Source of the DNA: Polaribacter pectinis
GTDB taxonomy: Bacteria; Bacteroidota; Bacteroidia; Flavobacteriales; Flavobacteriaceae
Direction: 5' to 3'
Length of the DNA stretch: 64,000 nucleotides
Assembly (NCBI RefSeq): GCF_014352875.1
Contig: NZ_CP060695.1
Coordinates: forward strand, 1,829,501-1,893,500
Positions 1 to 64,000 of the stretch are shown piece after piece; the stretch's first letter is position 1, and each line of letters begins with the position of its first letter. The position numbers were made by a program, and so were the translations under genes. The notes beneath the pieces were generated by a model that searched no databases, was not told the DNA's origin, and saw only the letters and a list, made by a program, of their open reading frames with translations.

Positions 1-429
1 TGAATCAGCTTTCTTGCTTCTTCCTCTACGAGTAGTTTTCTTTGCTTTTGTTCCTTTAGGATTATAGATTTCGTTATAATCAACTAATTCTACCATTGCC
101 ATAGGAGCATTATCTCCTTGACGGTTTCCTAATTTGATAATACGTAAATATCCTCCTGGTCTGTCTGCTACTTTTACAGAAATTTCTTTAAATAATTCTG
201 TAACTGCAAATTTATCACGTAAAGAAGAAAATACAATACGTCTGTTGTGAGTTGTATCAGTTTTAGACTTTGTAATTAATGGTTCTGCAAATACTCTTAA
301 AGCTTTTGCTTTTGCCACTGTTGTGTTAATACGCTTGTGCTCTATTAAAGAACAAGTCATATTAGCTAACATCGCTTTTCTGTGCGAAGTTGTTCTTCCT
401 AAATGATTGTGTTTTTTTCCGTGTCTCAT
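1..429 (-). CDS. rplQ: 50S ribosomal protein L17 (partial, C-terminus outside window)
   Basis: Large-subunit protein L17, last gene seen of the alpha operon. The ATG is at 427-429 on the minus strand and 143 codons are open to the window edge, so the C-terminus is missing. The start [20 protein letters not shown] and the later [16 protein letters not shown] block are typical of L17. The visible part is already longer than the short E. coli protein, and ends in a basic Lys/Arg-rich stretch, as in the extended Bacteroidota form. It lies 60 bases downstream of rpoA and is presumably cotranscribed with it. Confidence 0.96.
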
Positions 430-489
430 GACGCTTGTTTTATTCTTTCATCTTGCATCTACCCATTTTGAGGAGCAAAATATGAAAGG

Positions 490-1482
490 TTAATCTCTAT
501 CTAATTTGTATTTTGTTAAATCCATTCCGAAATTTAAACCTTTAACAATAACTAATTCTTCTAGTTCTGTTAATGATTTTTTACCGAAGTTACGGAACTT
601 CATTAAATCGCTTTTGTTAAAGGAAACTAAATCTCCTAATGTATCTACTTCTGCAGCTTTTAAACAATTTAAAGCTCTTACAGATAAATCCATATCGATT
701 AATCTAGTTTTTAATAACTGACGCATGTGTAATGATTCTTCATCATATGTTTCAGTTTGTGCAATTTCATCTGCCTCTAAAGTGATACGCTCATCAGAGA
801 ATAACATAAAGTGGTGGATTAATATCTTTGCAGCTTCAGTTAAAGCATCTTTAGGATTGATTGATCCATCAGTATCGATATCGAAAACTAATTTTTCATA
901 ATCCGTTTTTTGCTCTACACGAAAGTTTTCGATTGCATACTTTACATTCTTAATTGGCGTGTAAATAGAATCTGTAAAGATTGTTCCTATTGGTGCTGAA
1001 GCTTTTTTATTTTCTTCTGCAGGTACAAATCCTCTACCTTTTTCTATAGTAATTTCTGCATTTAACTTTACAGATTTATCCATGTTACAGATTACTAAAT
1101 CTGGATTCAATACTTGAAAACCAGAAATAAATTTCTGTAAATCTCCTGCAGTAAACTGCTCTTGACCAGATACAGATACAGAAACTGTTTCTCTGTCTGT
1201 ATCTTCAATTTGTTTCTTAAAACGAACTTGTTTTAAGTTTAAGATAATTTCTGTTACATCTTCTACGATACCACTAACTGTAGAAAACTCATGCTCTACA
1301 CCATCTACTCTTAATGATGTAATTGCAAATCCTTCTAAAGATGATAAAAGTACTCTTCTTAACGCATTTCCAACCGTTAAACCAAAACCTGGTTCTAAAG
1401 GTCTGAACTCAAATCTACCAGAAAAATCTGTAGATTCTATCATTATAACTTTATCGGGCTTTTGAAAATTTAAAATTGCCAT
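490..1482 (-). CDS. rpoA: DNA-directed RNA polymerase subunit alpha
   Basis: Alpha subunit of RNA polymerase, 330 residues, the normal length. The N-terminal dimerisation domain (about 1-230) contains the [14 protein letters not shown] motif that contacts beta/beta-prime, and the C-terminal helix-hairpin-helix domain (about 255-325) contains [17 protein letters not shown] and [10 protein letters not shown] segments that bind promoter DNA and activators. It is the penultimate gene of the ribosomal block, between rpsD (94 bases upstream) and rplQ, the usual alpha-operon order. No internal anomaly was seen. Confidence 0.98.
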
Positions 1483-1576
1483 ATTTCTTCTTTTTAATTG
1501 TTATTTAGTTGCGCGATTTATAAGTTTGAAGAAGTACAAATAAATCCTTTGGCTAAATACCAATGTGAATAATTTA

Positions 1577-2182
1577 TTATTTAGAATATAATTCTACTAT
1601 TAATTGCTCTTTGATGTTCTCTGGAATTTGTAATCTTTCTGGTACTTTTACAAAAGTTCCAGTTTTAGTATCATTGTTCCAAGTTAACCATTCAAAAACA
1701 TTGTTGTTAGATGCTAATGCATCTTCAATAGCAACTAATGATTTAGATTTTTCTCTTACAGATACTACATCTCCTTCTTTTAAACTGTATGATGGAATAT
1801 TAACTAATTCTCCATTTACAGTAATGTGTCTGTGAGAAACTAATTGACGAGCTCCACTTCTTGAGTTAGAAACTCCCATTCTGTAAACAACGTTATCTAA
1901 ACGAGATTCACATAATTGTAATAAGATTTCACCAGTAATTCCAGATGCAGATTGTGCTTCTTTAAACAAGTTTCTGAACTGACGCTCTAAAATACCATAA
2001 GTATATTTTGCTTTTTGCTTCTCCATTAATTGAGTTGCATATTCAGATTTTTTTCCTCTTCTTCTTGCATTTCCATGCTGTCCTGGAGGGTAATTTCTTT
2101 TTTCGAAGTTTTTATCTTCTCCAAAGATTGCTTCGCCAAATTTACGAGCAATTTTAGTTTTTGGTCCTGTATATCTTGCCAT
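1577..2182 (-). CDS. rpsD: 30S ribosomal protein S4
   Basis: Primary 16S rRNA-binding protein that nucleates assembly of the 30S body, 201 residues. The N-terminus [17 protein letters not shown] and the central S4 RNA-binding domain (about 90-155, with [12 protein letters not shown] and [18 protein letters not shown]) are diagnostic. In E. coli and B. subtilis S4 represses its own operon by binding a structured leader. Here an unusually strong nested hairpin lies 16-67 bases before the start codon (separate entry), which may play the same role; that is inference. Confidence 0.98.
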
Positions 2183-2197
2183 TTCTTTTTTGTTATA

Positions 2198-2249
2198 GAT
2201 AGGGATTATGAATTAAGGCTTACTCTCCTTCGATAATCTTATTCCTATC
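2198..2249 (-). promoter_or_regulatory. Nested hairpin in rpsD leader, candidate S4 autoregulatory element
   Basis: Three collinear inverted-repeat arms pair around one centre: GATAGG (2198-2203) with CCTATC (2244-2249), GATTAT (2204-2209) with ATAATC (2233-2238), and AAGG (2215-2218) with CCTT (2227-2230). This gives 16 base pairs with small internal loops and an 8-base apical loop. No T-run follows on the minus strand, so it does not look like a terminator. It sits in the 127-base rpsK-rpsD gap, just before the rpsD start, where translational repressors act. The S4 link is inferred from position. Confidence 0.6.
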
Positions 2250-2309
2250 AAATTAAAATATAATTAATTGTGATATTCTCATTAAAGAGAACCTGAACTA
2301 AAATTCAGA

Positions 2310-2693
2310 TTAAACTCTTCTTCTTTTTGGTGGACGACAACCATTATGAGGAATTGGTGTAACGTCAATAATTTCAGTTACCTCAATACCAGCATTGTGG
2401 ATAGATCTAATAGCAGATTCTCTACCATTACCTGGACCTTTTACATAAACTTTTACTTTACGTAAACCTGCCTCTTTTGCAACGTTTGCACAATCTTCTG
2501 CTGCTAATTGAGCTGCATATGGAGTATTCTTTTTAGAACCTCTAAAACCCATTTTACCTGCAGATGACCATGAAATTACGTCACCTTTTTTATTTGTTAA
2601 AGAAATAATGATATTGTTAAAAGATGCTGTTACATGCGCTTCTCCAACTGCTTCTATTATTACTTTACGTTTTTTTGAACTTGCTTTTGCCAT
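2310..2693 (-). CDS. rpsK: 30S ribosomal protein S11
   Basis: Platform protein of the small subunit that lines the mRNA exit region, 127 residues, full length. The core contains [18 protein letters not shown] and ends with the highly conserved [16 protein letters not shown] tail. It follows rpsM after 75 bases and precedes rpsD, the conserved S13-S11-S4-alpha order. The gap before it holds a weak TAGTTTT/AAAACTA inverted repeat whose role is unclear. Confidence 0.98.
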
Positions 2694-2768
2694 AATTATT
2701 CAGTTTTAGTAATTTAGTTTTCTAATTTTATAGTAAAACTATTATTAGATCTTTATTACTTATCTAAC

Positions 2769-3134
2769 TTATTTTTTCTTGTTAGCTACAGTTTTTCTCT
2801 TACCTTTTCTTGTACGAGAATTGTTTTTAGTTCTTTGTCCTCTTAATGGAAGACCAAGTCTATGACGAATTCCTCTTTGACAACCAATATCCATCAAACG
2901 TTTGATGTTTATTTGAACTTCTGAACGTAATTCACCTTCAATTGTGAAAGATCCAACTTGTTCTCTAATTGCTGCGATTTGATCATCAGTCCAGTCTTGA
3001 ACTTTAATACTTTCGTCTACTTTTGCTTCTGCTAAAACTTTTTTAGCTCTGCTGCTTCCTATACCAAAGATGTAAGTTAAAGCAATAACTCCTCTTTTAT
3101 TCTTTGGAATATCAATACCTGCTATTCTTGCCAT
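2769..3134 (-). CDS. rpsM: 30S ribosomal protein S13
   Basis: Head protein of the 30S subunit that contacts the P-site tRNA and forms intersubunit bridges, 121 residues. The N-terminus [20 protein letters not shown], the [19 protein letters not shown] block and a Lys/Arg-rich C-terminal tail are typical. Its ATG shares one base (3134) with the stop codon of rpmJ, so the two are probably translationally coupled. Confidence 0.98.
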
Positions 3135-3250
3135 TACCCTTGTCTTTGTTTAAATCTAGGATTTTGTTTATTAATCACATATAATCTGCCTTTTCTGCGA
3201 ACTATTTTGCAGTCGGCACTTCTTTTTTTAACTGATGCTCTAACTTTCAT
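3134..3250 (-). CDS. rpmJ: 50S ribosomal protein L36, zinc-free form
   Basis: A 38-codon gene read from the minus strand: [20 protein letters not shown] followed by [18 protein letters not shown]. This is L36, the smallest large-subunit protein. Zinc-type L36 has three Cys and a His; here only Cys14 remains, and the positions of the other ligands carry Ser/Asn/Phe-type residues, so this is the zinc-independent (C-minus) form. The stop overlaps the rpsM start by one base. It is preceded by a 77-base A+T-rich gap after infA. Confidence 0.95.
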
Positions 3251-3327
3251 CGTTTCTAATTTTATTTAAAAATTAAAAGATTTAAAAATTTAAATTACAA
3301 CCTTCTAATCTTCTAATTATTAATTCA

Positions 3328-3543
3328 TTAATACCTGTAAGTAATTCTTGCCTTTGATAAATCGTATGGGCTCATTTCTAATTTTACCTTATCTCCAGGT
3401 AAAAGTTTAATATAATGCATACGCATTTTACCAGAAATGTGTGCCGTAACAATATGTCCGTTTTCTAATTCTACACGAAACATTGCATTAGATAATGCTT
3501 CTGTTATTGTTCCGTCTTGTTGAATTGCTGATTGTTTAGCCAT
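3328..3543 (-). CDS. infA: Translation initiation factor IF-1
   Basis: Initiation factor that occupies the ribosomal A site during initiation, 71 residues of a single OB fold. [40 protein letters not shown] and the [12 protein letters not shown] end match the family. It starts one base after the secY stop. No map or adk gene separates secY and infA, unlike several other phyla. Its position before rpmJ and rpsM is normal for the alpha end of the cluster. Confidence 0.98.
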
Positions 3544-3544
3544 A

Positions 3545-4870
3545 CTATTTGTTATTCGATTTTCTGTTGCTATTTCCCGCTTTCATTAAACCATCATAAT
3601 GACGATTTAACAAATACGAATTTATTTGCTGCATGGTATCAATTGCTACTCCTACCATGATTATTAATGATGTTCCACCATAAAACATAGCCCAACTTTG
3701 TTGTACTCCAAATTGAACTACAATTGCTGGCAAGATAGATAAAGCTGCAAGGAATAACGATCCTGGGAAAGTAATTCTAGACAATACACTATCTAATCTA
3801 TCTGCAGTATCTTTTCCTGGTCTAATTCCTGGAATAAAACCACCACTTCTCTTTAAATCTTCAGCCATTTTATTCGTAGGAATAGTTATTGCTGTATAGA
3901 AAAAACTAAAGATAATAATTAACAATGCAAAAATAACATTGTATCCTAAACCATTAATATCTTGCAAACTTGCCATAAATGGAAATCTTTGCGCTAAAGC
4001 AACTGGTAAAAACATAATTGCTTGTGCAAATATAATAGGCATAACCCCTGCTGCATTTAATTTCAAAGGAATATAATCCCTAGAACCAGCAACATTTTGT
4101 ATGTTCCCTGCAACTGTTCTTCTGGCATATTGTACTGCAATCTTTCGAACAGCAGTAACCAATAGTACAGTTAATAAAATCACTACAAACCAAACAATGA
4201 TCTCGATAAGAACCATCATAATTCCACCAGCACCAGCATTTGTTGTTTTTGCAACAAATTCTTGTAAAAATGCCGCTGGAAAATTAGCGATAATACCTAC
4301 AGTAATTAATAATGAAATACCATTACCAACACCTTTGTCTGTAATACGCTCACCTAACCACATTGCAAAAATTGTTCCTGCAGTTAAAATAATAATAGAT
4401 GAAATCCAGAAAGTTGGTCCACTAACTAAAAACGCTTCTGGTCCTAAACCAAACTGTGTTTTAATAGCAGTAATATACGTTGGAGCTTGTACCAATGTAA
4501 TACCAATAGTTAACCATCTTGTAATTTGAGTAATTTTCTTACGTCCACTTTCTCCATCCTTTTGTAATTTCTGTAAATAAGGAACTGCAATTCCCATTAA
4601 CTGAACTACAATAGATGCAGAAATATAAGGCATAATACCAAGTGCCATTACTGACGCTCTAGCAAATGCTCCTCCTGTAAATGCATTCAATAATCCTAAA
4701 AGACCTCCTGAAGTACTTTCTTTTAATGCTGAAAGTTGTAATGGGTCTATTCCTGGTAAAGGAACAGCTGCCATAAAACGATACACAGCAATTAAACCGA
4801 TCGTAAGAAGAATTTTGTTCTTTAATTCTTCAATCTTAAAAATGTCTTTTAGTGTATTAATAAAATTCAT
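3545..4870 (-). CDS. secY: Preprotein translocase subunit SecY
   Basis: Central pore of the SecYEG translocon, 441 residues with about ten membrane helices. It contains the plug-region and TM2 motif [15 protein letters not shown] (about 75-90), a long cytoplasmic C4 loop, and the ribosome/SecA-contact C5 loop with [18 protein letters not shown] (about 345-362). Encoded 11 bases after rplO and immediately before infA, as is usual for the spc operon. It is needed for insertion of inner-membrane proteins and export of the many signal-peptide proteins in this window. Confidence 0.98.
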
Positions 4871-4881
4871 ATTTACGTTTC

Positions 4882-5331
4882 TTATAAAGTAGCTGCTTCT
4901 CCACCAGCCGCTTCAATAGCCGCTTTTGCAGTTGCAGTGTACTTATGTACAGTGATATTTAATTTAGCTTTTAATTCTCCGTTTCCTAATATTTTTACTA
5001 GGTCGTTTTTACCTGCTAATCTATTAGCAATTAAAATATCTAAATCAACTGTATCTGTTATCTTTCCGCTATCTACTAAAGATTGTAATTTATCTAAATT
5101 GATTCCCTGATATTCCTTGCGGTTTATATTAGTGAAACCAAATTTAGGTACACGTCTTTGAAGTGGCATTTGCCCACCTTCAAAACCTATCTTTTTAGAA
5201 TAACCAGAACGAGATTTCTGTCCGTTGTGACCTCTTGTTGCAGTACCACCTTTTCCAGATCCTTCACCTCTTGCAATTCTTTTTCCTTTTTTAATGGAAC
5301 CTTCTGCCGGTGTTAAATTATGTAAACTCAT
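4882..5331 (-). CDS. rplO: 50S ribosomal protein L15
   Basis: Large-subunit assembly protein that binds 23S rRNA, 149 residues. The N-terminus MSLHNLTPAEGSIKKGKRIA and the glycine-rich GRGxGSGKGGTATRGHNGQKSRSG-type stretch (here starting ARGEGSGKGG) are typical. It lies 13 bases after rpmD and 11 before secY in the spc segment. Confidence 0.98.
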   Translation of the reverse strand: MSLHNLTPAEGSIKKGKRIARGEGSGKGGTATRGHNGQKSRSGYSKKIGFEGGQMPLQRRVPKFGFTNINRKEYQGINLDKLQSLVDSGKITDTVDLDILIANRLAGKNDLVKILGNGELKAKLNITVHKYTATAKAAIEAAGGEAATL

Positions 5332-5344
5332 TTTTCTATATGTC

Positions 5345-5527
5345 TTATTTAATTTCTTCGAAAGAAACTAAGTGTTTAACTGTATTTACCATACCAATAA
5401 TTGTAGGAGTTGCCTCGTGTTCTACAGTTTGGTTCATTCTACGTAAACCTAAAGCTTCTAAAGTTCTCTTTTGATTCTGAAGACGCCCGATTTGACTTTT
5501 TACTTGTGTAACTCTAATTTTTGCCAT
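5345..5527 (-). CDS. rpmD: 50S ribosomal protein L30
   Basis: Small large-subunit protein of 60 residues with the ferredoxin-like L30 fold: [39 protein letters not shown] and a short [10 protein letters not shown] end. It is 10 bases downstream of rpsE and 13 upstream of rplO, in the standard S5-L30-L15 order. Confidence 0.97.
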
Positions 5528-5537
5528 CGTTCTAGAT

Positions 5538-6059
5538 TTATCCGTTAAAAACTTTCTCTAAAGAAATTCCTCTTTGTTTAGCAATTGATGCTGCACTACG
5601 TAATTGTAATAATGCATTAAAAGTTGCTTTTACAACATTGTGAGGGTTTGATGATCCTTGAGATTTTGATAATACATCATGTATACCAACTGACTCTAAT
5701 ACGTGCCTTACAGCACCACCGGCTATAACTCCTGTACCATGAGATGCTGGCTTTAAAAATACCTTTGCACCACCAAATTTCCCTTTTTGTTCGTGAGGTA
5801 AAGTTGCATCTAAAATTGGAATTCTAACTAAATTTTTCTTTGCATCTTCAACTGCTTTTGCAATTGCAGAAGAAACATCTTTAGACTTTCCTAATCCATG
5901 ACCAACAACACCATTACCATCTCCAACTACTACGATTGCAGAGAAACCAAATGCTCTACCACCTTTAGTTACTTTGGTAACACGTTGTACACCTACTAAC
6001 CTATCTACAAGCTCTAATCCGCTTGGCTTAACTCTTTCTACGTTTTTATATCCTTGCAT
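5538..6059 (-). CDS. rpsE: 30S ribosomal protein S5
   Basis: Small-subunit protein at the mRNA entry site that supports decoding fidelity and helicase activity, 173 residues. An N-terminal double-stranded-RNA-binding-like domain (about 17-80, with [20 protein letters not shown]) is followed by the C-terminal domain with the [20 protein letters not shown] motif. It is 6 bases after rplR. The residues around the loop linked to spectinomycin ([10 protein letters not shown]) look wild type. Confidence 0.98.
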
Positions 6060-6065
6060 AATTTC

Positions 6066-6410
6066 TTAAAATTTTAAACCAGCTTCTCTTGCAGCTTCTG
6101 CTAATACTTTAACTCTACCGTGATATAAATACCCGTTTCTATCGAAAGCAACTGTTTCTACACCAGCTTTAGTAGCTTTTTCTGCGATTGATTTACCAAC
6201 TTCAGTTGCTGCTTCTGATTTAGAACCTGCTTTTATATCTCTTGATGAAACACTAGCTATTGTAACTCCGTTTACATCATTTATTAATTGAGCGTAAATC
6301 TCTTTATTACTTCTATAAACCGATAATCTTGGTTTTGTAGCTGTACCAGAAATGATTTTTCTAATTCTACGCTTAATTCTAGTTCTTCTTTGTAGCTTTG
6401 ATAATGCCAT
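6066..6410 (-). CDS. rplR: 50S ribosomal protein L18
   Basis: 5S rRNA-binding protein of 114 residues. It begins with a basic tail ([20 protein letters not shown]), followed by [19 protein letters not shown], and ends with the conserved [20 protein letters not shown] segment. It lies between rplF (14 bases upstream) and rpsE. Confidence 0.98.
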
Positions 6411-6424
6411 AATGCTATATTATA

Positions 6425-6970
6425 TTATGCAGACTTACCTGCTTTTCTTCTTAATATTTCACCTACAAACTTAACTCCTTTACCTTTATAAGGTTCTGGC
6501 GCTCTGAAAGAACGAATCTTTGCAGCAATTTGACCAACTAATTGTTTATCAAATGAAGTTAATTTAATGATTGGGTTTTTCCCTTTCTCTGATATTGTTT
6601 CAACTTTTACTTCTGGAGCTAATTCTAAAACAATATTATGAGAGAAACCTAAAGCTAAATCTAATTTCTGACCTTGATTAGAGGCTCTATAACCTACACC
6701 AACCAATTCTAAATCTTTAGACCAACCTTTACTTACACCTTCAATCATGTTAAAGATTAAAGCTCTCATTAAACCATGTTGTGCTTTATGGTTCTTACTT
6801 TCAGATGCTCTTACTAATGTAATAACACCATCTTCTATTGTTATTGATATACCGTCTGAAATAGTCTGAGTCAACTCACCTAATTTACCTTTTACGGTTA
6901 CAACATTGTCTTTTATGTTTACATCTACACCTTGTGGAATGCTAACGGGATTTTTTCCTATTCTACTCAT
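6425..6970 (-). CDS. rplF: 50S ribosomal protein L6
   Basis: Large-subunit protein near the GTPase-associated region, 181 residues, made of two repeated L6 domains (about 11-82 and 90-165). Diagnostic parts are MSRIGKNPVSIPQGV, GVSKGWSKDLELVGVGYRA and the C-terminal RAPEPYKGKGVKF. It is 10 bases downstream of rpsH. Confidence 0.98.
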   Translation of the reverse strand: MSRIGKNPVSIPQGVDVNIKDNVVTVKGKLGELTQTISDGISITIEDGVITLVRASESKNHKAQHGLMRALIFNMIEGVSKGWSKDLELVGVGYRASNQGQKLDLALGFSHNIVLELAPEVKVETISEKGKNPIIKLTSFDKQLVGQIAAKIRSFRAPEPYKGKGVKFVGEILRRKAGKSA

Positions 6971-6980
6971 CTCTTAAGGT

Positions 6981-7379
6981 TTAATAAACGTAACATAAAA
7001 CTTCTCCTCCAACATTTTCTTGACGTGCTTTTTTGTTTGTCATTACACCTTTAGATGTAGAAACAATAGCAATTCCAAGTCCGTTTAACACTCTTGGCAT
7101 CTCTGTAGAGCCAACGTATTTACGTAAACCTGGTGTACTAATTCGTTGAATTTTTCTAATTACTGACTCTTTTGTAATCTTGTCATATTTTAAAGCTATT
7201 TTAATAGTTCCCTGAACATTATCAGCATTGAACTGGTAGCTTAAAATATACCCTTGATCAAACAAAATTTTAGTCATTTCCTTCTTCAAGTTTGAAGCCG
7301 GAATTTCCACTACTCTGTGTCCTGCAGCGATTGCATTTCTTACTCTAGTAAGAAAATCCGCGATTGGATCTGTATACAT
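6981..7379 (-). CDS. rpsH: 30S ribosomal protein S8
   Basis: Primary 16S rRNA-binding protein of the central domain, 132 residues, with [20 protein letters not shown] at the start and [21 protein letters not shown] at the end. In E. coli S8 is the translational repressor of the spc operon. Here 163 bases separate it from rpsN, far more than the 1-25 bases usual in this operon, and that gap contains a strong hairpin and a TATCTTTG box (separate entry). Confidence 0.98.
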
Positions 7380-7482
7380 ACTTATTTATAATTGCGATTC
7401 CGGTTTTCAACTACCTCTATTTATGCTACAGATTTCTCTGTGATAATTGAACCTATAATCAGTTAAAATTCTTATACTCAAA

Positions 7483-7518
7483 AAAAATAGAGCGTGCAAA
7501 GATACACATTCTATTTTT
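7483..7518 (-). terminator. Hairpin with T-run between rpsN and rpsH, -7-like box in its loop
   Basis: Arms 7483-7496 and 7505-7518 pair over 14 positions (12 Watson-Crick, one wobble, one mismatch). On the minus strand the 3' arm runs into seven Ts, as in an intrinsic terminator. The 8-base loop reads TATCTTTG on the minus strand, a perfect match to the Bacteroidota -7 consensus TAnnTTTG. I see no TTG at the -33 distance, so promoter activity is less sure. It may attenuate transcription or re-initiate it ahead of rpsH. Confidence 0.5.
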
Positions 7519-7542
7519 ATTTTTAAGCTTTATTTTTAATTT

Positions 7543-7812
7543 CTACCAACTTGCTTTTTTAACACCTGGTATTAATCCTTGATTTGCCATTTCACGAAAA
7601 GTTACACGAGACAAACCAAACTGACGCATATATCCTTTTGGACGACCAGTTAATTTACATCTATTGTGTAATCTTACTGGCGATGCATTCTTTGGTAACT
7701 TCTGTAATGCATCATAGTCTCCGGCTTCTTTTAAAGCTTTTCTCTTTTCAGCATACTTTGCTACTACACGTTCTCTTTTGCGCTCACGCGCTTTCATTGA
7801 TTCTTTAGCCAT
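7543..7812 (-). CDS. rpsN: 30S ribosomal protein S14, zinc-free long form
   Basis: Small-subunit head protein of 89 residues. The length and the presence of a single Cys (in [20 protein letters not shown]) mark the zinc-independent form rather than the ~61-residue zinc-ribbon form. The C-terminal [24 protein letters not shown] block is conserved. It begins 3 bases after rplE; a 163-base gap follows it before rpsH. Confidence 0.97.
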
Positions 7813-7815
7813 TTC

Positions 7816-8367
7816 TTAATTTTTTTTGAATGGTAAACCTAATTCTCCTAATAATGACTTTGCTTCTTTATCAGTTTCAGCAGATGTTACAAAAGTAATA
7901 TCCATTCCATTGATTTTTTTAACTTGGTCAATATTTATTTCTGGGTAGATGATTTGTTCAGTAATACCTAAATTGTAATTACCTCTTCCATCAAAACCAT
8001 TAGCTTTTATACCGTTAAAATCTCTTACACGAGGTAAAGAAGCTGTAACTAATCTATCTAAAAACTCGTACATTTTATCTCCACGTAAAGTAACTTTAAC
8101 ACCAATTGGCATTCCTTTACGTAATTTAAAAGCTGCAACGTCTTTTTTAGACATCGTAGAAATAGCTTTCTGACCAGTAATTTTAGTCAACTCTTCTACG
8201 GCATAATCTATTAATTTCTTATCTGCAATTGCTGCACCAACACCTTTAGAAACAACTATTTTTTCTAATTTTGGTACTTGCATTACATTCTTATAACTGA
8301 ATTCTTCAGTAAGAGCTTTTATAACTCTTTCTTTGTATTCTGCCTTTAATCTTGGTACGTAACTCAT
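7816..8367 (-). CDS. rplE: 50S ribosomal protein L5
   Basis: 5S rRNA-binding protein at the central protuberance that touches P-site tRNA, 183 residues. Recognised from [40 protein letters not shown] and the [18 protein letters not shown] motif. It is 8 bases after rplX and 3 before rpsN. Confidence 0.98.
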
Positions 8368-8375
8368 GATTATTA

Positions 8376-8678
8376 TTATTTTTTAGTTTTTTTAGAGACT
8401 CTAGTCTTCGTATCTCCATCAACTTTATAACCTACTCTTACAGCAACACCATCTTCTACTAACAATACATTAGAAATGTGTAATGATGCTTCTTTTTTTA
8501 CAATACCACCTTGAGGGTTTTGAGCACTTGGTTTGGTGTGTTTTGAAACTAAATTCACACCTTCTACTAATACTCTATCCTTGTCTTTGATAATTTGTAA
8601 AACTTTACCTTCTGATCCTTTATGATCTCCTGCAATTACTTTTACAGTATCTCCTGATTTTATTTTAAACTTCTTCAT
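8376..8678 (-). CDS. rplX: 50S ribosomal protein L24
   Basis: Assembly-initiator protein of the large subunit, 100 residues. It has an N-terminal KOW motif ([21 protein letters not shown], residues about 5-25) and the [20 protein letters not shown] segment. It lies between rplN (11 bases upstream) and rplE. Confidence 0.98.
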
Positions 8679-8689
8679 TTTATGATAAT

Positions 8690-9058
8690 TTAAAGCACTT
8701 CAGGTGCTAATGATACTATTTTCATGAATTGTTTCTCACGAAGTTCACGAGCAACAGGACCGAATACACGTGTTCCTCTCATTTCCTCTGTAGGATTTAA
8801 AAGTACACAGGCGTTATCATCAAATCTGATGTATGATCCGTCTTTACGTCTAACTTCTTTCTTGGTTCTTACAACAACTGCTCTAGATACTTGACCTTTT
8901 TTTACAGTTCCGTTAGGAGTTGCAGATTTAACAGATACTACAATCTTGTCTCCAATACTTGCGTAACGTTTTCTTGTTCCTCCTAAAACTCTAATTACTA
9001 AAACTTCTTTTGCTCCAGTATTATCTGCGACTTTTAATCTTGATTCTGTCTGTAACAT
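8690..9058 (-). CDS. rplN: 50S ribosomal protein L14
   Basis: Large-subunit interface protein, 122 residues. [20 protein letters not shown] at the start, [20 protein letters not shown] in the centre and the [13 protein letters not shown] segment are nearly invariant in the family. It starts one base after the rpsQ stop. Confidence 0.98.
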
Positions 9059-9059
9059 A

Positions 9060-9317
9060 TTATTTAGCTCTTTCTAGGATTTCTACTAATCTCCAACGTT
9101 TAGATTTACTCATAGGTCTTGTTTCCATGATTCTAACAGTATCTCCTTCGTTGCAATCATTCTGTTCGTCGTGTGCAACGTACTTCTTAGTCTTTAATAC
9201 GAACTTTCCGTACATTGGGTGTTTTACTCTTTTAGTTTCTGCAACTACAATAGATTTCTCCATTTTGTTACTAGATACAACACCAATTCTCTCTTTTCTA
9301 AGATTTCTTTTTTCCAT
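9060..9317 (-). CDS. rpsQ: 30S ribosomal protein S17
   Basis: Primary 16S rRNA-binding OB-fold protein, 85 residues. Typical segments are [43 protein letters not shown] (shown in part) and [20 protein letters not shown]. It is 20 bases after rpmC. Confidence 0.98.
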
Positions 9318-9337
9318 CTTTAAAATTGACTATAGAA

Positions 9338-9529
9338 TTATTGTAATTCTCTTTTTGTTAATTCTGTTGCAATTCTTGCTACAGTTCTTCTTAAGCTTCT
9401 TAACTGCAATGGGTTTTCCATTGGAGTTATGGCGTGAGCCATCTTAAGATCAGTATAATTCTTTTGCAACGCTCCAAGCTTTTCATTTAGATCTGCTATG
9501 GATAATTCTTTTATTTCTGATTGTTTCAT
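9338..9529 (-). CDS. rpmC: 50S ribosomal protein L29
   Basis: Small helical protein of 63 residues at the polypeptide exit tunnel, near the docking site for signal recognition particle and trigger factor. It begins MKQSEIKELSIADLNEKLGA and ends with PLQLRSLRRTVARIATEL. It is 11 bases after rplP. Confidence 0.97.
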   Translation of the reverse strand: MKQSEIKELSIADLNEKLGALQKNYTDLKMAHAITPMENPLQLRSLRRTVARIATELTKRELQ

Positions 9530-9540
9530 TCTATTTAGAA

Positions 9541-9972
9541 TTAAGCGTTAATATCAAAATCTCTAGCTATAACAAACTTCGTTCTTACTGGAAGTTTTTG
9601 AGCTGCTAAACGTAAAGCTTCTTTTGCTACATTCATTGGCACTCCACCAACTTCAAACAAAATTCTACCTGGCTTGATAACTGCAACAAAATGATCTGGT
9701 GCTCCTTTACCCTTACCCATACGTACCTCTAAAGGTTTCTTTGTGATAGGCTTGTCTGGAAATACTTTAATCCATAACTGACCTTCTCTTTTCATATGAC
9801 GAGTTGCCGCGATACGAGCTGCTTCAATTTGACGAGAAGTTAACAAGTTCTGATCGATAGATTTGATACCAAACATTCCGTTAGAAAGTTGATTTCCTCT
9901 ACCAGAAATACCTGTCATATTTCCTTTCGCCTTCTGTACCTTACGGTATTTTACTCTTTTTGGCTGTAACAT
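9541..9972 (-). CDS. rplP: 50S ribosomal protein L16
   Basis: Large-subunit protein near the A site, 143 residues. [20 protein letters not shown] at the start and the [20 protein letters not shown] and [20 protein letters not shown] blocks are diagnostic. It is 22 bases downstream of rpsC. Confidence 0.98.
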
Positions 9973-9994
9973 TTTTAATTTCTAATTTTAAAAA

Positions 9995-10720
9995 TTATTT
10001 TCTTCTACGAGGTTGTTGACGTTTAGATCTATCACCACCACCTTTATTACCAGACTGTTTTTTAGACAAACCTACTAATGGAGATAATTCTCTCTTACCA
10101 TAAACCTCACCTTTCATAATCCATACTTTAATACCTAATCTTCCGTATGTAGTATGAGCTTCAACAAGTGCATAATCGATATCAGCTCTAAAAGTAGAAA
10201 GAGGAATTCTACCTTCTTTAAAATGCTCTGAACGTGCCATTTCTGCTCCATTTAAACGACCAGAAATTTGGATTTTAATCCCTTCAGCATTCATACGCAT
10301 TGTTGCTTGAATAGCCATTTTAATTGCTCTCTTGTAAGAAATTCTATTTTCAATTTGACGCGCTACACTAGTTGCTACTAATTTAGCATCTAACTCTGGA
10401 CGTTTGATTTCAAAAATATTAATTTGAACTTCTTTACCTGTAATTTTTTTAAGCTCTTCTTTTAACTTGTCTACCTCTTGACCACCTTTACCGATAATAA
10501 TACCAGGTCTTGCAGTTGTGATAGTAACGGTTACAAGTTTAAGTGTACGCTCTATAATTACTCTAGAAACACTTGCTTTAGATAATCTAGCATTAATATA
10601 CTTTCTTATCTTATCATCTTCAGCAATCTTATCTCCGTAGTCATTTCCACCATACCAGTTAGACTCCCAACCTCTGATGATTCCTAAACGATTTCCTATT
10701 GGATTTGTTTTTTGTCCCAT
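9995..10720 (-). CDS. rpsC: 30S ribosomal protein S3
   Basis: mRNA-entry protein of the 30S head, 241 residues. [20 protein letters not shown] at the N-terminus precedes a KH type-2 RNA-binding domain (about 40-110) with the [16 protein letters not shown] signature. The C-terminal domain contains [14 protein letters not shown], and the tail is rich in Gly, Lys and Arg. It is 11 bases after rplV. Confidence 0.98.
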
Positions 10721-10731
10721 TTCTACTTTGA

Positions 10732-11136
10732 TTAATTACTTAAATTTTTAGAACCTAACTCTAAAGTAACGTGATTAGAACGCTTACGAATTCTATGAGC
10801 ACGCCCTTGTGGAGCTGGTCTTAATCTTTTTAACATTCCTGCGCTATCTACATAAATAGATTTCACAAACAATCCAGCGTCTTCTATAGATGCATCTTCA
10901 TTTTTAGCTTGCCAGTTTGCAATTGCAGACAATAACAATTTTTCTAAATTGATTGATGCTTCTTTTGGGCTGAACTTTAAGATTTGTAAAGCTTTTTCAA
11001 CTTCTACGCCTCTTATTTGATCTGCTACTAAACGCATTTTTCTTGGTGATGTAGGACAGTTAGTAAGCTTCGCGAAAGCACGTTGCTTTCTATCTGCTTT
11101 TAACTGATCTGCCATATTTTTTTTACGAACTCCCAT
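10732..11136 (-). CDS. rplV: 50S ribosomal protein L22
   Basis: Protein that lines the exit tunnel, 134 residues. [20 protein letters not shown] and the [20 protein letters not shown] hairpin tip are characteristic; the tip region shows no obvious macrolide-resistance type change. The chosen start gives [20 protein letters not shown]; an internal ATG at codon 8 could be the real start. It is 6 bases after rpsS. Confidence 0.96.
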
Positions 11137-11142
11137 TGCCTA

Positions 11143-11421
11143 CTATTTTTTACCTTTATTTTTTGCACCAGCATGTCCTCTAAATGAACGAGTTGGTGAA
11201 AATTCGCCTAACTTATGCCCCACCATGTTTTCTGTAACATAAACTGGTACAAACTGACGTCCATTATGAACAGCGATAGTTTGTCCAACAAAATCTGGAG
11301 AAATCATACTTGCTCTAGACCAAGTTTTGATTACAGTTTTGTTTCCAGCCTCTACATTAGCTAACACTTTTTTCTCTAATTTATAGTGAATGTAAGGTCC
11401 TTTTTTTAATGATCTTGCCAT
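11143..11421 (-). CDS. rpsS: 30S ribosomal protein S19
   Basis: Head protein that works with S13 near the A site, 92 residues. [40 protein letters not shown] and the [20 protein letters not shown] block are conserved. It is 7 bases after rplB. Confidence 0.98.
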
Positions 11422-11428
11422 AACTTAA

Positions 11429-12253
11429 TTATTTCTTTCTACGTTCGATAATGTACTTATTACTAGCTTTAGTCTTAGATCTAGTTTTAAATCCTTTTGC
11501 AGGAATACCATTTCTAGATCTTGGATGACCACCTGAAGCACGTCCTTCTCCACCACCCATTGGATGATCTACAGGATTCATTCTTACAGCGTTCACTCTT
11601 GGTCTTCTTCCTAACCATCTTCTTCTACCTGCTTTACCTGAAACTAGTAATTGATGATCTGAATTAGATACAACTCCAATTGTTGCCATACAAGTTAACA
11701 AGATTAATCTTGTTTCACCTGAAGGTAACTTAACTGTAGCATACTTACCATCTCTTGCCATTAATTGAGCAAAAGAACCAGCAGAACGAGCCATAACAGC
11801 ACCTTGACCTGGACGTAATTCTATACAAGAAATTGTTGTTCCTAAAGGAATTTCACTTAACGTCATTGCATTTCCAATCTCTGGAGCAGCACCGTTACCT
11901 GAAAATATTACTTGACCTACTTTTAAACCGTTTTGTGCAATTACATAACGTTTTTCTCCATCAGCATAACTTAATAGTGCAATAAATGCAGTACGATTTG
12001 GATCGTATTCTATAGTTTTTACTGTTGCGGGAATACCATTTTTATCTCTTTTAAAATCGATAATACGATATCTTTGTTTATGACCACCTCCTATATTACG
12101 AGTTGTCATTCTACCCTGACTGTTTCGACCTCCAGATCGTTTTTTCGGAGCAAGTAAACTTTTCTCCGGCTTATCAGTTGTTATGGTGTCGAACCCATTT
12201 ACAACTCTAAAACGCTGACCTGGTGTTATTGGTTTTAATTTTCTAACTGACAT
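11429..12253 (-). CDS. rplB: 50S ribosomal protein L2
   Basis: Core 23S rRNA-binding protein near the peptidyl-transferase centre, 274 residues. The N-terminal OB-like and C-terminal SH3-like domains are both complete, and the near-invariant [20 protein letters not shown] stretch containing the functionally important His is present near residues 228-247. It lies 9 bases after rplW. Confidence 0.98.
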
Positions 12254-12262
12254 TTGTCTTTC

Positions 12263-12553
12263 TTAAAGATTGTTATAAAAATCAATGCTTTCTCCTTCTG
12301 CTACTTGAACGATAGCCTTCTTGTACCCACTCTTTACTCCAGTTACTAAACCTTTTTTAGTAAATTTTGTATTTCTTTGAATTGGATAGTTTAAAGTTTT
12401 AACGCTTAAAATAGAAACTCCGTATGCTTTTTCAACAGCATCTTTAATTTCTAATTTATTAGCTTTTTTCTCTACAACAAAAGTGAAACGATTGAACAAT
12501 TCACTATCGTTTGTTGCTTTTTCCGTAATAATAGGTTTTATTAAAATACTCAT
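12263..12553 (-). CDS. rplW: 50S ribosomal protein L23
   Basis: Exit-tunnel protein that docks trigger factor and SRP, 96 residues. The start MSILIKPIITEKATNDSELF, the YTFVV-like FTFVVEKKANKLEIKDAVEK segment and the VSILSVKTLNY strand are typical. It is 9 bases after rplD. Confidence 0.97.
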   Translation of the reverse strand: MSILIKPIITEKATNDSELFNRFTFVVEKKANKLEIKDAVEKAYGVSILSVKTLNYPIQRNTKFTKKGLVTGVKSGYKKAIVQVAEGESIDFYNNL

Positions 12554-12562
12554 TTCGAATCC

Positions 12563-13195
12563 CTATTTATTGGTTAAATTTGTGTTTATACCTTCTAAAG
12601 AACCTTCAGTAATAACAATCTTATTAGCATTTAAAACACCATAAGTATTAATTTCTGAAGCCTTAATTACTTTAGAATTTTTTAAATTACGTGATGATAA
12701 ATACACATTAGTATTTTCATTACCTAAAACAAATAAAGATTTTTTAGTATCTAATTCTAATGCCTTTAAAACATTAGTAAAGTTTTTTGTTTTTGGAGTT
12801 TCGAAATCGAAATCTTCAACAACAACTAAATTCTTATCATTTGCTTGAATACTTAAAGCAGACTTACGTGCTAAACGCTTTAAGTTTTTATTCAATTTAA
12901 AAGAATAACTTCTTGGTCTTGGACCAAACATACGTCCACCACCTCTAAAAACACCAGACTTGATTGAACCTGCTCTTGCAGTACCAGTTCCTTTTTGTTT
13001 TTTTATCTTTCTTGTAGAACCACTAATTTCAGCTCTTTCTTTAGATTTATGTGTTCCTTGACGCTGATTTGCCAAATACTGTTTTACATCTAAATAAATA
13101 GCGTGATCATTAGGCTCTATACCGAATACATCTTTAGAAAGTTCAACTTTCCTACCTGTATCTTTTCCTGTAATATCTAAAACTGCTACTTTCAT
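12563..13195 (-). CDS. rplD: 50S ribosomal protein L4
   Basis: Tunnel-lining and early-assembly protein, 210 residues. The extended loop that reaches the tunnel contains [20 protein letters not shown] (about 68-87), and the [20 protein letters not shown] segment follows. In E. coli L4 represses the S10 operon. Its start overlaps the rplC stop by one base (13195), suggesting translational coupling. Confidence 0.98.
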
Positions 13196-13812
13196 TATTT
13201 CTGAATAGTTACAAAAGCATTTTTGTGTCCAGGAACAGCTCCTTTAACAACAAGTAAGTTCTTTTCAGCAACTACTTTTAATACTCTTAAGTTTTGTACT
13301 TTCACTTTATCTCCTCCCATTCTTCCTGCCATACGCATTCCTTTGAATACTCTAGCTGGATAAGATGCAGCACCAATTGAACCTGGAGCTCTTAAACGGT
13401 TATGTTGACCATGAGTTGCTTGACCAACACCAGCGAAACCGTGACGTTTTACAACTCCTTGAAAACCTTTACCTTTTGATACACCAGATACATCAACAAA
13501 TTCTCCTTCAGCAAAATGATCTACTGTGATAGAATCTCCTAATTTATACTCTTGATCAAATCCTTGAAATTCAACGACTTTCTTTTTAGCAGTGGTGCCA
13601 GCTTTTTTAAAGTGACCGTCTAACGACTTGTTAGAACTCTTCGCCTTTTTGTCATCGAAACCAAGCTGCAACGCATTGTAGCCGTCAACCTCTTCGGTTC
13701 TGACTTGGGTAACAACGCAAGGACCTGCTTCGATTACCGTACAAGGAATATTCTTCCCGTTTTCGTCGAATAAGCTGGTCATTCCAATTTTTCTTCCTAT
13801 TAACCCAGACAT
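13195..13812 (-). CDS. rplC: 50S ribosomal protein L3
   Basis: Early-assembly protein near the peptidyl-transferase centre, 205 residues. [20 protein letters not shown] at the start and the [20 protein letters not shown] block are diagnostic. It is the first gene after a 296-base gap behind rpsJ, with its own strong promoter and a leader of about 230 bases, so the S10 gene itself belongs to the upstream str unit here. Confidence 0.98.
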
Positions 13813-14048
13813 TTAGTTAAAATTTTTAGACGATAGATATAATAAATCCAGCGCGTCTATTAGTAATTATTTGTTTGAAACTATTGTTTCTTTTTTTTGT
13901 CTTTTGAATTTCGGTCAAAAAAAACAGCGCAAAACAAATTCAACGCTGATTTTGTTTTTTCCGTTTTTCCTTTGCGAAACGCTCTGGACATGTTACTATT
14001 CTTGAATTTTATTCAAAAAACAGCTTCACCCTACTCTATTTCGGGTTG
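13813..14048 (-). promoter_or_regulatory. Long structured leader of rplC, candidate regulatory RNA
   Basis: Non-coding stretch between the predicted rplC promoter and the rplC start. Two stem-loops are visible: TAGACG (13827-13832) with CGTCTA (13854-13859), about 15 bases before the start codon, and CAGCG (13925-13929) with CGCTG (13944-13948), extended by an A4/T4 stretch. The pyrimidine/purine runs make the region low in complexity. A leader this long before the ribosomal genes suggests autogenous control, but no known riboswitch or r-protein motif was recognised. Confidence 0.4.
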
Positions 14049-14079
14049 CAAAAGTATAAAAAACTTTCGGCTTAACAAA
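14049..14079 (-). promoter_or_regulatory. Promoter for rplC and downstream ribosomal genes
   Basis: On the minus strand TTTG (14076-14079) is followed by 19 bases and then TACTTTTG (14049-14056), an exact match to the Bacteroidota -33/-7 consensus. The -33 element lies in the loop of the rpsJ terminator hairpin and the spacer covers its 3' arm. Confidence 0.7.
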
Positions 14080-14094
14080 ATTAAACCGAAAGTT
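14058..14094 (-). terminator. Intrinsic terminator downstream of rpsJ
   Basis: Perfect 9-bp inverted repeat AACTTTCGG (14062-14070) / CCGAAAGTT (14086-14094), with a further TTAA/TTAA pairing inside (14072-14075 with 14081-14084) and a 5-base loop. On the minus strand the 3' arm ends in a run of six Ts. It starts 15 bases after the rpsJ stop, so it fits the end of the str transcript, and it overlaps the rplC promoter. Confidence 0.7.
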
Positions 14095-14108
14095 AATATT
14101 TTTTATAC

Positions 14109-14414
14109 TTATACTTTGATTTCAACTTCAACACCACTTGGTAACTCAAGCTTCATTAAAGCATCAATAGTTTTTGAAGAAGAACTATAAATGTCTAATA
14201 ATCTTTTGTAAGCAGATAATTGAAATTGCTCTCTAGATTTTTTGTTTACGTGTGGAGAACGTAATACTGTGAAAATCTTTTTATGTGTTGGTAATGGTAT
14301 TGGTCCGTTTACAACAGCACCAGTACTTTTTACCGTCTTTACTATTTTTTCAGCAGATTTATCTACTAAATTGTAATCGTAAGACTTTAATTTTATTCTA
14401 ATTTTTTGACTCAT
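14109..14414 (-). CDS. rpsJ: 30S ribosomal protein S10
   Basis: Small-subunit protein (NusE) that also forms the antitermination complex with NusB and links NusG to ribosomes, 101 residues. The start [20 protein letters not shown] and the [20 protein letters not shown] segment are diagnostic. It is 18 bases after fusA; no tuf gene lies between. A terminator follows it, so it appears to be the last gene of the str transcript. Confidence 0.98.
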
Positions 14415-14432
14415 CTTGTATTATTTAGTAAA

Positions 14433-16550
14433 TTAACCTTTAGATGCAGCAATTACATCTTCTGATATATTAGAAGGAGTTTCTGCATAATGTGAAAATT
14501 CCATAGTTGAAGTTGCTCTACCTGAAGACATTGTTCTTAAAGCAGTAACATAACCAAACATTTCTGATAAAGGAACTAATGCTTTAACAACTTTTGCACC
14601 AGCACGATCACTCATATCATTAACTTGACCTCTTCTTCTATTTAAATCTCCAACAATATCACCCATGTTTTCTTCTGGAGTTAACACTTCTAACTTCATT
14701 AATGGCTCCATAATTTTAGCTTTTGCAGATTTTGCAGCGGCTTTATAACCCATTTTTGCAGCTAATTCAAAAGATAATGCATCAGAATCCACAGCGTGGA
14801 AAGAACCATCTTTTAATGTAACTTTCATTGAATCCATTTCGTAACCTGCTAAAGGTCCGTTTTTCATTGCTTCTTTGAATCCTTTTTCTACAGAAGGAAC
14901 AAATTCTCTAGGAACGTTTCCACCTTTAATTATAGATTCAAACTGTAAACCTTGAACACCTTCATCTGCTGGCTCAATTGTAAATACAATATCAGCAAAT
15001 TTACCACGACCACCAGATTGTTTCTTATAAACTTCTCTATGATCTGCAGAAGCAGTAATAGCTTCTTTATATTCAACTTGTGGTTGACCTTGATTTACTT
15101 CAACTTTAAACTCTCTTTTTAAACGGTCTACAATTACATCTAAATGCAATTCACCCATTCCAGAAATAATAGTTTGCCCTGAAGCTTCATCAGTTCTAAC
15201 TGTAAAAGTTGGATCCTCTTCAGCTAATTTACCAAGACCAATACCTAATCTATCTACATCAGCTTTTGTCTTTGGTTCAACAGCAATACCAATTACTGGA
15301 TCTGGAAAATCCATAGATTCTAAAACAATAGGATGTTTCTCATCTGATAAAGTATCTCCAGTTTTTATTGATTTAAAACCAACAGCTGCACCAATATCTC
15401 CTGCTTCGATAAAATCGATAGCATTTTGTTTATTGGCATGCATTTGATAGATTCTAGAAATACGCTCTTTTTTACCAGAACGATTATTCAACACATAAGA
15501 ACCTGCATCTAAACGACCAGAATAAGCTCTAAAAAATGCTAAACGACCAACAAAAGGATCTGTTGCAATTTTAAATGCTAAAGCAGCAAAAGGCTCTTTT
15601 ACATCTGGCTTACGTAATTCTTTTTCTTCAGTATCTGGGTTAATTCCCACAATACCTTCCTTGTCCATTGGAGAAGGTAAATAACGACAAACAGCATCTA
15701 ATAGAAACTGAACACCTTTATTTTTGAATGCAGAACCACAAATCATAGGAATGATTGCCATATCCATAACAGCAGCTCTTAATGCTTTATGCACTTCTTC
15801 TTCTGTAATAGAATCTTCATCTTCCATGAACTTCTCTAATAGGTTCTCGTCGTAACTTGCTACCTCTTCGATTAATAAAGCTCTATATTTTTTTGCTTCA
15901 GCTTTTAACTCTTCTGGAATTTCAATTACATCGAAAGTTGCCCCTTGAGTTTCATCATGCCATACAATAGCACGATTTTTTACTAAATCTATAATACCTT
16001 TAAACTCATCCTCGTCACCAATGTTTAAAACAATTGGCACCGCGTTTGACTTTAACATATCTTTTACTTGCTGACAAACTGCTAAAAAGTCTGATCCTTG
16101 ACGGTCCATTTTGTTAACGAAACCAATTCTTGGCACTTTATAGTTGTCTGCTAATCTCCAGTTTGTTTCAGATTGAGGTTCAACACCATCAACAGCTGAA
16201 AACAAGAAAACCAAACCATCTAATACACGTAAAGATCTATTTACCTCAACAGTAAAATCTACGTGACCAGGAGTATCAATAATATTAAAGTGATATCCTT
16301 TTGTATCAGGTGTTGGTTGTGCATTTTCTAACGGAAACTGCCATGTACAAGTAGTTGCAGCAGAAGTAATTGTAATACCTCTTTCCTGCTCTTGCTCCAT
16401 CCAGTCCATTGTAGCTGCACCATCATGAACTTCTCCAATCTTGTGAGAAACTCCTGTATAATACAATACACGTTCTGTAGTTGTGGTTTTACCAGCATCA
16501 ATATGCGCTGCAATACCAATATTTCTTGTATATTTTAAATCTCTAGCCAT
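14433..16550 (-). CDS. fusA: Elongation factor G
   Basis: Translocation GTPase, 705 residues in the usual five-domain layout. The G1 motif AHIDAGKTT is at residues 15-23, G3 DTPGH near 92 and G4 NKMD near 146; the domain IV/V segments ending in [16 protein letters not shown] and the [19 protein letters not shown] block are present. It is 5 bases after rpsG, the classic S12-S7-EF-G order. Sequence looks like a canonical EF-G, not the fusidic-acid-insensitive or recycling-only paralogue, though the latter cannot be excluded by eye. Confidence 0.98.
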
Positions 16551-16555
16551 TTCTA

Positions 16556-17035
16556 TTAAAATCTAAAGTGAGAGAATGCTTTGTTAGCTTCTGCCATCTT
16601 GTGAGTATCTGTACGCTTTTTAACAGCAGCACCTTCTTCTTTAGCCGCAGCTAAAATTTCAGCAGCTAAACGCTGTGCCATTGTTTTTTCGTTTCTCTTA
16701 CGAGTATACAAAATCATCCACTTAATAGCCATAGACACTTTACGGTCTGGTCTAATTTGCATTGGAATTTGGAATGTTGCTCCACCTACTCTACGAGATC
16801 TTACTTCAACGTGAGGCATTACATTAGACAAACCTTCTTTCCAAATTTCTAAAGCCGACTTTTCTTCGCCTTCTCCTTTTCTTTCTTCTACAATATCTAA
16901 AGCATCATAAAATACTTTAAATGCTACTGACTTCTTACCACTCCACATTAAGTTATTAACGAAACGCGTTACTAGCTGATCATTAAACTTTGGATCCGGT
17001 AATAAGACTCTTTTTTTTGCTGCTCTTTTTCTCAT
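16556..17035 (-). CDS. rpsG: 30S ribosomal protein S7
   Basis: Head-assembly protein that contacts E-site tRNA, 159 residues. [20 protein letters not shown] at the start, and the [20 protein letters not shown] and [13 protein letters not shown] blocks, are typical. In E. coli it is the str-operon repressor. It lies 26 bases after rpsL and 5 before fusA. Confidence 0.98.
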
Positions 17036-17061
17036 GTCTTTACATTAAAAAAGTTACTAAA

Positions 17062-17436
17062 TTACTTTTTTGGGCGCTTTGCTCCATACTTCGATCTACG
17101 TTGAGTTCTTCCCTCAACTCCCGCTGTATCTAATGCACCACGTACTACGTGATACTTAACTCCTGGCAAATCTTTTACCCTTCCACCTCTAACTAATACT
17201 ATCGAGTGCTCTTGTAAGTTATGTCCTTCACCTGGAATGTACGCGTTTATCTCATTACCATTTGTCAATCTAACTCTAGCAACTTTACGCATTGCTGAAT
17301 TAGGTTTCTTTGGCGTAGTAGTATAAACTCTAGTACAAACCCCACGTCTTTGAGGACAAGACGACAAAGCAGCCGATTTACTCTTCTTAGTTATTTTGGT
17401 TCTTCCTTTACGAACTAATTGTTGAATAGTTGGCAT
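17062..17436 (-). CDS. rpsL: 30S ribosomal protein S12
   Basis: Decoding-centre protein, 124 residues, first gene of the whole ribosomal block. The [20 protein letters not shown] and [19 protein letters not shown] segments are intact, and Lys is present at positions 43 and 88, the residues whose change gives streptomycin resistance elsewhere, so this allele looks wild type. A consensus promoter lies 58 bases upstream. Confidence 0.98.
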
Positions 17437-17493
17437 ACTAAATTATTACTGTTTTACGTTTATAATTAAACTTTACCCTATTTTAAGGGTGCG

Positions 17494-17524
17494 CAAATGT
17501 ACAACTATTTTATAATTATACAAA
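17494..17524 (-). promoter_or_regulatory. Promoter of the str operon (rpsL)
   Basis: On the minus strand TTTG (17521-17524), 19 bases, then TACATTTG (17494-17501): an exact match to the Bacteroidota -33/-7 promoter with optimal spacing. A small ACCCT/AGGGT hairpin (17475-17490) lies at the expected 5' end of the transcript. Confidence 0.75.
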
Positions 17525-17652
17525 TATCAGCAAGTTATTTTTTTTTGATAACGAATTTTAAATCCATTAATATCAGAACAATTTAATGGATAGAACCTAA
17601 AAAAACCACTTGAATTCTTTAAATAATAGAAATATTATCAATCAATTTATTT

Positions 17653-17660
17653 TACATTTG
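17653..17660 (+). promoter_or_regulatory. -7 box upstream of the Omp85-type gene
   Basis: TACATTTG matches TAnnTTTG exactly and lies 20 bases before the TTG start at 17680. No TTG sits at the expected -33 distance, so the assignment rests on the -7 element and position only. Confidence 0.4.
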
Positions 17661-17679
17661 AACACAATTATTTATCAAT

Positions 17680-19341
17680 TTGAAAAAAAAAACATTCCTT
17701 TATTTATTTATATTATTTTTATTTCTTTTTTCTAAAAGCAACTTTGCTCAAGAATTAAGTTTAGAACTGACCTCTATAAATCAAATTGAAAATAAATTAC
17801 TTCAAAAAATAGATTACCAAAAGAAACATAAAGACTCTATATCTGTAAAAAGAGAGATCTATAAAATTACTAATTATCTAAAAAGTAAAGGTTATTTCAC
17901 AAACACTTTAGACAGTATTAAAAAAACCGCCTATTCTCTCATTTCATACTTTTCTTTGAATGAAAAAACTGAAAGCGCAGTAATTACATTACCTCACAAT
18001 AAAATTGATATTAAAAATGTAGAAGTTAAAAATAATTCTTTTTCTATACCTATCGAAAAACTTCAGCCTACATTACTTCAAATATCAAAGACATTAGACT
18101 ACCAAGGTAAATCTTTCTCTAAGGTTAATTTAAAAAACATAAAACTTAAAAACAAAATACTCTTTGCTGATTTAGAAGTTCTTCAATCCAAAAAAAGGAA
18201 TATTGACAAGGTTATTATTAAAGGTTACGATGCGTTTCCAAAATCTTATATAAAACATTTCTTCAACATTAATGATAAAACCATTTTTAATAAAGACAAA
18301 ATAATTGAGTTGACCAACGAATCAAAGAGTCTTCAATTTATTAAAGAGATAAAACCACCAGAAGTTTTATTTAAAAAAGACTCTACCTTATTATATATGT
18401 ATTTAAAAAAACATCAAAACAACAGTTTCGATGGATTGATAAATTTTGCATCTAAAGAAAACGGAGACATCTTATTTAATGGTCATGTAGATTTAAAAAT
18501 CAATAACACTTTAAATCGAGGAGAAAAATTTGAGCTATTTTGGAACAGTATTGGAGACGAGCGACAAGAGTTTAAAATATCTACAGAAGTCCCTTATATT
18601 TTCAATTCAGTTTTTACTCCAAATATTTCATTTTCTATATACAAACAAGACTCGACGTTTCTTAACACTACTTTTAATGCTAAATTATTTTACAACTTAA
18701 ATTCAAGAGTAAAAATTGCTTTTACTTATGATGCTGAAAATTCAGAAAACCTTCAAGAAAAGATCAGTAATAATATTGAAACATTTAATAATTATTTTTT
18801 AGGGTTTAAGTTTGTTTATAGTATCCCAAAAAATGATTTCTTTTTTAATGATAAATTTAGCTTGGAAATTAACCCAAATTTAGGAAAAAGAAAAACCAAA
18901 GCCATTTCTTCAAATCAATTTAAACTAGAAACTACAGCTTCTTATTTATGGGATATCAGTGACAGAAGCAGTATCTTTATCCGAAACAGTACTGGTTTTT
19001 TAAATTCTGACGATTTTATAGATAACGAGTTGTTTCGAATTGGTGGCGCAAATTCGATTCGCGGCTTTAATGAACAAAGTATTTATACAAAAAGATATAC
19101 TTTTTTTAATTTAGAGTATCGTTTTTTATCCTCACAAAAATCTTACCTTTACACAATACTCGATATCGGGAATATTAACACAACCTTTAAAAATGAAAAT
19201 CTTCTTGGAATTGGATTAGGTTACCTTTTTACTACAAAAAATTCTCAAATAAATTTAAGTACAATTACTGGGAAAAACTCATCAAAAAACTTCGATTTTA
19301 AAAATAGTAAACTGATTATCAGCTGGAAAAGTTATTTTTAA
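17680..19341 (+). CDS. Omp85/BamA-TamA-type outer membrane protein
   Basis: Predicted outer-membrane beta-barrel of 553 residues with a signal peptide (about 1-24, ending SKSNFAQ). The start used is TTG at 17680, because it gives the complete signal peptide and no ATG is available nearby. A POTRA-like segment begins near residue 185 (KVIIKGYDAFPKSYIKHFF), and the rest is a barrel. The C-terminal half contains FRIGGANSIRGFNEQSI (about 448-464), the RGF loop motif of Omp85 proteins that is needed for their function. It is shorter than BamA, with fewer POTRA repeats, so a TamA-like or accessory Omp85 role is more likely. The partner or substrate is unknown. It stands alone, divergent from rpsL. 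Confidence 0.75.
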   Translation: MKKKTFLYLFILFLFLFSKSNFAQELSLELTSINQIENKLLQKIDYQKKHKDSISVKREIYKITNYLKSKGYFTNTLDSIKKTAYSLISYFSLNEKTESAVITLPHNKIDIKNVEVKNNSFSIPIEKLQPTLLQISKTLDYQGKSFSKVNLKNIKLKNKILFADLEVLQSKKRNIDKVIIKGYDAFPKSYIKHFFNINDKTIFNKDKIIELTNESKSLQFIKEIKPPEVLFKKDSTLLYMYLKKHQNNSFDGLINFASKENGDILFNGHVDLKINNTLNRGEKFELFWNSIGDERQEFKISTEVPYIFNSVFTPNISFSIYKQDSTFLNTTFNAKLFYNLNSRVKIAFTYDAENSENLQEKISNNIETFNNYFLGFKFVYSIPKNDFFFNDKFSLEINPNLGKRKTKAISSNQFKLETTASYLWDISDRSSIFIRNSTGFLNSDDFIDNELFRIGGANSIRGFNEQSIYTKRYTFFNLEYRFLSSQKSYLYTILDIGNINTTFKNENLLGIGLGYLFTTKNSQINLSTITGKNSSKNFDFKNSKLIISWKSYF

Positions 19342-19406
19342 CATAAAACTCTAAATCGAATAAAAATACAATGATAACAATTTCTTAACATTTTTTAACT
19401 TTAATA

Positions 19407-19437
19407 TTGTTTAGTTAATAATTATTAATGATATTTG
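19407..19437 (+). promoter_or_regulatory. Promoter of first SusC/SusD locus
   Basis: TTG (19407-19409), a 20-base spacer and GATATTTG (19430-19437), seven of eight matches to TAnnTTTG. The same layout, with TTGTTTA at the -33 side and a TAATTAATTCAAAT block before the start codon, is found before the second SusC gene at 24251-24281. Confidence 0.5.
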
Positions 19438-19464
19438 AACTAATTAATTCAAATTTATTTAACA

Positions 19465-22400
19465 ATGAAAACAAAGTTTAAAGGAATTTTAACGCTACTA
19501 TTAGCGTTTCTCGTGCAAATATCCTTTGCACAAGAAAAATCAGTTTCCGGAACAGTATCGGACACATCTGGCACATTACCTGGGGTAAGTGTAGTTATTA
19601 AAGGTACTAACAAAGGAACTCAAACAGATTTTGATGGTAAGTATACTATTAAAGCTAAACAGGGAGACATTTTAAGTTTTAGCTACGTAGGTTACAAAAC
19701 TATTGACAAAACAGTTGGTGCTTCTAGCACTATTAATGTTGCCATGGTAGAAGACAACAATGTTTTAGATGAGATTGTGGTTACCGCATTGGGTATTTCT
19801 AGAGATAAAAAATCTTTAGGATATTCTACACAAAAAGTTAGTGGTGATGAGTTAACAACTAACAAGAGTGGAAACTTCGTTAACGCACTTTCTGGTAAGG
19901 CTTCTGGTGTACAAATTAAAAAGAACAACAATTTAGGAGGTTCTACAAACGTTGTAATTAGAGGTAACGCTTCTTTAACTGGAAGTAACCAAGCATTATT
20001 TGTAATTGATGGTGTACCAATTAATAACACAAATACAAACTCTGCAGGTCAAGCACAAGCAAGTGGTGGTTATTATGATTATGGTAATGCAGCTTCAGAC
20101 ATTAACCCAGATGATATAGAATCTGTAAACATCCTTAAGGGTGCAGCAGCTTCTGCATTATATGGTTCTAGAGCAGCAAATGGTGTTATTATGATTACTA
20201 CCAAAAAAGGTAAGAATGCAAAAGGTATTGGTGTAACTATTAATACCGGAATGACTTTTGGCCAAATAGACAAGAGTACATTTGCTAAATATCAAACACA
20301 ATACGGTGCTGGTTATGGTCCTTATTATGATGGCCCAGGTGGTTTTTGGTATGAAGAAGACATTACTGGAGACGGTAATGATGATAGAGTTGTAGTTTAT
20401 ACAGAAGATGGTTCTTATGGAGCTCCTTTTGATGGACAACCTGTATATCAATGGGATTCTTTTGACCCAGACTCTCCTAACTACAGAAAAGCTACTCCTT
20501 GGCAAAATGCAGCTAACGGACCTATCACTTTTTTCGAAACTCCTATTACATTAACAAACTCAATCTCTTTAGATAAGAGTATGGATGATGGATCTTACAG
20601 ATTAAACTATACGCAATTCGACCAAACTGGTTTAATGCCAAATAGTTCAATTAAAAAACATAACTTCTCATTTAGTGGAAACTATAAATTAAGTGATAAA
20701 CTTACTGTTTCTAGTTTAGCTAATTACATTAAAAGTGGAGGAAAAGGACGTAACTCTACTGGTTACGGAGACAACATTGTAGGTATGTTTAAACAATGGT
20801 GGCAAACCAATGTTGATGTACAACAACAAAAAGATATTTACTTTTCTACAGGAAGAAATGTAACATGGAATCCTTCTACTTCTGCAGCTGGGTCTGCTCC
20901 AATATTTTGGGATAACCCTTATTGGACAAGATATGAAAACTATCAAAATGATTCTAGAAGTCGTTTTATAGGTAACATTTCTTTAACTTACGAGTTAAAA
21001 GACTGGTTAAGTGTAACTGGTAGAATTGCAACAGATACATACTCTGAATTACAAGAAGAAAGAAGAGCTAATGGAAGTGTTGCTAGTAGCTTTGGTGTAA
21101 GTAGAGGAAACGTAGATTCTGGATATGGAAGAAAAAACATTCAAAATACAGAAACTAACTATGACTTAATGTTTAACTTTAATAAAGATTTAAGTGATAA
21201 AGTAAACTTAAAAGGTATTTTAGGAACAAACATTAGAAGAAATGAATTAAATATTATTCACGTTTCTACCGCTGGTGGTTTGAGTGTACCAAAATTATAT
21301 TCATTACAAAATAGTGTAAACCCATTACCATTACCAAATGAAACTGCTTCTAAAATAGGTGTAGACGGTTACTACATTAGTGCTTCGTTGGGTTATGACA
21401 ATATGTTGTTTTTAGACGCTACATACAGAAGAGACCACTCATCTACTTTACCTACAGGTAACAGTACATTCGGTTACCCTTCAGTTTCAGGTAGTTTTGT
21501 GTTTAATAAATTATTAGAAAAAGATTGGATTTCTTTTGGTAAGGTTAGAGCAAACTACGCAGAAGTTGGTAACAGTGCTCCTTTTGATTTCTTATACGAT
21601 AGCTTTGTAGTAAACACACCAATTGGTAGCGCTAGTACTTCTGTTGGTAACGTTAAAAAGAACCCAAATTTAAAACCGGAAACTACTAAAAGTATTGAAC
21701 TTGGTTTAGAAATGAAGTTTTTAGGTAATAGAGTTGGTTTTGATGTTGCATACTACAAAAACAATTCTGTAGATCAAATTTTTGGTGTACCAGTTTCAAG
21801 AGCTACAGGTTTTACTTCTAAAGTTTTAAACGCTGGAGAAATAGAAAACAAAGGTATTGAGTTGTCTGCTTATGGTAGCCCAATAAAAACAGAAGACTTT
21901 ACTTGGAATGTAAATGTAAACTGGTCTAGAAACAGAAACACAGTAGTTTCTTTAGTAGATGGTATAGAAAACTTACAATTAGGTTCTTTTCAAGGAGGTG
22001 TTACTTTAAACGCACGTGTTGGAGAGCCTTATGGAGTTATTCAAGGTACAGATTACACTTATTTAAATGGAGAAAGAGTTGTTGATGCATCTAACGGTCA
22101 ATATGTGGCAACAGGAACATCAGACCAAGTAATTGGAGATATAAATCCTGATTGGAATATGGGTATTTCTAATAATTTTAATTATAAAGACTTCTCTTTA
22201 AGCTTCTTAATTGACATACAAAAAGGTGGTAGCATATTCTCTTTAGACCAATATTACGGTCTTGCAACTGGTTTATATGAAGAAACTGCTTTTACAAACG
22301 ATTTAGGAAACCCAGTAAGAAACAGCATCGCAAATGGTGGTGGTTTCATTAACCCTGGTGTTAACGCTGATGGATCTGTTAATACAACTCGTATTAGAGC

Positions 22401-22704
22401 AGATAGATTTGGTGCATTCGGATATAGAAGAGGTTTACCAAACGCTGCATTCGTATATGACGCAAGTTATGTTAAGTTACGTGAATTAGCTGTTACTTAT
22501 AATTTCCCACAAAATGTTTTAGATAAAACATTTTTATCTAACGCTTCTTTAAGTTTTGTTGGATCAAATCTTTGGATAATCCACAAAAACACTCCACATG
22601 AAGACCCAGAAGGAGGTTTAGGTGCTGGTAACTTACAAGGTTATTCTGTTGGTTCTTTACCTACAACAAGAGATTTCGGTTTCAATCTTAAACTTCAATT
22701 TTAA
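19465..22704 (+). CDS. SusC/RagA-type TonB-linked outer membrane transporter
   Basis: TonB-dependent importer of 1079 residues that forms the barrel of a SusCD uptake complex. Order: signal peptide (1-22, cleaved after SFA), CarboxypepD_reg-like domain (about 24-95, VSGTVSDTSGTLPGVSVVIK), SusC linker (DEIVVTALGI near 104), plug domain (about 115-240, ending YGSRAANGVIMITTKKG), then the 22-strand barrel ending in LKLQF. The SusD partner starts 2 bases downstream. No hydrolase is adjacent, so the substrate cannot be named; a peptide or glycan fragment is usual for the family. Confidence 0.93.
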   Translation: MKTKFKGILTLLLAFLVQISFAQEKSVSGTVSDTSGTLPGVSVVIKGTNKGTQTDFDGKYTIKAKQGDILSFSYVGYKTIDKTVGASSTINVAMVEDNNVLDEIVVTALGISRDKKSLGYSTQKVSGDELTTNKSGNFVNALSGKASGVQIKKNNNLGGSTNVVIRGNASLTGSNQALFVIDGVPINNTNTNSAGQAQASGGYYDYGNAASDINPDDIESVNILKGAAASALYGSRAANGVIMITTKKGKNAKGIGVTINTGMTFGQIDKSTFAKYQTQYGAGYGPYYDGPGGFWYEEDITGDGNDDRVVVYTEDGSYGAPFDGQPVYQWDSFDPDSPNYRKATPWQNAANGPITFFETPITLTNSISLDKSMDDGSYRLNYTQFDQTGLMPNSSIKKHNFSFSGNYKLSDKLTVSSLANYIKSGGKGRNSTGYGDNIVGMFKQWWQTNVDVQQQKDIYFSTGRNVTWNPSTSAAGSAPIFWDNPYWTRYENYQNDSRSRFIGNISLTYELKDWLSVTGRIATDTYSELQEERRANGSVASSFGVSRGNVDSGYGRKNIQNTETNYDLMFNFNKDLSDKVNLKGILGTNIRRNELNIIHVSTAGGLSVPKLYSLQNSVNPLPLPNETASKIGVDGYYISASLGYDNMLFLDATYRRDHSSTLPTGNSTFGYPSVSGSFVFNKLLEKDWISFGKVRANYAEVGNSAPFDFLYDSFVVNTPIGSASTSVGNVKKNPNLKPETTKSIELGLEMKFLGNRVGFDVAYYKNNSVDQIFGVPVSRATGFTSKVLNAGEIENKGIELSAYGSPIKTEDFTWNVNVNWSRNRNTVVSLVDGIENLQLGSFQGGVTLNARVGEPYGVIQGTDYTYLNGERVVDASNGQYVATGTSDQVIGDINPDWNMGISNNFNYKDFSLSFLIDIQKGGSIFSLDQYYGLATGLYEETAFTNDLGNPVRNSIANGGGFINPGVNADGSVNTTRIRADRFGAFGYRRGLPNAAFVYDASYVKLRELAVTYNFPQNVLDKTFLSNASLSFVGSNLWIIHKNTPHEDPEGGLGAGNLQGYSVGSLPTTRDFGFNLKLQF

Positions 22705-22706
22705 AA

Positions 22707-24167
22707 ATGAAAAAAATGAAAAAAATATTAATATTAATTGCTGCGGTAATTATTACATCATGTTCTGACAATTTAGAGAGTCTTAACCAGAACATTAAAG
22801 ATCCTTCTGAAGTTCCTGGAGAAAGTTTATTTACAGGAGCACAGAAAAATTTAGTTGACCAAATGGTTGATCTAAACGTAAACAATAATAACACAAAACT
22901 TTGGTCACAGTTTTTACAAGAAACAACATATACAGACGAAAGTAATTATGATCAAGTAGGACGTAACATTCCAGGAACACATTGGAGCGTACTATATAAA
23001 GATGTTTTAAAAGATTTAGATGAAGCAGGAAAAGTAATTGCTGCAACTACATATCCTTTAGCAGCAGATGCAGAACTTACGCCAAATAAACTTCAAGTAA
23101 TTGAAATTTTAAAAGTATATACTTACAGTATTTTAGTAGAAACTTTTGGAGATGTTCCTTATACTGAATCTTTAGATATAGAGAATTTATTACCTAAATA
23201 TGATGATGGTCTTACCGTTTATAAAGATTTAGTAGCAAGATTAACAGCTGCTATAAACGCTTTAGATACATCTAAAGGTAGTTTTGGTTCTGCTGACAAT
23301 ATTTATGGTGGAGATGTTGCAAGTTGGAAAAAGTTTGCTGCTTCTTTAAAATTAAGAATGGGTATTTTGTTATCAGATGTAGATAATGCTTTTGCAAAAA
23401 GTACTGTAGAATCTGCTGTAACTAGTGGTGTATTTACAAGCAATGCAGATAATGCAAACTTTAAATATTTATCTGCAGACCCTAATACACACCCGGTACA
23501 TGCAAATTTAGTTTTAAGCGGTAGACATGATTTTGTTGCAGCAGAGACTATTGTTAATATGATGAATACATTAAATGACCCAAGAAGAGCACTATACTTT
23601 TTAGAAGTTCCAGGAGGTGGTTATGTAGGTGGAGAAATTGGTGCTACATCAAATTATTCTTCTCATTCTCACGTATCTGCTCAAGTTGAAGCAGCACAAG
23701 CTCCTGGAGTAATTTTAGATTATTCTGAAGTAGAATTTCTATTAGCAGAAGCTAGCGCTAGAACATTCAATGTTGGTGGTAGTGCAAAAGGTCATTATGA
23801 TACTGCTATAGAAGCTTCAATTATAAATTGGGGTGGTACAGCTGCAGATGCTGCTACATATTTAGCAGAACCATCAGTGGATTATAATTTAGCATTAGCA
23901 TCAAGTACAGCTGCTACACCTTGGAAGGAAGTAATTGGTAATCAAAAATGGATTTCACTATTTAATAGAGGGTTCGAAGCATGGACTTCAATTAGATTAT
24001 TAGATTTCCCTTTTATGATCACTCCAGCTGACGCTTTATCTGGTTATCCAAATAAATACACTTACCCAGTTGTAGAACAAACTTTAAATGGAGCTAATTA
24101 TTCGGCTGCAGTCTCTGCAATCGGTACTGACACAGCAGAACAGAAGTTATTTTGGGATAAAAACTAA
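22707..24167 (+). CDS. SusD/RagB-family nutrient-binding lipoprotein
   Basis: Surface lipoprotein of 486 residues that lids the preceding SusC barrel and captures substrate. The signal peptide ends in a lipobox with Cys19 (IITSCSDN) followed by acidic residues, in line with surface export in Bacteroidota. The body resembles the SusD-like_2 branch rather than classic RagB: SLFTGAQKNLVDQMVDLN near the N-terminus and IGNQKWISLFNRGFEAW near residue 410. ATG at 22707 or the in-frame ATG at 22716 could be the start. A strong terminator follows, so susC-susD form a two-gene operon. Confidence 0.88.
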   Translation: MKKMKKILILIAAVIITSCSDNLESLNQNIKDPSEVPGESLFTGAQKNLVDQMVDLNVNNNNTKLWSQFLQETTYTDESNYDQVGRNIPGTHWSVLYKDVLKDLDEAGKVIAATTYPLAADAELTPNKLQVIEILKVYTYSILVETFGDVPYTESLDIENLLPKYDDGLTVYKDLVARLTAAINALDTSKGSFGSADNIYGGDVASWKKFAASLKLRMGILLSDVDNAFAKSTVESAVTSGVFTSNADNANFKYLSADPNTHPVHANLVLSGRHDFVAAETIVNMMNTLNDPRRALYFLEVPGGGYVGGEIGATSNYSSHSHVSAQVEAAQAPGVILDYSEVEFLLAEASARTFNVGGSAKGHYDTAIEASIINWGGTAADAATYLAEPSVDYNLALASSTAATPWKEVIGNQKWISLFNRGFEAWTSIRLLDFPFMITPADALSGYPNKYTYPVVEQTLNGANYSAAVSAIGTDTAEQKLFWDKN

Positions 24168-24212
24168 CCCATTTATCACTAATTATTGGTGATATAAAAA
24201 AATTAAAAAAAG

Positions 24213-24240
24213 AGCCGTAAATTATTTTACGGCTTTTTTG
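24213..24240 (+). terminator. Intrinsic terminator after first SusC/SusD pair
   Basis: Perfect 8-bp stem AGCCGTAA (24213-24220) / TTACGGCT (24227-24234) with a 6-base loop and a following T-run. Confidence 0.88.
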
Positions 24241-24250
24241 TGTTAAAAAA

Positions 24251-24281
24251 TTGTTTATTTAAGATTTATTTAAGACTTTTG
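24251..24281 (+). promoter_or_regulatory. Promoter of second SusC/SusD locus
   Basis: TTG (24251-24253), a 20-base spacer and GACTTTTG (24274-24281), then TAATTAATTCAAAT close to the start codon. It is nearly the same in layout and sequence as the promoter at 19407-19437, so the two loci may be co-regulated. Confidence 0.5.
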
Positions 24282-24308
24282 GGATTAATTAATTCAAATA
24301 ATTATACA

Positions 24309-27287
24309 ATGAAGACAAAGTTTAATGGAATTTTAACGCTATTACTAGCGTTGGTCGTGCAAATTTCTTTTGCACAAACAAAGACTGTTTCCGGTACTGT
24401 TTCTGATGAATCAGGAGGTTTACCTGGAGTTAGTATATTAATTAAAGGTACCACAAAAGGTACAGAAACAAATTTTGATGGAAAATACTCTATTAAAGTT
24501 AGTTCTGGAGACGTATTAGTATTCAGATATTTAGGGTACAAAACTGCTGAAAAAACAGTAGGTACATCTAATACGATTAATGTAACTTTAGTAGAAGGTG
24601 GTGAACAACTAGAAGAAGTTGTTATTGTTGGTTATGGAACAAAAGCTAAAAGAGCTACAATTGGTTCTATAACAACAGTTAAGTCTGAAGACATAGAAAC
24701 TGTTCCAGCTGCTAACTTTGTGGAGGCTTTACAAGGAAAAGCTACAGGTTTACAATCTATTAGTTCTTCTGGACAACCAGGTTCTAATAGTGCTGTAAGA
24801 ATTAGAGGTTCTGCTTCTGTTAACGGAAATGTTGAGCCTTTATATATTATTGATGGAGTTCCTGTTTCTGCAAATAGTACTTCAGATTTAGGTTCTGGTG
24901 GTTTAGATTCTGGAAACAGAGATCCTTTATCTAACTTAAACCCATCTGATATTGAGTCTGTAACAATTTTAAAAGATGCATCTTCTACATCTATTTATGG
25001 AGCAAGAGGAGCGAATGGAATTATTTTAATTACAACTAAAAAAGGTAGACAAGGTAAAGCAAAATTCACCTTTAGTTCTCAAGTAGGTATTTCTGCAAGA
25101 GCAGTAAAACTTTTTGATGTATTAAATACATCAGAATACAATGAGTTATCTAGAGAAGCGCAAGTCAATGCGGGAGTAGCACCTGCTATAGCTGTTTTAA
25201 ACTTCCCTGATACGGATGTTGATACTGACTGGGCTGATTTAGCATATAGAGATTGGACAGCTGTAACTAAAAGACACAACTTTTCTGTATCTGGTGGTTC
25301 AGAAAACATTAATTACTTTATGTCTGTTGGGCACTTAGCTCAAGAGGGTATTGCTGTTGGGTCTGGAATTGAAAGACTTACAAGTAGTTTAAATGTACAA
25401 GCTAAAACGTCTGAAATTACTAGATTTGGTATGAATTTCTCTTACAGTAGAACTGAGCAAGCTACAGCTTTAGCTGAATCAGCTTTCTTTGCAAGTCCAG
25501 TAGTTGGTACATATTTGTTCGTGCCTACTGATGCTCCTTATTTAGCAGATGGTACTCCTAATCCATCAAACTCAGCTACAGGAGGTACATCTTTCATTCA
25601 AGATTTATTTTATGATAATGAAGGTTCTGTTACTGACAGAATACTAGCTAATTTTAATGGAGCTATAGATATATCTGATGATTTAACATTAAAGTCTACT
25701 TTTGGTATTGATAAAAGTTTCTTTAATTACAGTAGCTATGGAAACCCATTAAACAATTCAAATCCATCAGGAGGTTCAGCTTCAAGAACTTATCAAGAAG
25801 TTTACAACTGGACATGGACAAACACTTTACAATATGTTAAAACATTTGGAGAAAATCATAATTTAGATGTTTTATTAGGTCAAGAAATTAATAAAGAAGG
25901 ATTTGACGATCTATCAATCGGTGTGGAGGATTTTCCAAATGGAATTTTACAAAATGTTGGTTCAGCATCTTCAGTTACTTTTCATTCTAGTAACACACAA
26001 GATTCTAGTTTAAAATCTTTCTTTTTAAATACAAATTATAACTTTAACAAGAAATACTATTTTAACGGAACTATAAGAAGAAGAGATGCTTCTTCTAGAT
26101 TTGGACCTAATAATAAATGGGGTACATTTTGGTCAGTTGGTGGTAACTGGAACATTAGTAGTGAAGACTTTATGCAAGATGTGAAATGGGTTAATTTATT
26201 AAAAGTTAAATCTAGTTATGGTGTACAAGGAAACTTACCTTCTAACAGATATACTTGGCAAGGAAGTTTCTTGAATGATAGATATAATGGAACCCCAGCT
26301 TCATTCCCTTCTTCAACTGCTGCAAACCCAAATTTAAAATGGGAAGAACAAAATATGTTTAACGTTGGTTTAGAGTTCGCATTATTTAATAATAGATTAT
26401 CAGGAGAGGTAACATATTTTAACAGAGAAACTAATGATTTAATTTTCTCTCAACAAATAGAGCCTTCAAATGGTTTCAATCAAGTGTTTAGTAATGTTGG
26501 AGCTTTTGTTAATAAAGGATTTGAAGTAGAACTTTCATATGATGTAGTTAGTTCTGAAAAATTCAATTGGACATTAGGAGGTAATATTACATTTTTAGAA
26601 AATGAAGTAACAGAACTTGATCCAGGAACAGTTGGTCCTGATGGTCGTTATATTAGAGAGGTTGGAGAAGCTTGGAATACATTTTATGCAAGAAGATGGG
26701 CTGGTGTAGATGTTGCAACAGGTGCACCTATGTGGCTTGATGCTAATGACAACATTACATTCAACTATAATAGTGCTTCTAGAGAAAAAGTTGGTAAAGC
26801 AAATCCAGACTTTTTTGGTGGAATATCTTCTAATATGAATTATAAAAACTGGTCATTAGATCTAGGTTTATCTTTCCAATATGGTAATACCATCTACAAT
26901 GAAACATCTAGAATTACAAATTCTGATGGAGCTTTTTCTGGATTTAATCAATCAAGAGATCAGCTAGATAGATGGCAACAACCAGGAGACGTTAGTGCAA
27001 ATCCTCAAAGAATACAAGGTAATGCTTCACAAAGTAACCAATTATCTACTAGATTTATGGAAGATGGTTCTTTCATAAGATTAAGAAATGTTCAATTAGG
27101 TTATAACTTTTCAAAAGATATGACGAAAAATACATTTTTAACTGGAGCTAAAATTTTCTTACAAGGAACTAACTTATTAACTATTACTGATTTTAATGGA
27201 GATCCAGAGCAGTCTTTAAATGGTTGGCATTGGTTTGTATATCCTAACCCTCAAACTGTAAGTTTAGGTGTTAATTTATCATTTTAA
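24309..27287 (+). CDS. SusC/RagA-type TonB-linked outer membrane transporter
   Basis: Second SusC importer, 992 residues from the ATG at 24309. An upstream start at 24240 would add a segment that does not look like a signal peptide, so it was rejected. Signal peptide (1-23) differs from that of the first SusC by only three or so residues. CarboxypepD_reg-like domain about 25-95, linker LEEVVIVGYGTKAKR near 100-114, plug about 115-235 (IYGARGANGIILITTKKG), then the barrel, ending VSLGVNLSF. The VGYGT linker is the classical SusC type. It is followed by a RagB-type SusD and two lipoproteins, so the substrate complex is larger than that of the first locus. Confidence 0.93.
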   Translation: MKTKFNGILTLLLALVVQISFAQTKTVSGTVSDESGGLPGVSILIKGTTKGTETNFDGKYSIKVSSGDVLVFRYLGYKTAEKTVGTSNTINVTLVEGGEQLEEVVIVGYGTKAKRATIGSITTVKSEDIETVPAANFVEALQGKATGLQSISSSGQPGSNSAVRIRGSASVNGNVEPLYIIDGVPVSANSTSDLGSGGLDSGNRDPLSNLNPSDIESVTILKDASSTSIYGARGANGIILITTKKGRQGKAKFTFSSQVGISARAVKLFDVLNTSEYNELSREAQVNAGVAPAIAVLNFPDTDVDTDWADLAYRDWTAVTKRHNFSVSGGSENINYFMSVGHLAQEGIAVGSGIERLTSSLNVQAKTSEITRFGMNFSYSRTEQATALAESAFFASPVVGTYLFVPTDAPYLADGTPNPSNSATGGTSFIQDLFYDNEGSVTDRILANFNGAIDISDDLTLKSTFGIDKSFFNYSSYGNPLNNSNPSGGSASRTYQEVYNWTWTNTLQYVKTFGENHNLDVLLGQEINKEGFDDLSIGVEDFPNGILQNVGSASSVTFHSSNTQDSSLKSFFLNTNYNFNKKYYFNGTIRRRDASSRFGPNNKWGTFWSVGGNWNISSEDFMQDVKWVNLLKVKSSYGVQGNLPSNRYTWQGSFLNDRYNGTPASFPSSTAANPNLKWEEQNMFNVGLEFALFNNRLSGEVTYFNRETNDLIFSQQIEPSNGFNQVFSNVGAFVNKGFEVELSYDVVSSEKFNWTLGGNITFLENEVTELDPGTVGPDGRYIREVGEAWNTFYARRWAGVDVATGAPMWLDANDNITFNYNSASREKVGKANPDFFGGISSNMNYKNWSLDLGLSFQYGNTIYNETSRITNSDGAFSGFNQSRDQLDRWQQPGDVSANPQRIQGNASQSNQLSTRFMEDGSFIRLRNVQLGYNFSKDMTKNTFLTGAKIFLQGTNLLTITDFNGDPEQSLNGWHWFVYPNPQTVSLGVNLSF

Positions 27288-27310
27288 AAAACTTAATAAT
27301 AATTATAATT

Positions 27311-28774
27311 ATGAAAATAAAAAATATAATATACATAAGTCTATTTAGCATTGGCTTACTATCGTTTACATCTTGTAACGATATTGATTTAAGTCCTGCT
27401 CAAGAAGATGCTGTTGATATCGACAATGGAATTAAAGATGTCAACTCTGCAACAGCTGCAGTTAATGGAATGTATGATTTACTATACAGAGTAGATTACT
27501 ACGGAAGAGAGTTAATGGTTAGTCCTGAAGTAAGTTCTGACAATATATTAGTTAGTCCTGTAAACTCTGGAAGATTTTTAACACAATATCAATATTCAGT
27601 TAATGCTGATAATGGAGATGTTAGTGCTGTTTGGACAAATTTATATAAAAATGTAAATGCTGCAAATACAATTTTAAATTTTGCAGAAAGTGGTTCTATC
27701 AGTGATGCTTCCGGTGCTCAATTAGATGAAATAAAAGGACAAGCTTTAGCAATAAGAGCTATGGCTCATTTTGATTTGGTTAGAAATTATGCTTTTCCGT
27801 ACACGCTTACAGATGCATCTGCAGCCCCTGGAGCTAATGGAGCTGGTGGACATTTAGGAGTTCCTTTATTATTAAATTTTAATCAAGAGAGATTTGCTCC
27901 TAGAGTAACTGTTGCTGAAATTTACACACAAGTGATTAAGGACTTAACAACTGCTATTGGACTTTTACCATCTACAGCTTATGATTCTTCTAGTAAATTT
28001 AATAAATCTGCTGCAAGAGCGTTGTTAGCTAGAATTTATTTATATAAAGGAGATTATCCTAAAGCTTTTACAACTGCAAAACAAGTTGTAGCAGATTCTC
28101 AATACTCTTTGACATCTAATGCAAATTATTTAAGTGACTGGGATGGAGCAACAAGCTCTACAGAAGCACTTTTACAATTACCTGCATTTGCAGATGACAA
28201 TAATGGTTTTGACTCTTTAGGTTCTATTTATATTCCTGCTATACCAGGTGGTGATGATGGAAACGGAGGATATGGAGATTTAATCCCTACTGCAGACTTA
28301 AAGAATTTATATTCTTCTACTGATGTTAGAAGAGGATGGTTCAGAAATGTTGGTGGAATTGATTTTAATTATAAATTTCCAAACAGTTTTACTAGTAACA
28401 TACCATTAATTAGAATTTCTGAAATGTATTTAATCATCGCTGAAGCTGCTGGTAATGGAGGTGGTTCAGTAACAGAAGGTCAAAATGCTTTGAATGCTAT
28501 TATTTTAAGAGCAGATCCTAATGCTACACCAAGTACATCTACTGGTTCAGTGTTAGCAAGTGAAGCTTTAAATGAAAGAAGAAAAGAATTAGCGTTTGAA
28601 GGTCATAGAATGTTTGATCTTGTTAGAAATAAAATGAGTGTTATGAGAACTGATATAGCTTCTCCTTCAACTACTGCTACATTATCATATCCTGATTATA
28701 GAATGGTTTGGCCATTACCACAATCAGAAATTGATGCTAATGATAGTATAAACGAAAATAATACTGGATATTAA
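27311..28774 (+). CDS. RagB/SusD-family nutrient uptake lipoprotein
   Basis: Surface lipoprotein of 487 residues, partner of the preceding SusC. Lipobox Cys22 (SFTSCNDIDLS). It has the classical RagB/SusD layout: N-terminal TPR-rich half (AALLARIYLYKGDY-like ARALLARIYLYKGDYPKAF near 235-253) and C-terminal RagB segment with LNERRKELAFEGHRMFDLVR (about 421-440) and a final VWPLPQSEIDAN. It lies 23 bases after susC and 19 before the next lipoprotein gene. Confidence 0.92.
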   Translation: MKIKNIIYISLFSIGLLSFTSCNDIDLSPAQEDAVDIDNGIKDVNSATAAVNGMYDLLYRVDYYGRELMVSPEVSSDNILVSPVNSGRFLTQYQYSVNADNGDVSAVWTNLYKNVNAANTILNFAESGSISDASGAQLDEIKGQALAIRAMAHFDLVRNYAFPYTLTDASAAPGANGAGGHLGVPLLLNFNQERFAPRVTVAEIYTQVIKDLTTAIGLLPSTAYDSSSKFNKSAARALLARIYLYKGDYPKAFTTAKQVVADSQYSLTSNANYLSDWDGATSSTEALLQLPAFADDNNGFDSLGSIYIPAIPGGDDGNGGYGDLIPTADLKNLYSSTDVRRGWFRNVGGIDFNYKFPNSFTSNIPLIRISEMYLIIAEAAGNGGGSVTEGQNALNAIILRADPNATPSTSTGSVLASEALNERRKELAFEGHRMFDLVRNKMSVMRTDIASPSTTATLSYPDYRMVWPLPQSEIDANDSINENNTGY

Positions 28775-28793
28775 TAGTTTAAAATATAACAAA

Positions 28794-29660
28794 ATGAAAA
28801 ATAATTTTTTTAAAATAATAGTATTATTTTTATCAGTAATTGTCTTTACATCATGTGAAGATGAGGATAAAAATGTATACTCTGGAGATAATTTTATCTC
28901 CTTTGGAACCACTTATTCTCAATCAGCATTAGAAAGTTCACAAAGTTCAATAGTGGTTACTGCTTATGCTTCAGTTGGAAATATTCAAAGTGATATTAAT
29001 GTTGACTTTGAACTTGTTACTGAACAAGGAACAAGCGCAGACTACACAGTTGTAGGAGGTAAATCTCAATTCAACTTTGGAGCTGGTAAATATGTTGATA
29101 CTATTGAACTTGTTCCTGTAGACAACTTTGATGAAGATGGTGATAAAATAATAAAAATCACTTTAACTTCTGCATCTGATGGATCTTCATTAGGATTACC
29201 TGGTCCAGACGCAAATGGAAAAACATTTACAGTAACTTTTGAAGATGATGATTGTGCTTTTACTGTTGAAGAACTTGGTACTTCTACTTTTTCAGGAACA
29301 GATAACGTTCCTGGATCTCAAGCTGGACCAAACGAAAGTTTAGTAACAACTTCTTTTGATGGAACAAATTTATTAATTGAAGGTTTATCTTATGGATGGA
29401 TGACTGATACAGGTTATTGGGATGAAGTTGTTGTAGATAGTTTCCCTGTAATAGCTAAAGTAGACCCAGTTACTGGTGCTATGACAATTGATTTACAGCC
29501 TTTATGTAACACTACTTGGAATGGAGATCCACAAGCACCATATAGTTTAGAAGGAACTGGTCAATACGTATCATGTTCAGAAACTTTAACTATAAGTTAT
29601 AACTTATACCAAAATGGAGCAGTATTAAGATCTTTCACAGAAACATTAACAAAAAATTAA
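28794..29660 (+). CDS. Calx-beta-like surface lipoprotein of the SusCD locus
   Basis: Lipoprotein of 288 residues with Cys21 in FTSCEDEDK. Residues about 30-150 look like one Calx-beta domain (VDFELVTEQGTSADYTVVGG and DGDKIIKITLTSASDGSSLG), followed by about 130 residues with no recognised fold (VEELGTSTFSGTDNVPGSQA onwards). It is encoded between susD and another lipoprotein in the same unit, so it is probably an accessory surface substrate-binding protein. That role is inferred from context; no catalytic motif is visible. Confidence 0.65.
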   Translation: MKNNFFKIIVLFLSVIVFTSCEDEDKNVYSGDNFISFGTTYSQSALESSQSSIVVTAYASVGNIQSDINVDFELVTEQGTSADYTVVGGKSQFNFGAGKYVDTIELVPVDNFDEDGDKIIKITLTSASDGSSLGLPGPDANGKTFTVTFEDDDCAFTVEELGTSTFSGTDNVPGSQAGPNESLVTTSFDGTNLLIEGLSYGWMTDTGYWDEVVVDSFPVIAKVDPVTGAMTIDLQPLCNTTWNGDPQAPYSLEGTGQYVSCSETLTISYNLYQNGAVLRSFTETLTKN

Positions 29661-29666
29661 TTTATT

Positions 29667-31028
29667 ATGAAAATAAAATTTAAAAACCTAATTTATTACT
29701 TCACATTAGCAATTTTGCTAGTTTCTTGTCAAGAAGATGAAGTAGATTATACTCCAAAGGTATATGCTCCTTCTCCAGATCTTTCTGTTGCTACGGGGAA
29801 TGTAACCGATACTAGCTTTGATGTAAATTATATATCTCAAGGTGACGGTGTTTTGTATTATGCAATAGATTTATCTAGTGAACCTGCACCAGATGCAGAA
29901 GCAATCATTAGACGTAATTCTGGTGCTATAGTTACTGCTAAAGCAGACTTAACATCAGGTACAGCTTGGACTTATACAATGGATACAAATGTTTATGGAG
30001 CTTATGATTACTCTATATACTCTGTTATGACGAGTGTAGATGGTATTGCTTCTTCTGTAATTAAAACTAATGTAACGACAACTGATACAGTTGCACCAGA
30101 ATTTGTTAGAGATGATACTACTCCAGCTCATAACGTTACACCTGGTACTAACAGTCCATTTGGAACAATTACTTTAGCTTTTAGCGAGCCTGTATTTTAT
30201 AAAGGTGGAGATGTAACTTTCCAAGGTTTCTTTGGTGGTAGAACTATTACTGTAAATGGAGCTTCTAATTTCTCTACTAATGGTACTACTGTAACAATTG
30301 CAGACCATGGAACTTTTTCTCCAGATGATGCAATAGTTGTTACTTGGGCAGATGGAACTTTTCAAGACAAGTCTGGAAAAAACGTTGCTGAATTAGCACA
30401 ATTTGCATATTATTTCTATACAAGAGATTTTTCTATTGCTGAAAAAGCAAGTTTAATGCCAGGTCAATATGACTATTCTACTGTATTTTATGGTGCTTTA
30501 AATGGTTTTTATTCAGGTTTAAATACTGGTAACCCTGGTGCATTTTTACCAGCTACAGGTTCTTATGAAATTACTGCAGATGCATCTGACGCAACTGGTC
30601 ATACATTAGTGGGTATTAACTTATTTAGCGGTTTTGTTAATTTAGGTTTAACTGATGAACCTCAATCATTACCAATTGTAATTAACCCTACAGTTGCAGA
30701 TGAATTAGATGTAATGCCTAATGTTCCTTCTGTTATTACTGCAGGAGAACCAACATACTGGTCTAACTACGGAGGTAGTATATTTGGTATCCCATTTGAG
30801 TTACCAGGTTTTTATGACTTTGATGCAGGTACAATTACTCATTACGTACAATTAAAGTTTTCTTCAGATGGTGCTGGATTAGATGATATCGATTACATTT
30901 ATACTAGAACTGATGATTATGCTAGAAGTAGAGATGCAAAATCTATGTCTATGGATGAATTAATTAATTTATCTAAATCTAGAAAAAAATTATCTAAAAA
31001 AGATTTTAACGGTACATTCAGTTACTAA
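29667..31028 (+). CDS. Ig-like (SbsA-type) surface lipoprotein of the SusCD locus
   Basis: Lipoprotein of 453 residues with Cys21 in LLVSCQEDE. A fibronectin/Ig-like stretch (about 35-130) is followed by an SbsA/Big_5-type Ig domain at about 140-250 (TITLAFSEPVFYKGGDVTFQ, ending FQDKSGKNVAELAQFAYYFY), then a C-terminal domain of about 200 residues not recognised. The tail is rich in Ser and Lys. It starts 6 bases after the preceding lipoprotein gene and is followed by a terminator, so it ends the operon. Likely an extracellular binding protein; the ligand is unknown. Confidence 0.65.
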   Translation: MKIKFKNLIYYFTLAILLVSCQEDEVDYTPKVYAPSPDLSVATGNVTDTSFDVNYISQGDGVLYYAIDLSSEPAPDAEAIIRRNSGAIVTAKADLTSGTAWTYTMDTNVYGAYDYSIYSVMTSVDGIASSVIKTNVTTTDTVAPEFVRDDTTPAHNVTPGTNSPFGTITLAFSEPVFYKGGDVTFQGFFGGRTITVNGASNFSTNGTTVTIADHGTFSPDDAIVVTWADGTFQDKSGKNVAELAQFAYYFYTRDFSIAEKASLMPGQYDYSTVFYGALNGFYSGLNTGNPGAFLPATGSYEITADASDATGHTLVGINLFSGFVNLGLTDEPQSLPIVINPTVADELDVMPNVPSVITAGEPTYWSNYGGSIFGIPFELPGFYDFDAGTITHYVQLKFSSDGAGLDDIDYIYTRTDDYARSRDAKSMSMDELINLSKSRKKLSKKDFNGTFSY

Positions 31029-31050
31029 TAAAATATTTTTAAATATATTT

Positions 31051-31080
31051 AAACCACCTCTTTTAGAGGTGGTTTTTTTT
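31051..31080 (+). terminator. Intrinsic terminator after second SusC/SusD operon
   Basis: Perfect 11-bp stem AAACCACCTCT (31051-31061) / AGAGGTGGTTT (31065-31075) with a 3-base loop and a run of Ts. Confidence 0.9.
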
Positions 31081-31111
31081 GCATTATATTTCCATATTTA
31101 ACATACCTTTG
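31078..31111 (+). promoter_or_regulatory. Promoter of the RlmB-type methyltransferase gene
   Basis: TTTG (31078-31081), 22 bases, then TACCTTTG (31104-31111), a perfect -7 box. The box ends only 4 bases before the ATG at 31116, so transcription should start at or just after that ATG. Confidence 0.6.
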
Positions 31112-31115
31112 CACT

Positions 31116-31859
31116 ATGACAGAAGAAATGACAAATATTTTTGGAATTAGAGCTATTATTGAAGCTATTGAGAGTGGTTCTACAATTAACAAAGTATACC
31201 TACAAAAAGGTTTAAGGGGAGAGCTTTATTACCAACTAGACAAATTAATAAAAGAGAAAAAACTTACTACAAGTATTGTTCCTGTAGAAAAATTAAATAG
31301 ATTATCTAAAAACAGTAATCATCAAGGTGCAGTTGCTCAAATTTCTCCAATAGATTTTTGTGATTTAGAAACATTAATAGAAGAAACATTAGAAAGTGGC
31401 AAATCTCCATTATTTCTATTGTTAGATCAACTTTCTGATGTACGTAATTTTGGAGCAATTATAAGAACTGCAGAATGTACTGGAGTTAACGGAATTATTA
31501 TACAAAAAAACGGAAGTGCTCCCGTAAATGCAGAAACTATTAAAACCTCTGCTGGTGCAGCTTTTAAGATGCCAATCTGTAAAGTAGATCACATTAAAGA
31601 TGCTTTATTTCAATTACAAGCAGTAGATATAAAAACTGTAGCTGCAACTGAAAAAACAGAAGATTCTGTTTATGACATTAATTTTAATCAACCAATAGCA
31701 ATTATTATGGGTTCTGAACACAGAGGTGTAAACCCATCAATTCTTAAAATGGTAGATTATAAAGCTAAATTACCTTTGTTAGGTGAAATTGCCTCTTTAA
31801 ATGTTTCTGTTGCCTGTGGAGCTTTCTTATATGAAACTGTAAGACAAAGATTAGGATAA
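31116..31859 (+). CDS. rlmB: TrmH/SpoU-family 23S rRNA 2'-O-methyltransferase
   Basis: SPOUT methyltransferase of 247 residues, probably RlmB, which uses S-adenosylmethionine to methylate a ribose in 23S rRNA. The N-terminal substrate-binding domain (IFGIRAIIEAI) is followed by the three SPOUT motifs: DVRNFGAIIRTAECTG (about 109-124), IIMGSEHRGV (about 197-206) and IASLNVSVACGAFLYE. The ATG at 31116 nearly touches its promoter -7 box; the in-frame ATG at 31128 would remove four residues and leave a short leader. RlmB is preferred to other TrmH paralogues because of the N-terminal domain, but that is not certain. Confidence 0.85.
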   Translation: MTEEMTNIFGIRAIIEAIESGSTINKVYLQKGLRGELYYQLDKLIKEKKLTTSIVPVEKLNRLSKNSNHQGAVAQISPIDFCDLETLIEETLESGKSPLFLLLDQLSDVRNFGAIIRTAECTGVNGIIIQKNGSAPVNAETIKTSAGAAFKMPICKVDHIKDALFQLQAVDIKTVAATEKTEDSVYDINFNQPIAIIMGSEHRGVNPSILKMVDYKAKLPLLGEIASLNVSVACGAFLYETVRQRLG

Positions 31860-31865
31860 TAATAG

Positions 31866-32540
31866 TTAAATTTCTTCAATCTCCTCCTCTACTTTTGGTG
31901 GAGAAAAATTACCATCTTCATCAAATAATAAATCGAATTCTGTTTGATTAAATTCGTGTTGTTTTTTAACAAGGCCTTTATTCCTATATATAATTGCAAA
32001 AATTAACCCTGTTATAAAACCAGATAAATGCCCTTCCCAAGACATACCTTCTTTTATTGGTAAAACATACCAAATCATACTTCCGTAAAGAAAAATTATT
32101 ATTAATGATAATGCCACCAAACGAAAATGCTTTCTTATAATCCCGCTAAAAAAGATAAAGCTAAAGAGTAAATACACAATACCACTTGCTCCGATATGAT
32201 AAGATTCTCTAGCAATAACCCAAGTTATAAAACCAGTAAAAAAACCACCAAAAAGTAAGACTTTATAAGCTACATCCTTATAAAAATAAAAAAGACTACT
32301 TAAAAGCACAAATAAAGGAATAGAATTACTAAAAAGATGACTTGTATTGCTATGTATAAAATGTGTTAAAAAAACGCCTCTAAAACCTTCTAAAGTTCTA
32401 GGATAAACCCCAAACTTATTAAAATTAAAACCAAAAGTTATTTCTACCCAATAAATAAACCAAATACCAAAAACATATAAGGTTGGAATTAAAAAAATTG
32501 ATTTCGATATTTTTAATTGATTCTCTTCATTCATCAACAT
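31866..32540 (-). CDS. Rhomboid-family intramembrane serine protease
   Basis: Membrane protease of 224 residues with about six or seven helices. The catalytic Ser is in GASG (Ser119) and the His is His171 in WEGHLSGF; the conserved HSNTSHLFSN (63-72) that helps the oxyanion region is present. An acidic cytoplasmic tail of about 35 residues follows the last helix. It converges with rlmB (6 bases between stops). Substrate unknown. The start MLMNEENQ could instead be the second Met. Confidence 0.9.
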   Translation of the reverse strand: MLMNEENQLKISKSIFLIPTLYVFGIWFIYWVEITFGFNFNKFGVYPRTLEGFRGVFLTHFIHSNTSHLFSNSIPLFVLLSSLFYFYKDVAYKVLLFGGFFTGFITWVIARESYHIGASGIVYLLFSFIFFSGIIRKHFRLVALSLIIIFLYGSMIWYVLPIKEGMSWEGHLSGFITGLIFAIIYRNKGLVKKQHEFNQTEFDLLFDEDGNFSPPKVEEEIEEI

Positions 32541-32610
32541 AAAAATAACAAAAATCTAACCAAACACTATTTTTACAATATCTGTCAGAAATGTTTATTA
32601 TTTTTACTGA

Positions 32611-33882
32611 ATGAATGAACCTTTGGCAGAAAGAATTAGACCTAAAACACTAGACGATTATATTAGTCAGCAACATTTAGTTGGTAAAAATGGGGTTTTA
32701 ACAAATCTAATAAAACAAGGAATTATACCTTCTTTAATATTATGGGGACCTCCAGGTATTGGTAAAACCACATTAGCTAATATTATTGCAACCGAATCTA
32801 AAAGACCTTTTTACACTTTAAGTGCCATAAGTTCTGGTGTTAAAGATGTTAGAGAAGTAATTGAAAAAGCAAAAAAAAGTGGCGGATTGTTTACTGCAAA
32901 AAACCCAATTTTGTTTATTGATGAAATTCATAGATTTAGTAAATCTCAACAAGATTCTTTACTAGGCGCAGTAGAAAAAGGTTGGGTAACTTTAATTGGT
33001 GCAACTACAGAAAACCCTAGTTTTGAAGTAATTCCTGCCCTGATTTCTCGTTGTCAGGTTTATATTTTAAATTCTTTTGATAAAAACGATTTAGTGGCAC
33101 TGCTGCACAGAGCAATGGAAAAAGATGAATTTTTATCAACAAAAAAAATATCTTTAAAAGAAACGGAAGCACTTATGCAGGTTTCTGGTGGTGATGCAAG
33201 AAAGCTTTTAAATATTTTTGAATTATTAGTTTCTACAGATGATGAAATAGAAATAACTAACAAACTTGTTTTAGAAAAAGTTCAAAAAAATACAGTTAGG
33301 TATGACAAAACTGGCGAGCAACATTATGATATTATTTCCGCATTTATAAAATCGATTCGTGGAAGTGATCCAAATGCAGCCGTTTATTGGCTTGCAAGAA
33401 TGATTGAAGGAGGAGAAGATGTAAAATTTATTGCAAGAAGAATGCTAATATTAGCTTCCGAAGATATTGGTAACGCAAACCCAACCGCATTAATTTTAGC
33501 TAACAATACCTTTCAAGCTGTTTCTGTAATTGGAAACCCAGAGTCAAGAATTATATTGAGTCAATGTGCGGTTTACATGGCTAATTCAGCAAAGAGTAAT
33601 GCCTCATACTTGGCAATTGGAGAAGCACAAAGTTTAGTACAAAAAACTGGAGATTTATCTGTTCCTCTTCACTTAAGAAATGCGCCTACTAAATTAATGA
33701 AAGATTTAGAGTATGGTAAAAACTATCTCTATTCTCATAATTACCCAAACAACTTTGCGGAACAAGAGTTTTTACCTGAAGAAATTTCTGGTACCAAACT
33801 CTATGAACCTGGAGAAAACGCGAGAGAAAATCAGTTTAGAGAAATTTTAAAAAACAGATGGAAAAATAGGTATAAATATTAA
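32611..33882 (+). CDS. rarA: Replication-associated recombination protein A (AAA+ ATPase)
   Basis: RarA/MgsA, an AAA+ ATPase acting at stalled replication forks, 423 residues. It starts [20 protein letters not shown]; Walker A is GPPGIGKTT (46-54), Walker [10 protein letters not shown] (101-109), and the sensor segment [11 protein letters not shown] is near 134. The C-terminal tetramerisation region contains [20 protein letters not shown]. Its last codons overlap the end of the convergent gene by 4 bases. Confidence 0.94.
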
Positions 33883-34706
33883 AATTTAATCTGGTATTTC
33901 TCTACAACTAATGTAGTATTGTTATAATATTCTGCTATCCAGACATCTTCGTTTTTATACAGAATTCCGTTTTTATCTTTTATAATAAAAACATCTTTAA
34001 CCTTAGTCTTTAAAACTTTAAAAACCAATGCTGGTTTTGTATTTACTAACTGAAAACCATTTTCGATGGCTTGAGCATACAAAACTTTTGTATTAAATTT
34101 TATGTCAGTTTTAATTGAATTATCTTTAGTAATTGGGTCTGGGATAACTGTATTTATTCCGTTAACAATTTTTACAGGAATCTCTTTTTTAACTGGTAAA
34201 ACTTTTTTTACAGGAACAATAATTTCTTGTTTAACAACTTCTTCTTCTTTCTTAATAGAACTCTCTTCTAAAGGTTTGTATGAATATTGTATATCATCCA
34301 TAGAAGCATGAGCATTTCTAATAGCTTCATGGTACCCTTTTTTATAATCTTTCTCTTTACTTTTACCTACTTTAGATGTGTAAATAACATTATTATTACA
34401 ATCTTTAAGTTGTATTATATTTTTTACTGTAAACATCCCAGAATCATCTATAACATTTGCAGTTAATCCAAGACATCTGTTTTTCATTAAATCTTCTGGA
34501 AGTGTTTCATTGCTTATAAAAACTGTTAAACCGTTTTTTTTTAACAAAAATTTTGTTAAAGAACTTGTTTCATATTGGTTTATATGCTTAAGAAAATCGA
34601 ATTTCTCTGGCACAATTATATACTTATAATTGTTTATTTTCTTTTGTTGACTGTTTAAAGAAATTGCTATTAAAAAAATAAATATGGTTGTTGCTTTTTT
34701 TATCAT
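33879..34706 (-). CDS. Exported protein of unknown function
   Basis: Protein of 275 residues with an N-terminal signal peptide (about 1-19, ISLNSQQ). The first half contains NYKYIIVPEKFDFLKHINQY and a KGYHEAIRNAHASM segment; residues about 148-190 are a Lys/Glu/Val-rich low-complexity linker (EEVVKQEIIVPVKKVLPVKK), and the end contains YKNEDVWIAEYYNNTTLVVE. No family name is recognised, although the YKYIIVPEKFDFL type of start is common in Flavobacteriia. It lies 3 bases downstream of the DUF5723 gene and is probably cotranscribed. Confidence 0.7.
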   Translation of the reverse strand: MIKKATTIFIFLIAISLNSQQKKINNYKYIIVPEKFDFLKHINQYETSSLTKFLLKKNGLTVFISNETLPEDLMKNRCLGLTANVIDDSGMFTVKNIIQLKDCNNNVIYTSKVGKSKEKDYKKGYHEAIRNAHASMDDIQYSYKPLEESSIKKEEEVVKQEIIVPVKKVLPVKKEIPVKIVNGINTVIPDPITKDNSIKTDIKFNTKVLYAQAIENGFQLVNTKPALVFKVLKTKVKDVFIIKDKNGILYKNEDVWIAEYYNNTTLVVEKYQIKF

Positions 34707-34709
34707 CTT

Positions 34710-36086
34710 TTAAAATATTACATTTATTCCCAATTGAAGAGAAATATTATTTGCAGATGCAATATCGCTAAATTCAACAATATTATCTACCATTCCATAA
34801 AAATTAATTTTACCAATTTGTGCAGAAATTCCTGCTCCTAGATTATAGAATGAATAATCATCTATTGTATACGTTAATTTAGCGCGAAACTTTTCCGAGA
34901 AAGCTTTTTCATAAAAACCAGTTAATGCCAATTGTGGATTTAAGGGTCTAAAAACTGTATATAATTGAACACCTAAAGCATCTGTATAAAAATCTTTGTA
35001 AGTATTATCGTAACAATACTTACTTCTTCTTTCTCCATAACTATATTTTAATGAGGCGTTTATTTTTGTGGGTCTCCAAGAAATATAAGAGTCTTCATTA
35101 TCTCCCATAGGTAACTTCTCTTTAAAATCTTCGTCTAATTCTGCCCAATAATTGGTAGGATTGTTAGGGTCATATTCAAACTCTATACCTTCAAAAACAT
35201 AGCTTCCTTTGGCAGTAGAATTTTTTATATTTTTCTTATGATTAATAAAACCTAAATCTATTATACTACCTGTAAATTCTAATTGAGGTGAAGCATGATA
35301 AGTAAATCCAAAATCTAATCCTAAACCAGAATTAGCTCCTAAAAAAGTGTTTCCTAAATATGTTCCAGGATCTTTAATTATTTCGTCATTTTCTACCAAA
35401 CCAGAGGTTTGTAGGTTAATATCTATATTATCTAAATAATGTCTATAAATATTATCTGAACCTTGTTCTGTTCTAAAAGTTCCAGAATTATTAGAGGATT
35501 GTACATTAAATGCAGATGAATAAATTTTAAACCTACCTCCTATTGTTAATTTTTCATTTATCTTTCTTGAAGCTCCAAAATGAAGCACACCAAAAGCATC
35601 TACTTTGTATAAAATTTGCGATAAATTAAAACTCCTATTTAAATAAGCCGAATTTCCTTCTGTAATTAATGTTAAAGGATCTTTGGGAAAATAAGCAATA
35701 CCATCTATTTCTTCATAAAAACCAAAACTAAAATAGGTGTTATCATCTAACCTAAAACCGCCACTTAAAATTTCTATTTGAGAGTTAAACTTCATATAAT
35801 CTCTAACATCTAATTTGTTTAAAACATCAGAAATCTTGTCATTTATAGGTCTATTATCAGCATCAAAAACATCTCTAATAACAAAACCCGTAGAACCAAA
35901 TTCTCCAGAAAAACCAGATAGTAAAGGTACTCCTACATGGTATTTAAAATTAGTTTCTGCTCCTGGATTTAACAATAATGTTTGTGGTAATTCAGCAAAA
36001 CCATACAACACTTGTTTGTTTTGTGAAAAAGATTTGATTGCACAAAAAGCAAATAAGAAAACAACAACTTTTATAACTTTATGCAT
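34710..36086 (-). CDS. DUF5723-family outer membrane beta-barrel protein
   Basis: Predicted outer-membrane barrel of 458 residues with a signal peptide (about 1-21, KSFSQ). Segments such as LYGFAELPQTLLLNPGAETN, LNRSFNLSQI, GLGLDFGFTYHASPQLEFTG and the final INVIF beta-strand match the DUF5723/PorV-like group found across Bacteroidota. The function is not known; FadL/PorV relatives move small molecules or shuttle T9SS cargo. It overlaps the upstream lipoprotein gene by 8 bases, so the two are translationally coupled. Confidence 0.75.
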   Translation of the reverse strand: MHKVIKVVVFLFAFCAIKSFSQNKQVLYGFAELPQTLLLNPGAETNFKYHVGVPLLSGFSGEFGSTGFVIRDVFDADNRPINDKISDVLNKLDVRDYMKFNSQIEILSGGFRLDDNTYFSFGFYEEIDGIAYFPKDPLTLITEGNSAYLNRSFNLSQILYKVDAFGVLHFGASRKINEKLTIGGRFKIYSSAFNVQSSNNSGTFRTEQGSDNIYRHYLDNIDINLQTSGLVENDEIIKDPGTYLGNTFLGANSGLGLDFGFTYHASPQLEFTGSIIDLGFINHKKNIKNSTAKGSYVFEGIEFEYDPNNPTNYWAELDEDFKEKLPMGDNEDSYISWRPTKINASLKYSYGERRSKYCYDNTYKDFYTDALGVQLYTVFRPLNPQLALTGFYEKAFSEKFRAKLTYTIDDYSFYNLGAGISAQIGKINFYGMVDNIVEFSDIASANNISLQLGINVIF

Positions 36087-36627
36087 CTGTATCTAAATAA
36101 ATTGTTGCTGAAGATTTAAACTCAAACTCGCTAGTATCTGCAGGGTTTATGGGAGTAGCAGAGTTTTCTATCTTTATAGTTATTCTAATTCTTGTTGTAT
36201 TTTTAATATTAAGATTAGAACTAATTTCTACCGTTTGCAAATCTTTAAATGCCAAATCATTTGCATTTATATTTAATTCGTTTAAACGGTGTGTAATTAC
36301 TCTATTATCATTTAAAAAATCTATTTGAATTGAAAAACTTCTATCAAATTCATTTTTAATCTCTACATTAAAATCAATTTTCACCACCTTGTCTTTAACA
36401 AAGTCATTGTCAAAAATCCTAATTTCAGATTCATCAATTATTTCTGAATTCGAAGGAGTTCCTGTAGCGTCAAAAAATTGGCTAGGTAAAATTGTAAAGT
36501 ATGCTAACGAAGATGTAATAACTGGGGTAGCATTGTAATCATTGATTTGGTCGAAATCTAAATTATCTGCACAAGAGATAAAAAATAGTATAGAAAAAAA
36601 TGTAAAGATTTTTTTGGGGGTAATCAT
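36079..36627 (-). CDS. Small lipoprotein of unknown function
   Basis: Lipoprotein of 182 residues with Cys19 in FISCADNLDF. The rest is predicted to be beta-rich (KIDFNVEIKNEFDRSFSIQI, RIRITIKIENSATPINPADT) and resembles an Ig-like or adhesin-like domain. It is the first gene of a three-gene minus-strand unit with the DUF5723 barrel and an exported protein, which suggests that the three form one envelope complex. Confidence 0.65.
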   Translation of the reverse strand: MITPKKIFTFFSILFFISCADNLDFDQINDYNATPVITSSLAYFTILPSQFFDATGTPSNSEIIDESEIRIFDNDFVKDKVVKIDFNVEIKNEFDRSFSIQIDFLNDNRVITHRLNELNINANDLAFKDLQTVEISSNLNIKNTTRIRITIKIENSATPINPADTSEFEFKSSATIYLDTDA

Positions 36628-36660
36628 TTAATTTAGTTTGATTATTAAACGTTTAACTGG

Positions 36661-37344
36661 CTAAAGATATTGTTTTATTTCTAATAATGAAAAAACGGTT
36701 TTAATTTTAGAAGTTTCTTTTTTTGATTCTTCAAAATTGCAATGAATTGCATCTAAACCAACATCTAAAGCTCCTAGGATATCTGCTTCTAAACTATCTC
36801 CAATCATAATAGATTGTTCTTTTTTAGCTTTAGAAACTTCCAATGCAAAGTTAAAAACTTTAGGATTTGGTTTCTTTACTCCAACAGAATCAGACGTAAT
36901 AATGTTATCAAAATAATGATGAATTTTAGAGTTTATCATTTTTTTACGTTGTATTTCTTCGAAACCATTTGTTATAATGTGCAACTTATATTTATCTTTT
37001 AAATAATCTAAAAGTTCGAAAGTACCATCGAAAAGGTGGTTAAAATCTGCTAAAGTAGCTATGTATTCAATTGCAATTAAGTTTATTAAATCGTCTGAAA
37101 CGGTATAATTTATGGCATCAAAAGTATTTTTTAACCTGCCATACCTTAATGCTTCTTTAGTTACTTTTTCTTCTCTGTATAATTTCCAATATTTTTTATT
37201 TAATGGTTTATATACTTTCAAAAAGGCTGGTAATTCAACAGAAATATTGTTAGCCAAAAACACTTTTTGAAAAGCTAATTCAGAGTTTTTTTCGAAATCC
37301 CAAAGCGTGTGATCTAAATCAAAAAAGACATGTTTTATATTCAT
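36661..37344 (-). CDS. YjjG-type HAD noncanonical pyrimidine nucleotidase
   Basis: HAD-superfamily phosphatase of 227 residues. Motif I is FFDLDHTLWDF (Asp9 and Asp11), motif II ITNG near 122, and motifs III/IV are KKPNPKVF and MIGDSLEADILGALDVGLDA. Length and the WDF following motif I match the YjjG family, which dephosphorylates damaged pyrimidine nucleotides. It lies 33 bases upstream of the lipoprotein gene. Confidence 0.85.
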   Translation of the reverse strand: MNIKHVFFDLDHTLWDFEKNSELAFQKVFLANNISVELPAFLKVYKPLNKKYWKLYREEKVTKEALRYGRLKNTFDAINYTVSDDLINLIAIEYIATLADFNHLFDGTFELLDYLKDKYKLHIITNGFEEIQRKKMINSKIHHYFDNIITSDSVGVKKPNPKVFNFALEVSKAKKEQSIMIGDSLEADILGALDVGLDAIHCNFEESKKETSKIKTVFSLLEIKQYL

Positions 37345-37388
37345 TTGCTAAAAATAGAAATTATTAAATAAAAAACTGTTTTACTCGT

Positions 37389-37396
37389 TATATTTG
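37389..37396 (+). promoter_or_regulatory. -7 box upstream of the glycosyltransferase operon
   Basis: TATATTTG matches TAnnTTTG exactly and lies 25 bases before the TTG start at 37422. No -33 TTG was found at the right distance. Confidence 0.4.
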
Positions 37397-37421
37397 TTGA
37401 AACCTTTTTAAAATTATTTTT

Positions 37422-38561
37422 TTGAATAAAAAACTACACATTCTTTTTTTATGCGGTTGGTATCCTTCTAGGGTTTATCCTAATAATGGAGATTTTATTC
37501 AAAGACATGCAGAAGCTGTTGCTCTAAAACACAAGATTTCTATCTTACACATTGTTTCTGATGAAAATTGTTCTGATACAATTGAAATAACTTCCGAAGA
37601 AATAAACGGAATTGAAACGCATATTGCCTATATTAAAAATACAAGCAATGTTATTTTAAAATTAACTCTTTTTTGGAAAGCCTACTTTAAATTACTAAAA
37701 AAAATAAAGCCTTTTGATTTTGTTCACTTAAACGAAATATACCCTTTTGGTATTTTTGCTTTGCACTTAAAATGGTTTCAAAAAAAACCTTTTATAATTT
37801 CGGAACATTGGACTGGTTATCATTTTCTTCTATCTAAAAAAATTAATTTTTTGGAGAAAATAATTTCTAGAAAAATTGCAAAAGAAGCCTCTTTTTTATG
37901 TCCTGTTAGCAATAGTTTAAAAGAACAAATGGAAAGTTTAAATATTAAAGGAAATTATAATGTAGTACCAAATGTAATAGATACTTCTTTGTTTATTCCT
38001 TCAAATAGCAAAGAAAAGAACTATACAATTATTCATGTTTCTAATCTTTTAGACAAACAAAAAAACATTTCTGGAATGTTAAGAGTTGTAAAACAGTTAG
38101 AAAAAAATATCGATAATTTTACATGGAAATTTATTGGTGGAAGTAAAGAAAAATATCAACCATTAATAGATAAACTAAATTTTTCAACTGCAAAAATAGA
38201 ATTCATAAATCATATTTCTCACAACAAATTAATTACACACTTACAGAGCTCTAATCTTTTTGTCTCTTTTAGTAATTATGAAACTTTTGGTGTTGTAATG
38301 GTGGAAGCAATTTCTTGTGGAGTTCCAGTAATTTCTACAAATACTGGTATATTAAATGAATTAAAACTGACAGATTATTGCAGAATAATTCCAATAAAAG
38401 ATGAAGAAAAACTGTTAAATGAAGTCTTAACAATGTATAACTTAAACAAAACCATTGATAAAGAAGAAATGCATGCTTTTGTTGCCAAAAATTATAAAAA
38501 AGAAATAATTGCCAATCAGTTTTCGGAACTGTATTTTAAAGCTTTAAATTTTAATTCTTAA
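37422..38561 (+). CDS. GT4-family glycosyltransferase
   Basis: Retaining GT-B glycosyltransferase of 379 residues that probably adds a sugar to a surface polysaccharide repeat. The start is TTG (MNKKLHILFLCGWYPSRVYP), because no in-frame ATG precedes the conserved N-terminal glycine-containing segment. The N-terminal domain (about 1-170) is followed by the GT4 domain with HVSNLLDKQKN near 205 and the acidic motif NYETFGVVMVEAISCGVPVI near 280-300 (E-x7-E). Its stop overlaps the flippase start by one base. Confidence 0.88.
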   Translation: MNKKLHILFLCGWYPSRVYPNNGDFIQRHAEAVALKHKISILHIVSDENCSDTIEITSEEINGIETHIAYIKNTSNVILKLTLFWKAYFKLLKKIKPFDFVHLNEIYPFGIFALHLKWFQKKPFIISEHWTGYHFLLSKKINFLEKIISRKIAKEASFLCPVSNSLKEQMESLNIKGNYNVVPNVIDTSLFIPSNSKEKNYTIIHVSNLLDKQKNISGMLRVVKQLEKNIDNFTWKFIGGSKEKYQPLIDKLNFSTAKIEFINHISHNKLITHLQSSNLFVSFSNYETFGVVMVEAISCGVPVISTNTGILNELKLTDYCRIIPIKDEEKLLNEVLTMYNLNKTIDKEEMHAFVAKNYKKEIIANQFSELYFKALNFNS

Positions 38562-39820
38562 TGCTTGTAAAATCGTACATACAAAATTTCTTAAATAGAG
38601 CTGGCGGACATGTTTTTCTAGCCACATTAATTTCTAGACTATTTTCTTTTTTAGCGTCTTGGTTTGCAATTCAATTCATACCAAATAAAGAATTGGGTAT
38701 TGTGCTATTTGCTTATAATATTATTGCTTTCTTAATTCCTTTTTCTGGCCTGGGTTTACACCAAAGTTTAATAAGGTTTGGGGCATTATTAAAAACAACA
38801 GAAGAAAAAAATAATTTATTTTCCTATGTTTTTAAAAAGGGACTTCTTATCTCTATTTTTATTGTAACAGTTGTAATTATTTTTGCACTGTTATTTCCAT
38901 TTCAATTTGATAAAACTGGCATTTATTTAGCTTTCTTGGCGCTTGTATTAATTCCAGATTTTATAATGCAAATCATAAAAATTCAATTTAGACTGCAACA
39001 TAAAAACAAATTATTCTCTTATGTAGAAATTCTTAACAGTACATTTTTAGTGTTATTTGTGTTAGTTTTAAGTTATTTTTATAAAGAAAACGGCTACGTA
39101 ACTGCCGTAATAATTGCTCCATTAATTACATCTTTTTTCTTCATTAAAAAGCTAAATATTAACTTCTCTTTTAAAGTAAAACCAAGTATTATCGATTTTT
39201 CTTTTTGGAAATATGGCTTTTATTCTGGATTAACAAGTGTGGTTACAAACTTATTATTTGTTATAGATATTTTGTTAATTGGACATTTATTAAACGATTC
39301 AGAAATGGTAACTGCTTATAAATACATCTCAATTATACCATTAAGTATTCTTTTTTTACCACGAATGTTTATTGCTGCCGATTTTGTTTCTTTTACCGAA
39401 AAAATTAGCGACAAAAAACATATTTTTAATTATACGAAAAGCTATATGACTCTTTTTACAACAGTTAGTATTTTATATTGTGGCTTTTTTTACTTTTTTT
39501 CTGAAGCAACTCTGGGCTTATTTGATGAAAGTCTTATTAAATATTCAGACAGCTTTTTTATTTTATCTTTAGGCGTTTGCGGAATTTTAATTTTTAGAGG
39601 TTTATTTGGCAACTTGCTGTCTTCTATAGGGAAAATTGAAATAAATTATTACATAAATAGTATTGCAATTCTTATAAATGTAATCAGTAATTATTATTTA
39701 ATACCTATTTATGGTATTAAAGGAGCAGCAATAACTTCTGCATTTTTAATGTGGTTTACAGGTATCTTTTCTGCCATTTGGTTTCTATATTTGTACCGAA
39801 AAATGTATGATAATGAATAA
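38561..39820 (+). CDS. Oligosaccharide flippase (Wzx/MATE-like)
   Basis: Integral membrane protein of 419 residues with about 12 helices and short loops. It starts MLVKSYIQNFLNRAGGHVFL, and SRLFSFLASWFAIQFIPNKE and the C-terminal GIKGAAITSAFLMWF segment fit the polysaccharide-transport (PST) family that flips lipid-linked repeats across the inner membrane. It shares one base with the GT4 stop and overlaps the methyltransferase gene by 14 bases, so the three are one operon. Confidence 0.85.
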   Translation: MLVKSYIQNFLNRAGGHVFLATLISRLFSFLASWFAIQFIPNKELGIVLFAYNIIAFLIPFSGLGLHQSLIRFGALLKTTEEKNNLFSYVFKKGLLISIFIVTVVIIFALLFPFQFDKTGIYLAFLALVLIPDFIMQIIKIQFRLQHKNKLFSYVEILNSTFLVLFVLVLSYFYKENGYVTAVIIAPLITSFFFIKKLNINFSFKVKPSIIDFSFWKYGFYSGLTSVVTNLLFVIDILLIGHLLNDSEMVTAYKYISIIPLSILFLPRMFIAADFVSFTEKISDKKHIFNYTKSYMTLFTTVSILYCGFFYFFSEATLGLFDESLIKYSDSFFILSLGVCGILIFRGLFGNLLSSIGKIEINYYINSIAILINVISNYYLIPIYGIKGAAITSAFLMWFTGIFSAIWFLYLYRKMYDNE

Positions 39821-40625
39821 GATTCAAAAAATTTTTAAAACATTAAAACTGGTATTAAAACAACCTAGTTTAATAAACTTAATTATTGACAGTGATGAAA
39901 GATGGAATGGCTTTATTCAGAAAAAACATCCATTAAAAACACAATTACCTACAATTGATTTTAAAGACTTATTGCCAAACAGTGATTATTCTTTAAATAC
40001 CTTCTCTTTTTTAGGTGGTGGTTCTCTACCAACAGACATTATGCTTTTAGCTGGTGTTTGTAAGCAAATACAAGATTGTTCTTATTTTGAAATAGGAACT
40101 TGGCGTGGAGAAAGCGTTATAAATGTTTCTGAAAATGCCAAAGAATGTTACACTTTAAATTTATCTAAAGAGCAAATTTTAGAGTTAGGTTTGCCAAAAA
40201 AATATGCAGATTTACACGGATTTTATTCCAAAGAAAAAGAGAATATTACTCATTTATTTGGAAACTCTTTAACTTATGATTTTGGTAAATTAAATAAAAA
40301 ATTCGATGTAATTTTTATTGATGGAAACCATAAATACGATTTTGTAAAAAATGATACTGCAAAGGTTTTTAAACATTTAATGCACGAAAATTCTATAGTA
40401 ATTTGGCACGATTATGCTTATGAACCAGAAAAAGTGAGACCAGAGGTTTTAGCAGGGATTTTAGATGGTATTCCAGAAGAGTATCAAGATAATTTATACC
40501 ATGTTTCCAACACACTTTGTGCAATTTATACAAACAAAAAAATAGACAGTTCTATTTGGAATTTCCCAGTGAAACCCAATAAGTTTTTTAGTATAAATGC
40601 AACTTTAAAAGATATTAAAGATTGA
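39807..40625 (+). CDS. Class I SAM-dependent methyltransferase
   Basis: Methyltransferase of 272 residues. The SAM-binding motif is FEIGTWRGESVINVSENAKE (about 93-112), and a later FIDGNHKYDFVKNDTAKVF (about 170-188) matches the Methyltransf_24 group. The WHDYAYEPEKVRPEV stretch follows. The target is probably a glycan of the same locus, by context only. The start gives MIMNKIQK; the third codon ATG at 39813 is equally possible. Confidence 0.75.
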   Translation: MIMNKIQKIFKTLKLVLKQPSLINLIIDSDERWNGFIQKKHPLKTQLPTIDFKDLLPNSDYSLNTFSFLGGGSLPTDIMLLAGVCKQIQDCSYFEIGTWRGESVINVSENAKECYTLNLSKEQILELGLPKKYADLHGFYSKEKENITHLFGNSLTYDFGKLNKKFDVIFIDGNHKYDFVKNDTAKVFKHLMHENSIVIWHDYAYEPEKVRPEVLAGILDGIPEEYQDNLYHVSNTLCAIYTNKKIDSSIWNFPVKPNKFFSINATLKDIKD

Positions 40626-40629
40626 TGAA

Positions 40630-41733
40630 TTAAGTAAAAACAACATCTCCATCTCCAGATTGAATTGTTATTTCTGATGTTTTTTTAATAGATTTCTCTA
40701 GTTTTTTTGTGATAAAATATTTTTGGGAAAACTCTTTTTTTGTTACAAATGATAGTTGTTCATTCAATTCTGTCTCTAATTTCTGATTATAAACAACAAT
40801 AGTTTTTATTTTCTCCTTATTACATTTATCTATTATAAAACTTGCAATCTCTTTACTATTTTCTTCAAGAAAAAAAGCATAAGGTATTTTTACATGCCCA
40901 TCTCTAATTGTTATTAAAATACGTCCAATCAGATTATTAGCAACATTATAAACTGTATAAAAATTAGATTCAAAGTTATTTGAATACAATGAAAAGTTAT
41001 AAGCTTCTGATGCTTTTCTAGAAACCTCATCTGTTAAAACCCAAGGATATTTCTGTATCCAATTAAACTCTTCCTCACTTCTTCTAAATAAATTCTGACT
41101 AGTAAAATTGTCTGTAAATGCTAAAATTGAAGTTGAGCTATTTTCATTCACTTTTACAGAAAATCTATTCTTTATTGATGAGCTAAATAGATTCTTAAAA
41201 TCTACAAATACATTCAGAATTACATCTAAAACTTGCCAAAGCATTTTTGTTTTTTCAAATAGTTTATTTTTGGTTGGTAAAATATCTGCCAAACAAAAAC
41301 GATTATAATATTTTGTACCTTTTAATTCTTTTAAAAGTAAAAATTCGTCTGTTTTATCGTACACCAATTTAGAGGCTTCTGCATAATTTGTATACATTAA
41401 TTTGCCTTCCCAATCTTTTAAAACCTCTTTAAAAAGTAACGTAGAAATTCCTTTTCTACGGTGTTTTTCTCCTACCCAATTACCACTTAACCAACCAAAA
41501 GAAGTTGGTTTATTTTCATTAAAAAAAATGTCAGGTAAAATAGTTCTGTAAGAAACCAATTCATCTTCTAGAAAACCCAAATACAAAACAACATCATTCT
41601 TTTTAGCTCTTGGATTGTTTACATAAGAAATTGCTCTAGGTTTAGAAATAGGTTTGTCTTTTAATGCTAAATAAACACTAGAACTGACAAAGTCTTCTAA
41701 CTCTTGAACGGTTATTTTTTGTATTGAAATCAT
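40630..41733 (-). CDS. GNAT-family N-acyltransferase
   Basis: Protein of 367 residues with an N-terminal GNAT domain (about 1-125). The acyl-CoA-binding motif A is WVGEKHRRKGISTLLFKEVL (about 91-110), followed by LMYTNYAEAS. The C-terminal half is less conserved and may be a second GNAT-like fold (NNLIGRILITIRDG). It is the last gene of a four-gene minus-strand operon and shares one base with the preceding deacetylase stop, so it probably acylates an amino sugar exposed by that enzyme. This role is inferred. Confidence 0.7.
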   Translation of the reverse strand: MISIQKITVQELEDFVSSSVYLALKDKPISKPRAISYVNNPRAKKNDVVLYLGFLEDELVSYRTILPDIFFNENKPTSFGWLSGNWVGEKHRRKGISTLLFKEVLKDWEGKLMYTNYAEASKLVYDKTDEFLLLKELKGTKYYNRFCLADILPTKNKLFEKTKMLWQVLDVILNVFVDFKNLFSSSIKNRFSVKVNENSSTSILAFTDNFTSQNLFRRSEEEFNWIQKYPWVLTDEVSRKASEAYNFSLYSNNFESNFYTVYNVANNLIGRILITIRDGHVKIPYAFFLEENSKEIASFIIDKCNKEKIKTIVVYNQKLETELNEQLSFVTKKEFSQKYFITKKLEKSIKKTSEITIQSGDGDVVFT

Positions 41734-42713
41734 TAATTTCTTGGCATTGTGTTTTTCTGAAAAGGTATTTTTAGAAAATATTTAAAATATTCTTTTAACA
41801 AATAATTCTCTGCATTTTCGTTTCCAATTTCAAAGAATAATCTTTGGAAATTAGTATCGAACTTATCTTTTTTTATTCCAGACGTTCCAAAACTTGCTTC
41901 TATTACTTTTTCGTTCAATAAAGTTGCAAAAAACTCTTTAGAAACCTCTAAATCTGTAAACGGAAAAGAAAATACTTTATAATCTAAGTGAAACTTTTTA
42001 ACCAACCAATCTACACATTCTTTTGTCTGATTAATTTGTGCTTCAAAAGAAATATCTGAATACAAAGGATGACTTTTAGAATGTGCGCCAATTGTAAAAC
42101 CCATTGCCATCAATTCTTCTATTTGTGCTGATGATAAATAAGGTTTTTCAGTTTGTAAATATTCATCAAAAGAATACTTTATTTCGTTTGCTAAACTGTC
42201 TAAAACTTCCTTATTATTAAAATTGATAGCGTATAGTTTTTCTCTAATTGCCTTATCTCCTTCAAAAAAATCATAAAATTTTGTTTTTTCTTTTTTTGAA
42301 GATTTCTCGTAAACTTGATATAACAAACTTGCTTTATATCTGTAAAATAAGGCTTTATTATCTACAAAATCTGAATTTACAAAAACAGTAGCTGGTATCT
42401 TTTTCTCTAATAGAATGGGTGCAACTATTTTATGGAAATTAGACAAACCATCATCAAAAGTAATATGGAAATAATTTTTCTTTGGCTTCTCTTTTAATTT
42501 AGAAATTTCTATAAATTCTTGCATAGAAATAGCGTTATAATATTTGCTTAAAACTGCAATATCATTTTTAAAATCAAAGATTCTTCTTGGTATGTACAAA
42601 TCTTTTTCAAAGGTTTGTTTAGCATCAGAAACTTTATGATAGAAAGGAATTACCACACGTTGGTTAGATGCAGATATCATTCTTTTTAATACGTTTTCTA
42701 AAATAAAGTTCAT
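41733..42713 (-). CDS. Polysaccharide deacetylase (CE4/NodB-type)
   Basis: CE4 esterase of 326 residues. The catalytic/metal motif TFDDG is at 85-89 (Asp87, Asp88) and the H-x3-H metal motif AHSKSHPLYSD is near 211. The C-terminal KVFSFPFTDL is the third NodB-like motif. No signal peptide is obvious, so it may act in the cytoplasm on lipid-linked sugars. It overlaps the downstream GNAT gene by one base and lies 7 bases after the FemAB-like gene. Confidence 0.85.
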   Translation of the reverse strand: MNFILENVLKRMISASNQRVVIPFYHKVSDAKQTFEKDLYIPRRIFDFKNDIAVLSKYYNAISMQEFIEISKLKEKPKKNYFHITFDDGLSNFHKIVAPILLEKKIPATVFVNSDFVDNKALFYRYKASLLYQVYEKSSKKEKTKFYDFFEGDKAIREKLYAINFNNKEVLDSLANEIKYSFDEYLQTEKPYLSSAQIEELMAMGFTIGAHSKSHPLYSDISFEAQINQTKECVDWLVKKFHLDYKVFSFPFTDLEVSKEFFATLLNEKVIEASFGTSGIKKDKFDTNFQRLFFEIGNENAENYLLKEYFKYFLKIPFQKNTMPRN

Positions 42714-42720
42714 GGTTTTA

Positions 42721-43584
42721 TTAAGAAATAGATTTTATTAAATTTATGTGATGATATCTTTCATTTCTTGCTCCAAAACTTTCAAAAAAGGAAGCCAAAT
42801 TTGGAATATTACTACCTTCAAAATCTAAAATAAAATTAGAATTTTCATGTTGTTCTATAAGAGTACTAATTAAAAAACTAGATGCTTGTAATTTTTTACC
42901 TTCTGCTGTATTGGAAGAGAATAAATAAACAATTCTATTGTTCGATTTTAGAAACAAACAACCTCCTAACAAAACCTCTTCTTTAAAAACACCCATAACA
43001 AATCCTTTGTTAATATTTATTACGTGGTTTGCTAAGTTTTCAATTGTTTTTTCTGGAAAACTTATATGATTATAAAACTCCTTTTTAATTTTAATTAGCT
43101 CTAAAATAGAGGTTTCTTTAATCTGTAATTTGTTTTTATCTGCTGCTTTTATAGAGCGTTTTCTCCTTTTAGTAAAAGTTTTAAAAAGTGTGTCATAAGA
43201 AGCATTCAAATTTAAAACATAATTGTTTTTTGGCTTTGACTTAGAAGGTATAAAATTATCTGAATTAAAATTTAAAGAAACTTTTACATACTTTTTAGGA
43301 ATGCTTTTTAGCATTTTCTCTTGTAATTCTTCAGAAATAATTTCCCTAGAAAAAACACCTAATTGTTGGCAAAAATAAGGTTGAGAAACATACTTTAAAA
43401 AATATTTCTTTTTCCAAGGTAAGGGCATTACAGCTTCATAATCATTCAACACTAAAACATCCCAATTTTCTGCTACCAAATCTAAATACCAAGAAAAAGC
43501 ATAGATTCTAACTTGTAGAGAATTTTCTATACAAGCATCATATTTTGTAACATCTAAACTGTTCCTTTTAATGTATGTAATCAT
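42721..43584 (-). CDS. GNAT/FemAB-like acyltransferase
   Basis: Protein of 287 residues with the FemAB/GNAT-type fold: a LQVRIYAFSWYLDLVAENWD start segment, TFTKRRKRSIKAADKNKLQI in the centre and an acyl-CoA-like region near VMGVFKEEVLLGGCLFLKSN. The RKRSIKAA motif is typical of this group. It probably transfers an acyl or aminoacyl group to a glycan. It is encoded between two deacetylases in one operon (1-base and 7-base gaps). Confidence 0.65.
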   Translation of the reverse strand: MITYIKRNSLDVTKYDACIENSLQVRIYAFSWYLDLVAENWDVLVLNDYEAVMPLPWKKKYFLKYVSQPYFCQQLGVFSREIISEELQEKMLKSIPKKYVKVSLNFNSDNFIPSKSKPKNNYVLNLNASYDTLFKTFTKRRKRSIKAADKNKLQIKETSILELIKIKKEFYNHISFPEKTIENLANHVININKGFVMGVFKEEVLLGGCLFLKSNNRIVYLFSSNTAEGKKLQASSFLISTLIEQHENSNFILDFEGSNIPNLASFFESFGARNERYHHINLIKSIS

Positions 43585-43585
43585 T

Positions 43586-44890
43586 TTACGATGTTGCTAT
43601 TTTAATCATAGATTCATACAAGCGTTTCCAACCTTTCCAACGCAAATAATCACTTAAAGTTTCGTTATGAAACAGGGTTATAAATGTCCCGTTTACGGCT
43701 TTTACTTCGTTTTTAAGATCTCTAATTCTACCTAAAGATTGTTTCGGAGTCAACTTCATATAGTCGTTTAAAGTAGTATCCATTAAAGCAAATGGAAATA
43801 TTTTAAGTGGTGTTTGAATTTCGAAATCTAAATCGTAAAAATAAAATGGTGTACACGTACTTGCTCTAAACCCTACATTGCTTGCATAACCCATAGAATA
43901 ATCTTCTTCTATTTCTAAATCTGTTAAATTTTGATAGGTTTCTGGCAAACTAAAGCGTAAATAATGCTGCCTAGAACGTATTGCTGGCATGTTTGTAATA
44001 TCTTGCAATCTTTCCTTTTCTTTCTTTAATAATGTAGCATTTTGCATGGTAAAATAAGAAGGATGCAAACCTACTCTAGCATAATCTACCATTTCTTTAA
44101 TAAGCAATCTGTATTTATTTTTAGAAGCAGAAACATTGGTATCAAACGTTGTGTAATCTCCTATTAAAAAGAAGAAAACTGTTCTAATTTTATATCTTTT
44201 TTTAATTTCTAGAATCTTTTCAAATGTATTAAAAGGGTCTTTTTTAATGTTAAAAACCACCGCAAAACGGTTCCAAACGTTTAATAATCGAAACTTAAAA
44301 AGATCGTTAAAAAAACCTCCAACACTCCTTACCAAACTTTTATGTTTGTACGCAAAAGCATTGTCTATATCTATGGTAGAAATAAACTCGTAGGCACGTT
44401 CTTTGTAGGTGTAAACTGGAAACTTCTCTTTTAGCGCATCTAATAATTTGTACGCCCAAATATCTACCACAGGTTTTTCTAAAAATTCATGCTTATATGC
44501 CAAACTTTCTGCTGCTGTGTAACGACCATGAATATCTTTTACGTGAGGTAAATACTCTTCATAACGAGATATTAAATAGAAACTTGCTGCAAAAATATCA
44601 AAAGGAATAGAAGATTTTGGGCCAGTTATAAAAAAGCAAGGTACATTGTCCCACTTTTGCATATTAATCTCTAAATCGCTTACACCTTGCTCAAACAACA
44701 AATCGTTACTTTTTACAAAAAACTCGCCTCCTAAAGGTGTTTTTGTGTAAGACAATTTAGGGCCATTATGGGCCACAAATTCTTCTACTTTAGACGTAAA
44801 ATCTACAGGAATTAATAAAATTCTTGTAAAAATATGCTTAAAAATATAACGTACTCTTGGGGTTATTTTATGTGTGTAAACTAATATCAT
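43586..44890 (-). CDS. Polysaccharide deacetylase-like protein with DUF7033-type N-terminus
   Basis: Protein of 434 residues. The N-terminal about 150 residues form a DUF7033-like part (VYTHKITPRVRYIFKHIFTR, FDIFAASFYLISRYEEYLPH). The rest is CE4-like: STIDIDNAFAYKHKSL near 168-185, FFLIGDYTTFDTN, HPSYFTMQ, and the closing FITLFHNETLSD. The TFDDG-type motif is replaced by TIDIDN, as in this subfamily. It is first in the minus-strand deacetylase/acyltransferase operon. Confidence 0.75.
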   Translation of the reverse strand: MILVYTHKITPRVRYIFKHIFTRILLIPVDFTSKVEEFVAHNGPKLSYTKTPLGGEFFVKSNDLLFEQGVSDLEINMQKWDNVPCFFITGPKSSIPFDIFAASFYLISRYEEYLPHVKDIHGRYTAAESLAYKHEFLEKPVVDIWAYKLLDALKEKFPVYTYKERAYEFISTIDIDNAFAYKHKSLVRSVGGFFNDLFKFRLLNVWNRFAVVFNIKKDPFNTFEKILEIKKRYKIRTVFFFLIGDYTTFDTNVSASKNKYRLLIKEMVDYARVGLHPSYFTMQNATLLKKEKERLQDITNMPAIRSRQHYLRFSLPETYQNLTDLEIEEDYSMGYASNVGFRASTCTPFYFYDLDFEIQTPLKIFPFALMDTTLNDYMKLTPKQSLGRIRDLKNEVKAVNGTFITLFHNETLSDYLRWKGWKRLYESMIKIATS

Positions 44891-44900
44891 GATTTGTGTT

Positions 44901-44938
44901 AGTGGTTATTAGCAACAATACTATTGCTAATTGCTACT
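44901..44938. repeat. Inverted repeat between radC and the deacetylase operon
   Basis: Perfect ATTAGCAA (44908-44915) / TTGCTAAT (44924-44931) arms, extended outward by AGT...ACT pairing (44901-44903 with 44936-44938). It lies in the 60-base gap between the radC end and the start of the deacetylase gene. No T-run follows on either strand, so it is not a typical terminator; role unknown. Confidence 0.5.
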
Positions 44939-44950
44939 GAAAACTGATTA

Positions 44951-45637
44951 CTAAAGAACTCCTTCATCTGCAAAGCTAAAATACGCTTTTTCAGTAATTA
45001 TTAAATGGTCTAAAAGTTTAATATCTAAAGTATTTCCTGCTTCTTTAATTTTTCTTGTTAGTTGTTGGTCTGCATTGCTAGGTTGTAATTTTCCAGAAGG
45101 ATGATTATGACAAACAATAACACCAACTGAAGTAAGTTCTAAAGCTCTTTTAAAAAGCAAACGAATATCTACAACTGTTGCTGTTAGGCCACCTTTACTA
45201 ACCTGCGCTTTTGCTAACACTTTATTAGAATTATTTAAGAACATTACCCAAAATTCTTCGTGCTCTAAATCGCCAATAACGGGTTGCATTAAATTAAAAA
45301 CATCTTTACTGCTTGTAATCTTTGGTTTTTCTAAAGCAATTTCTAATTGTCTTCTTTTGCCCAATTCTAATGCAGTTATAATAGCAATTGCTTTTGCTTC
45401 TCCAATTCCTTTAAATAGGGTTAATTTTTCTACAGATAATTTTGCCAACTCGTTTATATTACCATCTGCAGATTGCAATATTCTTTTAGACAAAGCTACT
45501 GCGCTTTCTTGCCTATTTCCAGATCCAATAAGTATGGCAATTAGCTCAGCATCAGAAAGTGATGTTTTCCCTTTGGAAAGCAGTTTTTCTCTTGGCCTAT
45601 CATCTAAAGCCCAAGATTTAATGGTTAACTTTTCCAT
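44951..45637 (-). CDS. radC: RadC-family JAB-domain protein
   Basis: RadC of 228 residues, the normal length. An N-terminal helix-hairpin-helix-like region (about 1-100, with LTLFKGIGEAKAIAIITALE) is followed by the RPN/JAMM domain carrying the metal motif HNHPSGKLQPSNAD (His177, His179, Ser187, Asp190). It was originally linked to DNA repair but the enzyme activity is unproven. It is 60 bases upstream of the glycan operon and probably not part of it. Confidence 0.9.
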   Translation of the reverse strand: MEKLTIKSWALDDRPREKLLSKGKTSLSDAELIAILIGSGNRQESAVALSKRILQSADGNINELAKLSVEKLTLFKGIGEAKAIAIITALELGKRRQLEIALEKPKITSSKDVFNLMQPVIGDLEHEEFWVMFLNNSNKVLAKAQVSKGGLTATVVDIRLLFKRALELTSVGVIVCHNHPSGKLQPSNADQQLTRKIKEAGNTLDIKLLDHLIITEKAYFSFADEGVL

Positions 45638-45839
45638 ATTTCTTTTTTTTTATAAAAGTACAAAATAGGTTTCAAAATATCTGCTGCAGATTTTAACATG
45701 TGTTTACACCAATTAAACTACAATGCAATCAAGGCTTAATAGAAGTTAAGTAAGAGGTTACTTCTGTATTACTTTTGGTAGTTTTTTATTGATAAAGTAG
45801 CTTCTTAAAACTACATTAAAAGTTGAAAACTGCCTTTTA

Positions 45840-45872
45840 TTTGTATTTCCACAAAAACTCTTTATATCTTTG
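45840..45872 (+). promoter_or_regulatory. Promoter of trkA-trkH
   Basis: TTTG (45840-45843), 21 bases, then TATCTTTG (45865-45872), a perfect -7 box, 23 bases before the trkA ATG at 45896. Confidence 0.7.
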
Positions 45873-45895
45873 CATTCTATTTCTATATTTAAAAT

Positions 45896-47242
45896 ATGAA
45901 GATTATTATAGCTGGTGCTGGAGACGTTGGTTTTCACTTGGCTAAACTACTTTCTTACGAATCTCAAGATACGTATATAATAGATTTTGATGGTGAAAAG
46001 TTAAATTACATTAACAATCATTTAGATGTTATTACTAAAAAAGGTGATGCAACTTCTATAAAACTATTAAAAGAAATTGGAATTGATAAAGCAGATTTAT
46101 TAATTGCTGTTACAGATAGCCAAAACACAAACTTTACAATTTCTGTAATTGGTAAGTCTTTAGGAGCCAAAAAAACCATTGCAAGAATAGACAACCCAGA
46201 GTTTTTAGAAAACTGTGAAGTAGATTTTACACAATTTGGTTTAGACTTTATGATTTCTCCGCAAGAATTAGCTGCCAACGAAATTAAAATGCTCCTAAAT
46301 CAATCTTCTTTTAATGATACTGTAGAGTTTGAAAGTGGTCTTTTTAATGTTATGGGTACTGCATTAACCTACAAATCTCCATTAATAGATTTAACAGTTA
46401 AAGAAGCCAAAGAGAAATTTTCTAGTGTAGATTTTATTACCATTGCTATTAAAAGAGAAAATGTTTCTCAAACCATTATACCACGTGGAGACACTGTATA
46501 CCAATTAGACGACCAAGTGTATTTTTCTGTACCAAACTACAGCATGAAAGGCTTGTACCCTATTATTGGTAAAAAACAGTTCGAGATTAAAAATGTAATA
46601 ATTTTAGGAGGAAGTAGTGTTGGCGAAAAAACTGCAAGAAAACTTTGTAAGGAAAATTTTAATGTAAAGTTAATAGAGAAAAACAGAGAAAAGGCAGAGT
46701 TATTAGCAGAAGAATTAAGCCATACATTAGTTATTAATGGTGATGGTAGAGATTTAGAGTTGTTAGAAGAAGAAAACATTAGAGAAACAGATGCTTTTAT
46801 TGCTGTTACTGGTAATTCTGAAACCAACATTATGTCTTGTTTAGTAGCAAAATCTAAAGGGGTTAAAAAAACAATTGCTTTGGTAGAAAATATGGATTAT
46901 ATAGATATTTCTCAAACCATAGGAATACAATCTCTAATTAATAAAAAACTAATTGCTGCTAGTAATATTTTTAGACATATTAGAAAAGGAGAAATACTTG
47001 CCTTGGCAAACCTACATAATATAGATGCAGAAGTTTTTGAGTTTGAAGTGCGAGCAAATGCCAAAGTAACCCAAGAACCAATTAAAGATTTACGTTTTCC
47101 TAGAGAAGCCGTTTTTGGTGGAATTATTAGAGATGGTAAAGCGTTAATGTCTTTTGGAAACATGCAAATACAAGCAGGAGATAAAGTAATTGTATTCTGT
47201 TTACCAGAAGCAATTAGTACTGTAGAAAGTCTTTTTAACTAA
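45896..47242 (+). CDS. trkA: Trk potassium uptake regulatory subunit TrkA
   Basis: Cytoplasmic NAD-binding regulator of the Trk channel, 448 residues with two RCK repeats. Each has a Rossmann motif: IIIAGAGDVGFHLAKLL (about 3-19) and VIILGGSSVGEKTARKL (about 230-246). Each is followed by a TrkA-C domain (LRFPREAVFGGIIRDGKALM near 400). One base separates it from trkH, so the pair is an operon. It gates the channel in response to nucleotide binding, by family knowledge. Confidence 0.94.
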   Translation: MKIIIAGAGDVGFHLAKLLSYESQDTYIIDFDGEKLNYINNHLDVITKKGDATSIKLLKEIGIDKADLLIAVTDSQNTNFTISVIGKSLGAKKTIARIDNPEFLENCEVDFTQFGLDFMISPQELAANEIKMLLNQSSFNDTVEFESGLFNVMGTALTYKSPLIDLTVKEAKEKFSSVDFITIAIKRENVSQTIIPRGDTVYQLDDQVYFSVPNYSMKGLYPIIGKKQFEIKNVIILGGSSVGEKTARKLCKENFNVKLIEKNREKAELLAEELSHTLVINGDGRDLELLEEENIRETDAFIAVTGNSETNIMSCLVAKSKGVKKTIALVENMDYIDISQTIGIQSLINKKLIAASNIFRHIRKGEILALANLHNIDAEVFEFEVRANAKVTQEPIKDLRFPREAVFGGIIRDGKALMSFGNMQIQAGDKVIVFCLPEAISTVESLFN

Positions 47243-47243
47243 C

Positions 47244-48743
47244 ATGGGTTCTTTAAACACAAAAATAATTTATCGCTTTTTAGGAATTACAGCCGCCTTA
47301 AACGGTTTGTTTATGTTTATAGCATTTCCTTTTAGTGTGTTTAATGATGAAGAGGCAAAATGGGGGATTTTAAATGCAGGAATCATTACTGTTTTTATAG
47401 GCCTACTCCTCTACTTCTTTAACAAACCAGACAGCACCAATATTCAAAAAAAAGAAGGATACTTAATTGTAACATTAGGTTGGTTAACACTTTCCATTAC
47501 AGGAATGTTACCTTATTTATTATCTGGTGCAATACCTAGTGTAACAGATGCTTTTTTTGAAACCATTTCTGGATATTCTACCACAGGTTCTTCTATTTTA
47601 ACAGATATAGAAGCAATGCCCAAAGGAATTCTTTTTTGGAGAAGTGCCACACATTGGATTGGCGGAATGGGAATTATTGTACTTACCATAGCAATTCTTC
47701 CGCTTTTAGGAATTGGAGGTATGCAACTGTTTATGGCAGAAGCTCCTGGCCCATCTGCAGACAAATTACACCCAAGAATTACCGATACTGCAAAACGCCT
47801 ATATTTAATATATGTAACATTAACTTTTGCACAATTTTTTCTTTTAAAAATTGCTGGTATGACTTGGTTCGACGCCATAAACCATGCCATGGCAACCGTT
47901 AGTACTGGTGGTTTTTCTACCAAAGCAGACAGTGTTGCTTTTTATAATGGGCAACCATTAATACAATACATAATTATTGCTTTTATGTTTATTGCAGGTA
48001 CCAACTTTGTATTGACCTATTTTGCTTTAAAAGGAAAAGTTAGAAAAGTTTTTGAAAGTGAAGAGTTTAAATACTATTTCTTTGGTATTGTAACCGTAAC
48101 TGCCATTATTTCTGTAATTATTATCTTTTTTCAAGACCCCAATTTAGAAACAATTTTGGCGCATCCAGAAGTTTTAGGTAAAACAGAAAGTGCCTTTAGA
48201 CATGCCTTATTTATGGTAACTTCTGTAGTTACAACAACAGGTTTTGTTACTGCAGACTTTACCATGTGGAATTTCTTTGCAACGGGTATTTTCTTTGCCC
48301 TATTTTTTACAGGTGGTTCTGCAGGTTCTACAAGTGGTGGTGTAAAAGTAGTGAGACATATTGTAATGCTTAAAAACAGTTTTTTAGAATTTAAAAAAGC
48401 CTTACACCCCAATGCAATTATACCTGTAAGATATGATGGTAAAACCGTAAGTCAAACCATTGTTTTTAATATTCTTTCGTTCTTTATTATTTACATGCTA
48501 ATTTTTATCATTGCCTCTGTAATACTTACCTTGTTTGGGTTAGACTTTATGTCAGCATTAGGCGCAGCTGCCTCATCTTTGGGTAATATTGGCCCAGCAA
48601 TTGGTAGTGTTAGTCCTATAGATAATTTTTCTCATTTATCTATTGCAGCAAAATGGTTCTGCTCATTTTTAATGTTAATAGGGCGTTTAGAACTCTTTAC
48701 AGTACTTATTTTATTTACGCCTTTCTTTTGGCGCAAGAACTAG
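47244..48743 (+). CDS. trkH: Trk potassium uptake channel subunit TrkH
   Basis: Membrane subunit of the Trk potassium importer, 499 residues with about ten to twelve helices. The selectivity-filter-like loops are visible as SGYSTTGSSI, ATVSTGGFSTK, TSVVTTTGFVTADF and SSLGNIGPAIG, four P-loop segments with the expected central Gly. It follows trkA by one base. A 530-base non-coding region lies downstream. Confidence 0.94.
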   Translation: MGSLNTKIIYRFLGITAALNGLFMFIAFPFSVFNDEEAKWGILNAGIITVFIGLLLYFFNKPDSTNIQKKEGYLIVTLGWLTLSITGMLPYLLSGAIPSVTDAFFETISGYSTTGSSILTDIEAMPKGILFWRSATHWIGGMGIIVLTIAILPLLGIGGMQLFMAEAPGPSADKLHPRITDTAKRLYLIYVTLTFAQFFLLKIAGMTWFDAINHAMATVSTGGFSTKADSVAFYNGQPLIQYIIIAFMFIAGTNFVLTYFALKGKVRKVFESEEFKYYFFGIVTVTAIISVIIIFFQDPNLETILAHPEVLGKTESAFRHALFMVTSVVTTTGFVTADFTMWNFFATGIFFALFFTGGSAGSTSGGVKVVRHIVMLKNSFLEFKKALHPNAIIPVRYDGKTVSQTIVFNILSFFIIYMLIFIIASVILTLFGLDFMSALGAAASSLGNIGPAIGSVSPIDNFSHLSIAAKWFCSFLMLIGRLELFTVLILFTPFFWRKN

Positions 48744-48830
48744 TGTTTTTCTAAAATAACTGCAGTAGTAACTCTACAATATTACATCGCAAAACCCTTA
48801 AATAAGAACAACTAAACTTGGGGTCTGTTT

Positions 48831-48890
48831 TGACACATGCTGACACATCCTGACACACTGTGACACATTCTGACACACCCTGACCCACAA
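48831..48890. repeat. Six-unit 10-bp tandem repeat, TGACACANNN
   Basis: Six consecutive 10-base units, each starting TGACACA (last unit TGACCCA) and ending in a variable trinucleotide: TGC, TCC, CTG-type, TTC, CCC and CAA endings. The register is exact with no insertions. The period is close to one DNA helical turn, so the conserved part repeats on one face of the helix. This would fit a cluster of protein-binding sites, or a simple satellite; the sequence alone does not decide. Confidence 0.85.
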
Positions 48891-48910
48891 AAGCAATTTT
48901 TAGAGGGTTT

Positions 48911-48992
48911 TGTTCGGGTCTCCTTCGGGGTTTGTTCGGGTGAGCTTTGGGTATATATTTTAAAAATGCGTTGTTTGGAGAGAAACCCCGAA
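48911..48992. repeat. Inverted and direct repeats with TTCGGG core
   Basis: TTCGGGGTTT (48924-48933) is perfectly complementary to AAACCCCGAA (48983-48992), so a hairpin with a 49-base loop is possible. TGTTCGGG is also repeated directly at 48911-48918 and 48933-48940. This G-rich block is next to the tandem repeat. It may be a dispersed intergenic element of the genome; copies elsewhere cannot be seen from this window. Confidence 0.65.
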
Positions 48993-49273
48993 CAAGAGTC
49001 TATGAAGACATACTGCTAAAGGCAATTACTAGCGCTATAAATTACAACCAATAAAGCTACATTACTAGAAAAAAACTTCTAAAGTATCTAGACACAGAGT
49101 GTATTAACAATTTTTACTTTTAAAAGTACCCATATTATCTACACCTTGTTTTTTTTGGGCGATAAAACTAATTTGTATTTTAAATTAAGTTTATCTTATT
49201 GTTAAATAGCCTATTGCCTTTTTTAGTCTGCTTTTTTTTACTATTTTTAGAGTTCTAAAAAAATCAATAAATT

Positions 49274-52200
49274 ATGAAACAAAACAACTTTCTAAAGATT
49301 CTTTTCAGTTTTTTTCTGATTACAAGTTCTTTATTTATGAATGCACAAACAACAATTTATTCTGAAAATTTCACAGGACAGAATGACAAAGGAGCAGTTG
49401 GCCCAGCACCAACAACAGATCTAGTTGGTGTAGATTGGACAATTGATGTGTCCTCTGCAGCATTAACAGCTAGTACGGATTGGTTTAAAGTTACATCAGA
49501 AGTTTTTGAAGCTAGAGATATAGATGGTGACGCAATTTGGATGTCTCCCTCAATTAATATTACTGGATTTACTGGGGTTTCTTTTAGCTTATCTGCTGCG
49601 GAATCCGGAACTATGGAAGCAGCTGATATCTTCAATACAGAATACAGGATCGATGGAGGTGCTTGGACTGCTGCAGATACAAATGGTACCTTAAATGATG
49701 ACTTTACAAGTGCTACTGTTTCTCAAGCAGGTTTAGCTGGTTCTACTTTAGAAATAAGAGTAACTATGAACAATAATTCAGGTACAGAACTTCAAAGATT
49801 AGATGATGTTTTAGTACAAGGTACAGCGTCAACTGCACCAACAGTTGGTTTTGACAATGCAGCAAGTAACCAAACTGAAACTAACGCATCTTTTAATGTA
49901 AGTATTCCAGTAACAGTTTCCAATTATGATGGAAATCAAATAGATGTAAGCATCGCTTCATCTGGTACTGCAGAACCTGCAGATTTCACTTTAAATACTG
50001 CAACACTTTCTTTTACAGCAGATGGTTCTCAAAATATTTCTTTAGACATCAATCCAGATACAGATGATTTTGATGATGAAACCATTATTTTAACTTTAAC
50101 AGAAACAAGTGCTGTTACAGGTTTAATTGTTTCACAAGCAACACATACTGTTACAGTAACTGAAGATGAAACAGCACCAAGTATTGGTTTTGATGCTGCT
50201 ACAAGTTCGGAAAACGAAACAGATGCCACTTTTACAAGTGCAAACATTCCTATTACTGTTTCTAATTATTCTGGAACACAAATAGATATTGATGTAACTG
50301 CAACTGTTGGAACTGCAGAAGCTGGAGATTTTACGTTTACATCTCCAACAGCATTGTCTTTTACAGCAGATGGTACACAAAATATTACTTTCTCTATCAA
50401 CGATGATGCAGATACAGACCCAGAAACTATCATTTTTACAATTACTGAAACAAGTGCTGTTAGTGGTTTAATTATTTCTCAAGCAACACATACAGTTACT
50501 ATTATTGATGATGAAATACCTCCTCTACCAATAGCTGGAAAGGTTTTTATTACAGAAATTGTTGATGCTGCAAGTACAGCGTTTGAATATTTAGAATTAT
50601 TTAATAATTCTTCTGAGGCTGTAAGTCTTTACTCAAGTAAATTAGTAAGAGCAGATGCTACTACCAATGCTTCTCAATATGTTTTTGACTTTGGAGTAGA
50701 TGAACAAACAGCAGATACAGATCTAATTATACCTGCATATGGTTTTTTAATTGTAGCAAGAGGTGGTACTAGATCTGGTTTTAACTCTGACTTTGGAATT
50801 ACATTAGATGCATCTGTTAATTATAATGGAGGACATTCTAGTAATTTTTTTGGTACAGGTAGAAGATGGAGATTAATGACTGGCGGAACTGCAAATACGG
50901 ACGACGGAACCTTAATTGACGACACATTAATAGGGTTAGGTACTGAACAAGATTACAAAAATATTTTCACAAATTCCTATGTTGTAGAAGGTGATGTTGC
51001 AAATGCAACTCCAGGAGCATTAGAATACTTAATCTACTCTGGTGGAGCTTGGGTAAACTCTGTAGCTTTAGACGGCACAACAACCGCTAAAGACGCTTAT
51101 ATTTACGACGATTTAGTAATTTCTGCAAATACAGAAGCAAACGATATTGGTATTGCAGACACAAAAGGAATTGATGTAAGTGCAGGTAATTCTCTTACCA
51201 TAAATGGTAATTTAACTTTAGCAGGTTCAGATTCTTATTTACAAGGAAACGGAACAGTACCTTCTGCAGGTGTTGTTAATAGTGCATCTGTAATATTAAA
51301 AGGAACTTATACTTCTGGTGGAACAAATCAGTTTTTCTACTTTACAGAAACATACCATAACAATACAACTGGCTTAACAGATGGTTGGAGTTTAATTTCA
51401 TCACCAACAGTTGGAGAGAAAATAGATGGTAACACTGGAGATGGTAATTTTACTGTTTTTAACGGACTTCAAGAAAAAGATTCTCAATATGGTATTGCTG
51501 TTTATGACAATACACAATCTGATACTGATTTACGTTGGGATTATTTTTCTACTGCGGAAGTAAATGTTGCTACAGCATCTGCTACAATAGATATGGCAAG
51601 TGGTAAAGGATATTCTGTTTTACCAAGTGCAACACCTACTGCAGACCAACAAAAAGGAAATTTAGGTTTTAAAGGTTCTATTGCTACTATAGATGTAGGT
51701 TCTGAAATTAAAGACAGTTCTCCTGCCAATGGTGGTGTAGGAAATGCTTTTAATGCCATAGGAAATCCTTACCCAGCTTTTTTACCTTTTAACACTACTG
51801 CAGATGCTACAGACAATCTGTTAACTGTAAACACAGGTGTTTTAGATGAAGAAACATTATGGATTTGGGACAAAGCAACTACTTCTTACTTAACAGTAAA
51901 TCAAACAACAACTGTTGGAACAGACAAAAACAATAATGAAAGAACTTCTTTATTTATTGCGCCTGCTCAAGGATTTTTTGTAAAAGCAAAAAGTATGATG
52001 GCTCCAAGTGACTTTAACTTTACAAAAGCCATGCAAAAGCATCAAGCAACTGGTATTTTTAATAGAACTGAAAACACAAGACCAGAAATTAAATTATCAT
52101 TATCAAAAACAGGTGTTACTAAAAACGCATTTGTTTATTACTATGATGGTAAAACAACTGGTTTCGATAATGGTTATGATAGCTCTGCATTTGCAGGTTT

Positions 52201-52765
52201 AGGAACTTCTTTTGGTGTACATACACAATTAGTAACTGCTAATGAAGGTAAAAAATTAGCAATACAAACATTACCAAAAGACAACTATGAGGCTATGGTT
52301 ATTCCTGTAGGAGTTCATGCTGCTGCTAATGAAGAAATTACTTTTTCTGCCAATGTTTTAAATTTACCATCTAATATTAAGGTGTATTTAGAAGATAGAG
52401 AGTTAGGTACATTTACAAGATTAGATGCTGCAAATAGTACTTATAAAGTAACTTTAACTGCAAACTTAAGTGATATTGGTAGATTCTATTTACATACTAC
52501 AGAAAGCACATTAAGTGTTAAAGATGTAGTTTTAAATACTGTTAGTATCTTTAAAACAGCTGCTTCTACTATAAGAATGACAGGCTTACCACAGGGTAAA
52601 ACTACTTTCTCTTTATATTCAATGCTTGGTAAACAAGTTTACACTTCTTCTTTTGAAACAAACGGAGTTAAAGATGCTACTTTACCAAAACTTGGTACAG
52701 GCGTTTATTTTGTAAAAGTACAAACTGAAACAGGTAAAGTTAGCAAGAAAATAATTTTAGAATAA
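49274..52765 (+). CDS. T9SS-secreted lamin-tail/Calx-beta protein
   Basis: Cell-surface or secreted protein of 1163 residues. Order: signal peptide (1-25), jelly-roll-like N-terminal domain (about 27-184, ending LQRLDDVLVQG), two Calx-beta-like repeats (about 188-297 and 302-412, both with VSNYxGxQID and a FTADGxQNI strand), a lamin-tail-like domain (about 420-560, KVFITEIVDAASTAFEYLEL), a long region of about 500 residues with repeated beta structure, and a T9SS type A sorting domain at about 1090-1163 (GLPQGKTTFSLYSMLGKQVY, ending VSKKIILE). No catalytic motif was recognised. A 55-codon peptide gene starts 23 bases downstream with no terminator between. Confidence 0.8.
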   Translation: MKQNNFLKILFSFFLITSSLFMNAQTTIYSENFTGQNDKGAVGPAPTTDLVGVDWTIDVSSAALTASTDWFKVTSEVFEARDIDGDAIWMSPSINITGFTGVSFSLSAAESGTMEAADIFNTEYRIDGGAWTAADTNGTLNDDFTSATVSQAGLAGSTLEIRVTMNNNSGTELQRLDDVLVQGTASTAPTVGFDNAASNQTETNASFNVSIPVTVSNYDGNQIDVSIASSGTAEPADFTLNTATLSFTADGSQNISLDINPDTDDFDDETIILTLTETSAVTGLIVSQATHTVTVTEDETAPSIGFDAATSSENETDATFTSANIPITVSNYSGTQIDIDVTATVGTAEAGDFTFTSPTALSFTADGTQNITFSINDDADTDPETIIFTITETSAVSGLIISQATHTVTIIDDEIPPLPIAGKVFITEIVDAASTAFEYLELFNNSSEAVSLYSSKLVRADATTNASQYVFDFGVDEQTADTDLIIPAYGFLIVARGGTRSGFNSDFGITLDASVNYNGGHSSNFFGTGRRWRLMTGGTANTDDGTLIDDTLIGLGTEQDYKNIFTNSYVVEGDVANATPGALEYLIYSGGAWVNSVALDGTTTAKDAYIYDDLVISANTEANDIGIADTKGIDVSAGNSLTINGNLTLAGSDSYLQGNGTVPSAGVVNSASVILKGTYTSGGTNQFFYFTETYHNNTTGLTDGWSLISSPTVGEKIDGNTGDGNFTVFNGLQEKDSQYGIAVYDNTQSDTDLRWDYFSTAEVNVATASATIDMASGKGYSVLPSATPTADQQKGNLGFKGSIATIDVGSEIKDSSPANGGVGNAFNAIGNPYPAFLPFNTTADATDNLLTVNTGVLDEETLWIWDKATTSYLTVNQTTTVGTDKNNNERTSLFIAPAQGFFVKAKSMMAPSDFNFTKAMQKHQATGIFNRTENTRPEIKLSLSKTGVTKNAFVYYYDGKTTGFDNGYDSSAFAGLGTSFGVHTQLVTANEGKKLAIQTLPKDNYEAMVIPVGVHAAANEEITFSANVLNLPSNIKVYLEDRELGTFTRLDAANSTYKVTLTANLSDIGRFYLHTTESTLSVKDVVLNTVSIFKTAASTIRMTGLPQGKTTFSLYSMLGKQVYTSSFETNGVKDATLPKLGTGVYFVKVQTETGKVSKKIILE

Positions 52766-52788
52766 TAACGAGAAACAACCATACAATC

Positions 52789-52956
52789 ATGACAAAACAG
52801 ACAGACAATAACCAAGAAATTTCTCGTAAAGATGCCCTTAAAAAAATTGGGAGTTACGGTAAATACGCAGCATTAACTGCGTTGGGAACTTATATGATAT
52901 TAAATCCACAGAAAGCACAAGCTGCTTCTCCTGAAGATCCAGGAACAGGATTTTAA
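52789..52956 (+). CDS. 55-residue peptide, candidate precursor of a modified exported peptide
   Basis: Short gene from ATG 52789 to TAA 52954-52956. The peptide has a hydrophilic leader (MTKQTDNNQEISRKDALKKI), a hydrophobic stretch (about 26-38, YAALTALGTYMIL), and a C-terminus reading AQAASPEDPGTGF. SRKDALKKIG resembles a twin-arginine signal with Lys in place of the second Arg, and AQA at 43-45 resembles a signal peptidase site, which would release a ten-residue product. Ser47 and Thr53 are the only hydroxyl residues in that product. It is 23 bases after the T9SS gene and 86 bases before a PqqD-kinase gene. The precursor role is inferred from this layout. Confidence 0.7.
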   Translation: MTKQTDNNQEISRKDALKKIGSYGKYAALTALGTYMILNPQKAQAASPEDPGTGF

Positions 52957-52980
52957 AACCTATATTTTTATTTATAAAAA

Positions 52981-53009
52981 TGCTTCGATTTTTCGGAGCA
53001 TTTTTTTTT
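52981..53009 (+). terminator. Intrinsic terminator between peptide and kinase genes
   Basis: Stem TGCTTCG (52981-52987) / CGGAGCA (52994-53000) with one wobble pair, a 6-base loop and nine Ts. It is 24 bases after the peptide stop. The T-run and the next bases also form TTTG (53007-53010), an 18-base spacer and TACTTTTA (53029-53036), a near-consensus promoter ending just before the kinase ATG. Confidence 0.8.
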
Positions 53010-53042
53010 GTAAACATCATAAATTGACTACTTTTATTTTTT

Positions 53043-54179
53043 ATGGAAAGAGCGTCAAAATTTTTATATAAAGTTGTAGAAGACAAAACAATTACTTGGT
53101 TTAAAAACAGTAACGAGTATTTGGTTTTAGAAAATACCACTGCAGATATTTTAAAAAGATTAAATAAAGGAATTTCTGTGACAGAAATTGCGACTGCGTT
53201 GTCTAAAAAATTAGCTGTACCATTAGAAAAAACAATCGATTTTATTCTAGATCTAGAAAAAAGAGTTTTCAACCCCAAAACAACAGTAGAAACAGAAATT
53301 GTAAACGATTATAGAGATATAAAAAAGCCTAAAGAATTTGAGTATACAAAGTTCTATAAGATAAATAGTATTGTTATTAAAGTAAACTTTTCAGATGAGT
53401 TTGAACTTTCTTTAGTACACCCAAAGTTTTCTCATTTAGAAATTGAATCGACAGATTATACCCATGAATTTATAGTTTTTAACAACAATGGTTTTATCTT
53501 TTTATATGTAAACAAAGAATTTATTGGTGCTTGGAGTAAAAAAGAGATTCATTATTTTCAAGGAAAATTTTCGATGCAGTTTATTCAGAAAATTCACCAA
53601 AAAGAAGAAAAAGAATGGATGGGAGTTTTTCATGCTTCTGCTGTAAGTAATGGCGAAAAAGCAATGCTCTTTTTAGGCGATTCTGGAAACGGAAAAAGTA
53701 CTTCTTTAGCACTTTTACAAGCAAATGGTTTTACTTGCTTGGCAGATGATTTTGTCCCTGTAGATATAGAAAAACAAGACGTCTATAGTTTTCCTGCTGC
53801 TATTTCTATTAAAAAAAATAGTTTAGAAACCTTGCTACCACTCTACCCAGAATTGGAAACTTCTGCAGAATATCATTTTAAAAGATTGAATAAAATTGTT
53901 AGATTCTTACAACCAAACAACTCTAATTTCTTTGCTCATTTGCCTTGTAAAGGTTTGGTTTTTATTAAATATGAAAAAGATGCTGCATTAGTTTGTAGTA
54001 AAATTTCAAAAATTGAAGCTTTTCAGCAATTGGTACCAGATTCTTGGTTGTCTCCAGAAATAGAAAATGCACAAGTATTTTTAGATTGGTTCGCGCGTTT
54101 AGATTGCTATCAATTAACCTATTCAAATAACAAAGAAATGATACAAACTGTTTCTAATATTTTTAACAATGAATTATAA
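53043..54179 (+). CDS. PqqD-like / HPr-kinase-like fusion protein
   Basis: Protein of 378 residues. The N-terminal about 80 residues resemble a PqqD/RiPP-recognition domain (FKNSNEYLVLENTTADILKR). The C-terminal part is an HprK-like P-loop domain: HAS at 197-199, Walker A LGDSGNGKST (211-220) and the acidic LADDFVPV (233-240). HprK-like proteins of lasso-peptide clusters phosphorylate the peptide, and PqqD domains bind leader peptides, so peptide phosphorylation is a reasonable guess. It starts just after a terminator that follows the peptide gene and overlaps the nucleotidyltransferase gene by 11 bases. Confidence 0.85.
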   Translation: MERASKFLYKVVEDKTITWFKNSNEYLVLENTTADILKRLNKGISVTEIATALSKKLAVPLEKTIDFILDLEKRVFNPKTTVETEIVNDYRDIKKPKEFEYTKFYKINSIVIKVNFSDEFELSLVHPKFSHLEIESTDYTHEFIVFNNNGFIFLYVNKEFIGAWSKKEIHYFQGKFSMQFIQKIHQKEEKEWMGVFHASAVSNGEKAMLFLGDSGNGKSTSLALLQANGFTCLADDFVPVDIEKQDVYSFPAAISIKKNSLETLLPLYPELETSAEYHFKRLNKIVRFLQPNNSNFFAHLPCKGLVFIKYEKDAALVCSKISKIEAFQQLVPDSWLSPEIENAQVFLDWFARLDCYQLTYSNNKEMIQTVSNIFNNEL

Positions 54180-55281
54180 GGAAACCCTTTTTTTTGTTGC
54201 AAAATGTTTGACCATTTCTCTAGAAGAAGAGCATAAAAAGGAAATAGAAGAACAACTAAAAACTAATAAAATTGATTGGGATTCTGTAGTAAAAGTTAGT
54301 ACTGCACATTATGTTTTTCCTGCTTTGTATTGTAATTTAAAAAGAGTTGGTTTTCTACATTACTTGCCTATAGAATTGGTGGAGTACATGAAACATATAA
54401 CAGATTTAAATCGTGACAGAAACGAACAAATAATAGCCCAAGCTAAGGAAATTAACACTCTTTTATTGGACAATAATATAACTCCAATTTTCTTAAAAGG
54501 AACAGGTAATTTACTAGAAGGTTTGTATGAGGATGTTGCAGAAAGAATGGTTGGTGATATCGATTTTATTTTTTCTAAAGAAGAGTACCCAAAAGCAATT
54601 AAAATACTTACAAAAAACAAGTATTCCAAAGTTCATGACATAACTTATGATTTACCTATGTTTAAACATTATCCTAGGTTGCAGAAAGAGCATAGAATTG
54701 CTGCTGTAGAAATACATAAAGAAATGCTGTTAGAAAAATATGCAGATGAATTTAATTATTCTGTTATAAGAGAAACTGCATTAAAAATAGACAATATAAC
54801 AGTAATGAGTTATAGCAATCAACTATGTTTGTCTATTATAGCTAAACAAGTTAATGATAACGGAATTCATTTTAAAAACATTGCTTTAAGAAACGCTTAT
54901 GATGTTTTTCTTTTATCTAAAAAAACAACGGCAAAAAATGCGTTTGATAATTACAAAAAACTATACAATCCATTAAATTGCTTTTTAGCAACTTGTTACG
55001 AAACTTTTGGAAAATCAGCTTCACTTACCTATAAAGAAACACCAGAAACAAAAGCGTATTTGACAACTTTTTATAGCTATTTAACTAACGAATCATTAAG
55101 AAAAAAAGACCATAGAAAAACAGAAAGAAACCTATTTATTAAATCTAGACTTGGAGTTCTTTATCAATCTATAGTTAAAAAAGAACATAGAAATTGGTTG
55201 CTAAAAAGAATAACAGATAAAAAATGGCAGCAAGAAAAATTAATACAACTTGGTTTAAAAAAGTCTAAACCAAATTCTTAA
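54169..55281 (+). CDS. Nucleotidyltransferase-family protein (NTP_transf_5-like)
   Basis: Protein of 370 residues with a pol-beta-type nucleotidyltransferase core: FLKGTGNLLEGLY (about 108-120) and the catalytic acidic pair in ERMVGDIDFIFSKEE (Asp130, Asp132), then VEIHKEM near 182. This matches the NTP_transf_5 group, often found next to HprK-like kinases in peptide-modification clusters. The C-terminal half is helical and basic. It overlaps the kinase gene by 11 bases, so the two are translationally coupled. The substrate is unknown; the 55-residue peptide is the obvious candidate. Its end overlaps the convergent mpl gene by 17 bases. Confidence 0.8.
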   Translation: MNYKETLFFVAKCLTISLEEEHKKEIEEQLKTNKIDWDSVVKVSTAHYVFPALYCNLKRVGFLHYLPIELVEYMKHITDLNRDRNEQIIAQAKEINTLLLDNNITPIFLKGTGNLLEGLYEDVAERMVGDIDFIFSKEEYPKAIKILTKNKYSKVHDITYDLPMFKHYPRLQKEHRIAAVEIHKEMLLEKYADEFNYSVIRETALKIDNITVMSYSNQLCLSIIAKQVNDNGIHFKNIALRNAYDVFLLSKKTTAKNAFDNYKKLYNPLNCFLATCYETFGKSASLTYKETPETKAYLTTFYSYLTNESLRKKDHRKTERNLFIKSRLGVLYQSIVKKEHRNWLLKRITDKKWQQEKLIQLGLKKSKPNS

Positions 55282-56617
55282 CCTCATCAAAATCTAAACC
55301 TCCATAATTACCAGAACTCATTAATAAAACTGCCTTATTATCTAAATCTTGGTTGAATAAAAAGTCTTTAAATTCTTGCGGATTTGTATAAATAATTAAA
55401 TCTTCTCTATCAAAAGCTTCTCCAATTTGTTCGGCAGAAACCTCTTCTAATTGTTTAATTTTTACTGCATGTGGCGAATAAAAAACTACTGCTTTGTCTG
55501 CAAACTCCAACGCTCCTTTATATTCTGCTAAAAACTCTGCATTTAGACTAGAATAGGTATGTAATTCTAAACATGCCAAAACAGTTCTATCTTTATACTG
55601 ATTTTTAACTGCTTTTGTAGTGGCAGCAACTTTAGATGGCGAATGTGCAAAGTCTTTAAAAACAACTGTTTTATTACTTTCTGCAATCTTCTCTAAACGC
55701 TTACTTGCTCCTTTAAAACTTACAATCGCTTCATAAAAATCGTCTTCATCTATCCCTAAATGCTGGCAAATCCATTTTGCTCCTGCTAAATTCTGTAAAT
55801 TATGTTTTCCAAAAATCTCTAGTGGTAAATTTCCTTCTGCAGTATCTAAATAGGTAATTCCGTTTTCTATAAAATGTTCTGGAGTTTGGTACGCGTATTT
55901 TTTAATATGATTGGTTGAAGTTTCTACAACATCTTTTACAATTTCATCTTCTATATTGTAAACCATGCTTCCACCATTTACCATAGAATCTGTAAATATT
56001 CTAAACTGCTCTACATAGTTCTCGAACGTTGGAAAAACATTTATATGATCCCAAGCAATACCACTTAACAACGCAATATTTGGTTTGTATAAATGAAATT
56101 TAGGACGCATATCTATTGGCGAACTCAAATATTCATCACCTTCTAAAACAATAAAATCGTTTTCTTCTGTTAAATGCACCATGGTTTCAAAACCTTCTAA
56201 TTGTGCACCAACCATATAATCTACTTCTTTTTCATGATAATTTAACACATGTAAAATCATAGAAGTTATTGTAGTTTTTCCATGAGAACCACCAATTACT
56301 ACTCTTGTTTTATTTTTAGATTGTTCATATAAAAATTCTGGATAGGAATATATTTTTAAGCCTAATTCTTGCGCTTTTAACAATTCTACATTGTCTTTTT
56401 TAGCATGCATTCCTAAAATAATAACATCTAATTCAGACGATATTTTTTCTGGAAACCAACCAAATTCTTCTGGCAATAAACCATATTTTTCTAATCGAGA
56501 TTTAGATGGATCATGAATTGTATCATCACTTCCAGAAACTTGGTATCCTTTTTGGTGTAAAGCTATTGCAAGATTGTGCATTGCGCTTCCGCCAATGGCT
56601 ATAAAATGAATTTTCAT
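55265..56617 (-). CDS. mpl: UDP-N-acetylmuramate:tripeptide ligase
   Basis: Mur-ligase family enzyme of 450 residues that joins recycled L-Ala-gamma-D-Glu-meso-DAP to UDP-MurNAc in peptidoglycan recycling. MKIHFIAIGGSAMHNLAIAL at the start, the ATP-binding loop VIGGSHGKTTITSM (about 108-121), GDEYLSSPIDMRPKF and KDFAHSPSKVAATTKAV are typical of Mpl and differ from MurC. It is monocistronic and converges with the nucleotidyltransferase gene. Confidence 0.9.
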   Translation of the reverse strand: MKIHFIAIGGSAMHNLAIALHQKGYQVSGSDDTIHDPSKSRLEKYGLLPEEFGWFPEKISSELDVIILGMHAKKDNVELLKAQELGLKIYSYPEFLYEQSKNKTRVVIGGSHGKTTITSMILHVLNYHEKEVDYMVGAQLEGFETMVHLTEENDFIVLEGDEYLSSPIDMRPKFHLYKPNIALLSGIAWDHINVFPTFENYVEQFRIFTDSMVNGGSMVYNIEDEIVKDVVETSTNHIKKYAYQTPEHFIENGITYLDTAEGNLPLEIFGKHNLQNLAGAKWICQHLGIDEDDFYEAIVSFKGASKRLEKIAESNKTVVFKDFAHSPSKVAATTKAVKNQYKDRTVLACLELHTYSSLNAEFLAEYKGALEFADKAVVFYSPHAVKIKQLEEVSAEQIGEAFDREDLIIYTNPQEFKDFLFNQDLDNKAVLLMSSGNYGGLDFDEVKNLV

Positions 56618-56788
56618 TTAACAAAATTTTAAAAAGTAAAAATACAAAAGCTTCGCACAATATTGATTATATTTAGGATGAAACTCAATGAAAAAGTAGT
56701 TTTACAAACCCAAAAGGTGCGTTTACTAATTTTAGATTGTTTTACAACCTGATTTACACATGCTTTGATAGCATAAAATCTCTGAATT

Positions 56789-59700
56789 ATGAAAAAACTG
56801 ACAACATTATTAATGATATTATTATTTTCTTCTCTAACAAATGCTCAAAACAACTTTGACAATCTTTGGCTTAAAGTCCAAAAATTAGAGGTTGACAATT
56901 TGCCAAAATCGGCATTAGAAATCGTTGAAGAAATATATACAAAAGCAGAAAAAGAAAACAACTCGCCACAAATTATAAAAGCGCTTTTTTACAAAAGTAA
57001 ATTCTCTTTAACATTAGAAGAAGATGCGCAATTAAAAGTGATTAATTCGTTTAAAAAACACATTGCTAAAAGTAACTTCCCAACAGAAAACGTTTTAGAA
57101 AATATATTAGCAAACTTGTATTGGCAATACTTTACACAAAACAGATATAAATTTTACAACCGAACAAAAACAGAAAATAAAGTAGATGAAACTGATTTTA
57201 GAACTTGGGATTTAGACACACTTTTTAAAGAAATTCATTGTCATTTTGAAGCTTCTTTAGAGAATGCAACACAACTTCAAAATACAGCTATTTACGACTT
57301 TGCTCCTATTCTAGAAGTACAAAAAGGAGCAAAAACATACAGACCAACTTTGTATGATTTCTTGGCAAATAATGCATTAGACTTTTATAAAACTTCAGAA
57401 ACTTCTATTACAAAACCAACGTATCAATTTCATCTAGATAACATTACTTATTTAAGTGATCTTACTACTTTCTCTAAACTTAATTTGGTATCTGAAGATA
57501 GTTTATCTCTTCAATTTAATGCTTTAAAAATCTACCAAAAACTAATTCAGTTTCATTTAAAAAGCAACAATTTACAAGCTTTAGTTGCTGCCGATTTAAA
57601 TAGAATAGAATTTGTAAACCTTCATGGAACTTTTAGTAATAAAAAAGAAACGCTGTCTGCAACATTTCATAAATCTTATGCAAATTATAAGAACAATGAA
57701 GTTGGTGGTTTGTATGCTTTTGAAATTGCAAAAAACCACAGAGAAGTTTCTGAAAACAAATTAGCAATAGCTATTTGCGATGATGTTATTAAAAAATTTC
57801 CAAAAAGTTTAGCAGCTAGAAAATGCACTATTCTAAAAAACCAAATAGAGCAAACTTCTTTAAAAATTACTACTGAAGAATACATTCCTATTCATACGAA
57901 TAGTAGATTGTTAATCAATTATAAAAATATTGATAAACTGTTTTTTACAGCTTATAAAATTTCGCAAGAGCAATTAACTACATTCCATAAAACCTATCAA
58001 TTTAAAGATAAATTGAAATTAATTACTTCTTTTGAAAAAGTAAAAAACTGGCAAGATGCTTTAAGAAACGAAGAAGATTATTTACAACATACCACAGAAA
58101 CAATTCTGCCGAAGTTCGAAAACGGAATGTATTTAATTTTAGCGTCTGAAAGTGAAGATTTAAAAGAAGATAAAATCTACGGAACTACAACCTTACAAGC
58201 TACAAATTTAACGTTAATTGAAAATAATTTCGATAACAAACACAACTATCAAATAGTAGATAGAAACACAGGAAAACCAATTAAAGGTGCTGAAATTCAT
58301 ATTAAAAATGAAAGAAAATATAGAGGTGATTATATAAATAAAAAACTTATTACGGACAAAAACGGATTTGCTTCTTTTAAAGCTAAAACTTACTATCAAA
58401 ATGTAACAATTTCTGTAAAAACAAAAGATGATGTTGCTTCTTTTGGAAATCATTATTTAAGAGAAAATAATAGAAATTACAGTAATAATTATGATAAAAA
58501 AATAAGAATAAAACCTTTTATTTTTACGGATAGAAGTATTTACAGACCAGGACAAATTGTGTATTTTAAAGCAATTGTTCTAAAAAAACAAGGAGAAAAA
58601 TCGGAAGTTTTTAAAAATGAATTTGTAGAAGTTACCTTATTTGATGTAAACAATCAAGTAGTTAAAACACTCGATTTAAAACTGAATGAATTTGGTTCTG
58701 TGGCTGGAGAATTTATAATTCCTAACAATGGTTTAACTGGGGAATTTAGCATAGAAATCGATGAAAATTTTGGACATGATAGTAAATTTTATGACAAAGT
58801 CAATTATGATTTCAACTATAATGAACATTTTTTTTCAGTTGAAGAGTATAAAAGACCAAAATTCGAAACTGAATTCAAACCTATAAATGAAACCTTTAAA
58901 ATTAACGATTCTATTACTGTAAAAGGTTTTGCTAAAGCCTTTTCTGGCGCAACAATTACTGATGCCAAAGTGGTATATAGAGTTCACAGAAAAGTGCAAT
59001 ACCCAAGTTGGTATTATTGGCGAAGACCAAATGTGGGTTCAGAATCTCAAGAAATTACCAATGGAGAAACGATAACAAATGATAAAGGAGAATTTGAGAT
59101 TATTTTTAAAGCAATTCCAGATAAAAGTGTTTCTAAAGAGAGTTTGCCAGTTTTTAATTATGAAATAACAGCAGATGTTACAGATATTAATGGCGAGACA
59201 AGAAGCGCAACAAGCCTTGTAAAAGTTGGTTATCATAGTTTACTTGCGTCTGTTTCAATTGATGACAAAATTGATAAAAATGCAGATGAAAACAAGATAA
59301 CTATTGATACAAAAAACTTAAACGGAGAATTTGTACCTGCAAAAGGAAGTATAAAAATTTACAAATTAATTGCTCCTGAAAATCCGTTAAGAAAAAGACC
59401 TTGGAATGCACCAGAATATCAAGACATTCCTGAAAACGAGTTTCGCAAACTCTTTCCAAATGACCCTTACACTAATGATGAAGCTGATGCACAAAACTGG
59501 AAAAAAGGGAACATTGTTTTCAATACTAAATTTGATACAGAAGCTTCAAAAGAAATCATTTTAAAGAATACAAAAAAATGGATTTCCGGTAAATATATAA
59601 TCATTTTAGAAAGTGAAGACAAATTCGGTCAAAAAGTAAAAGACGAAAATAGATTCAATGTTTTTTCAACTAAAGAAACTGCAATTGCAGACAATAAATT

Positions 59701-62700
59701 GTTTGTAATTAATACTGATAAAACATTTTATAAAATTGGGGATGTTGTTGAACTACAAATTGGTTCTGCTTCTAAAAACATGACTGTTATTATACAAACT
59801 GAAAAAAATCATACAATAGTAGAAACTTGTTTGTACAAATTAAATAACAAAACTAAAACAATAAAAATACCCGTAAAAAAAGATGATTTAGGCGGGTTTG
59901 CTGTAAAATATCATTTTGTGAATTACAATTATTTCGAAAGTGGAAGTTTATTAATTAATGTTCCTGAAGTAATAGAAAACATAGCAGTAGAAACCAATAT
60001 TTTTAGAGATAAATTACAACCTGGGCAAGATGAAACTTGGAGTTTCAGTATAAAAAATGACAAAAATGATGCAGTTGCAGCAGAAGTTTTAGCTTCTATG
60101 TATGATGCCTCATTAGACGAATTTAAATCTCATAATTGGAGTTTTAATCCTGTATCATCAAAGCAACCTTACTATTCGTATTCTAGAAGTAACGCAAACC
60201 ATAGTTTTAGAAATACGTATTTTCAAATTAAAAATAATCAAAGAAACTATTACAATTTCCCTACTATAAGACATGATACCTACAATTGGTTTGGATTTAG
60301 TTTTAACAACTGGGATCAAAGAAATTATTTAAGAAAAGTAAAAACTAAATTAGAAAGTACTAGAAAAGATTTTGATGGAACCATTACTGGAATTGTTGAA
60401 GACGAATCTGGAGCTTTACCTGGAGTTTCTATCGTAATAAACGGAACTACTTTTGGCACAGAAACAGATTTTGATGGTTTTTACTCCATAAAAATTAAAA
60501 AAGGAGACGTTTTAACTTTTGGATATTTAGGCTATCTATCTAAACAAGTTGTAGTTGACAAGCAAACACATTTGAATGTTAAGTTAGAAGAAAGTGCAGA
60601 ACATTTAGAAGAAGTTGTAGTAACAGGTTATGGAACTATAAACAAAAGACACCTTTCTAGCGCTGTAAGTATAATAGAGTCTGAATCTATTGAAGGTAAA
60701 GTTGCTGGAGTTGAAAGTGATGAGCTTTCAGAAAATGTAATTATAAGAGGGTTAGGAAGTCTTTCTGGAGCAAACAAACCTTTATATGTTATTGATGGAG
60801 TTATTGTAGATACAATGAATTTAAGTCCAAATGAAATTGCAGAAATGAATGTTTTAAAAGACGAAGCTGCAACTTCTTTATACGGTGCAAAAGCTGCAAA
60901 TGGAGTTGTAATAATTACAACAAAATCTGGACAAGCAAAATTGAATAAGGAACTTTCTCAAGTACAAGCTCGTAAGAATTTTAAAGAAACTGCTTTCTTT
61001 TTTCCTCAATTAAAAACTGATAAAGATGGTAAAGTAAGTTTTTCATTTACAATGCCAGAAGCACTTACAAAATGGAAATTACAATTATTAGCACATACTA
61101 AAACATTAAAATCAACAACAAAAACACTAACAACTGTAACTCAAAAAGAATTAATGGTGGTACCAAATGCACCACGTTTTTTAAGAGAAGGAGATAAAAT
61201 TGTGTTATCTGCAAAAATTACAAATTTGACCAATAACAAATTGTCTGGTTTCGCAAAACTGATTTTAACAGATGCAATTACAGGAAAAGAGATTAATGAA
61301 GATTTAGAAAACACAGATTCAAACAAGAATTTTTCTGTTGATAAAGATGGAAACACCAATGTTTCTTGGAACCTATCAATTCCTGAAACTGTGCAAGCTG
61401 TACAATATAAAATTGTGGCAAAAGCTGGTGATTTTTCTGACGGAGAACAAAATGTGTTACCGGTTTTATCTAATAGAATGTTGGTTACAGAAACGGTTCC
61501 TATGTGGGTTCGTTCTAACCAAACCAAAACTTTTACGTTAGATAAATTGAAAAATAATACTTCTTCAACTTTAAAAAATCACAAGTTGACTTTAGAAATG
61601 ACGTCTAATCCTGTTTGGTATGCCATACAATCTTTGCCATATTTAATGGAATATCCTTATGAATGTGCAGAACAAACATTCTCTAGATATTACGCAAATA
61701 CATTGGCGAGTTTTGTGGCGAATTCCAACCCAAGAATTCAAGAAGTTTTTAATGCTTGGAAATCTTCAGACGCATTATTATCTAATTTGGAGAAAAATCA
61801 AGAATTAAAATCATTGATTATTCAAGAAACGCCTTGGTTAAGAGATGCTCAATCGGAAACCGAGCAAAAGAAACGAATTGCCTTATTATTCGATTTGAAT
61901 AAAATGAAAAATGAACAGCAAAAAGCTATTAATAAACTAGAGGAAATACAGCTGAATTCTGGAGGATTTCCTTGGTTTAAAGGCGGAAGATATGAGAGCA
62001 ATTTTATTACACAACATATTGCTACTGGTTTTGGTCATTTACAAAAATTAGGAGTTACTGATTTTGATACATCAACAAAAAAAATGATTGAAAAATCTGT
62101 AAAATTTTTAGATAACGAATTGTTAGAAAACTATAATAAACTACTAGAAAGAGCTGAAGAAATTAAACAAAGAGCGAAGACAAAAAAGAAAGGTGAACAA
62201 GAATATACAGCCTATCTAGCGAAAAATCACTTGAGTTATTTTACCATTCAATATTTATACATGCGTAGTTTTTATGATACTATTTCTATAAATGATAAAC
62301 TAAAAACTGCTGTTGATTATTACAGAAATCAATCTGCTGAATATTGGAACGATTATAATTTATATGCAAAAGGACAAATTGCATTATCGCTTTTTAGAAC
62401 TGATAAAAAACAAGTTGCAAACAAGATTTTAAAATCGTTGAAAGAAAATTCAATCACTTCAGATGAATTAGGAATGTATTGGAAAACCAACACTGCTGGT
62501 TATTACTATTATGAAGCTCCTGTTGAAACACAAGCATTAATGATAGAGGTGTTTTCTGAAATCGAAAATGACACAAAAACTATTGATAATCTAAAAATTT
62601 GGTTACTAAAAAACAAGCAAACAAATCGTTGGAAAACAACAAAAGCAACTACAGAAGCTGTGTATGCTTTATTATTGAATGGAAGTGATTGGGTTTCAGT

Positions 62701-63352
62701 TACAGAAATGGTAGACATTAAAATTGGTGATCAAAATATAAATCCGTCTAAATTAGAAGGTGTAAAAGTAGAAGCTGGAACTGGTTATTTTAAAACATCT
62801 TGGAATGGATCTGAAATAAAACCAAATATGAGCGAAGTTACCATCAATAAAAAAGGAAACGGAATTGCTTGGGGAGGTTTGTATTGGCAATATTTTGAAG
62901 ATTTAGACAAAATTACTTCTGCAGAAACTCCGCTTAAATTAAATAAGAAACTATTCAAAAAAGTAAATACAAATGCAGGAAAAGAATTGCAAGAAATTAC
63001 AAAAAACACCAATTTAAAAGTAGGAGATTTAATTACTGTAAGAATTGAGTTACGTTCAGATAGAGATATGGAATTTATTCACATGAAAGACATGAGAGCT
63101 TCTGGAGTAGAACCAATTAACGTACTTTCTAAATACAAGTGGCAAGACAATTTAGGGTATTATGAAAGTACAAAAGATGCTGCTACTAATTTCTTTTTCG
63201 ATCGTTTACCAAAAGGAGTTTACATTTTTGAATATGATGTTAGAGTTAATAATGCTGGTGATTTTAGCAACGGAATTACAACCATACAAAGTATGTATGC
63301 TCCAGAATTTAGCAGTCATTCTAAAGGAGTTCGTTTAACAGTTGAAAAATAA
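56789..63352 (+). CDS. Alpha-2-macroglobulin with inserted SusC-type carboxypeptidase-regulatory and plug domains
   Basis: Protein of 2187 residues with a signal peptide (1-20). The N-terminal half carries MG domains (RSIYRPGQIVYFKAIVLKKQ near 580). Around residues 1198-1275 a CarboxypepD_reg-like domain begins (TGIVEDESGALPGVSIVING), with the SusC linker LEEVVVTGYGTINKR, then a TonB-receptor plug at about 1290-1380 (NVIIRGLGSLSGANKPLYVI, LYGAKAANGVVIITTKSG). The alpha-2-macroglobulin domain resumes at once (FFFPQLKTDKDGKVSFSF). The thioester motif is CAEQ at 1626-1629 (YPYECAEQTFSRYY). Bacterial relatives trap proteases at the cell surface. The inserted module lies where the bait region is expected. 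No frameshift or stop interrupts it. Confidence 0.85.
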   Translation: MKKLTTLLMILLFSSLTNAQNNFDNLWLKVQKLEVDNLPKSALEIVEEIYTKAEKENNSPQIIKALFYKSKFSLTLEEDAQLKVINSFKKHIAKSNFPTENVLENILANLYWQYFTQNRYKFYNRTKTENKVDETDFRTWDLDTLFKEIHCHFEASLENATQLQNTAIYDFAPILEVQKGAKTYRPTLYDFLANNALDFYKTSETSITKPTYQFHLDNITYLSDLTTFSKLNLVSEDSLSLQFNALKIYQKLIQFHLKSNNLQALVAADLNRIEFVNLHGTFSNKKETLSATFHKSYANYKNNEVGGLYAFEIAKNHREVSENKLAIAICDDVIKKFPKSLAARKCTILKNQIEQTSLKITTEEYIPIHTNSRLLINYKNIDKLFFTAYKISQEQLTTFHKTYQFKDKLKLITSFEKVKNWQDALRNEEDYLQHTTETILPKFENGMYLILASESEDLKEDKIYGTTTLQATNLTLIENNFDNKHNYQIVDRNTGKPIKGAEIHIKNERKYRGDYINKKLITDKNGFASFKAKTYYQNVTISVKTKDDVASFGNHYLRENNRNYSNNYDKKIRIKPFIFTDRSIYRPGQIVYFKAIVLKKQGEKSEVFKNEFVEVTLFDVNNQVVKTLDLKLNEFGSVAGEFIIPNNGLTGEFSIEIDENFGHDSKFYDKVNYDFNYNEHFFSVEEYKRPKFETEFKPINETFKINDSITVKGFAKAFSGATITDAKVVYRVHRKVQYPSWYYWRRPNVGSESQEITNGETITNDKGEFEIIFKAIPDKSVSKESLPVFNYEITADVTDINGETRSATSLVKVGYHSLLASVSIDDKIDKNADENKITIDTKNLNGEFVPAKGSIKIYKLIAPENPLRKRPWNAPEYQDIPENEFRKLFPNDPYTNDEADAQNWKKGNIVFNTKFDTEASKEIILKNTKKWISGKYIIILESEDKFGQKVKDENRFNVFSTKETAIADNKLFVINTDKTFYKIGDVVELQIGSASKNMTVIIQTEKNHTIVETCLYKLNNKTKTIKIPVKKDDLGGFAVKYHFVNYNYFESGSLLINVPEVIENIAVETNIFRDKLQPGQDETWSFSIKNDKNDAVAAEVLASMYDASLDEFKSHNWSFNPVSSKQPYYSYSRSNANHSFRNTYFQIKNNQRNYYNFPTIRHDTYNWFGFSFNNWDQRNYLRKVKTKLESTRKDFDGTITGIVEDESGALPGVSIVINGTTFGTETDFDGFYSIKIKKGDVLTFGYLGYLSKQVVVDKQTHLNVKLEESAEHLEEVVVTGYGTINKRHLSSAVSIIESESIEGKVAGVESDELSENVIIRGLGSLSGANKPLYVIDGVIVDTMNLSPNEIAEMNVLKDEAATSLYGAKAANGVVIITTKSGQAKLNKELSQVQARKNFKETAFFFPQLKTDKDGKVSFSFTMPEALTKWKLQLLAHTKTLKSTTKTLTTVTQKELMVVPNAPRFLREGDKIVLSAKITNLTNNKLSGFAKLILTDAITGKEINEDLENTDSNKNFSVDKDGNTNVSWNLSIPETVQAVQYKIVAKAGDFSDGEQNVLPVLSNRMLVTETVPMWVRSNQTKTFTLDKLKNNTSSTLKNHKLTLEMTSNPVWYAIQSLPYLMEYPYECAEQTFSRYYANTLASFVANSNPRIQEVFNAWKSSDALLSNLEKNQELKSLIIQETPWLRDAQSETEQKKRIALLFDLNKMKNEQQKAINKLEEIQLNSGGFPWFKGGRYESNFITQHIATGFGHLQKLGVTDFDTSTKKMIEKSVKFLDNELLENYNKLLERAEEIKQRAKTKKKGEQEYTAYLAKNHLSYFTIQYLYMRSFYDTISINDKLKTAVDYYRNQSAEYWNDYNLYAKGQIALSLFRTDKKQVANKILKSLKENSITSDELGMYWKTNTAGYYYYEAPVETQALMIEVFSEIENDTKTIDNLKIWLLKNKQTNRWKTTKATTEAVYALLLNGSDWVSVTEMVDIKIGDQNINPSKLEGVKVEAGTGYFKTSWNGSEIKPNMSEVTINKKGNGIAWGGLYWQYFEDLDKITSAETPLKLNKKLFKKVNTNAGKELQEITKNTNLKVGDLITVRIELRSDRDMEFIHMKDMRASGVEPINVLSKYKWQDNLGYYESTKDAATNFFFDRLPKGVYIFEYDVRVNNAGDFSNGITTIQSMYAPEFSSHSKGVRLTVEK

Positions 63353-63387
63353 AACTCATTTGTATCAATTTATATTCTAAATGAGTT
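63353..63387 (+). terminator. Hairpin after the alpha-2-macroglobulin gene
   Basis: AACTCATTT (63353-63361) pairs perfectly with AAATGAGTT (63379-63387) across a 17-base loop, right at the stop codon. No T-run follows, so termination is uncertain; it could equally protect the 3' end. Confidence 0.35.
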
Positions 63388-63409
63388 CATTCGAATGGAA
63401 TTATAAGTC

Positions 63410-63417
63410 TAATTTTG
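63410..63417 (+). promoter_or_regulatory. -7 box upstream of the small barrel gene
   Basis: TAATTTTG matches TAnnTTTG and lies 27 bases before the ATG at 63445. No good -33 TTG was seen. Confidence 0.4.
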
Positions 63418-63444
63418 TGGTTCAATCACAATAAAATATAAATT

Positions 63445-63927
63445 ATGAAAAAAACACTTTTAATTATAGGTCTTATAGTAGCTGGAGCATTTTCAGCAAA
63501 TGCACAAAGTATTTCTAAAAACGCGATTGGTTTACGTTTGGGTGACAATGATGGTTTTGGAGGAGAAATTTCTTACCAAAGAGCATTGGGTGACAATAAC
63601 AGATTAGAAATAGATTTAGGTTTAAGAGACAACAATAATTACGACGGTTTTAAAGCTACTGGTCTTTACCAATGGGTTTGGAATATTGATGGTGGTTTTA
63701 ACTGGTACGCAGGTGTTGGTGGTGGTTTAGGTAACTACAGTGGAAAAGACAACAACAATAATTTTTCTGAAACTTTTGTTTTTGCTGCTGGTGATGTTGG
63801 AATCGAGTACAACTTTCCTTCTGCACCAATCTTACTTTCATTAGACTTAAGACCAGAATTTGGTTTTGGTAAAACTTTTAATGACTATGATAATGACATC
63901 GCATTAAGTATTAGATACCAATTCTAA
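63445..63927 (+). CDS. Small outer-membrane beta-barrel protein
   Basis: Exported protein of 160 residues with a signal peptide (1-20, FSANA|QS). Alternating hydrophobic residues and aromatic-rich strands (NRLEIDLGLRDNNNYDGFKA, DGGFNWYAGVGGGLGNYSGK) end with a C-terminal aromatic residue in LSIRYQF, the barrel-assembly signal. About eight strands fit its length. The closest type is the OmpA-like or OmpW-like small barrels of flavobacteria. Function unknown; it stands alone, with a promoter-like -7 box and its own terminator. Confidence 0.75.
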   Translation: MKKTLLIIGLIVAGAFSANAQSISKNAIGLRLGDNDGFGGEISYQRALGDNNRLEIDLGLRDNNNYDGFKATGLYQWVWNIDGGFNWYAGVGGGLGNYSGKDNNNNFSETFVFAAGDVGIEYNFPSAPILLSLDLRPEFGFGKTFNDYDNDIALSIRYQF

Positions 63928-63950
63928 AACTACATTTTAAAATAAATTAA

Positions 63951-63990
63951 AAATCCTCTAAAATTATTTTTTAGAGGATTTTCTTTTTTT
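63951..63990 (+). terminator. Intrinsic terminator after the small barrel gene
   Basis: Perfect 13-bp stem AAATCCTCTAAAA (63951-63963) / TTTTAGAGGATTT (63969-63981) with a 5-base loop and a T-rich tail. It is A/T symmetric and could also act on the other strand. Confidence 0.85.
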
Positions 63991-64000
63991 ACTTGCTTTA

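Follow-up and report, generated by a model that had tools for sequence, protein, structure and literature searches.

A short peptide gene family co-occurs with an HprK-type kinase, an NTP_transf_5 enzyme and one class of T9SS cargo proteins in Flavobacteriaceae

The locus and its encoded proteins

The forward strand of the window, by which we mean the whole 64,000-nucleotide stretch of Polaribacter pectinis DNA analysed here, carries at 49274..52765 the gene for a T9SS type A cargo protein of 1163 aa, followed after 23 bp by the gene for a precursor-like peptide of 55 aa (52789..52956) that ends in AQAASPEDPGTGF. The peptide has a leader (residues 11-45, ISRKDALKKIGSYGKYAALTALGTYMILNPQKAQA) and a tail (residues 46-55, ASPEDPGTGF) in which Ser47 is the predicted acceptor. 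Downstream lie genes for a fusion of a PqqD-like (RRE) domain with an HprK-related kinase (378 aa; 53043..54179; P-loop sequence LGDSGNGKST) and for an NTP_transf_5 enzyme of predicted nucleotidyltransferase fold (370 aa; 54169..55281; motif GDIDF), which overlap by 11 bases. The three smaller reading frames, with their coordinates, motifs and overlap, are present as the original prediction described them; it overlooked the cargo gene, six further copies of the peptide gene in the genome, and a hairpin resembling an intrinsic terminator (52976..53005, forward strand; 13 pairs followed by a T run) that separates the peptide gene from the kinase gene. A single hairpin match is weak on its own, the scan having returned 4 such sites against 3.0 expected; comparable hairpins follow 23 of 44 kinase-linked peptide copies.

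The kinase scores 62.5 bits against the NCBIfam model HprK_rel_A (TIGR04352), below the curated cut-off of 200, and all 22 of its relatives match that model at E<=0.001 (best 1.4e-23). Its P-loop (GxxxxGKS) and DD motif align to those of the solved structures 1ko7, 2qmh, 1jb1 and 3tqf, and the upstream His aligns to two of the four; H197, the P-loop and D235-D236 are invariant across 22 relatives. By sequence, the protein thus carries the P-loop, DD and upstream His expected of the HPr kinase fold. The PqqD half of the fusion stood less firmly: against PF05402 the window kinase reaches a weak 15.9 bits, short of the gathering cut-off of 23.4, and matches at E<=1 occur in 8 of 21 relatives (best E 0.0016), but the AlphaFold model (mean pLDDT 89.8) places residues 7-76 in b-b-b-a-a-a order ahead of the HprK core. 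We take this order to be the topology of the PqqD/RRE domain, so that the predicted fold of the N-terminus is RRE-like. Genomes encode one such kinase, except for one with two (G022), and in another (G095) the match is broken over two frames.

The assignment of the second enzyme to NTP_transf_5 proved firm, with a PF14907 score of 125.7 bits (E 3e-36; cut-off 31.2) and a DxD motif. All 16 relatives match PF14907, and among them K-G...R...DID, including D130-I131-D132, is invariant. The window genome has a single gene for each of the two enzymes. Three kinase loci (L034, L037 and L041) have no nucleotidyltransferase frame of 250 aa behind the kinase, but an intact copy lies elsewhere in the genome of the first (G004), and on the evidence of that locus we rejected the idea that this enzyme is optional.

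The cargo protein is classed as T9SS type A by its TIGR04183 sorting domain (38.7 bits; cut-off 23). It also matches PF18962, has an LTD match below cut-off, and ends in a C-terminal module (51977..52762) made up of a RemA/RemZ-like penultimate domain and a CTD that lacks the xPNP motif; alignments (A5 and A6) and co-occurrence indicate that the subfamily of this module tracks the other components. As originally predicted, no lasso cyclase is among the neighbours: neither a cyclase nor a B2 protease was found in the six window proteins scanned (including TrkA, TrkH, the T9SS cargo and a Mur ligase), and none was recognised by eye downstream in the 22 positive relatives. A peptide exporter or leader protease was likewise not recognised in the six scanned proteins, nor by eye at the other loci.

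A selected peptide family behind T9SS cargo genes

If the 55-residue reading frame had arisen by chance, it would be expected neither to recur nor to be constrained at the protein level. The original prediction was to be given up if the frame were not conserved beside the kinase or bore no coding signal; it is conserved there, and it belongs to a family, with 124 distinct copies in the DNA retrieved, whose pooled pN/pS is 0.25 (0.13 for the leader alone; 7 of the 124 copies, long or truncated, are omitted, and the sequence pairs are non-independent). The number of copies and this ratio rule out a chance frame and show a gene family under selection.

The prediction that homologues always precede the kinase gene did not survive, since only 44 of the 124 distinct copies stand directly in front of one. 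The window genome contains seven dispersed copies, every one 3' of a T9SS cargo gene, and its relatives contain up to 17. In these relatives, a hairpin resembling a terminator often stands between the peptide and enzyme genes, and many copies lie a long way from the kinase gene.

The leader is strongly conserved and signal-peptide-like, with a hydrophobic stretch of about 13 residues and an A-x-A behind it. Signal peptidase sites follow a rule of small residues at A-x-A; in the peptide family almost every row has small residues (A or S/T) at these positions, the Pro before the site is invariant, and +1 is free. The tail, most often 10 residues long, has an invariant serine at +2 past A-x-A (121/121 parsed copies of the 124; 117/117 aligned), which is its sole S/T/Y in 27 of the 121. 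Conservation of this serine could instead be due to export or cleavage. Position 13 is R in 117/117 rows and position 14 is K in 113 and N in 4, and with no RR at these positions the peptide is not a strict Tat substrate; TatC occurs in 24/24 positive genomes, and its presence is non-discriminating.

Of 119 evaluable copies, 115 are located behind a T9SS type A cargo gene, those without a CTD gene directly upstream being L065, L071, L147 and the second copy of L087. Most Polaribacter-type copies sit close to the cargo gene, at a median of 24 nt. At E<=0.01, TIGR04183 matches 114 of 116 distinct upstream protein ends, a set from which are subtracted contig ends (L132, L144), copies with no frame (L071, the second of L087), masked copies (two in L155, one in L164) and one duplicate, the two copies of L027 sharing a cargo. 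Among 61 sorting-domain matches in the window genome, seven are paired with a peptide at -8 to 28 nt, and all seven of these CTDs exceed the TIGR04183 cut-off.

Nearly all of the paired proteins share a C-terminal module. Of the 117 frames upstream of a peptide, six of which were the seed of the module profile, 114 carry it, and the three that do not reflect one intervening gene (L065) and two masked stretches; among CTD proteins with no peptide partner, only 2 of the 17 parsed have it (20 loci chosen from 54 unpaired matches, less three with no parsed frame). The module profile matches RemZ (E 1.6e-20) and RemA (E 1.2e-19), and the xPNP motif is found in none of 113 paired CTDs. Three cargos of the window genome bear a strong module yet no peptide. 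The invariant or nearly invariant positions listed for the module include no Ser and no Thr.

Co-occurrence across genomes

Across 249 Flavobacteriaceae genomes, strong peptide matches, strong kinase matches and cargo-module matches at E<=1e-25 single out one common set of 24 genomes, to which the kinase adds one (G179, a partial match) and the module another (G163); the Fisher p of 1.5e-32 ignores phylogeny. The original expectation that the peptide tracks the PqqD-HprK kinase and the NTP_transf_5 enzyme is borne out. Among the rows of the peptide profile (A1), the only positives of the family sample are G000, G019 and G282. Paired cargos were the source of the module profile (A5), with rows contributed by 15 of the 24 positive genomes; the nine independent of it still match at 3.3e-50 or better. 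Within the genus the fit is looser, with the kinase alone in 2 and the peptide alone in 2 of 36 genomes (p 0.013).

In 325 genomes sampled from the phylum, strong peptide and full-length kinase matches coincide in the same five, and a wider spread in Bacteroidota was not seen. The kinase profile (A2) matches 182 of the 325 at E<=0.001; apart from five, none is better than 4.9e-17, and among the matches listed these weak ones mostly cover the P-loop only.

Two genomes show joint decay of the parts: G018 keeps the kinase with a degraded nucleotidyltransferase gene and no peptide or cargo-module match, and G009 keeps peptides with a degraded nucleotidyltransferase gene and no kinase match. PorU-type Peptidase_C25 was found in 10/10 positive genomes and in 6/10 negatives (G018 counted as negative). 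Some of the co-absence comes from genomes that lack such a peptidase (4 of the 10 negatives tested), and this search gave no dedicated second PorU sortase tracking the system. Eight genomes have a single peptide with 2-9 cargos each (one peptide to nine cargos in G191, one to six in G100); because of this ratio, the peptide can act in trans.

A possible route for finishing surface proteins

The peptide gene is under selection, is placed behind cargo genes and co-occurs with the kinase and the cargo module. On balance we lean towards reading these observations as a four-part surface-protein system of Flavobacteriaceae composed of peptide, kinase, transferase and a class of T9SS cargo. The PqqD/RRE-like N-terminus of the kinase would probably bind the leader, and the HprK-type core would probably phosphorylate the single invariant Ser directly behind it, to whose phosphate the NTP_transf_5 enzyme would probably attach a hexose or nucleotide; the peptide would then be exported and cleaved past A-x-A, and the resulting ~10-mer would help one class of type A cargo to mature, to be anchored or to function, namely the large modular proteins that end in the RemA/RemZ-like module and a CTD without xPNP. 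Judged from the sequences, a short exported product is probable and a phosphorylation-type modification is our best guess. The conserved leader and the predicted RRE-like fold fit a RiPP, and the families of the two enzymes fit a lasso-type tailoring pair. The original prediction of a stand-alone system has to be abandoned: the peptide is multicopy and dispersed, goes with T9SS cargo genes and co-occurs with the cargo module.

Could the leader instead be an uncleaved anchor that keeps the peptide in the membrane, where it would serve the cargo as an adaptor or pilot and be switched on and off by the enzymes? Constraint over the entire leader, beyond charge and hydrophobicity, and the short distance between Polaribacter-type copies and their cargo genes would suit such a role, and the hydrophobic stretch with its A-x-A is no proof of cleavage. 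However, the small A-x-A residues, the invariant Pro and the free +1 resemble a signal peptidase site, and a lone peptide accompanies up to nine cargos; we consider this reading unlikely. Still less probable is that the peptide is a released RiPP-like signal or bacteriocin whose cargo neighbour reflects co-expression only. The conserved leader, RRE-type domain, tailoring-type enzymes and short core are what such a product would call for, but neither an exporter nor a leader protease came to light in the six window proteins scanned or by eye at other loci, tails that barely differ across as many as 17 copies in a genome suggest a shared tag rather than product diversity, and the co-occurrence with the cargo module holds even without adjacency of peptide and cargo. 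That the module tracks the enzymes as tightly as the peptide does might point to the cargo, or another protein, as the substrate, the peptide being a mere regulator of the enzyme pair; against this, the invariant Ser is in the peptide and not among the listed conserved positions of the module, and an RRE-type domain suggests a substrate bearing a leader, which leaves it very improbable.

Lasso tailoring enzymes belong to the HprK-type and NTP_transf_5 families, and the pairing of a kinase with an annotated nucleotidyltransferase recalls PadeK and PsmK/PsmN. In pseudomycoidin, PsmK/PsmN phosphorylate Ser and hexoses are then added onto the phosphate (PMC9266682). Unlike in lasso systems, no cyclase or B2 protease was recognised adjacent here, the tail is mostly 10 residues with its Ser right after the leader instead of C-terminal, the PqqD-like domain is fused to the kinase, and the substrates are dispersed beside T9SS cargo genes. 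TIGR04352 (HprK-related kinase A) belongs to an 'HPr-rel-A' cassette that also includes a PqqD protein and a nucleotidyltransferase. The match of every kinase relative to that model recalls this cassette, whereas the sub-threshold score of the window kinase and its fused PqqD-like domain set it apart; we know of no peptide family or T9SS link for the cassette, and a literature search for its names found no paper.

On the secretion side, the cargo resembles that of Porphyromonas gingivalis and Tannerella forsythia in its type A CTD and differs from it in lacking xPNP. In those two oral species an amide bond ties the C-terminus of the cargo to a linking sugar that bears Ser or Gly, and the passages on this linkage describe no gene-encoded peptide or kinase (PMC7468200). 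The cargo module is homologous to those of RemA, the gliding adhesin of F. johnsoniae, and its homologue RemZ, which are distant relatives of the subfamily that tracks the system, and the RemA CTD permits anchoring and release alike (PMC12618676). Many dispersed cargos with a common C-terminal module and one processing locus per genome are also typical of exosortase/PEP-CTERM and rhombosortase (see PMC7468200); unlike those systems, this one has a peptide and a kinase, and no second PorU-type peptidase tracks it. A more specific version, in which the peptide is a gene-encoded anchor and the T9SS sortase, at the cell surface, joins the cargo C-terminus to the free N-terminus of the ~10-mer in its phospho-glycosylated form, which would replace the amino-acid-bearing linking sugar of P. 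gingivalis, is speculative and on our estimate rather unlikely; if true, a cytoplasmic kinase and transferase would ready the link that holds the cargo to a surface glycan.

Each enzyme family was already known, and what is new is the combination of parts, no description of a peptide-kinase-cargo system having been found in our search of open-licence papers, which extended to T9SS linkage and lasso chemistry. If a kinase-modified peptide does accompany one class of cargo, RiPP-type chemistry and protein secretion would meet in one system, the first such case known to us; T9SS research would gain a marker for that class, and HprK/NTP_transf_5 enzymes a role beyond lasso peptides. The results suggest an unrecognised route for finishing or attaching surface proteins in some marine flavobacteria, one that bears on how these bacteria retain or shed their type A T9SS cargo.

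The locus and its enzymes

As originally predicted, the locus comprises a 55-residue peptide gene (52789-52956, forward strand), a PqqD-HprK kinase gene (53043-54179, forward) and a nucleotidyltransferase gene (54169-55281, forward), the last assigned to NTP_transf_5 by a domain search (E = 3e-36). The window's proteins reach neither the HprK_rel_A nor the PqqD cut-off: the kinase half scores 62.5 bits against the former (cut-off 200) and the PqqD match 15.9 bits (Pfam cut-off 23.4). The P-loop and DD of the kinase align with four solved HprK sequences, and its His with two of these. An AlphaFold model of the kinase (built from 21 sequences; mean pLDDT 89.8, pTM 0.84) places three strands and three helices in residues 7-76, followed by a mixed domain and then the kinase. 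Three strands and three helices form the topology of PqqD/RRE domains. No lasso cyclase, as anticipated, and no B2 protease was recognised adjoining the peptide-kinase locus, which on these grounds does not class as a lasso cluster. The window locus is flanked by genes for TrkA, TrkH and a Mur ligase (45896-48743 and 55265-56617); at four fetched loci (L033, L036, L038, L042) a TrkH-like gene immediately precedes the kinase, and neither peptide nor cargo stands between them.

Whether the 55-residue frame is translated was to be judged from its synonymous and non-synonymous changes, and these bear the marks of coding sequence: pooled pN/pS, from 2,993 pairs among 117 rows, is 0.25 for the whole peptide; it reaches 0.83 in residues 2-10 and 0.36 in the tail (residues 46-55), and is lowest, at 0.13, in the leader (residues 11-45). 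Five residues (R13, A16, L38, P40 and S47) are invariant in all 117 rows. The pattern parsed 121 of 124 copies, and in every one the serine is the second residue after A-x-A; of the other three, one is truncated and two have, by eye, TS at that position. Among the 121, the tail has exactly 10 residues in 72, and the invariant serine is its only S/T/Y in 27. Tails of 37-55 residues occur at L027, L137, L069, L073 and in the second copy at L087, that of L069 carrying PGKP repeats. The leader is Tat-like but has RK (RN four times) in place of RR, ruling out a Tat substrate by motif.

Pairing of the peptide with T9SS cargo

This system, which had been taken to stand alone, is associated with type IX secretion. 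A T9SS type A cargo gene (49274-52765; TIGR04183 38.7 bits, with an LTD domain below cut-off) ends 23 bp upstream of the peptide. The window's genome (3.47 Mb, one contig) holds seven peptide copies but one kinase, together with 61 T9SS sorting-domain (CTD) matches, 60 of them above cut-off; all seven copies lie directly behind such a match, at gaps of -8 to 28 nt. The fetched DNA contains 124 distinct copies, which falls short of the full number, since 36 same-genus genomes by themselves account for 154. Setting aside two copies at contig ends and three whose upstream end is masked leaves 119 evaluable, of which 117 have an upstream frame and two do not (L071 and the second copy at L087). Because the 117 represent 116 distinct upstream ends and TIGR04183 matches 114 of these (the exceptions, by eye, being L065 and L147), a T9SS type A gene precedes 115 of the 119 evaluable copies, a few of them by 200-500 nt. 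The median gap is 24 nt over 100 Polaribacter-type copies.

Of the 117 upstream frames that reach 250 aa or more, six of which seeded the module's profile, 114 have the same module directly before the CTD; the three exceptions comprise one intervening gene and two masked frames. Only 2 of 17 parsed unpaired CTD proteins of the window's genome carry it, and the xPNP motif is found in none of 113 paired CTDs versus 9 of 17 unpaired ones. A cargo-end profile matches RemZ (E = 1.6e-20) and RemA (E = 1.2e-19); PMC10994853 describes RemA as a gliding adhesin and reports the CTD of its homologue RemZ bound within the T9SS translocon. In the rest of the protein, eight partner cargos have Calx-beta, LTD, Ig-like or carbohydrate-binding domains, or nothing above cut-off. 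Three cargos of the window's genome have a strong module but no peptide match behind them (G000:C1 near 599974, 1317018 and 1953976, the latter two covered by L246 and L239).

Co-occurrence across genomes

In a sample of 249 Flavobacteriaceae genomes from 202 genera, requested at a completeness of 90% or more, the peptide profile matched 28 at E<=0.01, 24 of them at 1.7e-15 or better and four at 7.4e-4 or worse; the kinase matched 25 at E<=0.001, with 1.1e-37 or better in 24 of them and a partial match in the remaining one (G179); and the module matched 25 at E<=1e-25, namely the same 24 and G163. Fisher's test gives p = 1.5e-32 for either pair, a statistic that ignores phylogeny. Fifteen of the 24 positive genomes supplied rows of the module profile, and the nine that supplied none still have E-values of 3.3e-50 or lower. 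With looser thresholds, negative genomes also show the module superfamily (best 4.8e-18 in G063 and 3.0e-15 in G167). Within one genus (g45), genome G276 has all three components and G083 none, and in a phylum sample of 325 genomes strong peptide and full-length kinase matches mark the same five. Part of the co-absence is plain absence of the PorU-type peptidase, which is present in 10 of 10 positives tested and absent from 4 of 10 negatives tested.

Of the 36 same-genus genomes, several of them incomplete, 29 have both peptide and kinase and three neither (p = 0.013), with kinase only in G018 and G031 and peptide only in G009 and G011. In G018 (kinase at C19:26455-27576) the transferase is degraded and neither peptide nor module gives a match, and G009 (C1:108182-109196) keeps its peptides with only a degraded transferase; both mismatches look like decay of the system. 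One relative, G022, has two kinase genes (C1:1093234 and C1:2283771; identity to the window's kinase 62% and 54%), alone among 59 relatives searched.

At each of the 22 positive loci from outside the genus, transferase and kinase genes are neighbours, with the transferase behind the kinase in 21 and in front of it in one. In 10 of the 22 (L086, L087, L094, L104, L106, L107, L108, L109, L110, L115) the pair is followed by a gene of about 190 aa, outer-membrane-barrel-like by eye, which could be a fifth component; of three scanned, that of L115 scored above the OMP_b-brl cut-off and that of L104 below it, and that of L109 gave no match.

Peptide supply and a candidate mechanism

Of 22 positive genomes from other genera than the window's, 17 have a single peptide match, and in 14 a peptide precedes the kinase by 0-23 nt. 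Eight one-peptide genomes have two or more cargos (nine in G191, six in G100, three each in G066, G118, G140 and G282, and two each in G266 and G288); within the genus, peptide and cargo counts are closer (17/15 in G014, 11/11 in G025, 7/9 in the window's genome). Because single peptides coexist with several cargos, the peptide is not specific to one cargo and can act in trans. Tails are nearly identical within one genome; we infer that the peptide behaves as a shared tag whose supply scales with cargo. Among kinase-linked copies, a terminator-like hairpin, with stem sequences that differ among copies, separates peptide and kinase in 18 of 24 from the window's group versus 5 of 20 from other genera.

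Serine is the substrate residue of HprK-type kinases. By analogy with pseudomycoidin, the kinase would use its RRE-like domain to bind the leader and would phosphorylate S47, and the transferase would elaborate that phosphate. In pseudomycoidin, as described in PMC9266682, PsmK phosphorylates the C-terminal serine and PsmN puts one or two hexoses, possibly a nucleotide first, on the phosphate. The peptide would be exported by its signal-like leader and cut after A-x-A, yielding a mature product that starts x-S(P-R)-P-E-x-P-G-x-G-F. For two oral species, PMC7468200 describes an amide bond between the cargo C-terminus and a sugar that bears Ser or Gly. A peptide carrying both a phospho-sugar and a free amine would accordingly be an attractive acceptor; the bold reading that the modified peptide accepts the cargo C-terminus strikes us as rather improbable.

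The open-licence papers searched yielded no description of a peptide-kinase-cargo system. It works like leader-guided tailoring combined with a sorting system of dispersed cargo, and we rate this combination as a new kind, assembled from enzyme families already known.
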